NCBI GenBank assembly: GCA_903832665.1
Contig: CAILCG010000023.1
Coordinates: forward strand, 19,898 to 83,897
Reading direction: 5' to 3'
DNA from: an uncultured Methanomicrobiales archaeon
Lineage (GTDB): Archaea > Halobacteriota > Methanomicrobia > Methanomicrobiales > Methanospirillaceae
Length of the DNA: 64,000 bases
The notes under the pieces were generated by a model. It searched no databases. It was not told the DNA's origin and saw only the letters and a list, made by a program, of their open reading frames with translations. Positions 1-64,000 of the stretch are shown here, piece by piece. The position numbers were made by a program, and so were the translations under genes. Position 1 is the stretch's first letter, and every line of letters starts with the position of its first letter.

Positions 1-24
1 TCTTTTTTCCCGATTGCTCCCTTT

Positions 25-552
25 ATGGCCGATCAGTGCAGAGCCGGTTCTCCCGTAGCAACCTCCGCAGGCTTTCTTCCGGAGACCGGGGATTCGCCCC
101 GGGTCCTCATCCTGGGCAGTTTTCCTAGTGTAAAATCGCTTGAGCATTGCGAATACTACGGGAACCCGCAGAACCATTTCTGGAAGATCATGGTGGCGCT
201 TTTCGCCATCGATCACCGGCTCCCGTACCGGGACCGCATCGCATCCCTTACCGGGCACCATATCGCACTCTGGGATGTGGTCAGGAGCTGTTCACGAAAA
301 GGGAGTGCGGATGAAGAGATCCGCGAACCGCTCCTGAACGATATCCCCGGGTTCCTCACCGCCCACCCGACCGTACAGCTCATCGTGCTGAACGGGACAG
401 CCGCCGGCCATTACTACCGACGGATAGTGATGCACGTGTCGATAGTACACCGGATCCTCCCGTCCACAAGCCCGGCAAACGCCCGGTATACTCTTGCAGA
501 AAAAACAGAAGCATGGAAGATCGTCAGGGAAACCTGCGAAAACGAAGAGTAA
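25..552 (+). CDS. DNA-deoxyinosine glycosylase (uracil-DNA glycosylase superfamily, family 6)
   Basis: The 175-residue protein matches the hypoxanthine/deoxyinosine DNA glycosylases first described in Methanosarcina. The N-terminal motif LILGSFPS is followed by EYYGNPQNHFW, the signature that binds the flipped base in the Mug/UDG superfamily; LWDVVRSCSRKGS and the C-terminal LPSTSPAN loop are also typical. The expected role is excision of deaminated adenine (hypoxanthine) from DNA as the first step of base excision repair. The ATG at 25 gives a full-length family product; the intergenic upstream is cut by the window edge. It converges on the ABC1 kinase gene. Substrate choice (hypoxanthine rather than uracil) is inferred from family resemblance. 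Confidence 0.85.
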   Translation: MADQCRAGSPVATSAGFLPETGDSPRVLILGSFPSVKSLEHCEYYGNPQNHFWKIMVALFAIDHRLPYRDRIASLTGHHIALWDVVRSCSRKGSADEEIREPLLNDIPGFLTAHPTVQLIVLNGTAAGHYYRRIVMHVSIVHRILPSTSPANARYTLAEKTEAWKIVRETCENEE

Positions 553-575
553 CCGGGATGGTTACGGTTCCACGG

Positions 576-2231
576 TTATCGTTCCATACGGAATTTTAAG
601 AAGATGACGTGGTAAATGGCATAGAAACCAACGAGCACTGCTGCCGTGTACCCCAGGATCGCAAGCCAGGAGACCTCTTTTGGCAGGGTAAAGGAAGAAG
701 ACTGGAGAACCAGCGACGACCCGACGACCAGCGAGGCGACAACCATACCGATCATCAGCTTGTCGCTGGCCTTGTCAAGCGACATCTGGAGTTTCTGGAT
801 ATCGGTGTCCACGATCTCGAGCTTGAACGTCCCCGTAGAAAGACGCCGCAGCATCAGGTTGAGGTTCCGGGGCATGTCCAGCAGGGCATCGACCCCGTCC
901 AGGAGGGACGTGGAGGCCCGCTTGATATAGTTGGCAGAGAGGGTGTTGGTATCGGCGAGTTTCGTCAGGTAGGGAGTGACCTCTTTTCCCAGGTTGAACT
1001 TTGGATCCAGCCGGACGCCGATATCAAGGACCATCATAAAGACCTTGAGGAGCAGCATCAGGTTCAGGGGCACCTTGAGCCGGTAGCGGCGCATAGACTC
1101 GGTGAGTTCCGTGACCACCAGATGGAAGTTCAGCTGCGAGACCGAGTCCCCGCCCCCAAAGTCATGCATCATGATGTAGAGATCGTCGCGCAGGGCCTCC
1201 CGGTCCTCTTCGGCAATGACGATCCCAAAGCCCTCAAGGGACCGGAGCATCATCTCGATATCGTCAGTGACCAGCGCAAAGAGCAGGTTGATAAAATTCT
1301 GTCGTTTCTCGGGCCGGAGGATCCCCACGATCCCAAAGTCCAGAAAGACGATGTCTCCTTCCTTGGTGACAAAGAGGTTTCCCGGGTGCGGATCCCCGTG
1401 GAAGAACCCATCCTCGAAGATCATCTTGAGATAGGCATGGAATCCCCGGACCCCGATCTCGTGCGGATCGAGTCCCAGTTCGGTGATAGCTTCGGGATTG
1501 TCAATCCTGACACCCTCGATAAATTCCATCACCATCATGTGCGGGGAGGTATATTCCCAGTAAATTTTCGGGAACCGTATACCGGGTTCGTCCCGGAAGT
1601 TCCGGGTCATCCGCTCGACATTGCGGGCTTCCCGGGTATAGTCCAGCTCCTTGACAATCTGGTGGGCAAAATCATCCACCATCCCGGAAGGATTATAGAT
1701 CCGGGTCTCGGGAAAGACTGTCTCGATGCGTTCTGCCAGGGATTTGAGGATCGTGACATCGGTCTCGATGATCTCGCCAATGCCCGGGCGCTGGATCTTG
1801 ACGGCAACCAGGGTCCCGTCCTTGAGAACTGCGCGGTGAACCTGCCCGATGGAGGCAGAGGCAACGGGGGTCTCATCGATCTCGGCGAACCAGTCAAAAA
1901 TATCGGGGCAGGTCCCTTCAATCACGGCTCGCACTTCTGAGAACGGGATCGATTTTGCATGGTCCTGCAGTTTCTTGAGCTCTTCGATCAGTTCAGGAGG
2001 CAGCAATTCCGTCCTGGTGCTCATGATCTGCCCGAACTTGACAAAGGTGGGGCCCAGCTCCTCAAGCGTCAGCCGCATCCGCTCGTAGACCGTGGACGAC
2101 TCCGGGGCTTTACCGGAAGAGGGGAGCCGGAACCCGACCCTACCGGGGAACAATTTTTCAAGCCCGATACTGAAGCCGTACTGGCCCAGCACATCCATGA
2201 TCTGCGCATACCGCCTGATACGGGTAACCAT
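576..2231 (-). CDS. ABC1/AarF/UbiB family kinase-like protein
   Basis: A 551-residue member of the UbiB/ABC1 atypical kinases. Visible are the family motif KFGQIMSTR (about residues 66-74), the A-rich loop region ASIGQVHRA, the ATP-binding lysine in VAVKIQRPG, the catalytic HGDPHPGN and the metal-binding FLDFG. Two hydrophobic helices close the C-terminus, so the protein is probably membrane-anchored. Bacterial and mitochondrial relatives support ubiquinone synthesis; methanogens have no ubiquinone, so the archaeal substrate is unknown, perhaps an isoprenoid lipid. It is transcribed alone, divergent from nothing close by and convergent with the glycosylase gene. Confidence 0.9.
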   Translation of the reverse strand: MVTRIRRYAQIMDVLGQYGFSIGLEKLFPGRVGFRLPSSGKAPESSTVYERMRLTLEELGPTFVKFGQIMSTRTELLPPELIEELKKLQDHAKSIPFSEVRAVIEGTCPDIFDWFAEIDETPVASASIGQVHRAVLKDGTLVAVKIQRPGIGEIIETDVTILKSLAERIETVFPETRIYNPSGMVDDFAHQIVKELDYTREARNVERMTRNFRDEPGIRFPKIYWEYTSPHMMVMEFIEGVRIDNPEAITELGLDPHEIGVRGFHAYLKMIFEDGFFHGDPHPGNLFVTKEGDIVFLDFGIVGILRPEKRQNFINLLFALVTDDIEMMLRSLEGFGIVIAEEDREALRDDLYIMMHDFGGGDSVSQLNFHLVVTELTESMRRYRLKVPLNLMLLLKVFMMVLDIGVRLDPKFNLGKEVTPYLTKLADTNTLSANYIKRASTSLLDGVDALLDMPRNLNLMLRRLSTGTFKLEIVDTDIQKLQMSLDKASDKLMIGMVVASLVVGSSLVLQSSSFTLPKEVSWLAILGYTAAVLVGFYAIYHVIFLKFRMER

Positions 2232-2366
2232 GCATATCTATTGGGAGTAGGGATACTTTAAAGGCGTGCTTTTTTTACGCCGTGGGAAATGACAGAGTAA
2301 AAATTATAAAAAACACTCAGCCGGAGACATCCCGAAAAATAGTTGAAAACGGTGGGAGATTCGGCG

Positions 2367-2729
2367 TTATCCGGTGCCGATACTGACGAAGGTATCGTTA
2401 TGGGAGAGCCGGAGATCGAGGGGGGCAACCACAATGGGAGTTTTTGTGCTCTTCCCGGCAACCGGAGTTTTCGAACAGCAGCTGAAACTATCGGATGCGT
2501 TCAGCCAGGATCCCGGGCAGACCTGTCCGGGAACTACGGGAGTTCCTTTGAGTTCGGTGCAGGTTTTCGATCCATCATCCGAAACCGTGACCTGCGGTAC
2601 CGGGACTGGAGTGACTGCTTTTGTCATATACGGTGTGGGCTGAGAAGTTGGCACAGGTTTTGCCACAGGGGCGGAAGTACAGCCCGCTGCCAGGATGCAG
2701 AGGACAAGAATAATGATTGCCGGTTTCAT
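2367..2729 (-). CDS. Small lipoprotein of unknown function
   Basis: About 120 residues. The ATG at 2729 was chosen over the track start because it begins directly with a signal peptide MKPAIIILVLCILAAGC whose lipobox AAGC predicts lipid attachment at the cysteine. The rest is Pro/Thr-rich linker followed by a short region with four cysteines that could form disulfides outside the cell. No family recognised. It follows the larger exported protein gene with a 23-nt gap, so the two are probably cotranscribed and may work together at the cell surface. Confidence 0.65.
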   Translation of the reverse strand: MKPAIIILVLCILAAGCTSAPVAKPVPTSQPTPYMTKAVTPVPVPQVTVSDDGSKTCTELKGTPVVPGQVCPGSWLNASDSFSCCSKTPVAGKSTKTPIVVAPLDLRLSHNDTFVSIGTG

Positions 2730-2752
2730 GAAACAATATGCGCGGGGAGTCA

Positions 2753-3808
2753 TCAGGCTTCACCTCCTATCTGGTCGGAAGCGGTTTCTAAAGAGAGCGA
2801 GGTCGCACGTAAAGTATCCGCCATCCCCTCCGGGAGAATGGAGCTGACCGCGATATCACGGTATGCTGCCGCGAGGTCGCGATAGTCCTTTTTAATGTGG
2901 GTCATCTGGGTTGCTACAAGGCCAGACTGGCCACCATTCAGCGCACCGTGGGCTACCCTTACATCGGTCTTCAGGCTGAAGAGAGCGGGATCGGCAGCCC
3001 CTATGTCAAGGATCTGCTCAACGAGCTGCCGGTTGATCCGTGTCGCCCGGGCCACGACACGGTCAGCCTCGGCAATCCGGAACGAGGTCGTTGTGTCCCC
3101 GGAGACTTCCCCCTGGAGGGCTGCGATGCGACCGGTAATCTCGACGGAGCGATCCCATATCCGGAGGGCCGTTGCATCCATCCGGTCGAAATCTTTTGCA
3201 TCAAGGGAAGCTTTCACATCGGCCCGCAGACTGGTAAAGCGGACAAGATATGGCTGGGTATCGGTTACGGAAAATCCCTGGGCCTGCAGGCTGTCCAGGG
3301 TTTTCTGGGTCTGGTCAACCCAGGCATCAAAATCCGCGAGCTGCCGGGTGCTCCGGGCAGACCAGTAGGCATCCTTTCTCATCGTTATATAGGGATTTGC
3401 GGTAACCGCCTTTCCTGTCTGGGCACGCAGGTCGGCAATCTTTCCCTGGTGGGCGCGGGTCTGGTTTATCGTCTCCCGGTTAAACGCAAGCACGGTTTTT
3501 TGCATTAGGGAGGTCTGGTTGTTCAGTGCTGGCAGGGACGAGGTGGACCCGATGGCTGAACGGGTTTGCGAGAAATTTGTGTGCAGGGATACGAGGGGGC
3601 CGGTATCTGCGCCATAGAGCGTTTCTACATAGGATATCGTAGCAACCATCTCCGCATCGGACACTTCTGCCATCCACGCGAGATAGGCCTGCTGTACCGG
3701 AAGACTGGCCACGGCAGAGGTCCCGGGATCTGCCGCGTGAACCGGTATGCAGGTGAAGATGACGAGCAGGGTCAGGCAGAGTACGACAGGGAATCCTGGC
3801 CGCAACAT
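2753..3808 (-). CDS. Exported alpha-helical protein of unknown function
   Basis: About 351 residues when started at the ATG at 3808, which places a signal peptide (hydrophobic VVLCLTLLVIF then VHA-ADP cleavage region) at the extreme N-terminus; the track start would put 23 residues before it. The mature part is rich in Ala, Gln and Asp with long helix-forming stretches, and contains several N-glycosylation-type sequons (for example NQT). No catalytic motif is visible. Lies directly upstream of the small lipoprotein gene in the same direction. Function unknown. Confidence 0.6.
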   Translation of the reverse strand: MLRPGFPVVLCLTLLVIFTCIPVHAADPGTSAVASLPVQQAYLAWMAEVSDAEMVATISYVETLYGADTGPLVSLHTNFSQTRSAIGSTSSLPALNNQTSLMQKTVLAFNRETINQTRAHQGKIADLRAQTGKAVTANPYITMRKDAYWSARSTRQLADFDAWVDQTQKTLDSLQAQGFSVTDTQPYLVRFTSLRADVKASLDAKDFDRMDATALRIWDRSVEITGRIAALQGEVSGDTTTSFRIAEADRVVARATRINRQLVEQILDIGAADPALFSLKTDVRVAHGALNGGQSGLVATQMTHIKKDYRDLAAAYRDIAVSSILPEGMADTLRATSLSLETASDQIGGEA

Positions 3809-3950
3809 ATGGCATGGTTGCCCCCGACCAGTCAGTGATTGCGGTGCTGCACACATGATACGGTACATTACCTCCATATATCAATAAAAAGATGTGTTAC
3901 GCAGTGCAGGAGCGCCAAAATACTCGGCCCGATTCCTGCCGGACCCACGT

Positions 3951-5198
3951 TCAACCGGATTTGGAGAAGATGACGATCCGGTTGGTGTTGGTGCCGGATG
4001 CCATATTGTCAACACCCCAGATGTTGGAGGTTTTGGTGAAGGTCTGCTGGTTGATGAGCACACATTCGCAGGCAAAACCTGCGGAAATTCCCAGCGGCAC
4101 GACGTGCTCTTCCAGACGGATCGATCGCTTCCGTACCTCCCCGACTTCAAACGCGACATACCCCCCCGGCCGGGTGATGCGGTAGAGCTCGGAAAATACC
4201 GCACCCATCACTTCCGACCATGCCGGGACGGTCCTCGCCATCGTAATCCGGCCCCCGATCTCCCGGTCATTGAGGCCATTAAACCAGCAGCGGAGCCAGT
4301 TGTCATCCTTATACTGGACAATATCGAGGAATGGGGGTGATGTTACCGTGAGTTGCACGGAGTCGTTGGGAATTTCCGGGGTTGCACGGGAGTCCCCGGT
4401 CAGCAGCCGGGCATGTTTGCCGGCATGGTTCAGGTTCCTGAGCTCTTCTGCAGTGATACTGCACAACAGGCTTTTGGTCTTGTTCAGGATGATCCGGTGC
4501 GTATCGCGGTACTCGGGTTCCTGGTTTCTCTTCAGGTTGATCCGCTGCTGGCTCAGTTGCGAGACCGCCTGGTTCGGGGGAAGCGTATAGACCGAGAAGA
4601 AGCCCGGCGAATGCCCGGTCAGGCGGTTGGTTGCCACCATGGCGATCCAGCGATCGATCAGGTCATCCCGGCAGGCCTCCTGTCGGGCCAGCAGGTACTG
4701 TCGCAGGGTAAGGATCTCCTTCTCGGTATCGGGATGGTAGAACATCGAAAGATCAATGTCTGCCGTAGTGCCTTCGGACGGGATTGAGGCCAGCCGTTTT
4801 TCCACGGCCTGGCAATCCGGCGGAAAGAACCGGGGCTCGGTCATGATACGGGAGAGCGGATTGGCATCATTGGCAATCACGTTGCGTCCCAGGAGCGCCG
4901 CTTCTATGACCGTGGTTCCTCTTCCGCTGAAGGGATCGTACACGATATCGCCTTTTTTCGTGAGGAGACTGATGAAAAACCGGGGCAGCTGGGGTTTGAA
5001 GCAGGCCCGGTACGAGATCTCATGAAGGGAAGAAGCCTGGCGCTGGCGGGATGTCCAGAACTCGTTGATATATTTCCGGAGAGACGGCTCCATTGGATCC
5101 AGGGGCTCAGCCAGTGATGCGACTCCGTCTCCACTGGTGAATCCGGCAAGCATTGTGCCAAACCCGGCACCGGCCGGTCCTCTCGTTTCCAATCCCAT
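3951..5198 (-). CDS. DNA (N4-cytosine/N6-adenine) methyltransferase, apparently orphan
   Basis: The 415-residue product carries the AdoMet-binding motif DPFSGRGTT followed by an IANDANPLS segment, and later the catalytic motif TSPPF, the arrangement of amino-methyltransferases that modify exocyclic amines in DNA. The ATG at 5198 is preferred: the longer track ORF begins inside the neighbouring acetyltransferase gene and its first 91 residues look non-coding. No restriction endonuclease or specificity subunit is visible nearby, so it may act as an epigenetic or orphan methylase. Target sequence cannot be read from the protein. An RNA substrate is possible but less likely. Confidence 0.75.
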   Translation of the reverse strand: MGLETRGPAGAGFGTMLAGFTSGDGVASLAEPLDPMEPSLRKYINEFWTSRQRQASSLHEISYRACFKPQLPRFFISLLTKKGDIVYDPFSGRGTTVIEAALLGRNVIANDANPLSRIMTEPRFFPPDCQAVEKRLASIPSEGTTADIDLSMFYHPDTEKEILTLRQYLLARQEACRDDLIDRWIAMVATNRLTGHSPGFFSVYTLPPNQAVSQLSQQRINLKRNQEPEYRDTHRIILNKTKSLLCSITAEELRNLNHAGKHARLLTGDSRATPEIPNDSVQLTVTSPPFLDIVQYKDDNWLRCWFNGLNDREIGGRITMARTVPAWSEVMGAVFSELYRITRPGGYVAFEVGEVRKRSIRLEEHVVPLGISAGFACECVLINQQTFTKTSNIWGVDNMASGTNTNRIVIFSKSG

Positions 5199-5334
5199 CG
5201 TACTGTACAGCTTGTGTGCCCGTGGGTATATCCGCTCTGGTCGAAACGGGACAAAAAGGAGAAGTGAGAAGTCCTTTCCGGAGAGAGAAAAATGTATTGA
5301 AAATGATTTTTTTGTAAAATGAGTTTTCTTTATT

Positions 5335-5883
5335 TTATCCCGTGTGGGCACCTTCTGCATCGAACGCAGGAGGATACCGGACCGTCCCGTGCACACCATC
5401 AAGCGCCCCGGGCACCAGCTCAAGCGCCATGAAGGCCTCGTCAGGGCAGGGAAAAGGAGCGGAGATGCCAAAGGTCCGGGCTTCGGAGAACCCGAACCTG
5501 GGATAATAGCCCGGGTGTCCCACCACGATCACCGCACGGTGCCCGAGATCGCGGCAGGTCCTGAGTCCTTCCTCCATGAGTGCCGCCCCGACACCCTGGC
5601 ACTGGTACGCCGGGTCCACGCCAAGCGGTGCGAGTGCGCGGGCGGGTACACTCCTCTGGCCGGCATCAGCTGATTCTATAGTTATCGGGGGGAAGAGCAC
5701 ATGCCCGATGATACGGTCCTCGTGCACCGCCACAAGGGACAGGTCCGCGGTAAAATCGCCATCATTGCGCAGGGCATTAACCAGCCGGGCTTCCCCGTCC
5801 TGCGCGAATGCATCATTGTGCATGGCGAAAATTTCCCTGATATCGGACGGAATTTCCGTACGAATAAAAAAAGATCCCATCAT
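5335..5883 (-). CDS. GNAT family N-acetyltransferase (YhbS-like)
   Basis: 182 residues with a full GNAT fold. The segment RALAPLGVDPAYQCQGVGAALM holds the V-x-P-x-x-Q-x-x-G-x-G/A motif A that binds acetyl-CoA pyrophosphate, and VVVGHPGYYPRFGF is the C-terminal YhbS-type signature. The start is ATG ATG at 5883/5880. Small-molecule or peptide substrate unknown. It sits upstream of the methyltransferase with a gap of about 136 nt; the two may or may not share a transcript. Confidence 0.85.
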   Translation of the reverse strand: MMGSFFIRTEIPSDIREIFAMHNDAFAQDGEARLVNALRNDGDFTADLSLVAVHEDRIIGHVLFPPITIESADAGQRSVPARALAPLGVDPAYQCQGVGAALMEEGLRTCRDLGHRAVIVVGHPGYYPRFGFSEARTFGISAPFPCPDEAFMALELVPGALDGVHGTVRYPPAFDAEGAHTG

Positions 5884-6015
5884 TTCCTATAGGGGTTTTG
5901 AGGATAAATCATCGCTGGTAGTACCCCTCCGGACCCGGGAGGTCGCATGGTAACGCCCTGTTTTTAATGCCGCAATGGGGCCCGGAAAAAAGAAAAAAAT
6001 AGGATTGCTGCCCCT

Positions 6016-6582
6016 TCAGGTAGGTGATTCCGTGACCTTCTTTACCTGGAATGCAGCGATAATTGCCGCAATTCCGCTCATTACAGCAAATACACCCAAA
6101 ATTAAGGGTATGAGTTCTGCGGTGAAAATTGGGCGGATCAAAATGATGAGACCAAAAATCATGCATACTATACCGAGTACCGCATTGGCGATATCTTTGG
6201 TTTTGAATGCCTGGAACAAGTGAACAGCACCGTAGAACAATGCCCAGAAACCGATGAAGATCGCAAAAAATCCGAGGATAAATGCAGTGCTATACAAAGG
6301 AGACAGAAGAATTACGATTCCAGCAAGAATGTTTACGATGGATAGGAAGATCTTAAGTCCCATGTTGGTTTTATCAGAGGCAAGACTGCCAATGGTAAAG
6401 AGACCGCTAACGAGCCAATAAGCCCCCATGAAGGTGATCAGAATCACTATGGTCATAAGGGGGGTGGCCAGGAACATAATCCCGATGATCAGCGACAGCA
6501 ATCCCCACAGCAGCACCAGCCACCAGGGCAGGAGGCTCGTCCAGTTTATCATTCCGTCAGGTACGTCAGTTGTTTCAGTCAT
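6016..6582 (-). CDS. HdeD-like DUF308 membrane protein
   Basis: 188 residues with about six closely packed hydrophobic helices and the repeated G-x-W-x-x-x-G pattern of the HdeD/DUF308 family (WWLVLLWGLLSLIIGI, later IFIGFWALFYG and FGLIILIRP). HdeD is linked to acid resistance in enteric bacteria; the role in archaea is unknown. The ATG at 6582 was selected because a GGAG ribosome-binding motif lies six bases upstream; the 61 extra residues of the track ORF look like untranslated sequence. Its 5' end faces the UbiA gene, so the two are divergent. Confidence 0.8.
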   Translation of the reverse strand: MTETTDVPDGMINWTSLLPWWLVLLWGLLSLIIGIMFLATPLMTIVILITFMGAYWLVSGLFTIGSLASDKTNMGLKIFLSIVNILAGIVILLSPLYSTAFILGFFAIFIGFWALFYGAVHLFQAFKTKDIANAVLGIVCMIFGLIILIRPIFTAELIPLILGVFAVMSGIAAIIAAFQVKKVTESPT

Positions 6583-6755
6583 GATAATCTCCATGTTCAG
6601 ATTGGCCTTGAACTTTTTATACTGTGTGTAATATTTCCTAACGGTATCGCTCAGTATCCGGGCAGAAGGTGGAAAGAGGAAAGAAGGGCCGGGTACCGAT
6701 GGTTTCCCCATTGAATCGCAGCGTGTATTAGACATCCCTGCCAATAGTGTAAGGG

Positions 6756-7651
6756 ATGAATGCAACCCTCCGGGCCTATATCGATCTCACCCGGCTCCAG
6801 TTCTCGTTTGCCTGGCCCCTGCTCTTCTCCTCAGGGTACCTGCTCGCTACGGTTACCTACGGGGGATTTTCCTGGTTCGATCTCCTGCGGGTGGCCCTGA
6901 TAGGGTTTTTCGGGTTCGAGGCCGGGCTCGTGCTGAATGATTACATTGATCGTGTGTTTGACAGGAAGGATGTAGAATCCGATAAACTGACAAAATACTG
7001 GCGGATCTTTGGCACACGCCCGATCCCTGCCGGCTTCGTATCGCCCCGGGGGCTGTTGCAATATTTCTCGTATTTGCCGCTATTGCCGCATGCCTGATCC
7101 TTACCCTCCCCGCTCCGCATTCGGTCTATGTGCTGGTCCTGATGCTCTACTGCTTTGCGATCGAGATCCTCTACCAGGAAGAGAAACAGGAGCAGAAGTT
7201 TCCCTTCGCGCAACTCATCGGCAGGACCGATTTTGCCCTGTTCCCGGTGGCAGGGTATCTCTGCGTGGGGGGGCCGGACCTTACCGCACTCCTGTTCTTT
7301 GTCTTCTTCTACCCGTTTGCCCTTGCACATCTCGGGGCAAATGACTTAATCGATATCGTCAACGACCGGGTGAGAGGGATGAGCACGATCCCGACGCTCT
7401 TCAGCCTGAACGGAACCGCGTACTGGATCGCGGGGTTCACGGCAATCCATATCGTGACGGCCCTCTTATTCATGACGAGGCTTGGCTGGATCTCCCGAAT
7501 GGGGATCTGTGCAGGGCTCGTCCTGCTGCTATATGCGAATGCCAGGATCCTCAAAGACCGTTCTCCCGATACCGCCCTTAAGGTGCTGCCGTGCTTCCAT
7601 GTCGCGATGGTGCTGTACGCGGTGGGGATTGCAGCGGGGGCGTTGGTGTAA
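6756..7651 (+). pseudogene. UbiA family prenyltransferase, interrupted by a 1-base deletion
   Basis: Two ORFs (6756-7097 and 7130-7651) are parts of one membrane prenyltransferase. The first carries the first Asp-rich motif NDYIDRVFDRK, the second the second one NDLIDIVNDRVRG; both bind Mg-diphosphate in UbiA enzymes. Reading the second frame upstream gives continuous membrane helix sequence back to the five-G run at 7048-7052, where one missing G explains the shift; restoring it gives 298 residues, a normal UbiA length. The substrate is not clear; archaeal UbiA enzymes include digeranylgeranylglyceryl phosphate synthase and menaquinone-like enzymes. Either a sequence error or a recent frameshift mutation. 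Confidence 0.8.
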
Positions 7652-7734
7652 AGAAAGCAGAACAATATTTCCTTGTTGCATTCACGAGATAATACTTTTT
7701 TCCAGGCAGTAAAGGATTTTTCATTCAGCCCCCC

Positions 7735-7767
7735 TTGTGCCACCAGCCCCAAAGGGGCGGGGCACAA
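7735..7767. terminator. Two-tier hairpin downstream of the UbiA gene
   Basis: TTGTGCC and GGCACAA pair around an inner perfect hairpin GCCCC-AAA-GGGGC. It lies about 85 bases after the UbiA stop, at the boundary to AT-rich DNA. It could be a terminator or the trace of an inserted element; no T-run follows immediately. Confidence 0.35.
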
Positions 7768-7886
7768 TGCAATAGAATTAGAACATATTCGGCAGTTCTA
7801 TCCCAATACGCGGTGGATAGAGCGGGGATTTGACAAGGGACTTCACGAAAATATAATTCATCTTAACATTTGCACAATGCTATAAT

Positions 7887-7909
7887 AATCATATGACGAC
7901 CATATGATT
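7887..7909. promoter_or_regulatory. Perfect palindrome, candidate operator
   Basis: AATCATATG and CATATGATT form a perfect 9-bp inverted repeat with a 5-base spacer, ending ten bases before the ATG of the gene at 7920. A TATA-like stretch (TATAATAA) overlaps its left edge. The position suits a repressor site over the core promoter or transcript start; no regulator gene is adjacent. Confidence 0.5.
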
Positions 7910-7919
7910 GTGATATCCA

Positions 7920-8603
7920 ATGTCAGATATTAGCGATACTATCAAAGGATTTTATTCTGATTTCATCCTTCGAGATCTGCTTTCATTTGTTACTCCAGGA
8001 GCAATAGTAGTTTTTTCACTCGTTTTTGCGCTGTGGGAATCTTGGGAAAAAATAATCTATACATTGTGCTTAATTCCGTGGCCTGTTTGGATCTTAATTT
8101 TCGGATTTTTTTACCTAACAGGATTAACATTGCAAATAATTGGAGAATCGATTTGTTGTTTCAAATTCCCCCCAAAAAAATATCAGAATATCTATCGTGA
8201 TATTAACAAAAAAATTAATGAAGACGATAACGGCAATTCAATTCCTGTTGATAAGGAAAAACAATATACAAAAGATTTCGATTTTAAGGAGGAATTTCAA
8301 AATTCAAAATACTATGCCGAATTTCGATTGCCCTTTATCAAAAAAACAGAAAATAATTCGACAGAAAGAAAAATACACGAACGTTTTGTAGTAATCATGC
8401 AGGCAAGTGGGAATTCGGCAATCGCATTTCTATTGGCATCCATAATTGGACTTATCTGCGCCATAAATTCAGGTTTACATTCAATTCCATGGATTATTTA
8501 CACGATTATCTGTTTTGCGGTATTCCTTTTACTTCGAAAAAATTTTAAAATCCATCGACAACGTTTGTTAGAGTGGGAACTTGAAAATCAGATTCCTAAA
8601 TAA
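7920..8603 (+). CDS. AT-rich membrane protein of unknown function
   Basis: 227 residues: an N-terminal soluble piece, two hydrophobic helices (about residues 25-43 and 55-75), a charged cytoplasmic-looking segment rich in Lys, Asn and Glu, then two further helices (about 160-178 and 185-200) and a basic tail. Base composition is much more AT-rich than both flanks, which suggests transfer. No family recognised. A perfect palindrome sits just upstream. It stands alone, convergent with the metalloprotease gene. Confidence 0.65.
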   Translation: MSDISDTIKGFYSDFILRDLLSFVTPGAIVVFSLVFALWESWEKIIYTLCLIPWPVWILIFGFFYLTGLTLQIIGESICCFKFPPKKYQNIYRDINKKINEDDNGNSIPVDKEKQYTKDFDFKEEFQNSKYYAEFRLPFIKKTENNSTERKIHERFVVIMQASGNSAIAFLLASIIGLICAINSGLHSIPWIIYTIICFAVFLLLRKNFKIHRQRLLEWELENQIPK

Positions 8604-8634
8604 TTTCTAAACTTATTTTATCCAAAAATTCGGT

Positions 8635-9306
8635 TCATATCCTCAGCAACCGCTCATTCTCCCGCAACCACTCCCGCCGCCGCTCATAATCGGGCATGAT
8701 CTCTTTTACCTTTGCCCAGAACTTTTTCGAATGATCGTGCTGCTTAAGATGCACGAGTTCATGGACGATCACATAGTCCACAATCTCCAGCGGGGCCTGG
8801 ATCAGACGCCAGCTGAAGTTGATCCCCCCGTCACTGCTGCAGGACCCCCATCGCTGGCGGGCATCCGTGATGCGGATCGATTTCGGGGTATACCCGGTGG
8901 TCATCGAGAACCACATGCACCGGGCGTGGATCTCCCGCTGGGCCTCCAGCATGTACCAGCATTTCACCCGGTGCCGGATATCGGGGAGCAGGGTGCGGCA
9001 GACACAGAGCCGGTCCGTGCGTTCAATGGGGTTGTTACCGCTCTCCACGATATGCAGCGGGTACATACGCCCGAAATAAAAGAATGGTTCCCCCTCCTCG
9101 TACTCATGTACCGTGGCGGGCGGGCGCTGCCGTATCTCCCCGATCTTCTTCCGGATCCAGCCGTTCTTCTCCTTCACGAATTTTTCGATAAGAGCAACCG
9201 GTGCCTTGAGCGGGGCCCGCACGATCAGGTGCCCATCCGGTGTGATGACCAGCGCGATGCTCCGGCGGCGCGAGCGGATAATCTGTTCAACAGGGATCTC
9301 GTCCAT
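8635..9306 (-). CDS. YgjP-type zinc metallopeptidase (DUF45/WLM clan)
   Basis: 223 residues ending in the family's metalloprotease core: RWGSCSSDG, then the zinc-binding HELVHLKQHDHSKKFW, where HExxH-type spacing (HELVH) and the downstream His supply ligands. The N-terminal part (IRSRRRSIALVITPDG) is the usual beta-rich YgjP domain. Homologs are often linked to restriction or stress loci, but the function is not established. It is convergent with the AT-rich gene at 7920. Start ATG at 9306. Confidence 0.85.
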   Translation of the reverse strand: MDEIPVEQIIRSRRRSIALVITPDGHLIVRAPLKAPVALIEKFVKEKNGWIRKKIGEIRQRPPATVHEYEEGEPFFYFGRMYPLHIVESGNNPIERTDRLCVCRTLLPDIRHRVKCWYMLEAQREIHARCMWFSMTTGYTPKSIRITDARQRWGSCSSDGGINFSWRLIQAPLEIVDYVIVHELVHLKQHDHSKKFWAKVKEIMPDYERRREWLRENERLLRI

Positions 9307-9376
9307 GGCAGAATCAGTGATACCAGTACTATGAACCGGGATCTAAAAAATAGGTGCAGGATCTGACATCAGCAGA

Positions 9377-10069
9377 TCAGTGTTTTGTACCGGTCGTGCC
9401 GTCGCTGATCACTTTCCCATCCTGGAGACTGATGATCCGGTGGAAATAGTCCTTGTGCCAGTCCTCGTGCGAGACCATCACGATCGTCTGCTGCATCTCC
9501 TCGTTGATATCCCTGAAGAGGTCGAGGACCATCCGGGAGTTTTCCGTATCCAGGTTCGCACAGGGTTCGTCGGCAAACAGGATATCGGGCTTGTTCACGA
9601 TCGCCCGGGCGATCGAGACCCGCTGCTGCTGGCCGCCCGAGAGTTCCCGGGGAAGGTGATCCTGCCGGTCAAGCATACCGATCTTGGTCAGGATGTCAAT
9701 ACTGGCATCATGGTACTGCTCCTCGGTGCGGTCCTTCCGCAGCATCGCCGGGAGGGAGACATTCTCCATCACGGTGAGATCGGGTACCAGGGCGTAATCC
9801 TGGAATACGTACCCGAACTTGTAGAGCCGGAACATCGTCTTCTCATAATCATTGAGCTGCGAGACATCCGTCCCGTCGATCACGATGCTGCCGGACGTGG
9901 GTATATCCAGAAGACCGAGCATGTGCAGGAGGGTAGTCTTGCCGCTCCCGCTCGCTCCCATAATACCGAGGAACTCGCCCTTTGCGATATCGAGGGTAAC
10001 CCCATCGAGAGCGCGGACTTCAACATCCCCCATGCGATAGATCTTCTGGAGATCGCCTATCGTTATCAT
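9377..10069 (-). CDS. ABC transporter ATP-binding protein (LolD/MacB type)
   Basis: 230 residues with Walker A GASGSGKTT, Q-loop FQDYALVPD, signature LSGGQQQR, Walker B ILFADEP and a switch His in VMVSHEDWH. It is the ATPase of an FtsX/MacB-type mechanotransmission or lipoprotein/peptide export system; the partner permease is the gene immediately upstream in the operon (4-nt gap). Last gene of the PadR-headed operon. Confidence 0.9.
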   Translation of the reverse strand: MITIGDLQKIYRMGDVEVRALDGVTLDIAKGEFLGIMGASGSGKTTLLHMLGLLDIPTSGSIVIDGTDVSQLNDYEKTMFRLYKFGYVFQDYALVPDLTVMENVSLPAMLRKDRTEEQYHDASIDILTKIGMLDRQDHLPRELSGGQQQRVSIARAIVNKPDILFADEPCANLDTENSRMVLDLFRDINEEMQQTIVMVSHEDWHKDYFHRIISLQDGKVISDGTTGTKH

Positions 10070-10073
10070 GGTA

Positions 10074-11288
10074 TCAGGCCCTCATGGCGGTCTGGATATC
10101 CTCGCGGGACACCTGGTACGCGGGCACATACCCGGCCACAACCGCTGCACAGAACAGGATCACCGAGTTGATGAGCAGATCCATGGGCGTGATGTAGAGG
10201 GTTGCAGACCATTCGGGGGTTACGACAGGGTGTATTGCCATGTATGCAGCAAGACCCAGCGTGACGATGATCCCCAGGATAATACCGAGCACCCCGAGAA
10301 TGATCACCTGGAACCCGTAGTTGTGCATGATCACTTCCTTGTCCACCCCGATCGCCTTTAAGATCCCAATCTGCCGGCGGCTGTTGATGGTCTTGATGGT
10401 GATGACGATGAAGAGGACGACGGTCGTGATGATGATGCTCACGATCAGCGAGACCATGTTGATGATGGCGAAACTCTGGAGTGCACGACCCATGCTCTTG
10501 GCCAGGAGATCGCTGGTGGTCTGGACCTTCTCCGAGACGCCGTACTGGATCAACTCGTTCTTGATGAAGGTCTCTGAATAGCCGGATTTTGCCTTGACGG
10601 TGATATAGTCGGCATTGTCCAGCGACCGGGGGTCAGCCAGTGCCATATCGGTCGACGTTGTGTACACCGCACTGTCGGCCTGGCTCCAGCCGGTGAAGAA
10701 GATGCCCTTCACCCGGTAGTCCTTTACGTACCCGTTGCCATAGTCGATCGAGATCGAATCGCCCACCCGGACGCCGCCGAGCGAGGACTGGAACTCATCC
10801 TCCTGACGGATCGAGGCATCGCCTGCAACCGGCTTTCCGATGATCACTTCCCCCGTGTCATCCTGCCCGAGATAGCTGCCGGCGATCATCTTCGTGTAGA
10901 GCGGGGAGATGAGCTTCTCGTCATTGGGCGAGATTGCCCGCACCGAGGCCCCCAGGATACGCTGGCGGTACTTCAGGGTCGCCCCCTTGGTGAAATGGGG
11001 GGTGGCCCGCTGGACACCGGGCATGCCATTGATGAGATCGAGCGTTGCCCCCACATCCCCGACGTACTGGCCTCCGGTCTTCGGGCTGACCAGCACGTTG
11101 CCGATCTCGTAGTCCACGACCTGCTTCGTGATGCTCTGGCCGATCCCGTTGAACAGGCCGGGGAGGAAGATCATGTTGGTAAAGCACATCCCGATGATGA
11201 GGATCGTGAGGATCACGCTTGAGCGGCTTCCCCGCTGGAGCGAGCGCAGCGCCAGCAGGAACGCGACCTTTAGTTCTTTCTTACCCAT
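10074..11288 (-). CDS. ABC transporter permease (FtsX/MacB type)
   Basis: 404 residues with one N-terminal transmembrane helix, a large extracytoplasmic MacB-PCD domain (about residues 45-270) and three C-terminal helices including the FtsX core segment RRQIGILKAIGVDKEV. This is the four-helix layout of type VII ABC systems. Partner of the ATPase that follows. Its start overlaps the end of the CARDB surface protein gene by 19 bases, which points to translational coupling. Confidence 0.9.
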   Translation of the reverse strand: MGKKELKVAFLLALRSLQRGSRSSVILTILIIGMCFTNMIFLPGLFNGIGQSITKQVVDYEIGNVLVSPKTGGQYVGDVGATLDLINGMPGVQRATPHFTKGATLKYRQRILGASVRAISPNDEKLISPLYTKMIAGSYLGQDDTGEVIIGKPVAGDASIRQEDEFQSSLGGVRVGDSISIDYGNGYVKDYRVKGIFFTGWSQADSAVYTTSTDMALADPRSLDNADYITVKAKSGYSETFIKNELIQYGVSEKVQTTSDLLAKSMGRALQSFAIINMVSLIVSIIITTVVLFIVITIKTINSRRQIGILKAIGVDKEVIMHNYGFQVIILGVLGIILGIIVTLGLAAYMAIHPVVTPEWSATLYITPMDLLINSVILFCAAVVAGYVPAYQVSREDIQTAMRA

Positions 11289-12529
11289 GGGAGTGTGCCG
11301 TCCCCGTTCTTTCTTGGCAGGTACCAGTAACGGTATGCCACAAACCCGAGTAGCGCAAGAAGGATGAGACCGAGAATGATATTCCCGGAACCATCTGCAA
11401 CCGGCACTCGCATATTCATCGGCCGGGTCTGCGTGTGGACACCCATATCATCGGTATAGGTGATCGTGAGATTATAGGGATGACTGCCTCCTTTTGCCCC
11501 CTCGAGAAGGAAGATGGCAGGCGCATCATTGCCGGGCTTGATCTTGCCGATGAAGGCCTCTTTGGTTCCCTCTGCGGGGAGGTCGACGGTGGCTGAGACC
11601 TGTTTTGCCTCGCCGGTGCCGGTATTCTCGATACGGACGGTGAGATCAAAGGGGGTATTTTCCGTAAGGCGTGGCGGGTTGGTATCCACCGATACAAATC
11701 CCAGCTCTGCCTTTCCTTTCATCATCAGGTCGATGCCGGTTGCCTGGGACTGCGGGACGCCGTCAATCGCACTGTATTCGATGGTCACAGGGATCCGGAC
11801 GAGCCCGGCATTTGCCTTCTTATCTGATAGCAGGACCAGTTGCACGGTCCGCTGTTCCCCGCCGTTGATTGCTCCCAGGTGGTAGAGGTCGGCATTCTTC
11901 GGGGCGACGACCGCACTCACGTTCTCGATCATCACGGTCACGTCATCGGCAATGGTCTGCCCCGCATTCCGGAGGGTGAGGGTGACCGGGATCTCTTCAC
12001 CGGGGTTTGCAGCACTGGCAAGCGAGGTGTCCATGATCAGGATCGCCTGGCGCTGGATCCCGACCGGCGTATTGACATTCACCGGGATGGGAAACCGGGT
12101 GCTCTTTCCCCCGGTAGTGTCGATCCAGACTTCGGGATAGTACATCCCGCTCTTGTCGGGAGCCCGGATCGAGAAGCTCATGGGAATCGACTGTCCCGGT
12201 CCAATCTCGCCCACGCGGTCATAGGCCTTGCTCATGACTTCAATGCCATTTCCTTCCAGACTGATGCTTTCGATATTGACATTGATGTCGGTAGTCTTGA
12301 CCGTGGCATAGGTTGCATCCGATAACTGGCCGGATTTTTCACTGACCGTTGCACTGCTGGCAGTATTTTTTACCGTTATCGTGACGGTCCCCAGGCTGCC
12401 AGGCATGAGCACTGAAGGGGTTACTTTATAGTCGGTGATCGTTACCGTGGGTTCGCCGTCGGCTAAGACAGGAACCACGAGTGCGCACAGGAGCGCGAAT
12501 ATAACAAGAATTGAGAGTGTCCATTTCAT
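11270..12529 (-). CDS. CARDB/COG1361-type surface protein, membrane-anchored
   Basis: About 419 residues from the ATG at 12529, chosen because a signal peptide (WTLSILVIFALLCALVVPVLA) begins there. The exported part consists of repeated Ig-like CARDB/NPCBM-associated beta domains (motifs such as VTLTLRNAGQTIADDVTV and LTVRIENTGTGEAKQV), and a single C-terminal helix with a basic tail anchors it. In archaea such COG1361 proteins sit beside MacB/FtsX-type ABC transporters, as here; they may be the extracellular partner or substrate-handling subunit. Followed by the permease with overlap. Confidence 0.8.
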   Translation of the reverse strand: MKWTLSILVIFALLCALVVPVLADGEPTVTITDYKVTPSVLMPGSLGTVTITVKNTASSATVSEKSGQLSDATYATVKTTDINVNIESISLEGNGIEVMSKAYDRVGEIGPGQSIPMSFSIRAPDKSGMYYPEVWIDTTGGKSTRFPIPVNVNTPVGIQRQAILIMDTSLASAANPGEEIPVTLTLRNAGQTIADDVTVMIENVSAVVAPKNADLYHLGAINGGEQRTVQLVLLSDKKANAGLVRIPVTIEYSAIDGVPQSQATGIDLMMKGKAELGFVSVDTNPPRLTENTPFDLTVRIENTGTGEAKQVSATVDLPAEGTKEAFIGKIKPGNDAPAIFLLEGAKGGSHPYNLTITYTDDMGVHTQTRPMNMRVPVADGSGNIILGLILLALLGFVAYRYWYLPRKNGDGTLPWVRKN

Positions 12530-12609
12530 AACTATCGCTCTGCTGACGGGGGAGAATTTCAGATCATTTGTATTATCATCTGATAAATAATATTGGCCGT
12601 TTTTCATCA

Positions 12610-13449
12610 TCATACCATCTCAAGCCGGACATCGCCAACGCCCTGCTTCACAAATATCTCATTGACTGGGAGAACGGGATTGAATCCGGGAGGGGTATAG
12701 GCTCCGTTACCCAGGATAAATCCTGCGCCGGCTATGTCGCCTACGCCCTGGATAACCGTAACGCGGGTATTGGCGGGTATACGGAGCGTGAGATCCCCGA
12801 TGCCATGCATGATGGACGCATCAAAGCGCCCGCCATGATACCCGCTGAAATCAATCGTTGTATCCCCGGCACCCGCATGCACGTCTAAGGAAGTGAGATT
12901 GAGCGTGCCCAGCACCAGCCGGCAATCCCCGGCACCAATACGCACTTCCGCAGCAACCGGGACCCGGTCTGCAAGCCGGACTTCCCAGCGGTTCGGGGAA
13001 TCCACGGCAAACAGGGCTTTTCCGGTGTGGCCTTTATCGGTGATCCGGACCGTTTTTACCGATCCCGCAAGGGAGGACGAGTATTCCGGCTGCCATTCCG
13101 GCGCTTTTGAAAAGATGGTTACTTCCATCAGGTTGCTGCCCGCGGCACCGCCATTGAGCGTGATCTCCCCGGCCCCCATATTCACCGAAATATTTCCGGC
13201 CGTGGCCCCGTCCAGCAGGAACTCCGTGGTGTTGGAGAGGATCCACGCGGTTTTGGAGAATGGAGAGTTTGCATGTCCCGTCACGGGCGAAAAAGCGCCC
13301 GATGCGGCAAGGATGCCAAACCCAATCGCAAGGGATACGATCGCAATGGCCACCAGCCATAGGATAATCCGTGTCGGCCGGGTGTCCGGTACGCAAAGGA
13401 ACCCCGCTGCCTTGCACCTTTTCTCGTCTTTTGGCTGTTCTGTGCTCAT
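12610..13449 (-). CDS. Membrane protein with DUF4097 (toastrack) beta-helix domain
   Basis: 279 residues: short cytoplasmic N-terminus, one transmembrane helix (about 29-52), then an outside domain with repeating beta turns such as VNMGAGEITLNGG, VRIGAGDCRLVLG and IMHGIGDLTLRI. This is the LiaF/DUF4097 adhesin-like toastrack fold. In bacteria and archaea it commonly follows PadR and HAAS-domain genes; toastrack proteins are proposed to sense or respond to envelope stress. Stop of the repaired HAAS gene abuts its ATG. Confidence 0.75.
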   Translation of the reverse strand: MSTEQPKDEKRCKAAGFLCVPDTRPTRIILWLVAIAIVSLAIGFGILAASGAFSPVTGHANSPFSKTAWILSNTTEFLLDGATAGNISVNMGAGEITLNGGAAGSNLMEVTIFSKAPEWQPEYSSSLAGSVKTVRITDKGHTGKALFAVDSPNRWEVRLADRVPVAAEVRIGAGDCRLVLGTLNLTSLDVHAGAGDTTIDFSGYHGGRFDASIMHGIGDLTLRIPANTRVTVIQGVGDIAGAGFILGNGAYTPPGFNPVLPVNEIFVKQGVGDVRLEMV

Positions 13450-13925
13450 TTAACCATTCACCGTCCCGGAGATGACACGAATATTCCATTTGAGGTAGCG
13501 GATCCCCAGGAGGTAAAAGAACCGGGCCAGGTAGTAATCCCCGATGACCAGGGTCCGACAATGATAAAGACCACGCCAATCGCAAAGACAAGGAGGAGCA
13601 TTGCAATCAGGAGGAGGAACGGGACCAGGACAAAGACCAGGTTGAAGAGACCAAGCCCGAGGGTCGCGAATACCGCATGGAAGATATTGCGGCAGGAGCA
13701 GGAGTGCTCGGCTTTCTTTACGAGATGCGTTGCCCGGATCTCCCTGGCTACATCGTCCGGGGAACCCAGCGAGCGGAAGAGTTCATCTTCCGATCTTCCA
13801 TCCGCCTTGCCGAGCCGGAAATGCTCCCGGTAATCGGAGAGGAGGTCTTCAAGGTCTTCGGCAGGAAGCGTTCCCTCAAGCCGGTCTCGTAAAATCCGGA
13901 TATATTCCTGTTCATTCTGCAGCAT
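13450..13925 (-). pseudogene. HAAS-domain (DUF1700) membrane protein, 1-base deletion near the C-terminus
   Basis: The N-terminal 75 residues form a HAAS domain (motif LEDLLSDYREHF and LGSPDDVAREI) followed by a membrane hairpin. The track ORF (13458-13925) ends in a Ser/Trp/Gly-rich tail unlike the family. Adding one base in the C run at 13551-13553 changes the tail to GDYYLARFFYLLGIRYLK and moves the stop to 13450-13452, directly before the next ATG. HAAS proteins are regulatory partners of PadR and toastrack proteins. The start overlaps the PadR gene end by 14 bases. Confidence 0.75.
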
Positions 13926-14235
13926 CGTTTCCCACCAGGAGCGAGTTTACCGCTGTCGTAAACCGCATCCATTCCTCTTTGAGTTCATGTTCTTCTTTCC
14001 TTCCGCTGTCGGTCAGCCGGTAATACTTACGGGGCGGTCCCTCCACGGATTCCTGGAGATAGGTAGTGACAAAACCCTCATCTTTGAGGCGGCGCAGGAG
14101 CGGGTAGATGGTGCCTTCCGAGATATCGATCTGCTTGGAGATCTCGTACACCAGTTCGTACCCGTAACAGTCCTTGTGCGCCAGAACAGAGAGAACACAG
14201 ATCTCAAGTACGCCTTTTTTAAACTGGATATTCAT
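13912..14235 (-). CDS. PadR family transcriptional regulator
   Basis: 107 residues from ATG 14235, preceded by an AGGGAG ribosome-binding motif. It has the PadR winged helix: [34 protein letters not shown] is recognisable in pieces ([15 protein letters not shown]), then [12 protein letters not shown] and a short C-terminal dimerisation helix. PadR proteins usually repress their own operon. A perfect palindrome and TATA box lie upstream (14364-14400), consistent with autoregulation of the PadR-HAAS-toastrack-CARDB-ABC operon. Confidence 0.9.
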
Positions 14236-14363
14236 GGCTGCTCCCTGATCGAAAAGGTATGCCCGGTTCCCGCAGCGTGATGTCTCTTCGGAGGTCAAGT
14301 CGTTCGCTGCGGAAGGTTTGAGAGGGGTACTGAGCGGGCATACGCGACTGAGTGTTTAACACA

Positions 14364-14384
14364 GTATCTTGCATAACAAGATAC
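14364..14384. promoter_or_regulatory. Palindromic operator, probable PadR site
   Basis: GTATCTTG and CAAGATAC form a perfect 8-bp inverted repeat around CATAA. It begins about 130 bases before the PadR ATG and follows a TATA box by six bases on the minus strand, so it would cover the transcript start. Binding by the PadR protein is inferred from position. Confidence 0.6.
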
Positions 14385-14387
14385 ATA

Positions 14388-14400
14388 CTAATATTATAGT
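14388..14400 (-). promoter_or_regulatory. TATA box of the PadR operon
   Basis: On the minus strand the sequence reads CTATAATATTAG, a good archaeal TATA element. It would place transcription start near 14365-14372, inside the palindrome. Confidence 0.5.
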
Positions 14401-14500
14401 CCATTGGTATAAAAGGTTCGGCCGGTGCAGGATTTCAAAAGGCCGCATGCTATTGTTCGTGAACGCCGGGGATTACCCTGATGAGAAAAGAGGTGGTGAA

Positions 14501-15493
14501 TTACGAGGAGACCGGCCGCTCATCCGTCTCGCTCGTGGGGATGATGCAGACAACACTGCCGGGAATTACCGACTCAAGAGATCCCTTGAGGAAGTCGATA
14601 TTCTCCTGCATCTCTCCTACCTTCTGTTCGGGATCAAACCCGAGAAATATGTCGATATAGATCCGGGTCCCGGACCGGCGCGAACGGACCCCGTGGAATT
14701 CATGGAACTTCTCAAACGAGCCGACCAGTTCTTTCAAGATGACAATCTGGAGCTCCTCCTCAAGGGTCTTGTCAAAGAGATCCGGCAGTGAGGAGGAGAT
14801 CTCCCGGTATCCCGCGAGCAGCAGGAACCCGATAACGATAAACGAGACGATTGGATCGATGAACTTCGCCAAGGGGTTATGCATATAATGCCATGACAGT
14901 ACCAGCGAGACGAGGATCAGCAGGTCCGAGAAGGTCTTGGCCCGCCGGAGACGCCACTGGGCCTCCATGATGGGGGAGGGCTCTTTCTGCGCCAGGCGAT
15001 GGTTTTTTCTCCAGTGGTACGCGTCTGCGATGCTGGCAAAGATCATGAGGGGAACGCCGATTTGCGCAGCCAGGAGTATATCGGAGACCTCATCTTCGCC
15101 CAGCCTCCTGATGGTGAAGTAGAGCAGAATCGCAAGCGATGCGAACATCACGACACCCGTGATGATGCGGGTTAAGGACTCGAGCTTTCCCATGCCGTAA
15201 TCGTACGTGAACTTCCCGCCCAGGGTGACCCTCCGGATGATGATGAGGGCAAAGCTTGTGGCGAGCATCTCGTTTACACACTTGATAACGTCTGCAAAGA
15301 GGGTCATGGAGCTGGCGAGAAAAGCCGCTATGGTCTCGGGGATTATGATGAGGAAGTCGATGCAGAGGCCCGTGAAGACCAGCTTCTGTCGTGACTCTTC
15401 CCCTTTGACTTCTCCCGTGCCGATCTCTTCGCCGGCCATGTGTGTCTGTACGTGTTGACGGGAATGGTTATGAAACTTCAGGACAGGGTACAT
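14501..15493 (-). CDS. Cation diffusion facilitator (CDF) family metal transporter
   Basis: 330 residues. A His-containing N-terminus (HNHSRQHVQTH) precedes about six transmembrane helices and a C-terminal cytoplasmic ferredoxin-like domain. Metal-site Asp residues are visible in SSMTLFADVIKCVNE and AKTFSDLL, and the pattern YDYGMGKLESLTRII is the CDF signature region after helix III. It should export a divalent metal such as Zn, Fe, Mn or Co by proton exchange; the metal is not predictable here. Its 5' end faces the repeat array at 15.5-16.4 kb. Confidence 0.85.
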   Translation of the reverse strand: MYPVLKFHNHSRQHVQTHMAGEEIGTGEVKGEESRQKLVFTGLCIDFLIIIPETIAAFLASSMTLFADVIKCVNEMLATSFALIIIRRVTLGGKFTYDYGMGKLESLTRIITGVVMFASLAILLYFTIRRLGEDEVSDILLAAQIGVPLMIFASIADAYHWRKNHRLAQKEPSPIMEAQWRLRRAKTFSDLLILVSLVLSWHYMHNPLAKFIDPIVSFIVIGFLLLAGYREISSSLPDLFDKTLEEELQIVILKELVGSFEKFHEFHGVRSRRSGTRIYIDIFLGFDPEQKVGEMQENIDFLKGSLESVIPGSVVCIIPTSETDERPVSS

Positions 15494-15542
15494 TGATCCG
15501 ACGCCGGTTGACTGTTTCCTATCAGGGCTGGCTCTAAAATTT

Positions 15543-16415
15543 CAGATCAAAGTCTGATTGAAAAATCGTAATCAAGATCTGATTAATCCGGAAATATTTT
15601 TCAACCACGATCGGGATCGCGATGCAATTTTTTCCGGCAAGGTCCGGTTATTTTTTTTCAATTAAAGTCTGCTGAAAAAAATAAAATCAAAGTATGGTTG
15701 AAATATTTTAAGCAAAGTCTGATGTAAAAAAATTTACCAGACTCTGCTTGAAAAATATAAATCAAGATCCGATTGAAAAATTTCAAGCAGGGTCTGGTTG
15801 CTTTTCCGGGGGGATGTTCACGCCGGAAGAACTGCATAGAATCCATATTTCATTCAAGGTCCGGTTATTTTTTTTCTACCAGAGTCTGCTTAAAAAATTG
15901 AAATCAAAGTCTGCCTGAAACTTTTCAATCAAAGTCCGGTCTTTATTTTTCAATCAAAGTCTGCTCAAAATTTTGAGAGCACGATCTGATTGTGAATTTC
16001 AAATCATGGTCTGATTGATCCGGATCAATGTTTCAATCAGGCTTATGATCGCGATGAAAAATTTTCAATCAGGATCCGATTCGAAAATTAAAATCAAAGT
16101 CTGCTTCAAAAATTCGAAATCGGGATCCCTTTTGAGATTCTCAAACCAGGATTGGATTACCGTACCTGAAGGAGGTTACGTCGGAACCTGCGATCCCGAA
16201 TCTTTTTGAGAACAAGATCCAAGGGAAGATCGATTGATCTGAATCGACTTTTCCCATTTTCTTTCATGATCGCGGTCAAGATTGTGCAATCGGGATCCGA
16301 TTTGAAAATCAATATCAAAGTCTGCTTCAAAATTTAAAATCAAGGTTCGCCCGGAAATTTTCAATCAAGGTATGGTTGAAAAATTAAAATCAAAGTCCGG
16401 GTAAAAAATTTCATT
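15543..16415. repeat. Degenerate 25-bp tandem repeat array (about 28 copies), gene-free
   Basis: Aligning on the core TCTG/TCCG gives successive distances of exactly 25 bases for long runs (for example 15643-15793 and 15860-16010), with a few units shifted by 1 or separated by short insertions. The consensus core is CAATC-AAAGTCT-GATTG, a dyad of 5-8 bp around a 7-base centre, joined by an A/T-rich linker. Copies differ at many positions, so the array is old. The period is not a multiple of three and all frames contain stops, so it is not protein coding. No unique spacers, so it is not CRISPR. Flanked by the CDF gene and the HepT gene. Confidence 0.85.
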
Positions 16416-16481
16416 GGGAGATCGAAAGGTTCTCCACGAAACGGTGACCCTATCCTGAATCACCGCGGGTATGATATCAGG

Positions 16482-16859
16482 TCACGGTTTGCCCGACGCG
16501 GGGCGATGGTGAGGGGATGATGCCTCCAGTTCCTTAAGAAGAGCGGAGATTTTCGGTTCGATTTCCGGGAGATCGTCGGTGATAACACTCCAGACGATGG
16601 AATAATCAATCCGTAAATACCCGTGGATGATCTTGTCCCGGAGTGCGGCCATATCGTGCCAGGGAATATCCTGATGGGGTTGTTTGATCGAATCCGGGAC
16701 ATTTTTCGAGGCTTCACCGATCACTTCAATCGCGCTTCTGACCGCGTGCGCAAAATAATCACCGTTGATGAGATCGTCGAGTGTCCGGTCTTTCGCGATC
16801 TTTCTCAAAAAAACGATCTCATCAAGGATATGGCGGATCCAGACCAGATCATCCTTCAA
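16482..16859 (-). CDS. HepT-like HEPN RNase toxin (DUF86)
   Basis: 125 residues, all helical, with the HEPN active motif R-x4-H-x-Y seen as RDKIIHGY near residue 83. Family relatives are ribonuclease toxins neutralised by a MNT-type nucleotidyltransferase that AMPylates the motif tyrosine. The partner gene lies immediately upstream and overlaps by 11 bases, the usual antitoxin-first arrangement. Could serve as a stress or antiphage toxin-antitoxin module. Confidence 0.9.
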   Translation of the reverse strand: MKDDLVWIRHILDEIVFLRKIAKDRTLDDLINGDYFAHAVRSAIEVIGEASKNVPDSIKQPHQDIPWHDMAALRDKIIHGYLRIDYSIVWSVITDDLPEIEPKISALLKELEASSPHHRPASGKP

Positions 16860-17172
16860 TCCAGATCACCTCAGCCTCAACATGGGAACGAATGTATTTA
16901 TCAATCCCTCCCACCGTGAGCAGATCGACTTTGCGCCGGAACAGGGTTTCGAGATTGTCGGAGAGACTAACAAAGTTGCGGAGAGTGGCATATCCCTGTG
17001 CAAAATCGACAAGCACATCCACATCGCTTTTGGGCGTCTGCTCTCCGCGGGCAAACGAGCCGAAGATGCCGATCTTTGTCACGCCAAATTGAGTGCGGAT
17101 AGCCGGGGCTGCGGTTTCAAACTTTCTCTGGACAATGCTTTTCCTCCGCTGCGATACGAGCTGGCCGGGCAT
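16849..17172 (-). CDS. MntA-like minimal nucleotidyltransferase antitoxin
   Basis: 107 residues with the minimal nucleotidyltransferase signature GIFGSFARGEQTPKSDVDVLVDF: the GSF-x-RGE loop and the paired Asp residues DVD that bind metal. It is the antitoxin half of a MntA-HepT pair, expected to AMPylate the HEPN toxin. It is first in the two-gene operon. Confidence 0.9.
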   Translation of the reverse strand: MPGQLVSQRRKSIVQRKFETAAPAIRTQFGVTKIGIFGSFARGEQTPKSDVDVLVDFAQGYATLRNFVSLSDNLETLFRRKVDLLTVGGIDKYIRSHVEAEVIWIEG

Positions 17173-17316
17173 CTGTTCACTTCCTTAGATAATGTGTTAG
17201 GCAACCGGTGAAAATAATGGTATGGTAAAGAGTTACAGGGATTCTGAAAAAGAGTTCGCCGCTAATACATACCAGTCATAATAGCCGGCTACGGATCCAA
17301 GAAATCGCATGGCTTT

Positions 17317-17405
17317 CCTTACATCACGCAATCCCGCAAACCCGTTTCCGCACATGATATGAGGCGGTGGGGATTTCACGGAACGGGGCGGGCGCAGATA
17401 ATAGG
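17317..17405. repeat. Dispersed GC-rich repeat, copy A (short)
   Basis: Shares about 85-90 bases with copies at 19154-19295 and 20150-20290, including the block ATCCCGCAAACCC and TTTCCGCACATGATATGAGG. The rest of the 17173-17518 gap shows nothing coding. Confidence 0.75.
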
Positions 17406-17481
17406 AGCAAAAAAGGCGATATTACAGCAACCGATTCTTCGAAGGCAATTTCAAAAAGGGAATGTGACAACTGAATGTAAA

Positions 17482-17539
17482 TGTCGGGATTGTCGGGCTA
17501 ATGTCGGGATTGTCGGGATTATGTCGGGCTAATGTCGGG
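17482..17539. repeat. Short tandem repeat with TGTCGGG core (six copies)
   Basis: TGTCGGG recurs at 17482, 17491, 17502, 17511, 17522 and 17533, spacing 9 or 11, that is roughly three 20-base units. It overlaps the 3' end and stop codon of the AlbA-domain gene, where it encodes the tail residues NPDISPT. Confidence 0.8.
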
Positions 17540-18916
17540 ATTCTTTTTCACCAGAACATACTCAGTAGCCCTGCCCTTCTTATCCCGTTTCAAGAAAATA
17601 CCCTTCATGCAAAGATCATTCAAGTCCCGGAGAGCGGTCCGATCAATAGCACCGGTAAGTTCCCGGTACGCTTTATTCGTGATTACGCCCTGCTCTCTGA
17701 CATACCGTACGGCTTGAACCTGCCGTTCCGAAAACCCGAGCGCAAGAAGTCTCTCATCCGTGTAGAAATCTTTAGAGAAGGTTACACTGAACCAATCCGG
17801 ATGTGCAGAAAACTCTGGTTCAGGTATACCATGATTCTGACAGAGGGTAATCATGCGACTCGTGCCCGTGCCCCACTTCTCCAGCAATTCCCCGTAATAA
17901 AAAACCTGGGCGAGCAGTGTATTTCGCGGTAGTGAACGATGTCCCTCCTGACGGAGTTCATCGACCGTCATCCCTCCCGTAAGACCCCCGGGATTCGTAA
18001 TCACGACGCGGTCATCGTAGACTCGGATCTGGATCTCGGCACCGGTCTGGAAATAATCCCGGTGAATAAGCGCATTGATCACCGCTTCACGCAAGGCTGT
18101 GATTGGGTAATCCCATATCTCGGTTCGTTGCATTGCAGACAGTGATTCTGTTTTGTCCGGCTTTCCATCGAATTCATACCGGACCTGCATATATTGCTGG
18201 AACAGTTGCACCGCTGCATCCACCTGTAAGAAGAGATTGCCTTTCAGAATTTTGTCATCAATGATGGTGATGGCGTCTTTGAAACGGCCCATGTGTATCT
18301 GAGCAGAGGTGAACGATGCCTGAGGATTTTTCCCGAACAGCAGTATCGCACCACGGGTGATTTTTCCGTCATGGACTAATTCCAGTTTTTGCAGGAGGCT
18401 CTCAACAGATTCATCATCGCGGGCAAACGGGAGCCGGTTTTTTGCAAGTTCGAGAAAGCGCTTTACCGCTGCGGGATCGATCTGCTCAAGAGTATAGTTG
18501 TCAGCGATGCTGTCCCACTGAACACCAAGTTTTGCAATGAAGTAACGCCCCAGCTGCTCGGCCGGGATCTCGCGGGTTGTGTTGCCTACCCGCTGAAAAT
18601 ACCTGCCCCGGCATGTGGCAAGAGTTGTACCGGGCCTGACTTCGATCACAAGCACGGATTTTTTCATTTCCTGCTGGATAGAGACCGATGGCTGGACCCG
18701 GAGAATTTCGACAATCTGGTTGATGATGGTCTGCTGTGCCCGGTCATCACCGGTCCACCCGATGACTGCTCCGTTATCCCTCACTCCGATAAGGAGGGTC
18801 CCTCCTTTGGTATTTACGAATGACGCGAGCGCTTCAAGGCCGTGGTCGTTCCACTGCTCCTTGAATTCCACGTTCTCGCTTTCGCCATGCCGGATAAGTG
18901 CAGTGAGATTGTCCAT
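17519..18916 (-). CDS. AlbA_2/Schlafen-like ATP-binding regulator (COG2865 type)
   Basis: 465 residues. The N-terminal AlbA_2 domain shows ESENVEFKEQW and NTKGGTLLIGVRDNGAVIG; the middle has the ATPase-like part with REAVINALIHRDY and NPGGLTGGMTVDEL; the C-terminal winged helix reads YRELTGAIDRTALRDLNDL. Members are usually called transcriptional regulators with a divergent ATPase, and many lie in mobile or defence regions. The last residues are encoded by a tandem repeat that continues past the stop, so tail length probably varies between strains. Transcribed alone. Confidence 0.8.
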   Translation of the reverse strand: MDNLTALIRHGESENVEFKEQWNDHGLEALASFVNTKGGTLLIGVRDNGAVIGWTGDDRAQQTIINQIVEILRVQPSVSIQQEMKKSVLVIEVRPGTTLATCRGRYFQRVGNTTREIPAEQLGRYFIAKLGVQWDSIADNYTLEQIDPAAVKRFLELAKNRLPFARDDESVESLLQKLELVHDGKITRGAILLFGKNPQASFTSAQIHMGRFKDAITIIDDKILKGNLFLQVDAAVQLFQQYMQVRYEFDGKPDKTESLSAMQRTEIWDYPITALREAVINALIHRDYFQTGAEIQIRVYDDRVVITNPGGLTGGMTVDELRQEGHRSLPRNTLLAQVFYYGELLEKWGTGTSRMITLCQNHGIPEPEFSAHPDWFSVTFSKDFYTDERLLALGFSERQVQAVRYVREQGVITNKAYRELTGAIDRTALRDLNDLCMKGIFLKRDKKGRATEYVLVKKNPDISPT

Positions 18917-19153
18917 TGGGCAGGTACTTCCGTTTAAAATCCTGTTTTTAGAGATACGGGCTAGTGTGTTATTGATTTATGCTTAATTACGGGAAAATGA
19001 GATGCCGGTCGCGGAGCCCGGTGCGAGCAGGCACACGAACTGTTGGAATCACCCAGCCGCGTCATCGGGGCATCGCTGGAAAAATCGAATCGGATAACCT
19101 GTTCCTGAACCGGCCACGAGGTGGCGCTCATTCATGGGCACGTCGTCCATCGC
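18917..19153. other. Intergenic DNA, left part of the repeat B spacer
   Basis: No convincing gene. Segments such as CATCGGGGC resemble sequence left of copy C near 20063, suggesting that the dispersed repeat extends further left in a degraded form. Confidence 0.4.
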
Positions 19154-19295
19154 CCCTGGGGGTATGGGGGCATCAGCCCCCATCTTTGTCCCACATCACC
19201 AATTCACCTTACCTCATACAATCCCGCAAACCCATTTCCGCACATGATATGAGGCGCGGGGATTTCGCGGTTGGGGGGCGGGTGCTGACAATAGG
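19154..19295. repeat. Dispersed GC-rich repeat, copy B (long)
   Basis: Contains a perfect hairpin (ATGGGGGC, ATCA loop, GCCCCCAT at 19164-19183) followed by the block shared with copies A and C. No ORF; surrounding DNA is AT-rich. Confidence 0.75.
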
Positions 19296-19439
19296 AATAC
19301 GTAAAGTTACCAAGTAATTTTTAAAGAAACACAAAGTATGAGCCCCCTAGACATTGTCATTTTGAGTTCCCGTATGATAAAGCGTAAAAATGAGTCATTT
19401 TTCTTGATTCTGAATGTGTTTCAGAAAATTATAGGTTTT

Positions 19440-19901
19440 CTATGCCCCAAACAATCGGAGACTAATATATGTCGTTAATACTGAAGTAACTAAAGCAACA
19501 ATTATTGTAACAATGTTTTGTAATAAAAAATTCCCCAATTTTTTTAGAGCGTTGATAGTTTTGTCCCTGTAGAGTCGAGGTGTAAATTTTTTATAAAGAA
19601 TTTCATACGTCGATCTATCTTTTATACCGTATTCAACTTCGATATTACCCAATTTACTAAATGGAATGAATCCGAATGACTGTTTATCGGTAGAATCTAA
19701 CTTTCGATAATATTGTAGGTATCCATCTTCGACCAATGTATTCAATATTGTTTGTATTTCATGAGTATCGTGAACATTTCCATCAAATTGCAAAAAATCA
19801 TTTACTCTAGCTCTTTGCGAATTATGCATCAATTTTTTTTTGACAAAGTGATATAAAATATCAAGCTCTTCTTTAGAGAAATCTTCAAATTTTCTGGGCA
19901 T
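19440..19901 (-). CDS. AT-rich protein with C-terminal membrane helix, unknown function
   Basis: 153 residues. The first 70 look like a winged-helix-type helical domain (SKEELDILYHFVKKKL, TLVEDGYLQYYRKL), the middle is charged and the end is one hydrophobic helix (NIVTIIVALVTSVLTTYISL). Base use is far more AT-rich than core genes, suggesting acquisition. It lies between repeat copies B and C. No family recognised; a membrane-tethered regulator or small toxin-like effector are both possible. Confidence 0.6.
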   Translation of the reverse strand: MPRKFEDFSKEELDILYHFVKKKLMHNSQRARVNDFLQFDGNVHDTHEIQTILNTLVEDGYLQYYRKLDSTDKQSFGFIPFSKLGNIEVEYGIKDRSTYEILYKKFTPRLYRDKTINALKKLGNFLLQNIVTIIVALVTSVLTTYISLRLFGA

Positions 19902-20149
19902 CTAATTCACCATACTTCAATTTTCTCAAATGTTTCCCAGTCGTAATACCATATGAATAATTAGCTTCAACATTTTTATAAAACCTTGTTATATCATCCA
20001 AAAAAGGACATGATGACAGAGTTGACTCTTACTTACTTTAAAAAAATGAGCATGTCGACCCCCATCGGGGCCTCACTGGGCAGGTCGATGGGGATTACCA
20101 GTGCCTGACCCGCTGCGGGGCGCCCCGTAGGGGGGGGCGGCGTTCATCA
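19902..20149. other. Intergenic AT-rich to GC-rich transition
   Basis: No gene seen. The first part is AT-rich with a TATA-like region upstream of the 19440-19901 gene; the second part is GC-rich and leads into repeat copy C. Confidence 0.35.
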
Positions 20150-20290
20150 AATCTGGGGGTATGGGGGCATCAGCCCTCATCTTTGTACTTCATCAATGAT
20201 TCCCCGTACGTCATGCAATCCCACAAACCTGTTTTTGCACTTGATATGAGGCGGTGGAGATTTCGCAGATGGGGGCGGGCGCTGACATGT
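20150..20290. repeat. Dispersed GC-rich repeat, copy C (long)
   Basis: Matches copy B over its whole length with substitutions, including the hairpin (one mismatch, ATGGGGGC with GCCCTCAT) and the ATGATATGAGGCGG block. Ends shortly before the promoter of the zinc-ribbon gene. Confidence 0.75.
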
Positions 20291-20375
20291 CAATTTTCAC
20301 TCGATTGACAAAACAGTATCCTTATCGTTTGAATCATCCATCAATGATTATCATAAAATGATGGGAGAAACGAGT

Positions 20376-21196
20376 ATGGCGAAATTCTGTCCCGAGTGTG
20401 CAAATCCAATTCTTGACGGTGAGAAGTTATTCTGCACAAAATGTGGTGCGAAACTTCCCATTACTTCTTCCGATGTGCAAAGTCCAATAACTCGACCGAT
20501 CGTAAGACAGCCACCGGGAGTTCCATCGCAAATTCAGTCTGGGAGCAAAGAACCAACAATACCTTCAGTTCAGAAATCTTTACAACAAAAACAAGATCCA
20601 ACTACAGAAAATACAAAAAAAACAACATCAGTAATAGAACAGAGCACTAATTGTTGTAGCAATAATACTTATGTTGGAATTGCTTTTTTAATTCTCATCT
20701 TTTTTTTGTTTTAGCATATGCCCTTACTGGCCATATCGGTAATGATTCTTTTTCTTCTAGTGATGTAAATAAGGATGTAATTATTACAAAAGATTTGAGT
20801 TCGATCGCATTAACAATCAATGATTTACCAACGGGATGGAAAACGTTCGGTGATGCTGAAATCTCAAAAGAAAAATATAGTAGTAAATTTGTCAGAGTTG
20901 AGGGACTGACTCCTTACTTTGTCTATCTTGATATTACCAGAAATTCCACTATCGACCAAGCGAAGACGGAATATACATCGAAACGGGCAGAAATCACACA
21001 ATATAAGGTAGAATCTGTGAATATCGGTGACGAAGGTTTTGGTTATGTGACGGAGGGCTCGTCTATAGTCGAATTCCGCAAAGGCAATATTATTGTGAGA
21101 ACGCAATATGGTGTCGGTGGTTTTGGTGGATCTTTCAGTTCCTTATCAATAAATGATGCAAAAACTTATGCAGACATTGTAGCAGGCAGAATTTAA
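20376..21196 (+). pseudogene. Zinc-ribbon membrane protein with extracellular domain, 1-base deletion
   Basis: Two ORFs (20358-20714 and 20795-21196) join into one protein of about 273 residues if one T is added to the eight-T run at 20700-20707. Parts: double CxxC zinc ribbon (CPECANP, CTKCGAK) at residues 4-28, a Pro/Gln/Thr-rich linker, one membrane helix that crosses the frameshift (ends FFVLAYALTG), and an outside domain beginning ALTINDLPTGW. Zinc-ribbon plus single helix plus outside domain is common in archaeal and bacterial membrane proteins of unknown role. The ATG at 20376 is the likely start, directly before the ribbon. AT-rich; convergent with the cyclase-like gene. Confidence 0.7.
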
Positions 21197-21351
21197 TATT
21201 CAATTTTTCTGATTTCGGATTTATATATAAAAAAAGATGCCGCGAACGCTACCCTTCACTTGTGCGTATAATACACCATAACCCCGTTATCCCAAGTTGC
21301 ATCAATTCAGTCATTATAGGTGACTTCCATCTCTGTTAATATGACGATACT

Positions 21352-22166
21352 TTATGCAACTTTTTTGTCGGAGTCTCGATAATATCTACCACTATTCTTA
21401 TACCATCTCGCAAATTCAAGAGAATTATCATATTTTGATTTGTATCTAGCATTCTCTGGTCGATCAGATTCTTCTATTAAAATTTGTAAGTATGGATTGT
21501 CCTTCTCGTTTTCTTCAACATGATAAGTTAATTGAGGCCATGATACAGTAAAAAATTGTTTTCTTGAGAATGTTTCAAGTTTATTTTTTTCGTTATGCAA
21601 GGGAATGTTACAAAGAACAAATTCTACTTCCCAATGTTTGATAATCTGATCTAATTGTAGATTCTTTCTTTTCGCGACAAATTCAAGCAATGAACGATAT
21701 TCACTTTGAAACTTAGGAGTTTTTATGACACCAATCCAATCAGTAATATCATGATGCCTATAAGCATCAGTCACCGCTTGACCGATTATTGTCACGTTTT
21801 TTGGTGAATCGTCGTAAATATATTCTCCAACAGAAATTGCTCCTCGTAAAAAAATTCGTTCCTCAAGTGCTAGATGAAGTATAGCTTTAACGATATTGCA
21901 TGCGCCGCAAAAAAAGTGTAAAGAATTTTCTTTTTGTTCTGGCCACCATAATATAATTGAATCTTGAAATGTCGCTATATTTGGTTTAAGTAATGATTTT
22001 TTAAGATCTTTTTGAAATTGTAAGTCCCATTTTTTCGCTACCTCTTCTAATCGGTCAACAATTCTATTTTTTTCTCAATAAAATCTCGACATTTATCCTG
22101 ATCATAGTCAGAAACACCTAATGCATCTAAAAAAACGACGACTCCATTATTTGTCTCAGTCCTCAT
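21352..22166 (-). pseudogene. Pycsar-type nucleotidyl cyclase-like protein, 1-base deletion
   Basis: The track shows only the C-terminal ORF (21352-21795). Reading upstream on the minus strand and adding one base to the seven-A run (plus-strand T7 at 22067-22073) gives an ORF of about 271 residues from ATG 22166. It shows VVVFLDALG, FQDSIIL, RGAISVGEYI and IIGQAVTDAYRHHD-x-x-DWIGV, in the order seen in PycC-like class III cyclases; the two Asp residues in the first two motifs match metal-binding positions. Such cyclases make cCMP or cUMP in antiphage Pycsar systems, though related proteins exist without known partner. No effector is in the same operon. The assignment rests on motif recall, not on a search. 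Confidence 0.55.
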
Positions 22167-22324
22167 GCACTCAACTATATTTTACATACATTTTAATTCA
22201 TATTATTAAAAACGGAAACTAATGTATGATTGTCTTTTTCAGACGTTGAAAAAAGGTAAAGTTGAAATGAGTTTACTTTGAGTTTCTTGATAAAAAAAAG
22301 AGTCCACGGCCCAGACAACCCGGG

Positions 22325-24016
22325 TCACTTATGCGTATAATACGCCACGACCCCGTCATCCCAGGTCGCATCGATCTTCACAAACCCGACCCGCTCGAAC
22401 TGGATAACCTTCCCGAGTTCCGACCGGACCGCCGGCTCGCAGGCCCCCACCATATCCCCCTCCTGGGTTTTGATCGTACAGCCAACCGTTGCCTGTGCCG
22501 GCAGCCACTGCACGATATGCGCCTTCGCCGCCCGGGCATCCGCCAGCGAATCCCCCGCGTAGGTAAAGGTCGGGGTCTCCCCGTTCCAGCTGATCTTCAC
22601 ATTGAAGAGATCCTTGAGCCGCAGCATCGTTACCTCCGGTGAGATCTCGCTCTTCGGGAGAAGCACCGTGCCGGTAAACTCCAGCGTCCGGGTGCCCCGG
22701 GCAGCATCGCTCGGGTGCAGCATCGCATGCGCAGTATGGGGCTCGGCACCCTCGATCTTTGCGGTTACCGGGTCAGGGACAAAGAAATACCGGTTTGCCA
22801 CCGGGTCCACGATCTTCTTGTTCTCTGAGTACAGGTTGTCCCACGAGAACGAGATGTCCGTGTCCCCGATACCGATCGCCAGCATCGCGTTCTTGACGGC
22901 CTCGGGGCTGATTCCCCTCCGGGCAAGGGCCCGCAACGTGCCGAGACGGATATCATCCCAGCCACTGTAGGTGTCGTCATTGATGCCGAGCCGCATCTGG
23001 GACGTCGAGAGCACCACGCCCTCGATCCCCATCCGGCCATAGTGCCGGTACACCGGCACCTTCCAGCCGAAGTGATCGTAGATGTAGCGCTGGCGCCGCG
23101 TGTTGGCGATGTGATCCTTGCCCCGGATGACATGCGTGACCCCGAGGAGATGATCGTCCGCAACCACCGAGAAGTTCATCAGCGGATACACGTGGGCGAT
23201 CACCTTCGGGTGCGCCGGGGCCTCCAGGATACGGAACGCGGGGAAGTCCCGCATGGCCGGGTCCGGGTGGAGCAGGTCTGTCTTGATCCGGACCGAGGCC
23301 TCGCCCTCCTTGAACCCGTGGGTGAGCATCTTGTCCCAGAGTTCGAGATTCTTCTCAACGGACTGCTCCCGGCAGGGACACGCGGTCTTCTTGTTCTTGA
23401 GCTCCTTGAAGACCTCGTTGTCGCAGGTGCAGACATAGGCCCCGCCCCGCTCGATCAGCTGCGTGCAGAGGGCATAGTACAGGTGCAGGCGATCGCTCTG
23501 CGTCACGGTATCCGTGATCGCAAGACCGAGCCACCTGAGATCCTCGACCACCATCTCGTAGGCTTCGGGATCGACCCGCTTGGGATCGGTATCCTCGATG
23601 CGCAGGATATAGCGTCCGCCGTACTGCTTGATGTAGGCGTCATTGAGCGCTGCCGCCCGGGCATGCCCGATGTGGAGCGGACCCGAGGGATTGGGGGCAA
23701 ACCGCATCACGACGCCGTTCTCGGCACCTTCGAGATCCGGCAGCACCTTCTTGTGCTCGTGCTTCTCCGAGAGAGCCGCAAACATCTCGGGCGCTCGGGT
23801 CTGGAGGGTGGTCACGCGATCTTCGGGTGAAAGCGCCGCAACGTCAGCGATCGCTTCCTTTGCAAACGCAGAAACTTCCTTGGCCCGGCTCCGCAGTTCC
23901 GGGTGAGCTCCCATCACCATGCCGATCACGGCCCCGGCCTGGGGGACTCCGCCGTGTTTCACGGAGTTCTGGAGCGCACACAAAAAGAGGAGCTCTTTTG
24001 GATCTTCCTCTGCCAT
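22325..24016 (-). CDS. gltX: Glutamate--tRNA ligase (archaeal type)
   Basis: 563 residues from ATG 24016 (the track start is a TTG two codons earlier). Class I synthetase: HIGH motif in PSGPLHIGHARAA, KMSKS equivalent LSTSQMRLG, a cysteine-rich insertion (CTCDNEVF then CPCREQ) and the archaeal/eukaryotic-type beta-barrel anticodon domain. It charges tRNA-Glu, and in archaea lacking GlnRS only tRNA-Glu while Gln is made by GatDE. Last gene of the superoperon, two bases after the idsA stop. Confidence 0.97.
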   Translation of the reverse strand: MAEEDPKELLFLCALQNSVKHGGVPQAGAVIGMVMGAHPELRSRAKEVSAFAKEAIADVAALSPEDRVTTLQTRAPEMFAALSEKHEHKKVLPDLEGAENGVVMRFAPNPSGPLHIGHARAAALNDAYIKQYGGRYILRIEDTDPKRVDPEAYEMVVEDLRWLGLAITDTVTQSDRLHLYYALCTQLIERGGAYVCTCDNEVFKELKNKKTACPCREQSVEKNLELWDKMLTHGFKEGEASVRIKTDLLHPDPAMRDFPAFRILEAPAHPKVIAHVYPLMNFSVVADDHLLGVTHVIRGKDHIANTRRQRYIYDHFGWKVPVYRHYGRMGIEGVVLSTSQMRLGINDDTYSGWDDIRLGTLRALARRGISPEAVKNAMLAIGIGDTDISFSWDNLYSENKKIVDPVANRYFFVPDPVTAKIEGAEPHTAHAMLHPSDAARGTRTLEFTGTVLLPKSEISPEVTMLRLKDLFNVKISWNGETPTFTYAGDSLADARAAKAHIVQWLPAQATVGCTIKTQEGDMVGACEPAVRSELGKVIQFERVGFVKIDATWDDGVVAYYTHK

Positions 24017-24018
24017 GT

Positions 24019-24984
24019 TCAATAACTCCGGGTAACAAAAAATTCGCCGATGTCCATGAGGAGCTGGCGTTCTTTTGAGGCGGGGAGGAGCGAGAGATGC
24101 TTGTTGCTTGCGGTCACAAGATCCGCAGCCATCTGCTTGACCTCATCGATCACGCCGAAATCCGTGAGTTCCTTGATCGCTGCATCGATATCGGCTTTCG
24201 AGAGCTCGCGCCGGTATTTCTGCAGGTCGATGCCCTTCTCCCGGGCTTTGATCATGATGATCGTCTGCTTGCCTTCCCGCAAGTCGGACGCCTGGTCCTT
24301 GCCGCTCTGTTCTGAGGGCGTGAGCAGGTCAATGAGATCATCCTGGATCTGGAACGCGATACCGGTGTTCAGCCCGAAATTATAGAGAGCCTTGACCTGC
24401 GGGGCAGTGCCCCCGGCAAGAACGCCGCCGATACCGGCTGCTGCTGCGTACAGCACGCCGGTCTTCTTCCGCACCATCTCGATGTACTCGTACTCGCTCA
24501 CATCATTGCGGTGCTCGAAGGACATGTCCATGTGCTGGCCCGCACAGATATCGGCGCAGGCCTTGGCGAGCATGGTGACCGACCGCACTTTTGATGCATC
24601 GGTGGCCGTTGCCAGGCAGATATACTCGAACGCCCGGGCATAGAGCACATCGCCGGCAAGGATGCCGGTCGGCATATCCCATTTCGTGTGGACGGTCTGG
24701 ACCCCCCGGCGCAGGTGGTCGTCATCCATGATATCATCGTGGATGAGGGTGAATGTGTGCGTGATCTCGAGCGCAAGTGCCGCATGCATGATATCATCGG
24801 AACTTCCGGGTTTCACTGCATCTGCCGAGAGCATGACAACAGCCGGGCGAAGTCGTTTGCCGCCGGCTGCGAGCAGGTGGGCCGAAGCCTTGTTCAGTTC
24901 GCCGACCGTGTCGACGAAATACCGGTCGATCATGCGGTCGATCTGTGCTGCAACCGATTCCAGGTACGGGGAAAGTTCCGACAT
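24019..24984 (-). CDS. idsA: Polyprenyl (geranyl/farnesylgeranyl) diphosphate synthase
   Basis: 321 residues with first Asp-rich motif DDIMDDDHLRRG and second DDLIDL, both Mg-diphosphate binding. It makes geranylgeranyl (or C25) diphosphate for archaeal ether lipids from IPP and DMAPP. Context supports this: mvk, ipk and fni sit upstream in the same operon. Chain length cannot be fixed from the motif alone. Confidence 0.93.
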   Translation of the reverse strand: MSELSPYLESVAAQIDRMIDRYFVDTVGELNKASAHLLAAGGKRLRPAVVMLSADAVKPGSSDDIMHAALALEITHTFTLIHDDIMDDDHLRRGVQTVHTKWDMPTGILAGDVLYARAFEYICLATATDASKVRSVTMLAKACADICAGQHMDMSFEHRNDVSEYEYIEMVRKKTGVLYAAAAGIGGVLAGGTAPQVKALYNFGLNTGIAFQIQDDLIDLLTPSEQSGKDQASDLREGKQTIIMIKAREKGIDLQKYRRELSKADIDAAIKELTDFGVIDEVKQMAADLVTASNKHLSLLPASKERQLLMDIGEFFVTRSY

Positions 24985-24999
24985 GTCTTAATTCACCTC

Positions 25000-26337
25000 T
25001 TAATTGAGCTTGACCCGCTGTCCGTTCTTCAGCATGTGGACGGTGGACTGGGCCATGTATCCCATCTCCGTTGCAAAGTCCGTGTAGCCTGCTGTCATCT
25101 TCAGGCTGCCGTGCGCAGGGATGATGTGCTGCGGCTGGAGCAGCTGGATGAACTCGTAGTGGTCTTCGCGGTAGGCGTGACCCGATACGTGCAGGTCTTC
25201 AAAGATGCGTGCACCCGCGTGCTTGAGGTGCTGCTCGACCATGTAGCGCTGGCCGAAGTTCATCGGGTTGGGGATGACGTTGGCCGAGAAGATGACCTTG
25301 TCTCCCTTCGATAGCTGGTAGGGAGTATCCCCGGTCGCAAGGCGGGTGAGGATCGAGCCCGGTTCTCCCTGGTGGCCGGTGACGATGGGGAGGAACTGCT
25401 CCTTGCCCATCTTCATCATCCGGCGCATGGTCCGGTCAACGGTCCGCCGGTTCCCAAAGACACTGGTGGTCTCGGGGAACGAGCAGAGCTTCATCTGTTC
25501 TGCGGTAACGGAGTACTTCTCCATGGACCGGCCGAGAAGCACCGGCTTGCGGCCAATCTCGTGGGCACATTCCGCAATGGTCTTGACCCGCGCAATATGG
25601 GATGAGAAGGTCGAGACGAGGATTGCATTCTTGTCATCCTCGTAACTGGTGATGACGTTTCTCACCAGGTCCCGGGCAATGCGTTCGCTCGGGCACCGGC
25701 CCGGGCGGTCGATATACGTGCTCTCCACGATAAGGGCGAGCACTCCTTCCTTGCCGATCTGGCGGAAGCGGGCAAAGTCCGGCGGTTCGCCAATGACCGG
25801 GGTCCGGTCGAGCTTGAAATCACACGCATAGACGATCGCACCGTGGGGCGTGTGGAGCACGGGGGTAACCGTGTCGATGATCGAGTGCTGCGTGTGAACG
25901 AACTCAAGCACCAGGTTCGAAGAGAGCGTGTAGCGCTGGCCCGCCTTGAGGGCAAAGAGCTTGTTGTTGACGCCGAACTTCTGCTCACCCGAGATCTGCT
26001 GCCGGATGAGTTCCGTGGCGTACGGGGAGGCGATGATGGGCGCATTGTACCGGTGTGCCAGCTTCGGGATTGCCCCGATGTGGTCGAGGTGCCCGTGCGA
26101 GCAGACGATTGCCTTGACCAAGCCTTCGATCCCGTTCATCAGGGTATCGTCCGGTATTGCCTTGATCTTGATCAGATCCAGGGAATGCATATTCTCAATT
26201 TCAGCGTCCTCGTGGATCATTATCTGGTCCAGCCGGAGTCCCATGTCAAAGATGACAATTTCCTTTCCGACGCGGACCACGGTCATATTCCGACCGACTT
26301 CGTCGTATCCGCCCACTGCTATGACTTCTATATCCAT
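25000..26337 (-). CDS. Ribonuclease J (beta-CASP metallo-beta-lactamase)
   Basis: 445 residues. Metallo-beta-lactamase motif SHGHLDHIGA, then beta-CASP motifs including the GHQGEPGS segment and a final PAHGSLKM. Archaeal RNase J is a 5'-3' exonuclease acting in mRNA turnover and rRNA maturation. It lies between fni and idsA, a placement common in Euryarchaeota. Confidence 0.93.
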   Translation of the reverse strand: MDIEVIAVGGYDEVGRNMTVVRVGKEIVIFDMGLRLDQIMIHEDAEIENMHSLDLIKIKAIPDDTLMNGIEGLVKAIVCSHGHLDHIGAIPKLAHRYNAPIIASPYATELIRQQISGEQKFGVNNKLFALKAGQRYTLSSNLVLEFVHTQHSIIDTVTPVLHTPHGAIVYACDFKLDRTPVIGEPPDFARFRQIGKEGVLALIVESTYIDRPGRCPSERIARDLVRNVITSYEDDKNAILVSTFSSHIARVKTIAECAHEIGRKPVLLGRSMEKYSVTAEQMKLCSFPETTSVFGNRRTVDRTMRRMMKMGKEQFLPIVTGHQGEPGSILTRLATGDTPYQLSKGDKVIFSANVIPNPMNFGQRYMVEQHLKHAGARIFEDLHVSGHAYREDHYEFIQLLQPQHIIPAHGSLKMTAGYTDFATEMGYMAQSTVHMLKNGQRVKLN

Positions 26338-26412
26338 TTTTTTATCTCCGTACTTGTCTGTATGTATATTCTGCCTGAAGAATGACCCGGTTCGATCCGT
26401 TCCCGAACGGCG

Positions 26413-27504
26413 TTATCGCTTGATACGCGCAGGGTTGTCCTTATCGATCATCTGGCGTGTCTGCCCGGTAATGTAGACCGGGGCTTTCTTCAGCGCTGAT
26501 ACCCGTGCCGAGCCGGTCAGAAACATCGTGACCCTGAGCTGCTGGTGTATCTCTTCGATTGCGTTACCGAGTGCCTCGTCGCTCTCCATTGCAGGTTTGA
26601 GCAGGGGCAGTGCCATGCCACAGAGATCCGCCCCGAGCGCGAGCGCCTTTGCCATATCGAGGCCGCTGCGTATTCCGCCGGAAGCGATCACGGGGTTTCC
26701 CGTTGCGAGCACTTCGGCAAGACTCACGACCGTGGGAATGCCCCAGCTCGTGAAGTTCTGCCCCAGCGATTTGAGGGCATGATCTTTGGCATGCTTGCTC
26801 TCGTCTGCCCGTACGCTCTCGACTGCGGCCCAGGACGTACCGCCCCAGCCGCCGATGTCGATTGCGCTGACTCCCGCTCCCCAGCATTGCCGGGCAACGG
26901 GTGCCGAGATCCCGCATCCGGTCTCTTTGACAATGACCGGTGTCTTGAACTCCCGGCAGAGTTGCTCGATGGCGGCAAAGCAGCCGGTGGCATTGTGATC
27001 GCCTTCCGGCTGGATCGCTTCCTGGAGGAAATTCAAATGAATTGCAAGAGCATCGGCCTCGATCATCGATACGGCCCGCTCTGCCCATTCGATCCCATGG
27101 TCGCGAAGCTGGACAGCCCCGAGATTTGCCACCAGGAAGGCATGAGGCGCCTCGTCCCTGACAACCGAGAAGGTATCGTCGAGCTGGGGGTTCTCCAGCG
27201 CCGCACGCTGGGAGCCGACACCCATGCCGGCCCCGAACTGTTCTGCTGCCCGGGCAAGCCGGGCATTCACGTCTTTGGTTCCCGGGTGACCCCCGGTCAT
27301 GGCCGAGATGAAGAGGGGTGATGAGAACGAGTGATTGAGGAACCGTGTGGAGAGATCGATGGCACCCATGTCACACTCAGGGAGGGCATTGTGCACGAAC
27401 CTGATGCTTCCAAACCCGGCATCCCCGCTCTCGACTGCTTCTTCTGCACAGATGCGCAGGTGGTCGAGCTTGCGCGAGGAGGTAAACGCCTTCTTGTCAC
27501 TCAT
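26413..27504 (-). CDS. fni: Isopentenyl-diphosphate delta-isomerase, type 2 (FMN-dependent)
   Basis: 363 residues of the TIM-barrel type 2 IDI. Visible are SRKLDHLRIC at the N-terminus, ISAMTGG, the MGVGSQRAALE loop and the flavin phosphate-binding SGGIRSGLDMAKALALGA. It interconverts IPP and DMAPP. Starts with a 4-base overlap on the ipk stop. Confidence 0.95.
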   Translation of the reverse strand: MSDKKAFTSSRKLDHLRICAEEAVESGDAGFGSIRFVHNALPECDMGAIDLSTRFLNHSFSSPLFISAMTGGHPGTKDVNARLARAAEQFGAGMGVGSQRAALENPQLDDTFSVVRDEAPHAFLVANLGAVQLRDHGIEWAERAVSMIEADALAIHLNFLQEAIQPEGDHNATGCFAAIEQLCREFKTPVIVKETGCGISAPVARQCWGAGVSAIDIGGWGGTSWAAVESVRADESKHAKDHALKSLGQNFTSWGIPTVVSLAEVLATGNPVIASGGIRSGLDMAKALALGADLCGMALPLLKPAMESDEALGNAIEEIHQQLRVTMFLTGSARVSALKKAPVYITGQTRQMIDKDNPARIKR

Positions 27505-28262
27505 TTTTTGTTCCTCTTGACTATGGTCCCGCCGTGGGCAGCCCCTGCAAGGAAGTCTGCCACCCGCGAGACATGAAAGATATCTGACCCGACACCTGCA
27601 TCAGCAAGTTCGAGCAGTTCATTGATTTTGCCTCTCATTCCACCGGTGACATCGGTATGCATCGAGTTGCCGATGCGGAGAGTTGGCATCGTGTCCCGGG
27701 AAATTTCCGGAACAACCCGCTCTCCATCCAGCACTCCCGGTACATCGGTGGCGAGCCCTACACGGCTGATGGTTAATCCAACCGCGAGATACCGCACGAG
27801 CTGATCGCCCGATACGATGCAGGCTCCTTTCGAAAGGTCCATCACCACGTCGCCGTGGATCACAGGGACCATGCCGAGACTGAGCATGGTTTCAAGGTGC
27901 CGGCACTCGAAGCTGACCAGCCGGCCCTTGTCCGCAATCGCCGTGTGCAGCGGGTGGACCCCGATGGCCGCAACCCCTTGTTCGCGGAGCGTGGCAACGA
28001 CCTCATCGTTGAGGCGGCTGACTGCCCGGTGGGTAACATAGATCCCCTCGGTCTCCCCTTTTGAGGCCCCGACATCCAGCTTATACCGCTTTGCTTCGGG
28101 ATGCCCGCAGGAACCGGCCCCGTGGATGATCACGATACCGCCGGTTCGTGCCCGGGCAATGGCCCCGGCGATCGACGCCAGCTGTGCGTGATTGATTGCA
28201 CAGTCTGCGCTCTTATCGGTGATGACACTTCCGCCGAGTTTCAGGATCAGGCGATCAGACAT
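27501..28262 (-). CDS. Isopentenyl phosphate kinase
   Basis: 253 residues from ATG 28262; the track ORF adds 24 residues that lie inside the mvk gene. An amino-acid-kinase fold protein: LILKLGGSVITDK (phosphate-binding), HGAGSCGHPEAKRY with the His that defines isopentenyl phosphate kinases, and SGDQLVRYLA. It phosphorylates isopentenyl phosphate to IPP in the archaeal mevalonate route. Overlaps mvk by 8 bases. Confidence 0.93.
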   Translation of the reverse strand: MSDRLILKLGGSVITDKSADCAINHAQLASIAGAIARARTGGIVIIHGAGSCGHPEAKRYKLDVGASKGETEGIYVTHRAVSRLNDEVVATLREQGVAAIGVHPLHTAIADKGRLVSFECRHLETMLSLGMVPVIHGDVVMDLSKGACIVSGDQLVRYLAVGLTISRVGLATDVPGVLDGERVVPEISRDTMPTLRIGNSMHTDVTGGMRGKINELLELADAGVGSDIFHVSRVADFLAGAAHGGTIVKRNKK

Positions 28263-29124
28263 TCTTCTCCTTGCGTGCCCCTTCGGTATCGATACCGGTG
28301 ATGATCGCCCGGGCGTCACACGCCTCGATGGCACTGGCGATCCGGTTCTTGATCGGCTTGGGGCAGAGGGCCACCATGCAGCCCCCGCCGCCGGCTCCCG
28401 TGATCTTTGCCCCGAAGGCTCCGGCCGAGCGGGCTGCGAGCACCATCTTGCCGAGCTGCGGGTGGCCGACTCCCAGTACTTCGAGCAGGGCGTGGTTCAT
28501 GTTCATGTATCTCCCCAGCTCCTTGGGATTGTTGAGGTGATGGATCGCGCTCATGCTCACGCCTTCAATGGCATCGAGCACCGGGTCCACGATATTGGGG
28601 TGCTTCTTCTTGAGTTCGCTCACCTGCTCCACCATCTTTGAGGTGCTGTGGGAGACGAGCGAGTCCCCGATCACCAGATGAATATTCTGCGGGGGGAGGC
28701 GTCGCCGGGAACCGCCGCTGATGAGCACGATCCCGCCATAGGCAGAGACGGTGGTGTCAGTGGGGCTGGCCCGGCCCTTCTGGACGGTCTTTTCGATCTC
28801 GAAGGCCATTTCGGCAATATCTTCCCGGGTCTTATGGAGGGAGAATTCATCGTTGATGGCCGAGAGGGTCGCAACCGTGACTGCGGCTGACGAGCCCAGT
28901 CCGGATGAACTCGGGATCTGGGAGTTGATATAGACGCTGCCCATCACACCCATGGCGTCAAAACAGCCATCGATATAGGGCGATTTTGCCTTCTGGGCGC
29001 GGCGGGTATTTCTCACGGTGACAAATACCCGGGGCTTTATGGCCATGGCTATGCCGGGCTTTCCATAGACTACTGCATGCTCACCGAACAGGAATACCTT
29101 GCCCGGTGCACTCCACGTTGCCAA
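28255..29124 (-). CDS. mvk: Mevalonate kinase
   Basis: 289 residues of the GHMP kinase family: APGKVFLFGEHAVVYG at the N-terminus, ATP-binding PSSSGLGSSAAVTV, and C-terminal GAGGGGCMVAL. Converts mevalonate to 5-phosphomevalonate. First of the mvk-ipk-fni block and two bases after the MEMO1-family gene. Confidence 0.95.
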   Translation of the reverse strand: MATWSAPGKVFLFGEHAVVYGKPGIAMAIKPRVFVTVRNTRRAQKAKSPYIDGCFDAMGVMGSVYINSQIPSSSGLGSSAAVTVATLSAINDEFSLHKTREDIAEMAFEIEKTVQKGRASPTDTTVSAYGGIVLISGGSRRRLPPQNIHLVIGDSLVSHSTSKMVEQVSELKKKHPNIVDPVLDAIEGVSMSAIHHLNNPKELGRYMNMNHALLEVLGVGHPQLGKMVLAARSAGAFGAKITGAGGGGCMVALCPKPIKNRIASAIEACDARAIITGIDTEGARKEKNV

Positions 29125-29126
29125 CG

Positions 29127-29918
29127 CTATATCACCGTTATTGCTGCGTACCCGACAACCTCGCGGGTGTCACCGGTGACATCCCCGCTGGTCGCATACC
29201 GGATAAGCTGTGCTGATTTTGCGCCAAGCCTGCTGCAGGCCGTCACCATAGCAGTGATGGGACCATACCCGCAGGCAGTTACGCGTCGTTCCTCTATTCT
29301 CCGGTAGAATTCCACCGTATCGAGAGTAGTTAAGGGCTCGATAGCATATAGATCATCTGATTTTGCTTTCGCTTCGGGCACATAGTGCGAGAAGTCGCTC
29401 GACGCTACGATCCGGACATCCCGCTTGGTCAGCCGGACTGCCGCTTCGATCTTTTCCGCGAGACGTATTGCGCTCGCGTAATCCTGCGGCCCCATCATGA
29501 CCGGGGCAATCCGGGCCCGCGGGAACCGGTACTTGATCATCGGCATCTGCACTTCGAGCGAGTGCTCGTCCTTGTGAGACAGTTCATCGGTCTCCATGTC
29601 GAGCGCGTTCACAAACCCGGTGTCCGTTTCGATCACACCGAGCGGTGTTTCCCAGGGAATGGCAGAAACACAGCTGATATACCCGCGATGGGATGGGCCG
29701 ATCACCACAAACGTGCCGGAAAAATCAGGGGGAATTGCGCCAAATGCGTGGGCAGCTACCTGCCCGGAATAGACATACCCTGCATGGGGAGCTACGATAC
29801 CCAGGGGTGGTGCACTGTCTGACTTGGTGACAGAGAAAAATTTCTCCAGCAACTGTTCCAGATGAGAAGGATCTCGCGGATAAAACATGCCGGCTACTGC
29901 GCATGTACGGATCTTCAT
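29127..29918 (-). CDS. amrB: AmmeMemoRadiSam system protein B (MEMO1 family)
   Basis: 263 residues. MEMO1 family with PHAGYVYSGQVAAHAFG, IGPSHRGYI and SSDFSHYVP; the conserved His and Cys/Asp positions resemble class III extradiol dioxygenases. The AmmeMemoRadiSam partners (AMMECR1 protein and radical SAM enzyme) are not in this window. It is usually found in this operon position in Euryarchaeota between S2 and mvk. Biochemical role unsettled. Confidence 0.9.
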   Translation of the reverse strand: MKIRTCAVAGMFYPRDPSHLEQLLEKFFSVTKSDSAPPLGIVAPHAGYVYSGQVAAHAFGAIPPDFSGTFVVIGPSHRGYISCVSAIPWETPLGVIETDTGFVNALDMETDELSHKDEHSLEVQMPMIKYRFPRARIAPVMMGPQDYASAIRLAEKIEAAVRLTKRDVRIVASSDFSHYVPEAKAKSDDLYAIEPLTTLDTVEFYRRIEERRVTACGYGPITAMVTACSRLGAKSAQLIRYATSGDVTGDTREVVGYAAITVI

Positions 29919-29983
29919 CGGATCAACCCTCTGGTCATACTCATATATCTAACGATCGATCACCCTAAAAAAGGGGGAGGGGA

Positions 29984-30595
29984 TCAGAACTCAGTTTCGA
30001 AGTCCTCGGGTGTGAGGGCTGTCGAGATACCGCGGAGACGGAACATCTCACGGGTGAGCAGGAAGTAGATCATGGAGAGTGCCTTGCGACCCTTGTTGTT
30101 GGTCGGGATGACGAGGTCGACAAACCGGGTCATGTTGTTGGTGTCACAGAGTGCCACTACGGGGATACCGCACTGGACTGCCTCGTTGATAACCTGTGCG
30201 TCACCGATCGGGTCAGTGACTACGATGACCGAGGGCTCGATATAACCTTCGAGAACCGGGTTGGTCAGCAGGCCCGGGATGAAGCGGCCGGTGGCAGACA
30301 TGGAACCGATGGCATCGGCGAACTTCTTTGCCGGGTACTGGCCGTACTGGCGGGAGGTGACCACGAGAATATTGGGAGCCTCGAACTGGTTTAAGAATTT
30401 TGCCACGGTCTTGATCCGGGCATCGGTCTCACGGATATCAAGAATATAGAGGCCATCGCCGCGAACGCGGTAGATGAACTTCTTCATATCTTCGCTCTTC
30501 TGCTGGGTACCGATGTGAACACCGGCTGCAAGGTACTCTTCGACGGGGATGAGTGGCTCTTTTAATTCAATTTCCATTTCATTTACTGTGGTCAT
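29984..30595 (-). CDS. rps2: 30S ribosomal protein S2 (uS2)
   Basis: 203 residues, archaeal S2 with [17 protein letters not shown] near the start, [16 protein letters not shown] and [13 protein letters not shown]. Small-subunit assembly. Starts with a 4-base overlap on enolase. Confidence 0.97.
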
Positions 30596-31779
30596 AGCTG
30601 TTCCTCAATGCGTATCAGTTCATTTAATTTGGCAATGCGTTCTCCGCCAACCGCTCCGCACTTTAAGAAAATGCAGGAGAACGCGGTTGCCAGGTGGGCG
30701 ATTGTCGTATCGGTGGTTTCACCGGACCGGTGGCTCATCACCGTGTCCAGACCATGGGTGTGGGCGAGCCGCACTGCATCATAGGTCTCCGTGAGGGTTC
30801 CTACCTGGTTGGGTTTTATCAGCACGCAGTTTGCTGCATCCATCTCGATGCCCTGCGCGATGCGATCAACCTGCGTCACGAAGATGTCATCCCCGCAGAG
30901 CAGGCAGCGATCTCCGATCTGGCTGTTGAGTTCTGAAAATGCGTCGAAGTCTTCCTCAAAAAGGGGATCTTCAACATAGACAAGGTTATAGGTGTCAACC
31001 AGTTCGCCAATGTAGGCGATCTGGTCTTCCGTGGTGCGGGTCTTGTTGCGGTACTTGTACCCTTCGCCGGTCCACATCTGGCTTGCTGCCACATCAATAC
31101 CCATATCAACCGAGATATTCATCTCGTCAGCGACAAGTCCGGTCGCCTCGGCAATGAGCTCAAATGCGAGGACATCGTCAATCTGCGGTGCCCACGCACC
31201 CTCATCACCCTTGCCGCAGGATTTACCGTTCTTCTTCAAGAGTTCCTTGACATGCCGGTGGACGGCTGCATTGGCAAAGACTGCCTCTTCTGCATCCGCT
31301 GCCCCGCCGGGCACGACAAGGAATTCCTGGATCTCAGTCGCGTTTGCCGCATGTGCTCCGCCGCCGATGATGTTACCCAGCGGGAGAGGCATCTCTTTTA
31401 CAAATGCCCCGCCGAGGTAGCGGAAGAGGGGCATGTCGCTGGCTGATGCGGCTGCTTTTGCATTGGCAAGCGAGAGTGCCACGGCGATATTCGCCCCGAT
31501 CTCCGAGAAATCGGCAGTCCCGTCGATGTCCCGAAGCTGCTCGTCGAAGCCTTCCTGGTCACAGGCATCCATGCCGATGAGTGCAGGAAGTACATTCTGG
31601 TAGGCAAAGTCGACTGCCTCGCGGGGTTCCTTGACTTTTGCCTCAAATGCCCCGGTGCTGGCACCGCTGGGCGCCGCAGACCTGCCAAAACCGTTCGCCG
31701 TGTACACGTCCGCTTCAACGGTCGCATTGCCCCGGCTGTCCAGGATTGTCCGCAGTTCGATAACCTCTATGGTCGTCAT
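30592..31779 (-). CDS. eno: Enolase (2-phosphoglycerate dehydratase)
   Basis: 395 residues. [14 protein letters not shown] at the start, [13 protein letters not shown] loop, [14 protein letters not shown] metal-binding and the signature [14 protein letters not shown] followed by [10 protein letters not shown]. Slightly shorter than most bacterial enolases (about 420-430). Interconverts 2-phosphoglycerate and phosphoenolpyruvate. Sits at its classical archaeal place between rpoK and S2. Confidence 0.97.
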
Positions 31780-31788
31780 AAGAGTCCT

Positions 31789-31962
31789 CTATTTCCTTTT
31801 TACGGTAATGGGGATGGTGTGGTTGTTGTATTCCTCGATAGCGATCTCAAGCGGATCGATCCGGGTCGTCATGATAAGTAACGGAGCACCCATTGATATC
31901 TGCAGAGCCCTTGCCCCAATGATCCTTGCCCGTTCATACCGGGAGTATGTCTGCGTCTGCAT
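31789..31962 (-). CDS. rpoK: DNA-directed RNA polymerase subunit K (Rpo6)
   Basis: A 57-residue ORF not in the track. The protein begins [19 protein letters not shown] and contains [10 protein letters not shown], both typical of the RpoK/Rpb6/omega family. Short form of the subunit, which holds the polymerase clamp base. Nine bases before the enolase start. Confidence 0.93.
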
Positions 31963-32001
31963 TGTTCTACCTCAAAATGTTCTTTTTTTAATAATTTTTT
32001 A

Positions 32002-32076
32002 TGGGGTCGCTGAGATTCGAACTCAGGTCACTGCGTCCCGAACGCAATAGGATGGTCCAGGCTACCCTACGACCCC
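32002..32076 (-). tRNA. tRNA-Pro (anticodon CGG)
   Basis: Minus-strand cloverleaf: acceptor GGGGTCG with CGACCCC, discriminator A, anticodon stem TTGCG/CGCAG with loop TTCGGGA (anticodon CGG), T stem CTGAG/CTCAG with TTCGAAT loop. CCA is not encoded. It lies inside the operon between rpoN and rpoK. Confidence 0.93.
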
Positions 32077-32092
32077 TCGTTCATAATTCAAT

Positions 32093-32281
32093 CTACTGGT
32101 ATGGGTTGAGCTCGTCAATGACGACCTTATGGGTCAGGAGCATACGCCTGCAGCAGTACCGGGTAATATTAAGATCGGTGAGGATCTGTTTGGGATCCTC
32201 GCCTTTCTCCCGTCTCTGCCTGAACTCTTCCCACGATGTGGAAATTGGTTTTCCACAGGTGAAACATCGTACGGGTATCAT
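32093..32281 (-). CDS. rpoN: DNA-directed RNA polymerase subunit N (Rpo10)
   Basis: 62 residues. The zinc-binding form MIPVRCFTCGKPI with the second pair RYCCRRMLLTH is the Rpb10/RpoN signature. Structural polymerase subunit. Confidence 0.97.
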   Translation of the reverse strand: MIPVRCFTCGKPISTSWEEFRQRREKGEDPKQILTDLNITRYCCRRMLLTHKVVIDELNPYQ

Positions 32282-32309
32282 TACTTAACCTCTCATCATA
32301 TCTGCTATC

Positions 32310-32711
32310 TTAACGATAAGACTTTTGGAACTTCGCTCTGGCTCCCGAACCGTGCGGCTTCTTGGCTTCTTTCTGCCGAGAGTCGTTGACAAGGAGTGTC
32401 CTGTCATAGGTAAGGAAGATATCCTTAATCTGGGGTTCGTTGTGCCAAAGGAGGATGCCGCGGGCAAGGGCAGTTCGTACTGCCTCTGCCTGTCCCATCA
32501 CTCCGCCACCTGCGACATCGATGGTGACATCGATGCCATGGACCGCGTTGGGTACCAGGAGGAGGGGCTCAGAGATCTTCATCCGGGTTACATCGGAGCC
32601 ATACTGTTCGAGCGGCACTGAGTTGACCCGGATAACGCCTTTGCCTGCCTTGAGCGTAGCCCGGGCGATTGCAGTCTTGCGTTTTCCGCTTGTGTTAATG
32701 ATCTTTACCAT
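32310..32711 (-). CDS. rps9: 30S ribosomal protein S9 (uS9)
   Basis: 133 residues from ATG 32711; [13 protein letters not shown] near the start, [20 protein letters not shown] and the basic tail ending AKFQKSYR that reaches the P-site tRNA. The 16 extra track residues upstream are non-coding. Confidence 0.97.
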
Positions 32712-32724
32712 GGGGACCAAGCCT

Positions 32725-33153
32725 CTAGAACTTTGCTCCGAGGAACGTGCACACAGCACCGAGGGTGATGTGAGCAGGGTTGTTCAGCCGGTTCATGTGT
32801 GCGTCTTCGAGCACTTCGAACTCTTTTCCAACGAATTCCGTGGGAACACCGACGTAGCACTTGATGCGCTTCATGGCCTCGACACCACGGGGGCGTTTGT
32901 ACGGGAGCATGCCGCGGATCGTCCGCTTCATGAGATGATCGGGCCGGCGCGGGACGAAGGGGCCCCAGCGGTTACCGCTGGCGCCACGTTCCCTCTTGTG
33001 CTTGTAGTTGCCAAGCACGCGTGCACGGCTACCGGATATGATCGCCATTTCTGCGTTGACAATTGCAATCGTCTCGCCGGCAAGTCCGCGCTGTGCGACC
33101 AGGCTTGCAAGACGCCCGAGAATCAAGCCATCACCGTTGATTATTGTTACCAT
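32725..33153 (-). CDS. rpl13: 50S ribosomal protein L13 (uL13)
   Basis: 142 residues, archaeal L13 with [29 protein letters not shown] and [12 protein letters not shown]. Follows L18e. Confidence 0.97.
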
Positions 33154-33160
33154 ATCTTCT

Positions 33161-33526
33161 TCACCTCAGGATCCGGACACCGCTGCCTTTCGGGTTGTCC
33201 TGCAGGAGCTGCTCAATCGTCATACACTGTCCCTTCGCGTCCTTGATCTTGAGAGTCGCTGCTTCTGAAAAGTTCAGCGCTGCAACCTTGACGGACTGCT
33301 CCAGCAGGCCGCTGCCAAGCACTTTGCCCGGGACGATGATCGTCTCGCCGTTCTGGGCGTAGCGGCTGATCTTGGACAGGTTGACCTCTGCGTAATTTCT
33401 GTTGGGGGTCTCTAACCTGCTTGCGATCTCGCGCCAGATCTTGACCTCATTCTCCCTTGACTTGTTCTTCAGGAGTAAGATAAGGCTGGTAAGACGGGGG
33501 TTCGTCTTTTCTATAATTCTTGTCAT
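33161..33526 (-). CDS. rpl18e: 50S ribosomal protein L18e (eL18)
   Basis: 121 residues, archaeal/eukaryotic L18e. N-terminal [19 protein letters not shown] and [21 protein letters not shown] match the family. Start overlaps the rpoD stop by 4 bases. Confidence 0.96.
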
Positions 33527-34356
33527 TTCTTTTCCTCCCCGGAGATTTCGCCTAGCTGTGATTCCAGCTCGTCAGACTGATCCTTGATATACAGTAATGC
33601 GCGATTCATGATCCCTTTTACCGGCAGTGAACCGTCACCCTCGACCACGAAGATATAGCGGTCTGGTTCGGCGGATACACGGATTGCCGGTTCATCACCG
33701 ATACCGCTTGCAAGGCATGCCTTTTCACAGAGCTTGCACATGGAGCAGTCGGGAAGCTTGCCTTTTACTACTTCGACTTTCTTGCCGCTGACTGCAAGTA
33801 CCTTGCGGGGACATTCATCCACGCAATTACCGCAGGCATCACAAATGTCGCTGATCGTGACTACGGGGTGATTCTTGTACCCGCAGACCAGGGTCGGCTG
33901 CCATTTTGCATGTTCCCTGCCGGTATTGAGGACTGCTTTTGCTTCCAGGACAAGTGTCTGCCCTTTGATGAGCTTGACGATTGGCACGTTGTCGTACACC
34001 GGTACCGCTTTGGGGTCCTGCGGGATCAGGTCATTTGACGTGACCATGCGGGGGCCTTCTGCGCTTAAGGTGTAGGTGACCGTGCAGCCCGGGCATCCTG
34101 CCCCGTCGCACGTGCATTTCGCCTGTGTCGAATAGGATGAGAGATCGGTCTTGATGGGTATGAGCCCGAGGCGGTGGGCCAGCATCTCGTCGAAGAGTGC
34201 GCTGGTATTGTTATAGATGCGCACATCTTCGATTGCGAGGGTTGGCACTTCGCCGATCATTGCCCGCCGGAAGGCGTTGGCAAATGCGGGGCTGGCTCCC
34301 GATAGAATGAATCGCGCCAAGGAATCGTCCAGACTGGCGAATTCTATCTGCATCAC
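33523..34356 (-). CDS. rpoD: DNA-directed RNA polymerase subunit D (Rpo3) with two Fe-S cluster motifs
   Basis: 277 residues (start ATG ATG at 34356/34353). The alpha-like assembly domain contains [21 protein letters not shown]. An inserted ferredoxin-like domain (about residues 168-215) has two complete CxxCxxCxxxC motifs, [11 protein letters not shown] and [11 protein letters not shown], so two 4Fe-4S clusters could bind. Such a two-cluster form is known in methanogens. Start overlaps S11's stop. Confidence 0.96.
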
Positions 34357-34751
34357 ACTCTCCTGCCACGTCGTCCGCCTTTAGCGCGGCATGAGTCGTG
34401 GGGAACGGGTGTAACATCTTCAATGCGCCCTATGCGCATGCCTGCACGGGCAAGTGCCCGGATGGCTGCCTGGGCACCGGGCCCGGGGCTGCGCTGTTTG
34501 CCCTGTCCGGGTGCTCGCACCTTGACATGGACACCGACAATACCCTTTTCACGGGCTGCCTGAGCAACATTTCCTGCCATCTGCATGGCAGCATACGGGG
34601 AGCTCTCGTTACGGTCCTGCTTGACGACCATACCACCACTGCTTTTTGTGACCGTCTCTGCACCGGAGAGGTCAGTTACCGTGATGATAGTGTTGTTGAA
34701 GGATGCGAAGATATGAGCAACGCCCCATTTTTCCTTGTCATTTGCTGCCAT
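34353..34751 (-). CDS. rps11: 30S ribosomal protein S11 (uS11)
   Basis: 132 residues with [32 protein letters not shown] and the tail [17 protein letters not shown]. The S4 stop and the S11 ATG share a base (TAATG). Confidence 0.97.
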
Positions 34752-35341
34752 TATCTACCTCCACGCTGGTATCCCTGCTGGGGGGCTGCTTTGGGAGTGC
34801 TTGCCGGTTTGGCAATACGGGTCCTCTCTGCATTGGATTCGCTGACGAAGGTGGAAGTACCGTAGTAGGTGATCTGACCTTCTTCAATCCGGCCAACATG
34901 ATAGCTGGGGATGGTGGTACGCCTTCCGGCGATTGCAATATGACCGTGGGTGACCATCTGGCGCGCCTGTTTCGGCGAGCGGGCGAGTCCCTTGCGGTGG
35001 ACCATGGTCTGGAGGCGGCGATCGAGCTGGGCCTGCACCTTGAGTGAGAGCACCTGTTCGATATCTGCGTCGACACCGAGAAGGCCTGCACGCTGGAGGT
35101 GGCTGATAAGCTCGTCTTTCTTGGCTTCGAAGATCTGCTTGTCCATGGCACTGGATGCGAGCACGAGAAGATTACGGGCGCCCTTGCGGTATTTGCGCAG
35201 GTCTGCCTGTGCCTTCCAGACTTCGCGCTTGTTGCGCAGCCCGTATTCTATGACAAGGCGCGTTTCTGATTCGATACGCGTCTTTTCAAAGGGGCGCTTT
35301 GGGGTCTGGTAAGACTTGTGGTTCTTTCCGGGGTATCCCAT
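34751..35341 (-). CDS. rps4: 30S ribosomal protein S4 (uS4)
   Basis: 196 residues. Start [19 protein letters not shown] and the S4 RNA-binding domain [20 protein letters not shown]. Primary 16S rRNA binder. Two bases after S13. Confidence 0.97.
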
Positions 35342-35343
35342 GA

Positions 35344-35802
35344 TTAGTTACCTGCCTTCTTCTTGCTCACGCCGACGGTCTTGCCGGTTCTGCCAGTAGA
35401 CTTGGTGCGCTGACCACGGACTTTCTGGCCGGTCTCATGCCGGATGCCCTTGTAGCACCGGATCTTTCTCATGAGGTTGATGTCTTCGTCGTTAGCGAGC
35501 GTGACATCAGCGCCAAAAAGGTGCTTTGTTTCGCCGGTGTACACATCTTTCGGCCGGTTTGCCATCCAGGCCGGAATCTTGGTGATGTACTCTTCAACAG
35601 CGGTCCGGAGCCGGTTTACGGACTCCTCTTCAAGGCGACCGAGTAATGCATACTCGTCAACTTTCGCCATGCGGGAAATAACCATGGAGGTATGCCTGCC
35701 GACACCCTTGATGCCGGTAAGCGCAACTCTCACGGATTTGGTACCATCGAGATCGGTGGTTCCAACCCTTACAAAGTATTTTATATCGTCTTCCTGAGCC
35801 AT
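35344..35802 (-). CDS. rps13: 30S ribosomal protein S13 (uS13)
   Basis: 152 residues. [18 protein letters not shown] helix-hairpin-helix and the C-terminal [22 protein letters not shown]. First protein gene of the superoperon; tRNA-Ser lies just upstream on the same strand. Confidence 0.97.
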
Positions 35803-35836
35803 CCAATCCCCTCGATTGGTGAGATTGTCTCTTTAG

Positions 35837-35920
35837 CGCTGAGGGGGAGATTTGAACTCCCGAGTCCTTTCGAACACAGGTTTAGCAAACCTGCGCCATA
35901 CCAGGCTTGGCTACCTCAAC
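35837..35920 (-). tRNA. tRNA-Ser (anticodon GCT)
   Basis: Minus-strand class II tRNA of 84 bases with a long variable arm. Acceptor GTTGAGG with CCTCAGC, discriminator G; anticodon stem CAGGT/ACCTG around loop TTGCTAA (anticodon GCT); T arm GGGAG-TTCAAAT-CTCCC. CCA not encoded. Confidence 0.93.
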
Positions 35921-35982
35921 AGAGGAATCTCGCATCTTGTAACAGACACTCGCAGTGGATAATCACTGCTCCATGAATGGTG

Positions 35983-35992
35983 CTTTATAATA
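35983..35992 (-). promoter_or_regulatory. TATA box upstream of tRNA-Ser and the ribosomal superoperon
   Basis: The minus strand reads TATTATAAAG. It would start transcripts near 35960, about 40 bases before tRNA-Ser, and could drive tRNA-Ser plus the S13 operon. Confidence 0.45.
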
Positions 35993-36240
35993 TGGGCAGA
36001 GTTGGGTAATAAGTGTTGCGGGTATTCACCTGCACGCGGGGTGTACGGGTGAGCCGGAGAGAAGAGGATCCGGGATCTTTTGTGGGGGCAATTGGGCTCT
36101 CTATATGTATGCCGGGTTTCCGGGACGTTATTGTTCTTAGTACCTTAGTATGTGTGCATTCTATTCAAAATGCCCGGGGTCCGGGAATTATTTATGGAAG
36201 GGGGGTAGGCCCTGAACTGCCGCGGGGGCGCAGGCGCATC
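35993..36240. other. Intergenic region without recognised gene
   Basis: The plus-strand ORF starting at 36013 has no protein-like features and overlaps the lipoprotein gene antisense. Nothing else seen. Confidence 0.5.
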
Positions 36241-36732
36241 TCATGCCAGATTGTAGATGAAATTCGGTTGTGCCCATTTTACAGATTCATTTTGTTTATA
36301 GAAAGCGACAGCGGATTCTACACTGACATCAGAAGGCAAGTGGACAAGCTGAATATAGGGCATGTTATGAGCACTGGCATCTGTCGGGTTCACTCCGATT
36401 TTTGTATTCAGGGCAGTGGAGATCTGGAAAAACTGTTCCTTCGATAGATTGGGGTTGTACCTCACAATAACTTCGCCAGCCATATATCGTGTCGGTGTTG
36501 GAGAAGGTGTCATTACGAATGTTGAATTTATTATCGATACTGCTGTCGTAGGGGGTGCATCAGTCGTTACAACGGGTGAGATATCTGGCGTAACCAACGT
36601 ACCTATCTGCGTCTCTGTTGGATATGTTGGGGCTCCTTCCATTGGCATCGGTTGTTGCCCCACACAACCCGCGGCCAGCAGCACCGCCACCATCACCAGC
36701 ATCAAGGCAAACGTTACACGGATGGGAGTCAT
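36241..36732 (-). CDS. Lipoprotein with fervidolysin/subtilisin-type propeptide domain
   Basis: 163 residues. Signal peptide with lipobox (VAVLLAAGC), a Thr/Pro-rich linker, then a C-terminal domain starting GEVIVRYNPNLS and ending VKWAQPNFIYNL, which matches the N-terminal prodomain of fervidolysin-like subtilases. No protease domain follows, so it may be a free-standing chaperone or inhibitor of a secreted protease, or a decayed remnant. Its start overlaps the upstream lipoprotein stop by 4 bases, so they are cotranscribed. Confidence 0.65.
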   Translation of the reverse strand: MTPIRVTFALMLVMVAVLLAAGCVGQQPMPMEGAPTYPTETQIGTLVTPDISPVVTTDAPPTTAVSIINSTFVMTPSPTPTRYMAGEVIVRYNPNLSKEQFFQISTALNTKIGVNPTDASAHNMPYIQLVHLPSDVSVESAVAFYKQNESVKWAQPNFIYNLA

Positions 36733-37742
36733 GGATTCACCACATTCAGAGTAATAATCAGGTACTTATCAGTGACTTTCGGTTCATCCAATTTCTGTTG
36801 AAGAACATTTAAAGCTGAAAATCCTGTCAATACGCCATTATCAACCCAGATGGGATCGAGGAAAACCTCGCCTTTTTTGTTTGTGTAGCGATTCGTCCCT
36901 TCTTTTTGGGTTATTTCAAAAATATTGTTCTGGTCAGGATATTGTAAGAGTATCTTGTACATGTCGCTGGTCATTCCCGCGGTCTTGGAACGGTTCAGAG
37001 ATATGCTGAATATCCCGTCGGAACTAACAGGAATCGTCGTAATATCGAGAGAATTTTCACTGAAGAACCAGACGCGGATACGATTGACGTCATACGAATC
37101 GTTCAGGGTATATGGTTCTCCCCGAACAACCGTATAGTGGATATCCTGCTTGATTGCCGAAGGCTGAGGCCCGGTTTTTACATAAAAGTTCGTTTCGCCA
37201 AAAATCGTCGGATTCCCGGCCGTGACAGATATAATATACTTGGCGTACGGATGCGTCCCGGACATACTGGCCCTGTACGACCAGGTATTATTTCCCCGAT
37301 CCCCTGCCGTTACATTGGCGTGGCCGGAAATACTCCAGAACTTACAATCCAATCCCAATGGACAGGTATGTAATTGTTCATAAACCTGAACTAATAGGAT
37401 CGAGCCAGGATCCAAATTCGTGTGGCCGGTAATTACAGGAGAATCCCATACGTATTGATCGCTGATAGGATCTACAGTGATCCACGAGAAAGTATTGTTT
37501 TGAGGAGTTTTAAATGATGGAAATGGAGTTGTGACTTTAGTTGGAAAATTGCCTGGTCCCGTACCTACACTGCCCGTTGCGAGCGCTGCTGGAATCCGGC
37601 TCGTGACCTCAAGGATAGTTACATTTTGTGTGATCTCATTCCCACCACTCTTCATACCCTCTCCACCCATCATGCACCCCACCGCTAACAACACCGCCAC
37701 CATCACCAGCACCAGGGCAAGCGTTACACGCATGGGAGTCAT
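36729..37742 (-). CDS. Lipoprotein with Ig-like extracellular region, unknown function
   Basis: About 337 residues from ATG 37742 (the track adds six). Signal peptide MTPMRVTLALVLVMVAVLLAVGC with lipobox is almost the same as in the downstream gene, also at DNA level. The mature protein has many Asn-Thr/Ser sequons and beta-rich sequence such as WSYRASMSGTHPYAKYIISV, resembling methanogen surface proteins. No enzyme motif. First gene of the pair. Confidence 0.65.
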   Translation of the reverse strand: MTPMRVTLALVLVMVAVLLAVGCMMGGEGMKSGGNEITQNVTILEVTSRIPAALATGSVGTGPGNFPTKVTTPFPSFKTPQNNTFSWITVDPISDQYVWDSPVITGHTNLDPGSILLVQVYEQLHTCPLGLDCKFWSISGHANVTAGDRGNNTWSYRASMSGTHPYAKYIISVTAGNPTIFGETNFYVKTGPQPSAIKQDIHYTVVRGEPYTLNDSYDVNRIRVWFFSENSLDITTIPVSSDGIFSISLNRSKTAGMTSDMYKILLQYPDQNNIFEITQKEGTNRYTNKKGEVFLDPIWVDNGVLTGFSALNVLQQKLDEPKVTDKYLIITLNVVNP

Positions 37743-38005
37743 GGGGCGGTCAGCAGTCAAAAGAATTACCTGAGCAAAAAATCAGTCCAATCGGGTAAAT
37801 ATTTTGTGAAATATTTTTGAGCCCGGTCCATAATCCGCCACGAGGGCGCCCGGTCGTGGCGTCGCGGTTCATCATCTTTCGGGCGCGTGCCACCGGTTCA
37901 AAAAAAACAGATGGACCTCTACTGCACACTACAAGCGGTTTCCCGGACCCGGTTCCCGGAAGTCCGAATCCGGTCGCCCCCGGATTCCGCTTCATCCAAA
38001 TATCG
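37743..38005. other. Gene-free DNA upstream of the lipoprotein pair
   Basis: The start of a 990-base gap without credible ORF. It probably holds the lipoprotein promoter (minus-strand AT-rich stretch near 37770-37820). Confidence 0.4.
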
Positions 38006-38222
38006 CCCGTACCCTATTCCAGCCCCGTAATGCTGCTAAATACAGTGGGTATAATTCTGACGTTAAAAGAAGCCGGCATCCCTGAATTACCGCGTCACAT
38101 TCAGGAATTACTGCTTCCCAGGCAGTCCCAGCCCTCTTTCAGGCCAAAGTTCTCCGACGGAGAACCGGATTCCGGAAAGGGTATTTCTCACGCTATCCCG
38201 GTTTCCCACTCTATCCAACGTA
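38006..38222. repeat. Non-coding direct repeat, copy 1
   Basis: Aligns along its whole length with 38314-38530: shared blocks include TTCCAGCCCC, GCTGCTAAA, AATTACCGCGTCA, TCTCCGACGGAGAA and GGAAAGGGTAT, in the same order and spacing. TCTCCGACGGAGA is itself palindromic. No ORF crosses the copies. Confidence 0.8.
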
Positions 38223-38313
38223 ACCCCGGAATTATATCCTCCTTTTAGCTACCGGTTTCCGGAAGATCAGATCCCAGAACAAAGCCACGAGTTCCGCCAC
38301 CTCCTGAATCACG

Positions 38314-38530
38314 GCCGGGACCCTGTTCCAGCCCCATACGGCTGCTAAACACTGTGGGTGTAATACCGACGTAAAAACCGACAGACCTGACCAAATTACC
38401 GCGTCATTTTCCTGAATTACCGCTTCCCGGGCAATCCCGACTCTCTTTCGGGCCAAAGGTCTCCGACGGAGAACGGCATCCTGGAAAGGGTATCTCACCG
38501 GAACCCTGAATTTCCCGGTTCTTCGAAGGT
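38314..38530. repeat. Non-coding direct repeat, copy 2
   Basis: Second copy of the block at 38006-38222, about 308 bases to the right, with many substitutions. The remaining DNA to 38734 is AT-rich and shows no gene. Confidence 0.8.
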
Positions 38531-38734
38531 AAAAGGAGTTTATACACCCTCCCGGAAGGAGATCAGAAGCACCGGCTCACCCCTCGTGCTTCGTTAATTC
38601 CCCGGGAGCGTCAGATCTTTTTCCCTAAATAAATCCGGAAAAAATCCGGAACTATTTTCCCGGCTCACAAAAAAAACTCCCGCCCGGAAAAATTTCCAAA
38701 AATATTTCCCCCGCTTCACGCGAAAGACCGCCTC

Positions 38735-39097
38735 CTAAACCTTCACCGCAAGCGGCCGTCCGTCCCGCCCCAGCTCCAGGATCGCATCAATAGTTACGCG
38801 GAAGAACCGCCAGGTGCCGTACCGCGAGCGGAGCCAAAGTTCGCACGAGATGGCAGAGTCCTGCGTGATCAACCGGAGCCGCCCGATCTCATCATTGCAG
38901 TCCCACGCAACATCCTCCAGCATCGCCAGGATGTGCTCGGAGAATTTCACGCGGACGAAGGCCACCGGCTTTGTCCCTGCTATCGTAAAATCGTACAGCG
39001 ACTCCGGACCACTCTCGGCCATCTGTACCATACCGCGTAACCGTGCGATGGGGATCGCGTCGCGGATAGTCAGGTACGGCCACCGCCCGCGGCTCAT
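38735..39097 (-). CDS. Small conserved-looking protein of unknown function
   Basis: 120 residues, soluble. Hydrophilic with regular hydrophobic spacing (VRVKFSEHILAMLEDVAW, ELWLRSRYGTWRFFRV), coding-like GC pattern and a codon bias like the core genes. No family, motif or membrane segment identified. Start ATG 39097. Confidence 0.55.
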   Translation of the reverse strand: MSRGRWPYLTIRDAIPIARLRGMVQMAESGPESLYDFTIAGTKPVAFVRVKFSEHILAMLEDVAWDCNDEIGRLRLITQDSAISCELWLRSRYGTWRFFRVTIDAILELGRDGRPLAVKV

Positions 39098-39514
39098 GGG
39101 ACACGACCCCGGCCCGATCTTCCGGATGCGGCTGACGGATCCGGAGAAATATCCGGAGGACTGACGAGACCTTCCGGCTGTGCAGGGACAGCGGTTCTCC
39201 GGAACATGTCAGCGGGAACAATGCACTCCGCTTCACCGGGATTCTGCCCGTTGCCTGAGGAGAGGACAAACGGTGGAGAAATGATGATGCAGCACATATG
39301 GCAGAAGAAGACAACAGGTTTCATGAAATATTTTTATGATGGATACAGTTCCCCCAATGAACCGAGAAGTTATAGGAAAGGCCGGGGAATCATTCACGAT
39401 ATCCGGTATTGTCCCGGTACGGCGAAATTGGGAAATTAAGTGACACAACTCGCAAGCAGGAAGTTGCACATGCTAAGTGTGCCCACATAGTATGCATCAG
39501 GAAACGAAAAAATA
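39098..39514. other. Intergenic region without recognised gene
   Basis: Two short antiparallel ORFs (39206-39439 and 39233-39469) overlap each other and have no protein-like features. Nothing else seen. Confidence 0.5.
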
Positions 39515-39907
39515 TCAATACCCGATGACAGTCAGTTCCGGGATCTTTTCAAAATGCCCGTCACGGGTCACAATCTCCCCATCAAAACAAAGTGCAGCAG
39601 CCGCGATAACCTGATCAAAATCCCCTATAGGACTTCCCCTATCCAGAAGCGCAGCGGACAGATAGCCGAATGCATGATATATATCATTGCCAAACGGGAT
39701 CTCCTCAAACGCTGCCAATACTTCCAGTACTTCTTCAACATTTTCTTTCACCCGGAGAGAACGATAGGCACCTTCAAAGAGTTTAAGCGCATTTACTGGC
39801 GTAATATAAAGCACTTTTTCTTCAGATTCCAGCTCCTGAAGTTTTGCAAGAGCCTTCGTATCATGCCGGATAATATCTACAATAAATGAGGTATCAGCAA
39901 CCGGCAT
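39515..39907 (-). CDS. vapC: VapC-type PIN domain RNase toxin
   Basis: 130 residues with the PIN acidic residues: VADTSFIVDIIR (first Asp), LFEGAYRSL (Glu), IGDFDQVIAAAAL (Asp) and IVTRDGHFEKIP (final Asp). Endoribonuclease toxin of a type II pair. Its start touches the VapB stop. Confidence 0.93.
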   Translation of the reverse strand: MPVADTSFIVDIIRHDTKALAKLQELESEEKVLYITPVNALKLFEGAYRSLRVKENVEEVLEVLAAFEEIPFGNDIYHAFGYLSAALLDRGSPIGDFDQVIAAAALCFDGEIVTRDGHFEKIPELTVIGY

Positions 39908-40134
39908 CAGAACTCGACCCTGCGAAGCGAGCTGCGTCTCATCTCTTTGGATACCTGTTCTATAGAATCTGCAAGTTCAGGGTTCGCACCAATCTCTTTA
40001 AGAACTTCTGAAAGTTTTTTCTTTTTCGGAAGGTGTTTTATGATCACATCGGAGAAGCTGGCTTTCTCATCCTTCTTCAGGTCTTTTAACCGATCGTACG
40101 CCTCCTCCGTGATGCTGATGGTTTTTGTTGACAT
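39907..40134 (-). CDS. vapB: VapB-type antitoxin (COG1753/DUF217)
   Basis: 75 residues from ATG 40134; the track ORF reaches 50 residues further without reason. [17 protein letters not shown] is the ribbon-helix-helix-like DNA-binding part, and the C-terminal half binds the toxin. It should also repress the pair's promoter. Confidence 0.88.
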
Positions 40135-40241
40135 GATCAGTTCTGTGTATGTATGTGTATTTAATAATAATTCACGGTTCAGCACGACCTCCAAATAACC
40201 CCCCCCGATTTTTCTTTTTGCATTCCACAGATTTTCCCAAA

Positions 40242-40320
40242 GGGGGGTAGGTACCCCTCCGGTACATGAGGGGCCCCACTCCAAAAAGTGAGCGGGGGAT
40301 ACCTGCCCACCCTACCCCCC
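40242..40320. repeat. Nested inverted repeats
   Basis: GGGGGGTAGG at 40242-40251 pairs perfectly with CCTACCCCCC at 40311-40320; inside, ATGAGGGG and a GGGGCCCC palindrome add further pairing. May be a strong hairpin or the edge of a lost element, as a truncated gene pair begins 50 bases further right. Confidence 0.55.
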
Positions 40321-40366
40321 TCATGGAAAAGACAAGGTACCACCCCCCAAGGTTTGTAACGCAGCC

Positions 40367-40594
40367 CTACCCCAGCTCAAAAGTAGTAACCCCGAAGATC
40401 TCGTCCAGAGGGAGAGGCACGGGATCCGGCGTCGTATAGAGCCGGGCCGTAAAGAAGACCGGCGTCATCTTCCGGTCCTGCACCAGCGCAACGGCTGCGG
40501 TGTTCGGGACCGGAATATCGAGATAGAACTGCTCGCCGGGGATCCCCGCGATAAGCGCATCGAGCAGCCGTTCGGCGGTTGCCCTCTGCCCGGG
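40367..40594 (-). pseudogene. C-terminal fragment of a GNAT acetyltransferase
   Basis: An open frame of 75 codons not in the track, with no start codon of its own, ending in a normal stop at 40367. It contains ERLLDALIAGIPGEQFYLDI and ends VPLPLDEIFGVTTFELG, matching the C-terminal half of GNAT proteins of the Acetyltransf_18 (YitH/HolE) kind. The acetyl-CoA-binding N-terminal half is absent: the frame meets a TAG at 40595-40597. Right of that point the DNA belongs to the oppositely oriented TauE gene. Confidence 0.65.
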
Positions 40595-41195
40595 CTATCT
40601 CGGCGGGGCACTGGCCCAGAGAGGAAACCTCGCGGGGCAGGGACGGCGCCTCCGGGTGCTCCTGCCCGTGGGCATTGCCGGGGGTATCACCGGCGGGATC
40701 CTGCTGGTCGTGGTCAGTGAGCAGATCTTTCATTTCCTGGTACCGTTCCTGATCCTCTTTGCATCGCTGCTCCTTGCGGTGCAGGACCGGATCCGTGACA
40801 GGATTCTCCGGATGGCGCACCGGGAACTCAGTACTCCGGACGAGGTGAAACGGGCAGTCATCCCGACAGGTCTTGCGTCGGTCTATGGGGGCTACTTTGG
40901 CGCGGGACAGAGTGTGATCACGCTCTCCGTGCTCGGGCTCTTCCTTGACGACACCCTGACCCGGCTCAATGCCCTCAAGCAGTGCATTGCCTTGAGTTCC
41001 AATTGTGCGGCCGCGATCTACTTCCTCTTCTCGGGCATGATTCTCTGGCCGGTTGCCGGCTGCATGGCGGTGGGTGCCCTGGCCGGTGGCGCAGCCGGGG
41101 GAAGATTTGCAGCACGCATCAACCCGGTCCTGCTCCAGTGGACAATCGTCTCATTCGGGACCGGTATCGGGATCATCCTTCTCGCGCAGGGGTAA
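40575..41195 (+). pseudogene. TauE/SafE family permease, N-terminus missing
   Basis: About 206 residues with several membrane helices and the family motif VALCPGYLGGALA at its left end, then VYGGYFGAGQ and GAAGGRFAARINP. TauE/SafE proteins are about 250 residues with the VAL-PGY motif near residue 80, so roughly the first third is missing. Left of the motif the frame runs into the GNAT fragment. A GTG at 40656 could start a shorter product, but it would lack several helices. Transports sulfite, taurine or related anions in known members. Confidence 0.75.
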
Positions 41196-41242
41196 GCCGG
41201 TACGCGACAGGATGGTTTTGAACGGGGACAAAAAAAAGAGAT

Positions 41243-42019
41243 TTACAGGGCATTGACCAGCGATCGCCGGGTGATGATGCCGAAGAGCTTGCCCCCGTCA
41301 ATGACGGCAATCGAACTGATGTTCTTTTTTATCATCGTGTCAATGACCCCGGTAACGGCAGCGGTTCGCTCCACCGTCAGGAGAGGGGCACTCATGATGT
41401 CCTTGACGAGCAGGTTCCGGATCCGGTGATCCTGGTGGTTGTCATCAACCGATTTGCGGAACTGGCGCATGGCAATCGCCACATCGGTCTCCGTAACAAT
41501 CCCGACAAACTTGTCGTGTTCGGTCACGATAAACCGGGTGATATGATCGTCGAGCATCCGGCGCCGCAGGTGAACGACCCGTTCGGATGCTTCAATGGTG
41601 ACTGCCTTCTCCACCACCGTATCGATGTCGCTCTCCGGCCGGATTTTCTTGAGCAGGTCAACGGCCCCGACCTGGCCGATGAGATTGTGATCCCCGTCAT
41701 ACACCACGACCAGCTTGTAGCGCTGGAGCAGCGGGATGAGCACGTTGATGCTCTCGTCCGGATAGACGCTGGTGAAGTCCTCCTCGACAACGTTGGCTAC
41801 ATGGATTGAGGTGGGGGCGAGATCGGCATTCTGCTTGCTTCCCAGCTTCTCGGCAATGGCCTGCCTCGAGACCGTGCCGATGACGGAATTATTGTGTACG
41901 GCTATCAGGGGGTCGATGCCCTCTGCGAGCATCTTATCGAGTGCCTCGGTGATCTTTGCCGATTTGGCTATGGAGGTCGGTTTTACCATTACATCTTTGA
42001 TAAAAACTTCTTTTGTCAT
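41243..42019 (-). CDS. Four-CBS-domain protein
   Basis: 258 residues forming four CBS motifs (two Bateman modules), for example VKDIMSAPLLTVERTAAVTGVIDTM and KLFGIITRRSLVN at the end. No other domain. CBS pairs bind adenosyl ligands (AMP, ATP, SAM) and act as sensors. Last gene of a five-gene CBS array; its start overlaps the next gene's stop by 4 bases. Confidence 0.92.
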   Translation of the reverse strand: MTKEVFIKDVMVKPTSIAKSAKITEALDKMLAEGIDPLIAVHNNSVIGTVSRQAIAEKLGSKQNADLAPTSIHVANVVEEDFTSVYPDESINVLIPLLQRYKLVVVYDGDHNLIGQVGAVDLLKKIRPESDIDTVVEKAVTIEASERVVHLRRRMLDDHITRFIVTEHDKFVGIVTETDVAIAMRQFRKSVDDNHQDHRIRNLLVKDIMSAPLLTVERTAAVTGVIDTMIKKNISSIAVIDGGKLFGIITRRSLVNAL

Positions 42020-42864
42020 TTCGCCACTTCCTTTATGATATCATCGCGTTTTAAAATCCCGGAAATCGTGTTCTTCTCCATGACAACAAGGCTGTTGACA
42101 TGATGTCTGTCCATCAGTGCGATCGCTTCAGGGAGAGAAGTTGCAGCAGGTACCGTGACAACGGGACTCGTCATCACGTCCTCTGCGGTCACCGATGCGA
42201 CCATGAGCGAGCTCTGCCCGCGTGTCCCGTTCGCGTTTTCACGTCTCATTATGGCTACGTCTTTTCCCACCACACCTGATATCTTGGGCTCATCTTCATA
42301 GAATGCAAGGTTCGTTTCAGTAATGATTCCGGCAGGCTCGCCATCATCGTCCATCACCAGCACCTTGTCATTGCGTTCACGCATCACGCTGATCACATGA
42401 TCGAGCGAATGGTAGCGGTTGACCGTCACCACGTCCTCCATCACGTCCCGCACCGGGAGGTGCAAACCCCGGACAAGGGCTGATTTCATCAGATCGGTCT
42501 TGGTGATGATCCCCACAACGGATCCTCCTTCAACCACAGGGACGCTGCTGAAATTCCGTTCGGAAAACAGCTTTGCAATCGCATGGATCCCGGTACCGGG
42601 ATCGATCGTCGCGGGGTTTTCCGTGGCAAGGGCGCCCACCGGGATCCGGTCGAGCGGGCGCCGCCTCCATGCCGGTTCACCCTGTTTAAGGCGATAGGCG
42701 ATATCTTTTTTCGTAAGGATTCCGGTGAGATTCCCGTCTTCCATCACCAGGATGCGGGAGATCTTGTGCCTCACCATCAGGTTCCGGGCGTGGGCCACAG
42801 TTGCATCCGGCGAGACGAAATAGACCGGTGCGGTCATTACATCGCGTGCGAACATGGTAATCAT
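42016..42864 (-). CDS. Four-CBS-domain protein
   Basis: 282 residues, four CBS motifs; the first (ARDVMTAPVYFVSPDATVAHARNLM) and the last (AEDVMTSPVVTVPAATSLPEAIALM) are clear. No catalytic domain. 4-base overlaps on both sides suggest coupled translation with its neighbours. Confidence 0.92.
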   Translation of the reverse strand: MITMFARDVMTAPVYFVSPDATVAHARNLMVRHKISRILVMEDGNLTGILTKKDIAYRLKQGEPAWRRRPLDRIPVGALATENPATIDPGTGIHAIAKLFSERNFSSVPVVEGGSVVGIITKTDLMKSALVRGLHLPVRDVMEDVVTVNRYHSLDHVISVMRERNDKVLVMDDDGEPAGIITETNLAFYEDEPKISGVVGKDVAIMRRENANGTRGQSSLMVASVTAEDVMTSPVVTVPAATSLPEAIALMDRHHVNSLVVMEKNTISGILKRDDIIKEVAK

Positions 42865-43802
42865 CCCCTCGCAAATGCCCGGACCAGGTCGAACTCCGTC
42901 ACGAGCCCGATCAGCCGGGAATCCTCAATCACGGGTAATGCCCCGATATTCTTCTCCAGCATCTCGCGGGCAGCCTCGTTGATGCTCCGTTCCGGTGTTG
43001 TGGTGATGAGGGTGCCGTTGATCAGGGTACGGATCGGGAGTCCCATCCCTTCAGAGACGTTTCCGGTAGTCATTCGCGAGAAGACGTCCCTACTGCCGAG
43101 ATAGCACATCAGGTCGGTTGCCGTGACAATCCCGTACATGACATCATCGCTCACGACCGGTAAACGGCGGAACCGGTAGGTCGTCATATCCCGGGCAACG
43201 GTCTCGATCGGGGTCTCGGGTGCAATCACCCGCAGGGGAGAACTCATCACATCCTCGACGCTGAGCGAACTCTGCTGTGCTGCCAGTACCCGGACCACAT
43301 CCCGTTCGGTCACAATCCCGGTAAGCACCCCGTCATGATCCAGGATAGGGAGCCCCCCGATCCGTTTTTCTACAATCTCCTGTACCGCATCGCGGATGGT
43401 TGCCTCGTGCGAGAGCGTAACAACCTGCTGCGTCATGATGGTGCGGACATTTTCATTCAGTGCCGAGAGCAGGTTGCCCCCGTGTTTGACCTGGACGAGT
43501 TTGTACTTGTCACCTCCACCCATGAAATTGATCACATCGCCCGACGCGACGATTCCCCGCAGTTTCCTGGTGCCGGCGTCCGTTACCGGAAGCCTCCGGA
43601 AGCCGCACTTAGTCATCTGTTCAACGGCCGCGATGATACTTGTCGAAGGAGGCACCGAAATGACGTCATGGGTTGCGATCGCCATGATCTCTCCTTCCTG
43701 TTCAGCAATATGTGACTTGAACTCAACCGGCCCGCGGTCGAGTTTTCCCTGCATCTTCAAGAGCCTGTCGCCCTGTTTGATGCCCCGGTTATTCTGGTGC
43801 AT
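42861..43802 (-). CDS. Four-CBS-domain protein with N-terminal extension
   Basis: About 313 residues from ATG 43802, which has an AGGTGAG ribosome-binding motif directly upstream. A 40-residue N-terminal extension precedes four CBS motifs (ATHDVISVPPSTSIIAAVEQM through NGTLITTTPERSINEAAREML). Third in the array; 98 bases separate it from the gene upstream. Confidence 0.9.
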   Translation of the reverse strand: MHQNNRGIKQGDRLLKMQGKLDRGPVEFKSHIAEQEGEIMAIATHDVISVPPSTSIIAAVEQMTKCGFRRLPVTDAGTRKLRGIVASGDVINFMGGGDKYKLVQVKHGGNLLSALNENVRTIMTQQVVTLSHEATIRDAVQEIVEKRIGGLPILDHDGVLTGIVTERDVVRVLAAQQSSLSVEDVMSSPLRVIAPETPIETVARDMTTYRFRRLPVVSDDVMYGIVTATDLMCYLGSRDVFSRMTTGNVSEGMGLPIRTLINGTLITTTPERSINEAAREMLEKNIGALPVIEDSRLIGLVTEFDLVRAFARG

Positions 43803-43900
43803 TCTCACCTCGTGTAGGTCATCTGGACCCGTATTGTTATTGGCCTGGACTTAATTTTCCAGAGGTATCCTGTCCGCTTTTTGATTTTGCTGCCGGTGCT

Positions 43901-44648
43901 TTATGCAAGCGCAGCAAGGATGTCGTGCCGGTCAACGATCCCGACAAGGGACTCTCCCTTAAGAACGGGAAGACGGCTGACATCATGTTTTACGAGCAGT
44001 TCTGCTGCATGGGAGATCGGCTCATCAGGCGCGATCGTGACCACCTCATGGGTCATCACATCCTCTATCGTTGTGTGGGCATGCTGGGCAACAACTGACC
44101 GGACCCGTTGGGAACCGATCAGGTCGCGCCGTGAGATGATGCCGACAAGCCGCTTCTTGTGAACAACGGGAAATGCTGTGAACCCGCTCTCGATGATCAG
44201 TGCCTGGATCTTCTGGAGTTCATCGGCGGGGTCCGCGGTCACCACTTTGTTGTTCATGCGTGAGGCAACCGTCCCGTGCAGTTCATGGCGCGAGATGATC
44301 ACGGGAAAGAGTGCCGAAAGAAGCACTCCTCCCCGCAGGTGATGCGTGGAATCAACCACAGCAGCACTATCCGTATGGAAGCTTCGCATGTCTTTGCCAC
44401 CTGTTCGATCGAGTCTTCGGACGTACCACCGGTGCATCCTTCACGTATCCCTCAACCGTCACATTTGATTTTGTTGCAGTTACCCGCAACCCGTCCGTGA
44501 GGTCGATATAGCCGATGAGGGTTTTTTTCCCGTCCACCACATAGACTTCACGGAACCGGTCATCTCTGAGAATCTGCCGTGCCTTGGTGATCTGGTCGTT
44601 GTTTTTCAGCACAGGAATCTCTATGACGAAATCCTGTGCTGACTTCAT
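43901..44648 (-). pseudogene. Four-CBS-domain protein broken by two 1-base deletions
   Basis: Two track ORFs (44367-44648 and 43901-44437) are parts of one gene. Adding one G in CGTCC-GAAGAC (near 44423) and one G in AAA-GACATG (near 44397) restores the continuous segment EDSIEQVAKDMRSF and a 249-residue protein with four CBS motifs (first MKSAQDFVIEIPVLKNN, last IEDVMTHEVVTIAPDEPI). 748 bases is two short of a multiple of three, as expected. Overlaps the next gene upstream by 4 bases. Confidence 0.8.
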
Positions 44649-45211
44649 GTGATTTTATCCTCGTCACGGCAGCTGAGACAGAGCATTGCCCCGTCCACCC
44701 GCTTAAGGTCATCAGACATCTGACTGCAGCGGTCACAGACCCCCTGCTCAATGAGCTCTTCGCGGTTGATCTCCATGAGATCCTCCAGCAGGTCATTGAG
44801 TTCGGTGGAGACGGTAAGGAGATCCCGGACCGTAACAATACCGATCACTTCGTTGCAGTTATCCACAACGGGGAGCCTCCTCACCTTATACTTGACCATC
44901 ATATGGGCTGCATCGCCGGATGTTTTATCCACACTCACCGTAATGAGTGGCGTGCTCATGATTTCATTCACGTGAACTTTGCTCGGTTTGAGATCCTTTG
45001 CCACCACCTTGCAGTTGATGTCTTCCTCGGTAACAATGCCAATGGGCTTGTTATTTTCAAGGATGATTACGCTGCCGACTCCTTCCTGGCACATCGCCTT
45101 GGCTGCCTTTGCTACCGTGGCTTCAATGCCGATCATAGTCGGGTTGCGTTTCATCACCTCCCCGATAGGGACGTGGGTTTCAAACCGGATTGCGTCGGAT
45201 GTCTTTTTCAC
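44645..45211 (-). CDS. CBS-pair protein with C-terminal zinc ribbon
   Basis: 188 residues: two CBS motifs (IGEVMKRNPTMIGIEATVAKAA and VNEIMSTPLITVSVDKTSG) and then a zinc ribbon with CDRCSQM and CLSCRDE. First gene of the CBS array. The ribbon suggests contact with nucleic acid or protein, so it may be the regulatory outlet of the group. Confidence 0.9.
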   Translation of the reverse strand: MKKTSDAIRFETHVPIGEVMKRNPTMIGIEATVAKAAKAMCQEGVGSVIILENNKPIGIVTEEDINCKVVAKDLKPSKVHVNEIMSTPLITVSVDKTSGDAAHMMVKYKVRRLPVVDNCNEVIGIVTVRDLLTVSTELNDLLEDLMEINREELIEQGVCDRCSQMSDDLKRVDGAMLCLSCRDEDKIT

Positions 45212-45270
45212 GAGTCACCTCCTTGGGTGCGTTTTGTTCTGATGTTGTTACAATTAGCATACTCCCATCC

Positions 45271-45282
45271 CCTTGTATAAAT
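45271..45282 (-). promoter_or_regulatory. TATA box of the CBS array
   Basis: On the minus strand ATTTATACAAGG. Transcription would begin near 45248, giving a leader of about 37 bases before the ATG at 45211. Confidence 0.5.
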
Positions 45283-45443
45283 CCATTGTGGCAGTGCCAT
45301 ACCGCAATGCACGAGAGTAATAAGGACGAGATATTCTTCCGGGAGGCCGCTCGGAGATCTACGGCGACTGCCTGTCAAAAAAAATACGAGAAACCTAATA
45401 AACTGCGTATTCAATACACTACTAACGAATCATGGTGAATTCT

Positions 45444-45459
45444 TTGTACCCAGGTACAA
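45444..45459. promoter_or_regulatory. Perfect palindrome upstream of the Era-like GTPase gene
   Basis: TTGTACC and GGTACAA separated by CA, 22 bases before the GTPase ATG. Could be an operator or a hairpin at the transcript 5' end. Confidence 0.4.
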
Positions 45460-45481
45460 TGCGTAACCAACGAGGTGCATA

Positions 45482-46135
45482 ATGAAAATATTTTTACAAA
45501 CGTTTGGTACGGCAAAGAAGAAGTTTTCCAATTTCCTCAACTCATTTTTCAAGAAGAAGCGGACCCGGATCGGTATTTACGGTCCCCCTAACGCGGGGAA
45601 GACCACGCTGGCCAACCGTATCGCCCGGGACTGGACCGGCGATGCGATCGGCCCGGTGAGCGAGATCCCCCACGAGACCCGCAGGGCCCGGAAGAAAGAA
45701 GATATCATCATCTCGGGTGCCAACGGCAATACGGTGACGATGGATATCGTGGATACGCCGGGTGTCACTACGAAGATCGATTACCACGAGTTCCTTGAGT
45801 TCGGCATGGAGAAGGACGAAGCGATCATCCGCGCCCGGGAAGCTACCGAGGGTGTTGCCGAGGCAATGCACTGGCTGCGCGAGGATATCGACGGCGTGAT
45901 CTACATGCTCGACTCGACGCTCGATCCCTTCATGCAGGTGAATATCATGATGATAGGAATCATCGAGAGCAGGAATCTTCCGGTCATCATTGTCGCCAAT
46001 AAGATCGATCTGCCCGATGCAGCCCCGGCCCGCATCCGCAGCGCATTCCCCCAGCACCCAGTCGTGGCGATCTCGGGCCTTGAGGGCAGGAATGTAGAAG
46101 ATCTCTACGATACCATGCTCGAATACTTCGGGTGA
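45482..46135 (+). CDS. Era-like small GTPase
   Basis: 217 residues with all G motifs: Walker A GIYGPPNAGKTT, G3 DTPGVTT, G4 NKID, plus a G2 candidate HETRRARKK. A basic helical N-terminus (KKKFSNFLNSFFKKKRT) could be membrane-binding. In archaea this GTPase travels with the zinc-ribbon protein encoded next, and the pair is proposed to work in a membrane or cell-surface process; the function is not proven. Downstream gene follows within a few bases. Confidence 0.85.
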   Translation: MKIFLQTFGTAKKKFSNFLNSFFKKKRTRIGIYGPPNAGKTTLANRIARDWTGDAIGPVSEIPHETRRARKKEDIIISGANGNTVTMDIVDTPGVTTKIDYHEFLEFGMEKDEAIIRAREATEGVAEAMHWLREDIDGVIYMLDSTLDPFMQVNIMMIGIIESRNLPVIIVANKIDLPDAAPARIRSAFPQHPVVAISGLEGRNVEDLYDTMLEYFG

Positions 46136-46140
46136 CGACG

Positions 46141-46545
46141 ATGCCGCACAAGTGTACGAAATGCGGACGGGAATACAAGGACGGTTCGACCGAGATCCTG
46201 AGAGGATGTGCGAGCTGCGGCGGCAAGAAGTTCCTCTACGTCAAGGAAGAAGAGATCAACAATGACGTGCTGGAAGAGAAGTCCATCGAGGAGATCGCTG
46301 ACGAGTCCAAGGAAGAGGTACTTGAGGTAGTCGAGCAAACCACCCCCACGAAAAAACATGTCGAGATGTACGACCGGGTGGAGACCATACGGATCGTCTC
46401 GCCCGGCTCTTATGAGCTCAACCTCGAGAAGATGGCTAAAAGCGATGAGCGGATCGTAAGCGTGGGGAAAGAAGGCTCCTATATCATCGATCTCATGTCC
46501 ATGACCAAAGATGAGCCGAAGAAGAAAAAGGCAAAGAAGAATTAA
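46141..46545 (+). CDS. Zinc-ribbon protein of the COG3364 (OapC/ArvC-like) type
   Basis: 134 residues from ATG 46141 (a GTG at 46132 overlaps the GTPase stop but starts three codons earlier). Ribbon CTKCGREYKDG with CASCGGKKF, an acidic linker, a short beta domain (YDRVETIRIVSPGSYELNL) and a Lys-rich tail. Conserved neighbour of the Era-like GTPase in Euryarchaeota. Family name given from memory; function unknown. Confidence 0.8.
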   Translation: MPHKCTKCGREYKDGSTEILRGCASCGGKKFLYVKEEEINNDVLEEKSIEEIADESKEEVLEVVEQTTPTKKHVEMYDRVETIRIVSPGSYELNLEKMAKSDERIVSVGKEGSYIIDLMSMTKDEPKKKKAKKN

Positions 46546-46891
46546 GATCTTTTTTCTTACGTTTTTTTATTGATCGCAGAACTCCTGATATCCCCAGGGA
46601 TTCCGTACCTCACTGGGGATGTTCCGGATTTGATCGCCACTCACTACCTCTGATCAGCAGAAAGGATTCAGGGGTTCCTCAGAAAAAATTTGCAGAAATG
46701 AACGGAGACGGGGGACTCTTTTCACAGGGTTCCTTTTCCCTTGAGAAGTACGACCGTCGCAGGTCACAGAATACATGGGAATGCAAAACTGCGATGAGCA
46801 AGGCTATCACTCCCACAGGACCTGTGTTCCGTAAGAGATACTCCCCGTAACAGCAACCAGATACCGCAAAAAAACTAAAAAAAAGAAGATA
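46546..46891. other. Intergenic region, convergent gene ends
   Basis: A T-rich stretch at 46549-46571 (CTTTTTTCTTACGTTTTTTT in part) fits archaeal termination of the plus-strand pair. No gene seen in the rest. Confidence 0.5.
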
Positions 46892-48082
46892 TTACTCCGA
46901 CCGCAGCGCATCGATCGGGTCCATGTTGGACGCCTTCCAGGCAGGGTACAGGCCCGAGACCGCGCAGACAACAATCCCGACGATCATCCCGTACGGGACA
47001 TACATGATGCTGTCGGGGAGGAAGAAATACGTCGTGTTGCCTATCATGGCACTCACAACGGAATAGCCGATCACCAGGCTGCAGATCCCGCCGGCCCCGG
47101 CACCAATGATCCCCAGGATGAAGGCTTCATACAGGAACATACGCCGCACTTCCCCTTTTTCGGTACCAATGGAGAGGAGGATACCGATCTCCTGCACCCG
47201 CTCGTTGACCGACATCATCGTGACGTTGAAGATGCTGACGGCAGCGACCACGAGGGAGATGCCCCCGATGGCCAGGATGAAGGTGGTGATGGTACCGAGG
47301 GTTGCCGTGATGGAGGTCAGGCGCGAACTGGCATCCTGGATCCGTATCACCTGCGTCCTCCGGTTGACCTTGTCGTCGATTGCAGTTTCCACGTCACTGA
47401 TGGTGTCGACATTCTTCACGATCACGTTGACCTGGTCATACAGGTCCTTGCCACCGTAATGATCGGTGTACCAGGTATCCGGTACAATGATCACATTATC
47501 GCTGTTGACACCATCCGGGGCAAATCCACGGGCCGCGAGGATCCCGGAAACCCGGACAACGGGCCGGGCAGGATCATCTTTCTGCCCGATCTTGATCCGG
47601 CTGCCGACTTTCAAATTGAAATTGCTCGCAATGGTGAATCCCACGACCGCATCGCTTGCTCCCCGGATATTGTCCCCCACCTCAACCGTGAGGAACTTGG
47701 GAATGTCATTGGGATCGATGCCGTACACAGAGCCTCTCCCATCCGTAGACCCAATCGTGAACTGGGTACCTGAACGATGAAGGGGAATCACGTCGTTCTG
47801 GCCCGCGGCATTCTTGATATCATTGAGCTGGCTTTTGGTCACACCCTGCGAGGTTATTGCGGTTCCGGCAATGGTGGTGGTCTTGACCACATCCGATGAG
47901 ATCATGATCGTGTTGACATTGGACGAGAGCTGTTCCTTGACGGAGAGCTGCATATTGGCCCCGAGCATTCCCATCGAAGAGATGGCAACGACGCCGATCA
48001 CAATGCCGATGCAGGCCAGCAGGGAGCGGAGGAAATTGAGTTTCACGCTCCGTATCGAGAGGTCGAGGAAGATATCTCTCAT
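46892..48082 (-). CDS. ABC transporter permease (FtsX/MacB type)
   Basis: 396 residues: N-terminal helix preceded by [16 protein letters not shown], an extracellular MacB-PCD domain (about 45-265), three C-terminal helices with [19 protein letters not shown] and end motif [18 protein letters not shown]. Partner of the ATPase gene just upstream; ATG overlaps its stop (ATGA). Paralogous in layout to the permease at 10074-11288. Confidence 0.92.
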
Positions 48083-48774
48083 GATTCCACGATCCTGCCA
48101 TCTTCCAGCGTTATAGTACGGTGGGCGTACTCCGCAATCTTCGGATCATGTGTCATCAGGATCACCGTCTTTCCTTCCTTGTGCAGGCCGATCAGGATAT
48201 CCATGATTGCAAAACCTGTCTTCCGGTCGAGATTCCCGGTCGGTTCATCGCATAACAGGATCTTCGGGTCATTGACCAGTGCCCGGGCAATCGCGACCCG
48301 CTGCTGCTGGCCGCCCGAGAGCTAGTTCGGGCGATGGGCGCTCATCGCCTCATCAAACCCCACGGATTTGAGGACCGCCCATGCCTTACCGGTTGTATCC
48401 CGCTGCTTGTGCCGCAGGATAAGCGGGTATTCCACATTCTCGTAGGCCGAGAGCAGGAGAATCAGGTAAAACTTCTGGAAGATGTACCCGATGATGTCCC
48501 GGCGCATGTGCGTGCGCTCGAGGTTGGTCATCGTGGCCACATTCTTCCCGTCCATCAGGAGTTGGCCCGAGGTAGGGACATCCAGGATGCCGAGCTGGTT
48601 CATCATCGTGGATTTTCCCGAACCCGAGGGCCCCATGATCGCGACGAATTCATTTTCCTCGATGCTTAAGGAGACATGATCGAGCGCGGTAAAGTCGCCA
48701 CTCTCCAGGTGGTACACCTTTGAGACATCCACCAGTTGGATAAGCGGTCGGTCGCTCATGGCCGCATCACTCAC
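48079..48774 (-). pseudogene. ABC transporter ATP-binding protein with in-frame amber codon
   Basis: Full gene of 231 codons beginning GTG at 48774, overlapping the upstream stop (GTGA). Walker A MGPSGSGKST, then signature LSGGQQQR, Walker [13 protein letters not shown] and [13 protein letters not shown] at 48321-48323 replaces the usual Gln just before LSGGQ, so the track shows only the first 150 codons. CAG to TAG is one C-to-T change. Without readthrough the product lacks signature, Walker B and switch. Family otherwise intact. Confidence 0.85.
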
Positions 48775-50071
48775 TGTTTCCTGAATTTACCGACAATCCA
48801 TTTGCGTTTGATCCAGTGGACAACTGCCACGATCAGGACCACGAGACCGGGTAAAACGAACTTAATCCGCCCCCGCGGTTACCACCGATACCAAAGAGTG
48901 AGCCGCCACCCTGGGGTCCACCGGTTCTGGCCGTTGAGCCGCCCGAGGCTGCTGCCGCGGTCCCGGAACCGGAAGAACTCCCGGTCCGCGTGCCGGTCGC
49001 ACCCGACCCGGACAGGATCTCCCGAACATTGAGCATTTTTACCGTGGTAAATGAATTTCCATTTGCATCCTTCCACCGGACCTGGAGAGGTACAGCGGTC
49101 AGATCGTTTGCAGCAAAGTTCAGCTCGAAACTGGAGAAGTCATCGGAAGCAAGCGATCCAATGGCGTATTCCGGGTACGGGGCCATCGGGCTGGCAGGGG
49201 CATTTACTGTCAGGACCATCGCCTTTGCGTCACTGATACCGGCATTGTTGACATCCCCGGTAAGGTGATAGGAAGCACCCAGCGAAGTGACGACAATGTT
49301 GTTGATGACCGGCACCGCTGCAGTCTTGTCATCGCCAAGGTTGATCGGCAGGGGGACCGAAGTTGTGTGCTTGTTGTCCCCGTTCCGGTAACTGACAAGG
49401 AACGTGATGTTCGACTGCTGCTGGTTCGGCGTGAGCTCGAACGGTACCTGGACAGATTCACCGGCGTTCAGGGTGCCGATGAAGGATTCTGCCGGTGAGA
49501 CTTCAATACCGGAAGCCTGCGGGACGATCAGGACGTCAGTGATATCCCCGAGCCGCGGATTGGTGACACTCACATTTACGGTGTTCTTTTTTTCCAGGGA
49601 GAAGGTATCGGGTTTTGTGGATATGCTCCCCCTGACATCAGTAGAGTCGACCTTCAGTTTGATGGGATAATGGATCGCATTTGAGCCATAGACATCGGTC
49701 GACACAGTGAACAGGGGGAAATACGTCCCATCGGGAGGATCGACCGATACGATAAATGAATAATCCATCGTGGCCCCCGGACCGAGATTTGTCGCGGTAG
49801 TGAAAGTGTCAAGATTCATCACGTGTGCGTGGGGATCGATCAGGTTCGGCTGGGATAATGAAACCGAGGCATTCGCGCCATTGGTCACATGGACGGTGAT
49901 CGTACCCGTCTCGTACGGATAAAAAACCACCGGATTGAGATCATAGCCCGATACGTACGTGAGTGCTTCTGCGTCGGCAGGATTTGTGGCGGTAACCAGC
50001 GTTGCCGCGCGGGCTCCTGCGACAAGGCAGAGGAGCAGGATGAGGGGGGATATCCAGGGTTTGTAGTTCAT
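48771..50071 (-). pseudogene. CARDB/COG1361-type surface protein, 1-base deletion at the anchor
   Basis: Signal peptide (LILLLCLVAGARA), then Ig-like repeats (FYPYETGTITVHVTNGANASV, FSLEKKNTVNVSVTNPRLGDI). The track ORF ends GGGLSSFYPVSWS; adding one G in the five-G run near 48870 gives the missing anchor KFVLPGLVVLIVAVVHWIKRK and a stop at 48771 that overlaps the ATPase GTG. Repaired length 433 residues. Same gene order logic as the operon at 9.4-12.5 kb, with surface protein first. Confidence 0.8.
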
Positions 50072-50163
50072 AACATCTCCGTTCGTTCAGAGGATTTGAT
50101 GCATATTATTGTTTGATGTACATTATTGTTTCAATGCGGGTAACCGGGAATGTTCACGGGAGT

Positions 50164-50766
50164 TTATACGATTCCACGATCTTGCCGGGCGAATGATGGC
50201 GGGGCAGTCGAATTCCCCTTCAGGTGTGTACCACTCCGGCTCAAGCCCGAGCCGTTCACTGCGGGGTGGAAAAATGTGCCATTCTGCTGAACACCTTTCC
50301 GGAAGAGCGTTGCATTTGCCCCGGTGAATTTGTGGGTCATGTTGCCGGCGAAAGACTCGGGTGTCATTCCGGTAATAGTACGGTGTGCTGACAGGTTACG
50401 GAAAGGAAATTCCTTTGCTCCGTTTCGCTCAATGGACCCGGTTACGTTCCCGAAGTTCTTTGGTAGCCGGTGAGTGACGTTTCCGGCATTTGCCTCAGGG
50501 GCAGGCCGGCAGGTATCCAGCAATTTCCAGATCGAGGTGGTGTCATTGCGTTCTTTGGCCGCTTGCAGGTCCGCAAGCGTAAAACCCTGCTGTTCAAGAC
50601 AGGAGAGATTCATTCGGGACATGGGACCGTGCCCATTCCCAAAACCGTGTAGCTTTGTCACGTTCCCGGCAGCGGGCGACAGGTCTGCTGCGTGTCCTAT
50701 GCCAACAAAAAGCGATACAATGCAAAATGCACAAAGGGCATAATAGTAGAGTGCAGGTGTTCTCAT
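50164..50766 (-). CDS. Secreted Asn/Thr-rich protein of unknown function
   Basis: 200 residues from ATG 50766, where a signal peptide (ALYYYALCAFCIVSLFVGIGHA) starts. The mature chain has at least nine N-x-T/S sequons (GNVT, NLS, GNMT, NAT, NGT) and a cysteine pair; low complexity otherwise. Probably a glycosylated cell-surface protein. The RBS and promoter lie in the 260-base gap to the XRE regulator. Confidence 0.6.
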   Translation of the reverse strand: MRTPALYYYALCAFCIVSLFVGIGHAADLSPAAGNVTKLHGFGNGHGPMSRMNLSCLEQQGFTLADLQAAKERNDTTSIWKLLDTCRPAPEANAGNVTHRLPKNFGNVTGSIERNGAKEFPFRNLSAHRTITGMTPESFAGNMTHKFTGANATLFRKGVQQNGTFFHPAVNGSGLSRSGTHLKGNSTAPPSFARQDRGIV

Positions 50767-51027
50767 TGGATGATTTCTCCGTGGAAGTACAGGTAACGGG
50801 CACGAAGTCCCGGGAGTACGGTTGATGTAATGCATATACGACATTTTGTATTATAAACATTTCCAATAATCAGGTATGAAATACAAATTGTCGAAAAATA
50901 TCCGCTAGCGTTTCGTACAAAACCGGGATACACCAGGGAACGGATCTCCTTTTTTCTCCAGGGATTAAAAAAGGGAATGTCACGGGCAAAGGGAAGTCCT
51001 GAAAATTTAAAAAAAATCCCGGGTACC

Positions 51028-51243
51028 TTACCGGGTTTCTTCCGGGATCTCTTCTTCGTACGTGAAGACTTCCTCGACATTTACCTTGAAATGCCGGGCA
51101 ATTTTAAAGGCGAGATCCAGCGACGGGACATATTTCCCCTTCTCAATTGCAAGGATGGTCTGCCGGTTTACGCCGATGGCTTGGGCAAGGCTGTCCTGCG
51201 TGAGATCATGCATTGCCCGGAATACCTTGATCTTATTCTTCAT
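51028..51243 (-). CDS. XRE-family small HTH regulator
   Basis: 71 residues from ATG 51243. Helix-turn-helix RAMHDLTQDSLAQAIGVNRQTILAIEKG is clear, followed by FKIARHFKVNVEEVF. It resembles the compact regulators paired with DUF2178 membrane proteins, and that gene is directly upstream with an 11-base overlap. Confidence 0.92.
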   Translation of the reverse strand: MKNKIKVFRAMHDLTQDSLAQAIGVNRQTILAIEKGKYVPSLDLAFKIARHFKVNVEEVFTYEEEIPEETR

Positions 51244-51679
51244 CAGAGTCCCATTCCCCATATTTCCGGGCATAATAGATCCTGAAACCAACGTACAGGA
51301 AGATCATCAGGCAGAGTAAACCCAGCTGGACAAAACCCATCATGCGGGGTGAGAGCAGGGTGACGAGATGCTGACCCGGTGGCGGCCGGGAAAACGTAGG
51401 AACCTGAAGCATCTGCACGACTGCACCAATCGAGAACGCACAGAACACTACCCAGAATACCAGCATGGTCCGGGTCATTGCCTGTTCTGTTATCTTGATA
51501 TCCCGCTCATCCTGGATGAGGTCCGTCACCCGGGACCGGGCGAACAGGATAAGGGCAACTGCGGCGACGAATGCAACCATGATGAGAAGGGGGGAGTGAA
51601 GCTCATCCGATTCCCAGAAGATCAGGACCAGAGCAATGGCAACGCAGCCGATAAGCAAATATAATGAATTTTTTTTCAT
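51233..51679 (-). CDS. DUF2178-like membrane protein
   Basis: 148 residues from ATG 51679: two helices at the N-terminus, the family segment RVTDLIQDERDIKITEQAM, and two more helices. In archaea and Firmicutes such proteins precede an XRE regulator as a pair, as here; role unknown, perhaps a membrane sensor controlling the regulator. Confidence 0.8.
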   Translation of the reverse strand: MKKNSLYLLIGCVAIALVLIFWESDELHSPLLIMVAFVAAVALILFARSRVTDLIQDERDIKITEQAMTRTMLVFWVVFCAFSIGAVVQMLQVPTFSRPPPGQHLVTLLSPRMMGFVQLGLLCLMIFLYVGFRIYYARKYGEWDSDEE

Positions 51680-51840
51680 GCTCCTCTTGTATAGGATATA
51701 GGACATTTTGTCGTATAAATCTGACTATTCCGGAACAGGGTCCGGAAATACCCGGGTACGCACGAGTGTCACCATGGATTCGGCTATCGGAGGATCGGTG
51801 CCAGAGCGCCCGGATTGCCAGCAGGACCAGACCGGTCGTT

Positions 51841-52578
51841 TTACCGGGTTCTCATCTCGCCCCGTATCCCTTCGTACGGCGCCGGGAGTTCCAACCGCCG
51901 GAAGAACTCATCGGTAAAGATCAGACTGTTGACCACCGCCCATTCGACACAACCGTGGCCCAGGCACTTGTCCGGGAAGAATGGCTGGTTTTTATAAGCA
52001 AGCGGATTTGCGGCAAATTTCTGCCGCAGGATTTTTTCAAATTTCCCACTGGTTGTTTCCTCTCCGGCATCGCGGAAGCCCAGCTCCCCAAGCACTACCC
52101 ATTCCCGTGTGTAATGCATAAGGTGGTTGCGAATGTCAATGAGGATCCGGAGGTTTGCAAATGCCTGGTCCCCCTCATCAAACGATGGCTTTCCCGCGAT
52201 GACGAGGATCTTCTGGTACTTGATCAACAGCGGGGCACGGTCGAAATTCTTCTCGTTCTTCCACTTCTCACCAATAAGCCGGAGAATTTCTTCGTGTTTT
52301 TCATCAGCGAAGTAGTAAGCTTCGTCAGCGACATCGGCATAGAGCTCATTAATGGTGGATTCGAGGAACGAGACAGAGGACAGGACCGAATTCAGGACAA
52401 AAACTTCGTGCCGGAGATGGAGATCTGCGGGTATCTTCCCGACCTCCCGGTATTCCTGCTCGATGGAAAACGCAAGCTGGCAGAGGAGGGCCGCTGACTG
52501 GATGTAGCGCACCGAGAAGCAGTCCCGGAAGCGGATCGCAGATTCATCGCCACACGTTTCAAGCGGAATTTTGTCCAT
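51841..52578 (-). CDS. Helical protein with HEPN-like motif
   Basis: 245 residues from ATG 52578, preceded by GTGAG. All-helical, ends with a short charged tail. The segment ILIDIRNHLMHYTREW contains R-x4-H, the HEPN-type active motif, and the surrounding helix resembles HEPN RNase or binding proteins. No partner gene beside it. A non-catalytic function is possible. Confidence 0.55.
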   Translation of the reverse strand: MDKIPLETCGDESAIRFRDCFSVRYIQSAALLCQLAFSIEQEYREVGKIPADLHLRHEVFVLNSVLSSVSFLESTINELYADVADEAYYFADEKHEEILRLIGEKWKNEKNFDRAPLLIKYQKILVIAGKPSFDEGDQAFANLRILIDIRNHLMHYTREWVVLGELGFRDAGEETTSGKFEKILRQKFAANPLAYKNQPFFPDKCLGHGCVEWAVVNSLIFTDEFFRRLELPAPYEGIRGEMRTR

Positions 52579-52701
52579 TCTCACATCTCTTTTGCCCGCC
52601 CGGGTAAAAAAGGCGAGGGAGTTTCCTCATAACAGGCATAAGATCCCGGCTGTTCAATCACTAAAACCGGGAAGAGGAATACAGGAGGTGCGTGATCCGA
52701 T

Positions 52702-52717
52702 TGTTGCATTGACAACA
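52702..52717. promoter_or_regulatory. Candidate MarR operator
   Basis: TGTTG and CAACA face each other across six bases, 36 bases before the MarR ATG. Suits autoregulation of the MarR-MATE pair. Confidence 0.4.
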
Positions 52718-52752
52718 TTTATTCCCCTGCTGCGCCACCTTTATTGGTGCAC

Positions 52753-53238
52753 ATGAAATCCCCCATGACCGGAGAGCTCCCCTTTGGCGCTGTGGTTTCC
52801 ATCACCAGTCGCGGCCGGTTCATCTTTTTTAATGAACGGCTCCGGCCCCTGGGACTCTCTGCGGGCCAGGTCCCGGTCCTGATGCTGCTGTACAGGGAGC
52901 AGAATATCATGCAGGAAACCCTTGTCCGGCATTATCGTCTTGACAAGGGCACGATTGCCCGGGCAGTAAAAAAACTTGAAGATGCCGGATTTGTCCGGCG
53001 CATCACCGACCCCGCCAATCGCCGGGCAGTCCGCCTTTTCCTTACAGAAAAAGGCGAACAGGCAGCACCCGTGCTCCGCCAGATAAATCGCGAGTGGGAA
53101 GAGCAGGTCTGCGCCGGTCTTTCATCCGGAGAAAAAGAGACCCTCACGCTCCTGATGCGCAAGGTTGCGCAGAACAGCCACATGAGCATAGAGAAAAGCA
53201 TCCGAAAGGAAGGAGACAAAACCCATGCAGACAACTGA
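52753..53238 (+). CDS. MarR family transcriptional regulator
   Basis: 161 residues from ATG 52753. Winged helix: ETLVRHYRLDKGTIARAVKKLEDAGFVRRITDPANRRAVRLFLTEKG is present in parts (DKGTIARAVKKLE and DPANRRAVRLFLT). It should sense a small ligand and repress the MATE exporter gene, which starts 14 bases before its stop. Confidence 0.92.
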   Translation: MKSPMTGELPFGAVVSITSRGRFIFFNERLRPLGLSAGQVPVLMLLYREQNIMQETLVRHYRLDKGTIARAVKKLEDAGFVRRITDPANRRAVRLFLTEKGEQAAPVLRQINREWEEQVCAGLSSGEKETLTLLMRKVAQNSHMSIEKSIRKEGDKTHADN

Positions 53239-54631
53239 TTCCCCCGGCACGCCCCGGGAAATCCCGGCAGGGAGAGATAATTCGGAGGGCATTGCGCTCC
53301 TGATGGGCGATCCGAAAAAAGCCATCATAAAGCTCTCCGGGCCCATGATCATCGCGATGTTCCTGATGTCAACCTACAACATCGTCAACGCGATCTGGGT
53401 TGCCGGTCTTGGCTCCGATGCGCTGGCGGCTGTCGGGTTCATCACCCCCATCTTCATGATCCTGATCGGGGTTGGCAACGGGCTCGGGGCCGGTGTCGCA
53501 TCCGTCATCTCCCGCCGCATCGGTGCAAAAGACAAGACCGCTGCCGACAACGCTGCAGTCCATGCGATCCTCATCACCCTGATCCTTTCCGTAGTCCTCA
53601 CGATTCCCCTTATCCTTTTCACGGGCCCGATCGTTCACCTCTTTGGCGCGGGAGAGATCTCCGGGCTTGCCACCGAGTACGGGCAGGTCATCTTCCTCGG
53701 AATGATCCTCATCCTCTTCACCAACGTGGCGTATGCGATCCTCCGGGCAGAAGGGGATGCCAAACGGGCAATGTACGTGATGGCAGCCTCGTCGATCCTG
53801 AACATGATCCTCGATCCGCTGCTGATCTATACCGCCGGTATGGGCATCGCCGGGGCCGCGTGGGGCATGATCATCTCGCTGGTTGTGGTTTCGGTAGTTC
53901 TGCTCTACTGGTTCTTCGTGAGGCGGGATACCTACGTTACCCTCTCCTACAAGGCGTTCTCGTGGGACAGGAAGACCATACGGGACATTCTCGGGGTCGG
54001 ACTGCCGGCAAGCTTTGAGTTCTTCCTCATGGCGATCCTCGCGATCTTCATCAATGGCCTGCTGGTTGCAACCGCGGGAACCGATGCGGTTGCTATCTAT
54101 ACCGCAGGGTGGCGGGTCGTCTTCTTCGCCGTCATCCCCCTCATCGCGATCAGTACTTCGGTGAGCTCCGTTGCCGGAGCCGCTTACGGGGCACGACAGT
54201 TTGCCAAGCTCCGGACCGTCCACACGTTCTCTGTCTCGCTCGGGATTGCGATCTCGCTGGTCATCAGTGCCCTCACATTCCTCTTTGCCCGGCAGATCGC
54301 CGTCATCTTCACGTACTCCCCGGACAGTGCCCATCTCGCACCCGAGATCGCGGCATTCCTCGCCACGATGTGCTTTTTCTACCCGTTCATCCCCCCGGGC
54401 ATCATGTCGGGATCGGTATTCCAGGCAACCGGCAAAGGGATGTCGTCACTCGTCCTCTCGGTTCTGCGCAACCTGGTCTTCATCGCATTCTTTGCGTACC
54501 TGTTCGGCGTCGTGCTCGGGTTCGGGGAGCACGGCATCTGGTGGGGCATTTTTGCGGGAGATATTATCGGCGGTACGATCGCATACCTATGGGCCCGGGC
54601 ATACATCTCGCGGCTGATCGCGAACGGATAA
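53225..54631 (+). CDS. MATE family multidrug efflux transporter
   Basis: 468 residues with 12 predicted helices and internal duplication. Motifs include PMIIAMFLMSTYNIVNAIWV at the start and LMAILAIFINGLLVATAGTDAVAIY at the second half. Na+- or H+-driven export of cationic compounds. Cotranscribed with and probably regulated by the MarR gene in front of it. Confidence 0.93.
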   Translation: MQTTDSPGTPREIPAGRDNSEGIALLMGDPKKAIIKLSGPMIIAMFLMSTYNIVNAIWVAGLGSDALAAVGFITPIFMILIGVGNGLGAGVASVISRRIGAKDKTAADNAAVHAILITLILSVVLTIPLILFTGPIVHLFGAGEISGLATEYGQVIFLGMILILFTNVAYAILRAEGDAKRAMYVMAASSILNMILDPLLIYTAGMGIAGAAWGMIISLVVVSVVLLYWFFVRRDTYVTLSYKAFSWDRKTIRDILGVGLPASFEFFLMAILAIFINGLLVATAGTDAVAIYTAGWRVVFFAVIPLIAISTSVSSVAGAAYGARQFAKLRTVHTFSVSLGIAISLVISALTFLFARQIAVIFTYSPDSAHLAPEIAAFLATMCFFYPFIPPGIMSGSVFQATGKGMSSLVLSVLRNLVFIAFFAYLFGVVLGFGEHGIWWGIFAGDIIGGTIAYLWARAYISRLIANG

Positions 54632-54733
54632 AATTCATTTTTCCGGTTCGGGAGAAACGGGCAGGGCAGTGGGGATTCGAACCGGAACAACCTTTGAAAT
54701 GCCCGACAGATTTTCTTTGGGAGGAGGAAGATC

Positions 54734-55153
54734 TCACCCTTCCCGGACGCAGTCTATCTCCGGCGAATGCACTTTGATATCGATCACGGGGGTTCCATCG
54801 AATGCATCCAGCCCCCGCACTTTCAGGACCCCGTCGTTCACTTCAAGAAGATCCACCATGCAGAGCGATATGGGATTCGGCCGGTCCGGCGAACGTATCG
54901 CAAACACGCCTTTCTCCTGGGAAGTCCCAGGAGGAACTGCCCGGAGGACTGTCCGGTCCGCCCGGTCGAACCAGCAGAGAACCCAGAGATGCTTCCTGCC
55001 CTCCATCTGCCATAGTGCCGGGCGGTATTGTTCTTCAATAACGATCTCTGATACCGTATCCGAGAGCCGCCCCTGCCGCGGGGCATCGCCTTTTATTTTG
55101 TACGGTGAGCGGACATAACCGACCGGATAGAGTTCGATAGGCAGGAAAGTCAT
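54734..55153 (-). CDS. TrmO/TsaA family tRNA methyltransferase
   Basis: 139 residues from ATG 55153. PVGYVRSPYKIKGDAPRQG, LWVLCWFDRADR and RSPDRPNPISLCMVDLLEV are the family signatures. Bacterial TrmO methylates t6A37 in tRNA-Thr using AdoMet; an archaeal substrate is assumed by homology. Convergent with the MATE gene. Confidence 0.9.
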   Translation of the reverse strand: MTFLPIELYPVGYVRSPYKIKGDAPRQGRLSDTVSEIVIEEQYRPALWQMEGRKHLWVLCWFDRADRTVLRAVPPGTSQEKGVFAIRSPDRPNPISLCMVDLLEVNDGVLKVRGLDAFDGTPVIDIKVHSPEIDCVREG

Positions 55154-55224
55154 TATTAAAAAGAGATGGCAGGGTAAGGTATATAGGCGTGCCGGAAAAC
55201 ATCCGGCGGGACATCTCCCTGGAG

Positions 55225-56148
55225 TCACACATTCAGGATGATCTTTCCCTTTGCATGGCCTGACTGGCTCAGCTCGTGCGCTGTCTTTGCTTCCGCAAGG
55301 GGGAGCACCTTGTCGATGATCACCGTTACTTTTCCCGCGTCGACGAGCCCGCTGATCTCCTGGAGCCGTGCCCCATTCGAGTTCAGCACAAACGATCTGC
55401 CAATCACCCCGTTTGCTGCGGCTGCTTTCTCATCCGCACCGACACTGGAGACGAGGACTCCACCCTTCTTGAGCACGCCCCATGACTTTGCCTGGGTCTC
55501 ACCACCGATCGTATCGAAGACCACGTCCATGCCCTTCAGTTTCCTGCTGAAATCCTCTGACGTGTGATCGATGATCTCGTCAGCACCAAGCGATTTCACC
55601 AGCCCGGCGTTCTTTGCTGAGGTCGTCCCGATGACATAGGCACCAGCCGCCTTGGCAAACTGAACCCCGAAGGTGCCAAGGCCCCCGGATGCGCCATGGA
55701 TCAGGACTTTCTGGCCGGGTTTCAGGCCCGCAACCTCAAAGAGCGCCATCCATGCGGCCTGCGAAGCCAGCGGTATCCCGGCTGCATGGTCGAGCGGGAT
55801 GCTCCTGGGTGCGCTGGCGAGTTCGATCGTCTTCACCGCAACGTATTCGGCATACCCTCCGTTCCGGAGCGTGTCGGGCCGGCAGAAGACTGCATCACCC
55901 TCATTGAAACGCCGGACCAGGGCCCCGGTCTCAGCCACCGTTCCTGCAACATCCCACCCGAGTGTGAGCGGAAGAGCATAGTGGACCATCTGCTCCATGA
56001 ACCCTTCGCGGATCTTCCAGTCCACCGGGTTGACCCCGCAGGCTGCAACTTTTACCAGCACTTCATCGGGCCCGATTGCCGGTTTCGGTACATCTTCGAG
56101 TTTCAGGACGCCCGCGTCCCCGAACGAGTGAATACGGACTGCTTTCAT
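55225..56148 (-). CDS. Zinc-less quinone oxidoreductase-like dehydrogenase (MDR superfamily)
   Basis: About 307 residues from ATG 56148, which lies 12 bases after AGGAGG; the track ATG at 56160 is immediately behind that motif. GRES-like fold with HGASGGLGTFGVQFAKAAGA for NADPH binding and the start VRIHSFGDAGVLKLEDVPKP. No catalytic zinc cysteines. Reduces quinone or enal-type substrates in known members. Confidence 0.9.
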   Translation of the reverse strand: MKAVRIHSFGDAGVLKLEDVPKPAIGPDEVLVKVAACGVNPVDWKIREGFMEQMVHYALPLTLGWDVAGTVAETGALVRRFNEGDAVFCRPDTLRNGGYAEYVAVKTIELASAPRSIPLDHAAGIPLASQAAWMALFEVAGLKPGQKVLIHGASGGLGTFGVQFAKAAGAYVIGTTSAKNAGLVKSLGADEIIDHTSEDFSRKLKGMDVVFDTIGGETQAKSWGVLKKGGVLVSSVGADEKAAAANGVIGRSFVLNSNGARLQEISGLVDAGKVTVIIDKVLPLAEAKTAHELSQSGHAKGKIILNV

Positions 56149-56160
56149 TTTTGCAAACAT

Positions 56161-56484
56161 CCTCCTGATGCCCGATAATCATACCGGAACGGGAAAAAGA
56201 TTTGTTTCGTACCACGGGAGGGATAACGGGAATGGTGCATTATGGACTTAAAAAAAATCCGGGATAATCCGGCGAAAAACGGAACGGGCCACCCGCATTC
56301 CCCTCAGTTACCCTTATTATACCTCACATCGAATGATGGTAAGCACTTTTAACCATTGTGCTGGCAGATGTAAGTCCGACGTGCGATACAACGCATGGCC
56401 TCAAACATGGCTTTGGGATTACAGAGAGTCAGTAATATACTGTACTTTTCTGGACTTACGTTTAGTCTATATGGAGGCTATACT
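56161..56484 (+). promoter_or_regulatory. Promoter and possible structured leader of the S15 operon
   Basis: TATA-like TTATTATACC lies at 56313-56322. In the putative leader GTAAGTCC (56370-56377) pairs perfectly with GGACTTAC (56452-56459), closing about 90 bases, and a GGAG ribosome-binding motif follows at 56473, before the S15 ATG. No ORF with protein character. Confidence 0.5.
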
Positions 56485-56943
56485 ATGGCACGAATGCATG
56501 CTCGAAGAAGAGGCAAGTCATGCTCAGTCCGCCCCTACCGCAAGGAAGCTCCCGCTTGGTCCAACAAGGACGTGGCAGGGATCACAAAAGTTATCCTGGA
56601 ACTCCGGAAGGAAGGCGCGTCGAGCAGCAAGATTGGACTGGTACTCAGGGACAGCTACGGAGTTCCCGATATTAAACTTGCCACCGGCAAGCGTCTCGGG
56701 GATATCCTGAAAGAGAACAATGTCGCGACTGAGATCCCCGAAGATCTCCGGGACCTCATGACAAAGGCGCTCGGTCTGCGCAAGCACCTGAGTGAGAACA
56801 AGAAAGATCTGCACAACAAACGGCAGCTTCAGCTGGTCGAATCCAAGGTTCGCCGCCTCGTGAGATACTACACGGGAAGCAAGAAATTGCCCAAAGAGTT
56901 TGTGTACAAGCCGGAGACGGCAGAGATTCTGCTGTCCAGATAA
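56485..56943 (+). CDS. rps15: 30S ribosomal protein S15 (uS15)
   Basis: 152 residues from ATG 56485 with a GGAGG-type motif upstream; the track ORF starts 30 codons earlier in the leader. MARMHARRRGKSCSVRPYR and LRKHLSENKKDLHNKRQLQ are archaeal S15 signatures. Followed by the RecJ-like gene. Confidence 0.96.
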   Translation: MARMHARRRGKSCSVRPYRKEAPAWSNKDVAGITKVILELRKEGASSSKIGLVLRDSYGVPDIKLATGKRLGDILKENNVATEIPEDLRDLMTKALGLRKHLSENKKDLHNKRQLQLVESKVRRLVRYYTGSKKLPKEFVYKPETAEILLSR

Positions 56944-56971
56944 TCCATCGGCATAATTATCCACAACACCC

Positions 56972-58189
56972 ATGTCGCTTGATACCGCAGCAGAAACCGT
57001 GGCCGAACAGATTCGGCGGCAGGAATTCATCGAGGTGTTCGCACACCACGATGCAGACGGCATAGCCTCTGCTTCAATCCTCTGCCATGCGATGCTGCGC
57101 TCGGGTATCCGCTTCCGGCTCCGTGTCCGGCAGGAGATTACTGCAAAGGATCTGGCCGGAGAAGATCCCTACCTGCTCTGCGATCTCGGTGCGGGCATCA
57201 AGGATCTCCCGCACGACGCGATAGTGGTGGATCACCACCTCCCGGAATTCGAAGGTGAGTTCCATGCCAACCCACGGCTTGCCAGTATTGACGGCGATCG
57301 CGAACTCTCGGCAGCAGGCACCGCGTACGTAGTCGCCCAGAAGATGGGAGACAACCGCGACCTTGCCGGGCTCGTGATACCGGGGATACTTGGCGACGGG
57401 CAGGAGATGACCGGCAAGAACCTCGAGATCTTCAACGAGGCGATTACCAATGGCATCATTGTACCGGACCGGGGACTCACCCTGCCGGGCAGGGACATGA
57501 CCGAACGGTTCTACACCGCGATCAGCCCCTACCTTGAGGGTGTGAGTGGCGCAGAAGAACTCATCTCGACGTTCATCAACCAGTCCGCTGGTACTGATGG
57601 TATCAAACTCGATACCCTGCTCTCGCAGGTCATCATCACGGCAGCAAAGGACACCACCCTTGCCGGCCTGAATGCGATCTACGGCGATACGTATCACCTC
57701 CAGCGCGAAGTGATCGAGGACGCCCACGCACTCACCGCGGTCATCGATGCCTGCGGAAAAGCCGGGCGCGGCGATCTTGCTGCATCCATCTGCCTCCGGT
57801 CGTCTCACGACATAGATCGGGCATGGGAGATTGCACGAAAGCACCGCGTCGGGGTGATCGATGCGATCCACACGGCACACCCCGCGGAGGGAGTGTCCGG
57901 TGTCTATGAAGTGAAGGATGCCACGCTCGCCAGCGATGTGGCCGATGTGTTTGCCCGTTACCGGGTAAACACCCGGCCGGTACTGGTGTACGCACGGGAT
58001 GGGAGATCCTGCCGTATCTCGGCACGATGCCCTGCCGGCGTTGAACATGAACTCGGCCCCCTGCTCCGGACCCTTGCACTCGCAAACAACGGAAACGGTG
58101 GCGGGCACAACCGGCGGGCAGGTGCAACCATTCCCTGCGACCAGATCGGTGCGTTTACAAAAGCATGGCAGGAAGCGGTGGCATCATGA
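56972..58189 (+). CDS. RecJ-like DHH family phosphoesterase (GAN type)
   Basis: 405 residues. DHH motifs HHDADGIASA and DAIVVDHHLPEFEG, C-terminal DHHA1 with NGNGGGHNRRAGATI. Archaeal RecJ-like GAN is a 5'-3' single-strand nuclease linked to GINS; other archaeal DHH proteins digest RNA. Location between S15 and S3Ae is typical for this family in Euryarchaeota. Confidence 0.9.
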   Translation: MSLDTAAETVAEQIRRQEFIEVFAHHDADGIASASILCHAMLRSGIRFRLRVRQEITAKDLAGEDPYLLCDLGAGIKDLPHDAIVVDHHLPEFEGEFHANPRLASIDGDRELSAAGTAYVVAQKMGDNRDLAGLVIPGILGDGQEMTGKNLEIFNEAITNGIIVPDRGLTLPGRDMTERFYTAISPYLEGVSGAEELISTFINQSAGTDGIKLDTLLSQVIITAAKDTTLAGLNAIYGDTYHLQREVIEDAHALTAVIDACGKAGRGDLAASICLRSSHDIDRAWEIARKHRVGVIDAIHTAHPAEGVSGVYEVKDATLASDVADVFARYRVNTRPVLVYARDGRSCRISARCPAGVEHELGPLLRTLALANNGNGGGHNRRAGATIPCDQIGAFTKAWQEAVAS

Positions 58190-58431
58190 TGCAGATCGAA
58201 GGCCGGATTATTACCCGGCACCGGAATGCAGGCGCAGTTGCCTCGGCTTTGACACCTGACAACATGCGTACCATGACGACTGCTGCAGATGGCGACAGGG
58301 TAACAACCGTGATCACCGGTACACAATGCCGGTCGGTCATTGCTTCGGTGGATGATTATCTGATGAATCTGGCAATAGCGGAAGACGCTACCGTCATTCC
58401 GCGCTCGAACAACAATCACCAGGTGATGTAA
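58186..58431 (+). CDS. KEOPS complex subunit Pcc1
   Basis: 81 residues from ATG 58186, with ATGA overlap to the DHH gene. Small alpha/beta protein with VDDYLMNLAIAEDATVI near the end, matching Pcc1, the dimerising subunit of KEOPS that makes t6A37 in tRNA. The track's first seven residues come from the overlapping gene. Confidence 0.75.
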   Translation: MMQIEGRIITRHRNAGAVASALTPDNMRTMTTAADGDRVTTVITGTQCRSVIASVDDYLMNLAIAEDATVIPRSNNNHQVM

Positions 58432-58433
58432 GT

Positions 58434-59039
58434 ATGGCAAAGAAGAAACAGGTTGGAAGAAGAGTAGAAGGCTGGAAGGCCAAGAGCTGGTACAAGGTGC
58501 ACACCCCCGACAACCTCGGGAAAGTGTTCATCGGCGATACCATTGCAAACGATGCTGAGAGCGTTGTCGGTCGTATCATGACTTCAACGCTCGGCGAGAT
58601 CACCAATGATTACGCCAAGCAGCACATGAAGATGAGCTTTAAGATCAACTCCGTAGCAGGCGACTCAGCATACACCGAGTTCGTTGGCCACGACGTAACG
58701 AGGGATTACCTCCGCTCGCTCGTCAAGCGCCGCAGCTCCCGCGTGGACTGCCATGTTCCGCTGGTCACTAAGGATGGCAAGAAAGTCCACCTGACCATCA
58801 GCTGCTACACGTTTGCCCGTGCCAACATCTCGCAGGAGCACGCAATCCGCAAGATCATCACAGAAGCGGTTATTGCGCAGGCATCCGCGTGGGATCTGAC
58901 CACGCTCGTCAACGCGATCGTCTCGGGTGAGATCTCACGGGATCTCTTCAAGGCAGTCAAGATCATCTACCCGACCCGCAGGGTCGAGATCGTCAAGTCC
59001 AAGGTTCAACCCATCGCTGCCCGGATTTCGACCGCTTAA
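58434..59039 (+). CDS. rps3ae: 30S ribosomal protein S3Ae (eS1)
   Basis: 201 residues. VGRRVEGWKAKSWYKVHTP and LVKRRSSRVDCHVPLVTKDG fit S3Ae/eS1. Two bases after Pcc1; end of the four-gene operon, followed by a long T run at 59038-59055 that could terminate. Confidence 0.96.
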   Translation: MAKKKQVGRRVEGWKAKSWYKVHTPDNLGKVFIGDTIANDAESVVGRIMTSTLGEITNDYAKQHMKMSFKINSVAGDSAYTEFVGHDVTRDYLRSLVKRRSSRVDCHVPLVTKDGKKVHLTISCYTFARANISQEHAIRKIITEAVIAQASAWDLTTLVNAIVSGEISRDLFKAVKIIYPTRRVEIVKSKVQPIAARISTA

Positions 59040-59184
59040 TTTTTTTTTGTTTTTGTACGGCTCGTACCGTGCAGGTTTTTTCACATCAGGATCAGGCCAG
59101 AGATGACTGGCGGATTTGAAAGAGCCGTTGCCAGGCCCCCCATGGTCCGAATGTTAATAAAATTCCCGCCCATATTTGTATTCC

Positions 59185-60603
59185 ATGACCTCCATCATCA
59201 CCGATCCCCTCCACCAGAAACTCCTCCTTGCCGCGATAGCACTCAGTGTGGTCATGGACGGGATCGATGGATCGATCGTTAACGTGGCACTCCCGACAAT
59301 GGCCGCATACTTTGACACAGACACGGGAACGATCGCGTGGGTCATCATCACGTACCTCCTCATGATGGCCGGGCTTCTCCTGGTCTTCGGGAAACTCGCC
59401 GACCGGGGTCTTGCAAAAAAACTATTCCTCGTGGGTTTTATTATCTTCACGGTCTGTTCCGCGGCCTGCGGGATCGCCCCCACGCTCGATATCCTTCTCG
59501 CGGCACGAATCCTGCAGGGAACCGGGGCTGCGATGATCGCGGCTGTTGCCCCGCTGCTCTGCATCCGGTACCTGCCCAAGGAGATGCTGGGCACGGCCCT
59601 TGGCGTGATCGCCGCAACTGCATCCATCGGGTTTGCGGCCGGGCCGGCGATTGGCGGAATCCTCACCCAGTACCTCTCGTGGCACTGGATCTTCTTAGTC
59701 AACATCCCGATCGGCATCATCGGGATCCTCTTTGCGTCCCGTGTGATTCCCCCCGACCAGCCGGAAGACTGCACCACAAGGTGCTTTGACTACCCGGGCG
59801 CAGTCGCGCTCTTTGGCGCCATGATCTGTTGTACCTTTGTGCTGGAGGAGGTCGCCGCCCGCGGGATAACAAACCCGCTGATCCTTACCTGCGGAGTCCT
59901 CTTCCTGGTCTGCCTGGCATTGTTTGTCCTCCGGGAGCTCACGACACCTGAACCGATGGTGAACATACGGATATTCGCCAAGTGGCAGTTCACTGCGGTC
60001 CTCGTGGCGTTCCTGCTGGTGAATATCATCTTCATGGGGATCATCTACCTCCTTCCCTTCTATCTCGCGAGCGAGATGCACTTCGACCTGGCAACCAGCG
60101 GCCTGTATCTCCTGATTCCGCCAGCGGGAATCGCTGTCCTCAGCATCCCGTTCGGGCAATGGTCGGACCGGTACGGTCGCCGGGTGTTTGCAGTTGCAGC
60201 CTGCGGGCTGTTCGTCCTCTTCAGCGCCATCTTTGCCGTCCTCTCGCCGGAATCCGGGCTTCTTCCCCTGCTCGCGGGCCTCATACTGATGGGAGTGGCC
60301 TTCGGGATTGCCGCCGGGTCGGCCTCAAGCAGGATCATTGAGAGTGCCCCCGCAGGAGAGGGGGGGTCCGGATCCTCGCTGATGGTGACCACCATCTATT
60401 TCGGCGGCGTGCTGGGGACGGCAATCTACGCAATGCTCTTCACGTTCGCTACGGCAGATGCCGGGGGGGTTGTTGCATTTACCGCACTCGATTCTGCAAC
60501 ATTCCAGTACGGGTTCCATCTTACGATGGTCGCGGGTCTTGCGCTCTCAGTGATCCCGCTGGTGCTCTCGGCGATTGTGCCGGATGAGAAGAGAGCGGCG
60601 TGA
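59185..60603 (+). CDS. MFS transporter, DHA2 (EmrB/QacA) type
   Basis: 472 residues from ATG 59185. 12-14 helices with IALSVVMDGIDGSIVNVALPTM and GRFGFAAGP-like segment ASIGFAAGPAIGGILTQYLSWHWIF (antiporter motif C region). Probably a proton-driven drug or solute exporter. Monocistronic. Confidence 0.9.
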   Translation: MTSIITDPLHQKLLLAAIALSVVMDGIDGSIVNVALPTMAAYFDTDTGTIAWVIITYLLMMAGLLLVFGKLADRGLAKKLFLVGFIIFTVCSAACGIAPTLDILLAARILQGTGAAMIAAVAPLLCIRYLPKEMLGTALGVIAATASIGFAAGPAIGGILTQYLSWHWIFLVNIPIGIIGILFASRVIPPDQPEDCTTRCFDYPGAVALFGAMICCTFVLEEVAARGITNPLILTCGVLFLVCLALFVLRELTTPEPMVNIRIFAKWQFTAVLVAFLLVNIIFMGIIYLLPFYLASEMHFDLATSGLYLLIPPAGIAVLSIPFGQWSDRYGRRVFAVAACGLFVLFSAIFAVLSPESGLLPLLAGLILMGVAFGIAAGSASSRIIESAPAGEGGSGSSLMVTTIYFGGVLGTAIYAMLFTFATADAGGVVAFTALDSATFQYGFHLTMVAGLALSVIPLVLSAIVPDEKRAA

Positions 60604-60667
60604 CCGGGCGGGACACTCCCCACGACCAAGAAACCTAATTACCCCGCCCGTCCAACATTCCCTACTC

Positions 60668-61903
60668 ATGACCGCGAGCAGGATTCTTTTTATCGTTCTC
60701 GATGGAATCTCCGATCGCCCCTGCCCGGCGCTCGGGGGCACCACCCCGCTTGCAGCAGCAAAAACTCCTGTACTTGACAGACTCGCACAGGAAGGCTGCT
60801 GTGGTATTATGGATACCATCGCGCCGGGCGTCCGCCCGGGTTCTGACACCGCACATCTCGCCCTGCTCGGGTATGATCCTTACAAGTACTATACCGGCCG
60901 GGGACCGCTCGAATGCGAAGGCTCGGGCATCCACATGGAGGCCGGCATGATCGGGTTCCGGTGCAACTACGCCACCCTATCCAAAGAGGGACTGGTCACG
61001 AATCGCCGCGCCGGCCGCATCCACGATACTGCCACCTTGAGCGCCGCCATCCAGGACGGAGTCGATCTCTCGAAGTTTGGCGTGGAATTCACGTTCCGTT
61101 CAGGGGCCGGCCACCGGGCCGCCCTTGCACTCAAGGGAGAGGGCATCGGTCACTGCGTCACCTCCAATGATCCCAAGAAAGAGGGAGTCAAGCCGCTCAC
61201 GGTCAATGCGATCAAAAAGACACCCGCCCATGAAAAGACAGCCGCAGTCTGCAACGAGTTCGTCCACCAGTCCACGAAGATTCTCTTCGATCACTCGATG
61301 AACAGGGACCGGCTCGCCCAGAATCTCAACCCGGCCAATGTCGTGCTGATGCGGGGAGCCGGCGAGATGGGGAAGTACGAACCCTTTCAGGAAAAATACG
61401 GGATCACGGGATCGGTCATCTCCGCTGCAAGCCTCATCACGGGCATCGGCCGGGCAGTCGGCCTCCCGCATATCGAGGTTGCCGGCGCCACCGGCTCGCA
61501 GAACAGCAACGTTGCCGGCAAGATCACCGCCGCCCTCAACGAGCTAAAGACCAAAGAGTTCGTACTCATGAACGTCAAGGGCGCCGATGAGTCCGGCCAT
61601 GACGGACTTGCGGAACAGAAGCGGGATTTCATCCAGAAGATCGACCCGCTGCTCGAACCCCTGCTGGGGCTTAAGGACACCATCATCATCGTCTGCGGGG
61701 ACCACTCGACACCCTGCACCATCAAGGATCACAGCGCCGATCCGGTGCCGGTCCTGATCCATGGCGACGGGGTCCGTATGGACGATGTCTTCCATTACGA
61801 TGAATACCATTGCGCAAAAGGCGGGCTCAACCGGATCCGGGGTACCGACCTGTTACCGATCGTCCTTGACCTGGTCAACAAATCCCATAAATTCGGGGCC
61901 TGA
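60668..61903 (+). CDS. apgM: 2,3-bisphosphoglycerate-independent phosphoglycerate mutase, archaeal type
   Basis: 411 residues from ATG 60668; the longer track start adds residues from the leader. LFIVLDGISDRP carries the metal Asp, PGSDTAHLALLG the phospho-Ser, and ESGHDGLAEQKRD with CGDHSTPCTIKDHSADPV the remaining metal ligands. Interconverts 3- and 2-phosphoglycerate, directly before enolase in the pathway. Confidence 0.95.
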   Translation: MTASRILFIVLDGISDRPCPALGGTTPLAAAKTPVLDRLAQEGCCGIMDTIAPGVRPGSDTAHLALLGYDPYKYYTGRGPLECEGSGIHMEAGMIGFRCNYATLSKEGLVTNRRAGRIHDTATLSAAIQDGVDLSKFGVEFTFRSGAGHRAALALKGEGIGHCVTSNDPKKEGVKPLTVNAIKKTPAHEKTAAVCNEFVHQSTKILFDHSMNRDRLAQNLNPANVVLMRGAGEMGKYEPFQEKYGITGSVISAASLITGIGRAVGLPHIEVAGATGSQNSNVAGKITAALNELKTKEFVLMNVKGADESGHDGLAEQKRDFIQKIDPLLEPLLGLKDTIIIVCGDHSTPCTIKDHSADPVPVLIHGDGVRMDDVFHYDEYHCAKGGLNRIRGTDLLPIVLDLVNKSHKFGA

Positions 61904-61921
61904 AGGATTAGCGGGGTACAG

Positions 61922-62767
61922 ATGAGAGACCGAGCCGTAAAAAACTGGCATAAGCACTGCCTGCTTCCTGATGGCACCGAGCTGCAGGAGCACAGCTTAA
62001 AGACCGACCGGGATATTGTCATCGGGGAATTCTGCCAGATCGATTACGGCCTGAGGGGTGCGGATGTCTATGTCGGGGAGTCCTCGAAGATCCGCGAGTA
62101 CGTCTGGGCAAACGGCGATGCACGGATCGGCAACCTCTGCGAGATCGGCAGCGATGTGATCGCAAAGAAAGATGCGTATATCGGTGAAGGCGTGAAGATA
62201 AACGGCAGGCTGGTCGTTGCCGGGGCTCTCGATATCGGCGAGAAAGTCGAGATTAAGGAAGGGTTCGAGGCGACCGGCGCCATCGAGGTGCGAAACCCGA
62301 TGCCAGTCTTCATGTTCATCCTCATCTACTTCATGACGATGCTCAAGATCCAGAACGAGAAAGAACTCGACCGGATCATCGACAACCTCTTCTCGGAAGA
62401 TGACGAAAAGCGGGAGATCCCGCTCATGATCCCCGCCCGCTCAAAACTCGATATGAAACATTTCTCCGTTCCCTCGACCATGAAGATCGGGAAGAACTGC
62501 CGGCTCCACGGGAATATCCGGGCGGGCTCGATCGATGTCCAGCAGAACACCGTGATCTTCGGCAGCCTCCGGGCGCGACACGAGATCAGCGTGGTTGAGG
62601 GGGTCACGATCCACGGCAACGTGGAGAGCGGCAGTACCGTCCATGTAAAAAAGGGCGCCCATATCCTTGGGAATGTAATCGCAAAGGCGATCGTACTCCA
62701 CGAGGAGGCAAGAGTTGACGGGACAATTCAGGCACCGCATGGTATGCGGATCGAGAGGGGACCATGA
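61922..62767 (+). CDS. Polymer-forming/bactofilin-like beta-helix protein
   Basis: 281 residues. Short-repeat beta-helix at both ends (for example IREYVWANGDARIGNLCEIG and IHGNVESGSTVHVKKGAHI) with a hydrophobic stretch FMFILIYFMTMLKI in the middle that may contact a membrane. The C-terminal half is bactofilin-like. Bactofilins polymerise at the envelope. The next gene starts with a 4-base overlap, indicating a joint function. Confidence 0.75.
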   Translation: MRDRAVKNWHKHCLLPDGTELQEHSLKTDRDIVIGEFCQIDYGLRGADVYVGESSKIREYVWANGDARIGNLCEIGSDVIAKKDAYIGEGVKINGRLVVAGALDIGEKVEIKEGFEATGAIEVRNPMPVFMFILIYFMTMLKIQNEKELDRIIDNLFSEDDEKREIPLMIPARSKLDMKHFSVPSTMKIGKNCRLHGNIRAGSIDVQQNTVIFGSLRARHEISVVEGVTIHGNVESGSTVHVKKGAHILGNVIAKAIVLHEEARVDGTIQAPHGMRIERGP

Positions 62768-63603
62768 CAACCATAGCAGAAATTTTTGAGCTCGAAACGA
62801 TCCGGTTCATCGAGCCATCGTTTGCAGACCTGACGGACACCCGGTTTAACGCCCTGCTGGCGGGACACGATGCCCGGGAGGGCCGTCTCCTGCTGGACGA
62901 GGCTGAAGAACCTCTTGCCCTTGCCTTCCAGGGAACGGATGGATGGGTTGCTGGCTCATTCCTCTGCCGGAATCCGTCTGTCCCCCTCATCGACCTCTTC
63001 GAGAGCGTGAACGGCGAGATCTTCCAGGAGAACCGGGCGATTTTCGCCGCAGCGGTCCGGGAATATTACAGCAATGCCCTCACCGCGGAAGTCCCCCCCT
63101 CCATCGAGGATCTCAATCCCGCCCGGAGGGGAATTCTCGGGACCCTGATCGAGAACATCTGGGGAAGCGGTACGGGTGAGACCTGCGTGGACTGCTGCTG
63201 CGGCTCGGGGGTCGGCTCGCTGGTGCTCCGGGATCTCAATTACTCGCCGCTCTCGTACGACAACGATGCGGCTCTCCTGTCACGGGGACTTTTTGCCAAG
63301 CGCCTCCTGCCCGCAGAGACGATGTGCATCAATGCGATGATCGCATCGCAGTACGTGGAACCCTCGCCCAAGGGAATCGGCATCATGATGGGCGATATCA
63401 ACACGTTTACCCAGGATATGTGGGAAGCGATCGTCAGGGAACTCTTCGCAGCCACCAAAGAGACCCTGATCACCGTGGGAACAGAACCCGAAGCCCGGCT
63501 CGTGGCCTCATGGGGAGAGGATATGGGGCGCATCGTTGACGTAACGAGAAATCCCAAGGATCCCATCTATGATCTCTGGGTGTGCGAGGCGCACATCGCA
63601 TAG
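62764..63603 (+). CDS. Rossmann-like protein of unknown function (methyltransferase-like)
   Basis: 279 residues. Middle part has CVDCCCGSGVGSLVLRDL, resembling the AdoMet-binding loop of methyltransferases, and a following YDNDAALLSR acidic end. No substrate motif. Translationally coupled to the bactofilin-like gene (ATGA). Could be a true enzyme acting on the polymer or an inactive paralog. Confidence 0.65.
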   Translation: MTTIAEIFELETIRFIEPSFADLTDTRFNALLAGHDAREGRLLLDEAEEPLALAFQGTDGWVAGSFLCRNPSVPLIDLFESVNGEIFQENRAIFAAAVREYYSNALTAEVPPSIEDLNPARRGILGTLIENIWGSGTGETCVDCCCGSGVGSLVLRDLNYSPLSYDNDAALLSRGLFAKRLLPAETMCINAMIASQYVEPSPKGIGIMMGDINTFTQDMWEAIVRELFAATKETLITVGTEPEARLVASWGEDMGRIVDVTRNPKDPIYDLWVCEAHIA

Positions 63604-63620
63604 AAAAACTAAAAAAAGGA

Positions 63621-63821
63621 TTATTCGGGGATCAGGGCACGCTTTAACTGCTCGCTGACCGAATGACCGGTCGCGTGCACACTCTTGAACGGGGGGGTGC
63701 ATGATCTGATTCCCCTTTTCTGGGAAAACATCTCCTCAGGGCGGAGATTCTCCCCCGTAAGTGTCCGGATCAGGTTCTGCAGATCTTTTTTCACCTGCAG
63801 CTCCTGCTCATCATTATCCAT
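63621..63821 (-). CDS. Small soluble protein of unknown function
   Basis: 66 residues, charged, helical start (DEQELQVKKDLQNLIRTLTG). Coding character is acceptable but short. Convergent with the gene at 62764. No family. Confidence 0.45.
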   Translation of the reverse strand: MDNDEQELQVKKDLQNLIRTLTGENLRPEEMFSQKRGIRSCTPPFKSVHATGHSVSEQLKRALIPE

Positions 63822-63879
63822 GGTAAGTACTCATATGTGCATCGGGATAAAGAATTTTGTGCTCTGTAGAAAACCTCAA

Positions 63880-64000
63880 TGATGAGAAATTGTAGGAACG
63901 TGTGAATGTTACAAACAATCATTTTGGTAGCGATTTCTTTTGTCTGAATCAGAAATCTTCGAGCTTTGAGATCGTCGCTGAACTTTCTTTTCAGGACAGA
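63880..64000 (-). mobile_element. C-terminal end of a DDE transposase, cut by the window edge
   Basis: The minus-strand frame reads LKRKFSDDLKARRFLIQTKE then TKMIVCNIH and VFYRAQ, the arrangement at the end of IS4/IS5-like DDE transposases. It has no in-frame stop until inside the small gene at 63621-63821, so the end may be degenerate. The main body lies outside the window. Confidence 0.45.

Follow-up and report, generated by a model that had tools for sequence, protein, structure and literature searches.

A frameshift-split class III cyclase-like gene at an archaeal gltX hotspot, and its relatives in restriction and Shango operons

The window analysed here, a stretch of 64,000 nucleotides from an uncultured Methanomicrobiales archaeon, carries two overlapping reading frames next to gltX that an initial annotation had joined into one Pycsar-like nucleotidyl cyclase. 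This locus raises the questions of whether the two frames are truly one gene, to which family its protein belongs, and what that family might do. The features concerned are listed in Table 1.

Table 1. Features of the cyclase-like locus in the window
Feature	Coordinates	Strand	Remarks
Class III-fold cyclase-like gene, frameshift-split	21352..22166	-	N frame 22166-22047, C frame 22074-21352
A7 run, meeting point of the two frames	22067..22073	-	
gltX (glutamyl-tRNA synthetase)	22325..24022	-	Core gene directly upstream of the cyclase-like gene; 3' end is an insertion hotspot
gltX 3' end, one arm of att-like direct repeat	22325..22375	-	51 bp, 84% identical, E 2e-10
Second copy of gltX 3' end, other repeat arm	21256..21306	-	Bounds the cyclase cassette

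A split gene in a gltX-bounded cassette

The N-terminal frame begins with an ATG at 22166, reads MRTETNNGVVVFLDALGVSDYDQDKCRDFIEKKIELLTD and encodes MRTETNNGVVVFLDALGVSDYDQDKCRDFIEK ahead of a stop at 22049, and the C-terminal frame runs through 240 open codons from 22074 to its stop at 21352 and contains FQDSIIL, RGAISVGE and IIGQAVTDAY. In the ORF listing, the gene is represented only by a 147-aa GTG ORF (21352-21795), as the initial annotation had stated in reporting that just the C-terminal half was visible. For database comparisons, both frames were joined with an X at the joint; no base was restored, and the resulting read-through served as a search string only. This query matched an unbroken 275-aa frame in another Methanoregula genome (E 6e-58). 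When the halves were searched separately, the same intact proteins were found in the correct order, at 62% identity (E 3e-11) for the N half and at 40% (E 2e-50) for the C half, and each half matched intact single-ORF homologues such as a Methanoregula gene at 42% identity. Because the read-through and each half match the same intact homologues, the split is not a chance arrangement of frames. The frameshift that had been proposed at the seven-A run is thus confirmed as real in the assembly, with the two frames meeting at that run. Programmed frameshifting at the A7 run was considered and rejected, given that the closest homologue is a single frame without such a run and the feature is therefore not conserved.

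Homopolymers of at least seven bases occur 51 times in the window; the majority of those within real genes leave the frame open, as do four further ones within the cyclase-like gene itself. Since most long homopolymers in real genes are tolerated, there is no general homopolymer problem in the window, a finding that speaks against an overall fault of the assembly. The window copy has one lesion only and keeps every family-invariant residue, from which it follows that the gene was intact until recently, or is intact in the living organism. As written, the copy is probably not functional, or is poorly expressed, owing to the frameshift. It is an even call whether the copy is ordinary decayed mobile cargo, functionless in this genome, with the frameshift a true mutation. 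Such decay would fit the finding that the island holds two split genes whereas core-gene homopolymers are tolerated, and that the relative in genome G053 also has a broken N-terminus, but a single lesion followed by 240 open codons with the invariant residues kept argues against it. Decay of this kind concerns the copy and not the family, and can be combined with the explanation preferred below. The other split gene encodes a zinc-ribbon membrane protein (20358-21196, plus strand), lies 1 kb from the cyclase-like gene and is apparently interrupted at a T8 run.

The two arms of the gltX repeat lie about 1.07 kb apart and enclose the cyclase-like gene. In many relatives, core genes follow gltX almost directly. 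The sister genome G130 carries McrBC at the gltX 3' site, and G053 has a 7.4-kb insert with PDC-M41-like genes (a candidate defence system) bounded by a 106-bp gltX copy (90.6%). Given the repeat arms and the defence cargo in sisters, the cyclase-like gene is a cassette of one gene, placed at a hotspot for defence genes. Two nearby small membrane genes had been suggested as partners of the cyclase; both lie outside the interval that the gltX repeat encloses, one has a convergent orientation, and neither has a counterpart in the fetched neighbourhoods of intact relatives, so the pairing is not upheld.

Several other features were observed around this locus. The gltX 3' end in L085 (G130), L076 (G053) and L086 (G097) is a variable Methanoregula hotspot holding McrBC, PDC-M41-like and other cargo. 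A non-coding, GC-rich dispersed repeat is present in the window at 20063-20290, 19063-19290 and 17317-17406, with 28 matches in this genome, many in further genomes of the genus and none in the other genera searched. Positions 15640-16420 hold an intergenic array of degenerate repeats of about 22 bp (ATCAAAGTCTG-like). On the minus strand, 16482-17172 encodes a HepT-like RNase and a nucleotidyltransferase-like antitoxin (a typical MNT-HEPN pair), and 17519-18916 a protein with Schlafen AlbA_2 and RecG-C-like ATPase domains, of which sister genome G130 has a 94.6% identical copy.

Predicted fold, family and distance from Pycsar

The fold was assessed from AlphaFold2 models of intact homologues, one per branch of the family, rather than from the broken window copy. 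The G068 homologue was modelled with a pLDDT of 87.1 and a pTM of 0.85, and a member of the separate LDILGWKGIW subfamily with a pLDDT of 85.7. When both models were compared with the PDB by Foldseek, all matches listed at E<=0.001 were class III adenylyl, guanylyl or pyrimidine cyclases. The best E values were 9e-7 and 1e-7, the best matches being canonical class III enzymes (PF00211; CyaC 1wc1/2bw7, Rv1900c 1ybt), and PycC 8jsf was found at 1.5e-5; TM-scores were moderate (0.4-0.5 by query length). Profile-profile comparison with class III and archaeal PycC proteins gave a score of 32.6 (E 8e-4), whereas 150 column shuffles reached at most 20.9 and the reversed profile scored 13.0; in the alignment, both Asp positions (Asp1 and Asp2) and the glycine motifs were in register. 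Searches of PDB sequences with the protein and with the profile returned noise only, and Foldseek against viral structures gave only weak matches to giant-virus proteins. Judged by these models, the family is shown to have the class III nucleotidyl cyclase fold.

In an alignment of 20 sequences, D14, G17, D69, G109, G114, G129 and G146 were conserved in all 20, and R108 and W144 in 19. Both metal-site Asp residues (D14 and D69), LG, RG-x-x-x-x-G, G129 and W-x-G are thus kept with at most one exception per position. Shared with canonical class III cyclases, and in register, are Asp1 in FLD-LG, Asp2 in a beta-hairpin, RG-IS-G and lGpAV; the family differs in having no match to Pfam PF00211, in an extra conserved W-x-G-V-I and C-terminal K/F region, and in the transition-state Asn and Arg (VN-x-x-x-R), which are variable in the family by both alignment and hhalign register. 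The fetched archaeal PycC-like proteins also vary at these positions, most keeping the Asn and not the Arg. Because the canonical Asn and Arg are not conserved, the protein may be one that binds a nucleotide but does not cyclise it.

Is the family, then, a branch of Pycsar? The initial annotation was borne out on several points: its motif order and both metal-site Asp residues hold, the class III structural match that it had named as a check was found for the two modelled homologues, and, as it had stated, no cyclic-nucleotide-binding or TIR effector adjoins the gene. Its assignment to PycC does not stand. PADLOC PycC models matched no member of the family, yet four of five ordinary class III proteins run as a positive control matched 10-13 of these models, with best values of 1e-25 or better. 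G351 carries a strong PycC match (2e-94) and, elsewhere, a family member, and the PycC model detects only the PycC gene or genes. Class III and PycC profiles match each other at E 8e-20, whereas the family matches class III plus PycC at just 8e-4, so that its distance from PycC is much larger than that of PycC from ordinary class III. By sequence, the family is distinct from PycC. It resembles PycC clades A-E in its class III fold, two metal-site Asp residues and defence setting, and some relatives adjoin a membrane-protein gene; unlike Pycsar, it lacks a PycC model match and a cyclic-nucleotide-binding effector, and its members are embedded in restriction or Shango operons or stand alone. That the family is nonetheless a divergent clade of true PycC, with cCMP or cUMP as its signal to a linked PycTM or PycTIR effector, is very improbable. 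The fold, the PycC structures among the Foldseek matches, and the order of cyclase then membrane gene in L038 and L027 would agree with it, but the missing model matches and the profile distances do not, no PycTM, TIR or cyclic-nucleotide-binding effector is linked to the gene in the window, and the membrane protein of L038 matches nothing in Pfam or PADLOC. Nor is an archaeal source new in itself, since archaeal pyrimidine (PycC-like) cyclases are already reported (PMC8646023, citing Tal et al.). Archaeal cCMP and cUMP are also reported, and unknown makers of them in archaea have been proposed (PMC8646023).

Two observations concern other cyclases. Archaeal PycC-like genes occur in adjacent pairs in L125/L134 (G351) and L127/L135 (G334). 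In Heliobacterium chlorum, L106:493-2028 encodes a PF00211 class III cyclase domain and, after it, a CBASS-type oligonucleotide-cyclase domain (PADLOC 5e-29).

The cyclase-like family is not covered by any model in the Pfam, NCBIfam and PADLOC copies searched here, and scans based on these models would miss it. Of 39 genomes in the genus, 8 carry a relative (the window's own included), as do 15 of 394 in the phylum, with scattered bacterial relatives in Coatesbacteria, Heliobacterium, Thermincola, Sorangium and Lentisphaerae, and a TPR fusion in Fusobacterium. A first scan of viral sequences with the broken protein gave no match; profile scans later found members on four viral contigs. Searches of plasmid and phage records gave a single match, from Fusobacterium. 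The 2.1-Mb Fusobacterium record L040 (NZ_CP084075.1), which carries a TPR-cyclase fusion, is filed as a plasmid and is apparently a chromosome. The tree has two branches: an LDALG branch (fork support 87/93), in which the window gene groups with the Shango-linked member, the G162 member and one proviral copy, and an LD(I/V)LGWKGI branch of bacteria, two methanogens and prophages. Weak matches to SUKH_6, Csx1 and MsyB were single and mutually inconsistent and were discarded.

Neighbourhoods of intact relatives

The genomic context of the relatives supports a role in defence. In G068, the family member is the fourth gene of a Shango operon and overlaps sngC by 4 bp. Type I restriction operons carry members, inside or at their end, in three archaea and one bacterium. 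G328 and G351 have a complete operon in which the member sits between HsdS and HsdR (HsdM-HsdS-[M1E1E6-like]-cyclase-HsdR, the partner being fused to the cyclase in G328); in G189, it follows HsdR at the operon end; and in Lentisphaerae, HsdS is followed by an M1E1E6-like gene, the cyclase and a 4-TM gene. The M1E1E6-like integron cassette protein (PF21648) is often upstream of, or fused to, the cyclase in the bacterial, methanogen and prophage branch, whereas the window gene and its nearest relatives are without it. In G032, genes for a PLD-type helicase and an SMC-like ATPase precede the member. No recognised defence gene was found beside the members in G162, G204, Thermincola, Heliobacterium and Sorangium.

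Two proviral copies form small cassettes. In provirus L038, the cyclase and a 2-TM gene lie between PAAR-like and sheath-initiator genes, and in prophage L138 an M1E1E6-like gene, the cyclase and a gene for a 240-aa protein lie between lysis-like genes and an integrase. Partners vary from locus to locus. The 2-TM protein of L038, a candidate effector, matches neither Pfam nor PADLOC models, has no known domain and is without relatives in 60 genomes or the other viral contigs; consequently, no conserved effector could be shown. The 4-TM gene of L027 gave no convincing Pfam match. The 240-aa protein adjoining the prophage cyclase (L138:4648-5370) has no Pfam match and is a candidate effector. 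The gene directly downstream of the Thermincola cyclase (L025:8866-11304) was also considered as an effector and set aside; it encodes a cyclic-nucleotide-binding, AAA and Fer4 protein, possibly an unrelated regulator.

Could these genes have originated as viral weapons? A provirus gene for counter-defence or superinfection exclusion, disturbing host nucleotide signalling and later captured by hosts, would account for members on four viral contigs and for a hotspot site typical of mobile cargo, but some copies are built into restriction and Shango operons of the host, where reading frames overlap, and this origin is highly unlikely.

A possible alarm in DNA-targeting defence

Our preferred reading, with a probability of about 0.5, is that the window gene is one of a set of class III-fold nucleotidyl cyclase-like proteins that take part in defence and form an uncatalogued family. 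The analysis shows the fold, the two conserved Asp residues and, in relatives, operons or cassettes that tie the family to type I restriction, Shango and proviruses. The family is most likely a metal-dependent nucleotidyl cyclase that would make an alarm nucleotide for a defence module. The protein would bind a nucleoside triphosphate with Mg or Mn and act as a dimer; triggered by a DNA-targeting defence complex or by infection, it would make a cyclic mononucleotide, and this product would activate a separate effector, for example the membrane or other small protein encoded alongside in some relatives. The window copy is a one-gene insertion at the gltX 3' hotspot without a linked effector.

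The main rival is that the family is a catalytically degenerate class III fold that binds a nucleotide and serves DNA-targeting defence complexes (type I restriction, Shango) as a regulatory subunit or sensor, and is not a messenger enzyme. Members within HsdS-HsdR operons or coupled to sngC, the fusion to the M1E1E6-like domain and the absence of the transition-state Asn and Arg of canonical enzymes all point that way. However, both metal-site Asp residues are invariant across highly divergent sequences, where a bare binding scaffold would need less, and proviral copies occur without restriction-modification genes; we consider a purely regulatory subunit rather unlikely.

What is new is the separate family and its linkage to restriction and Shango, for which no earlier description was found in the literature searched. 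To our knowledge, restriction-modification and Shango are not known to use cyclic-nucleotide signalling, and the literature searched held no report of it. Tentatively, and with some doubt, non-Pycsar class III-fold cyclases may give DNA-targeting defence (type I restriction and Shango) a second-messenger arm in archaea and bacteria, and could also be one of the missing suppliers of archaeal cCMP and cUMP. If so, type I restriction or Shango systems meeting foreign DNA would also set off a cyclic-nucleotide alarm, and the conserved cyclase-like gene in their operons would connect restriction with nucleotide signalling. The family also offers candidates for the makers of cCMP and cUMP proposed for archaea (PMC8646023), and hints that more defence systems than now recognised may employ chemical alarm signals.
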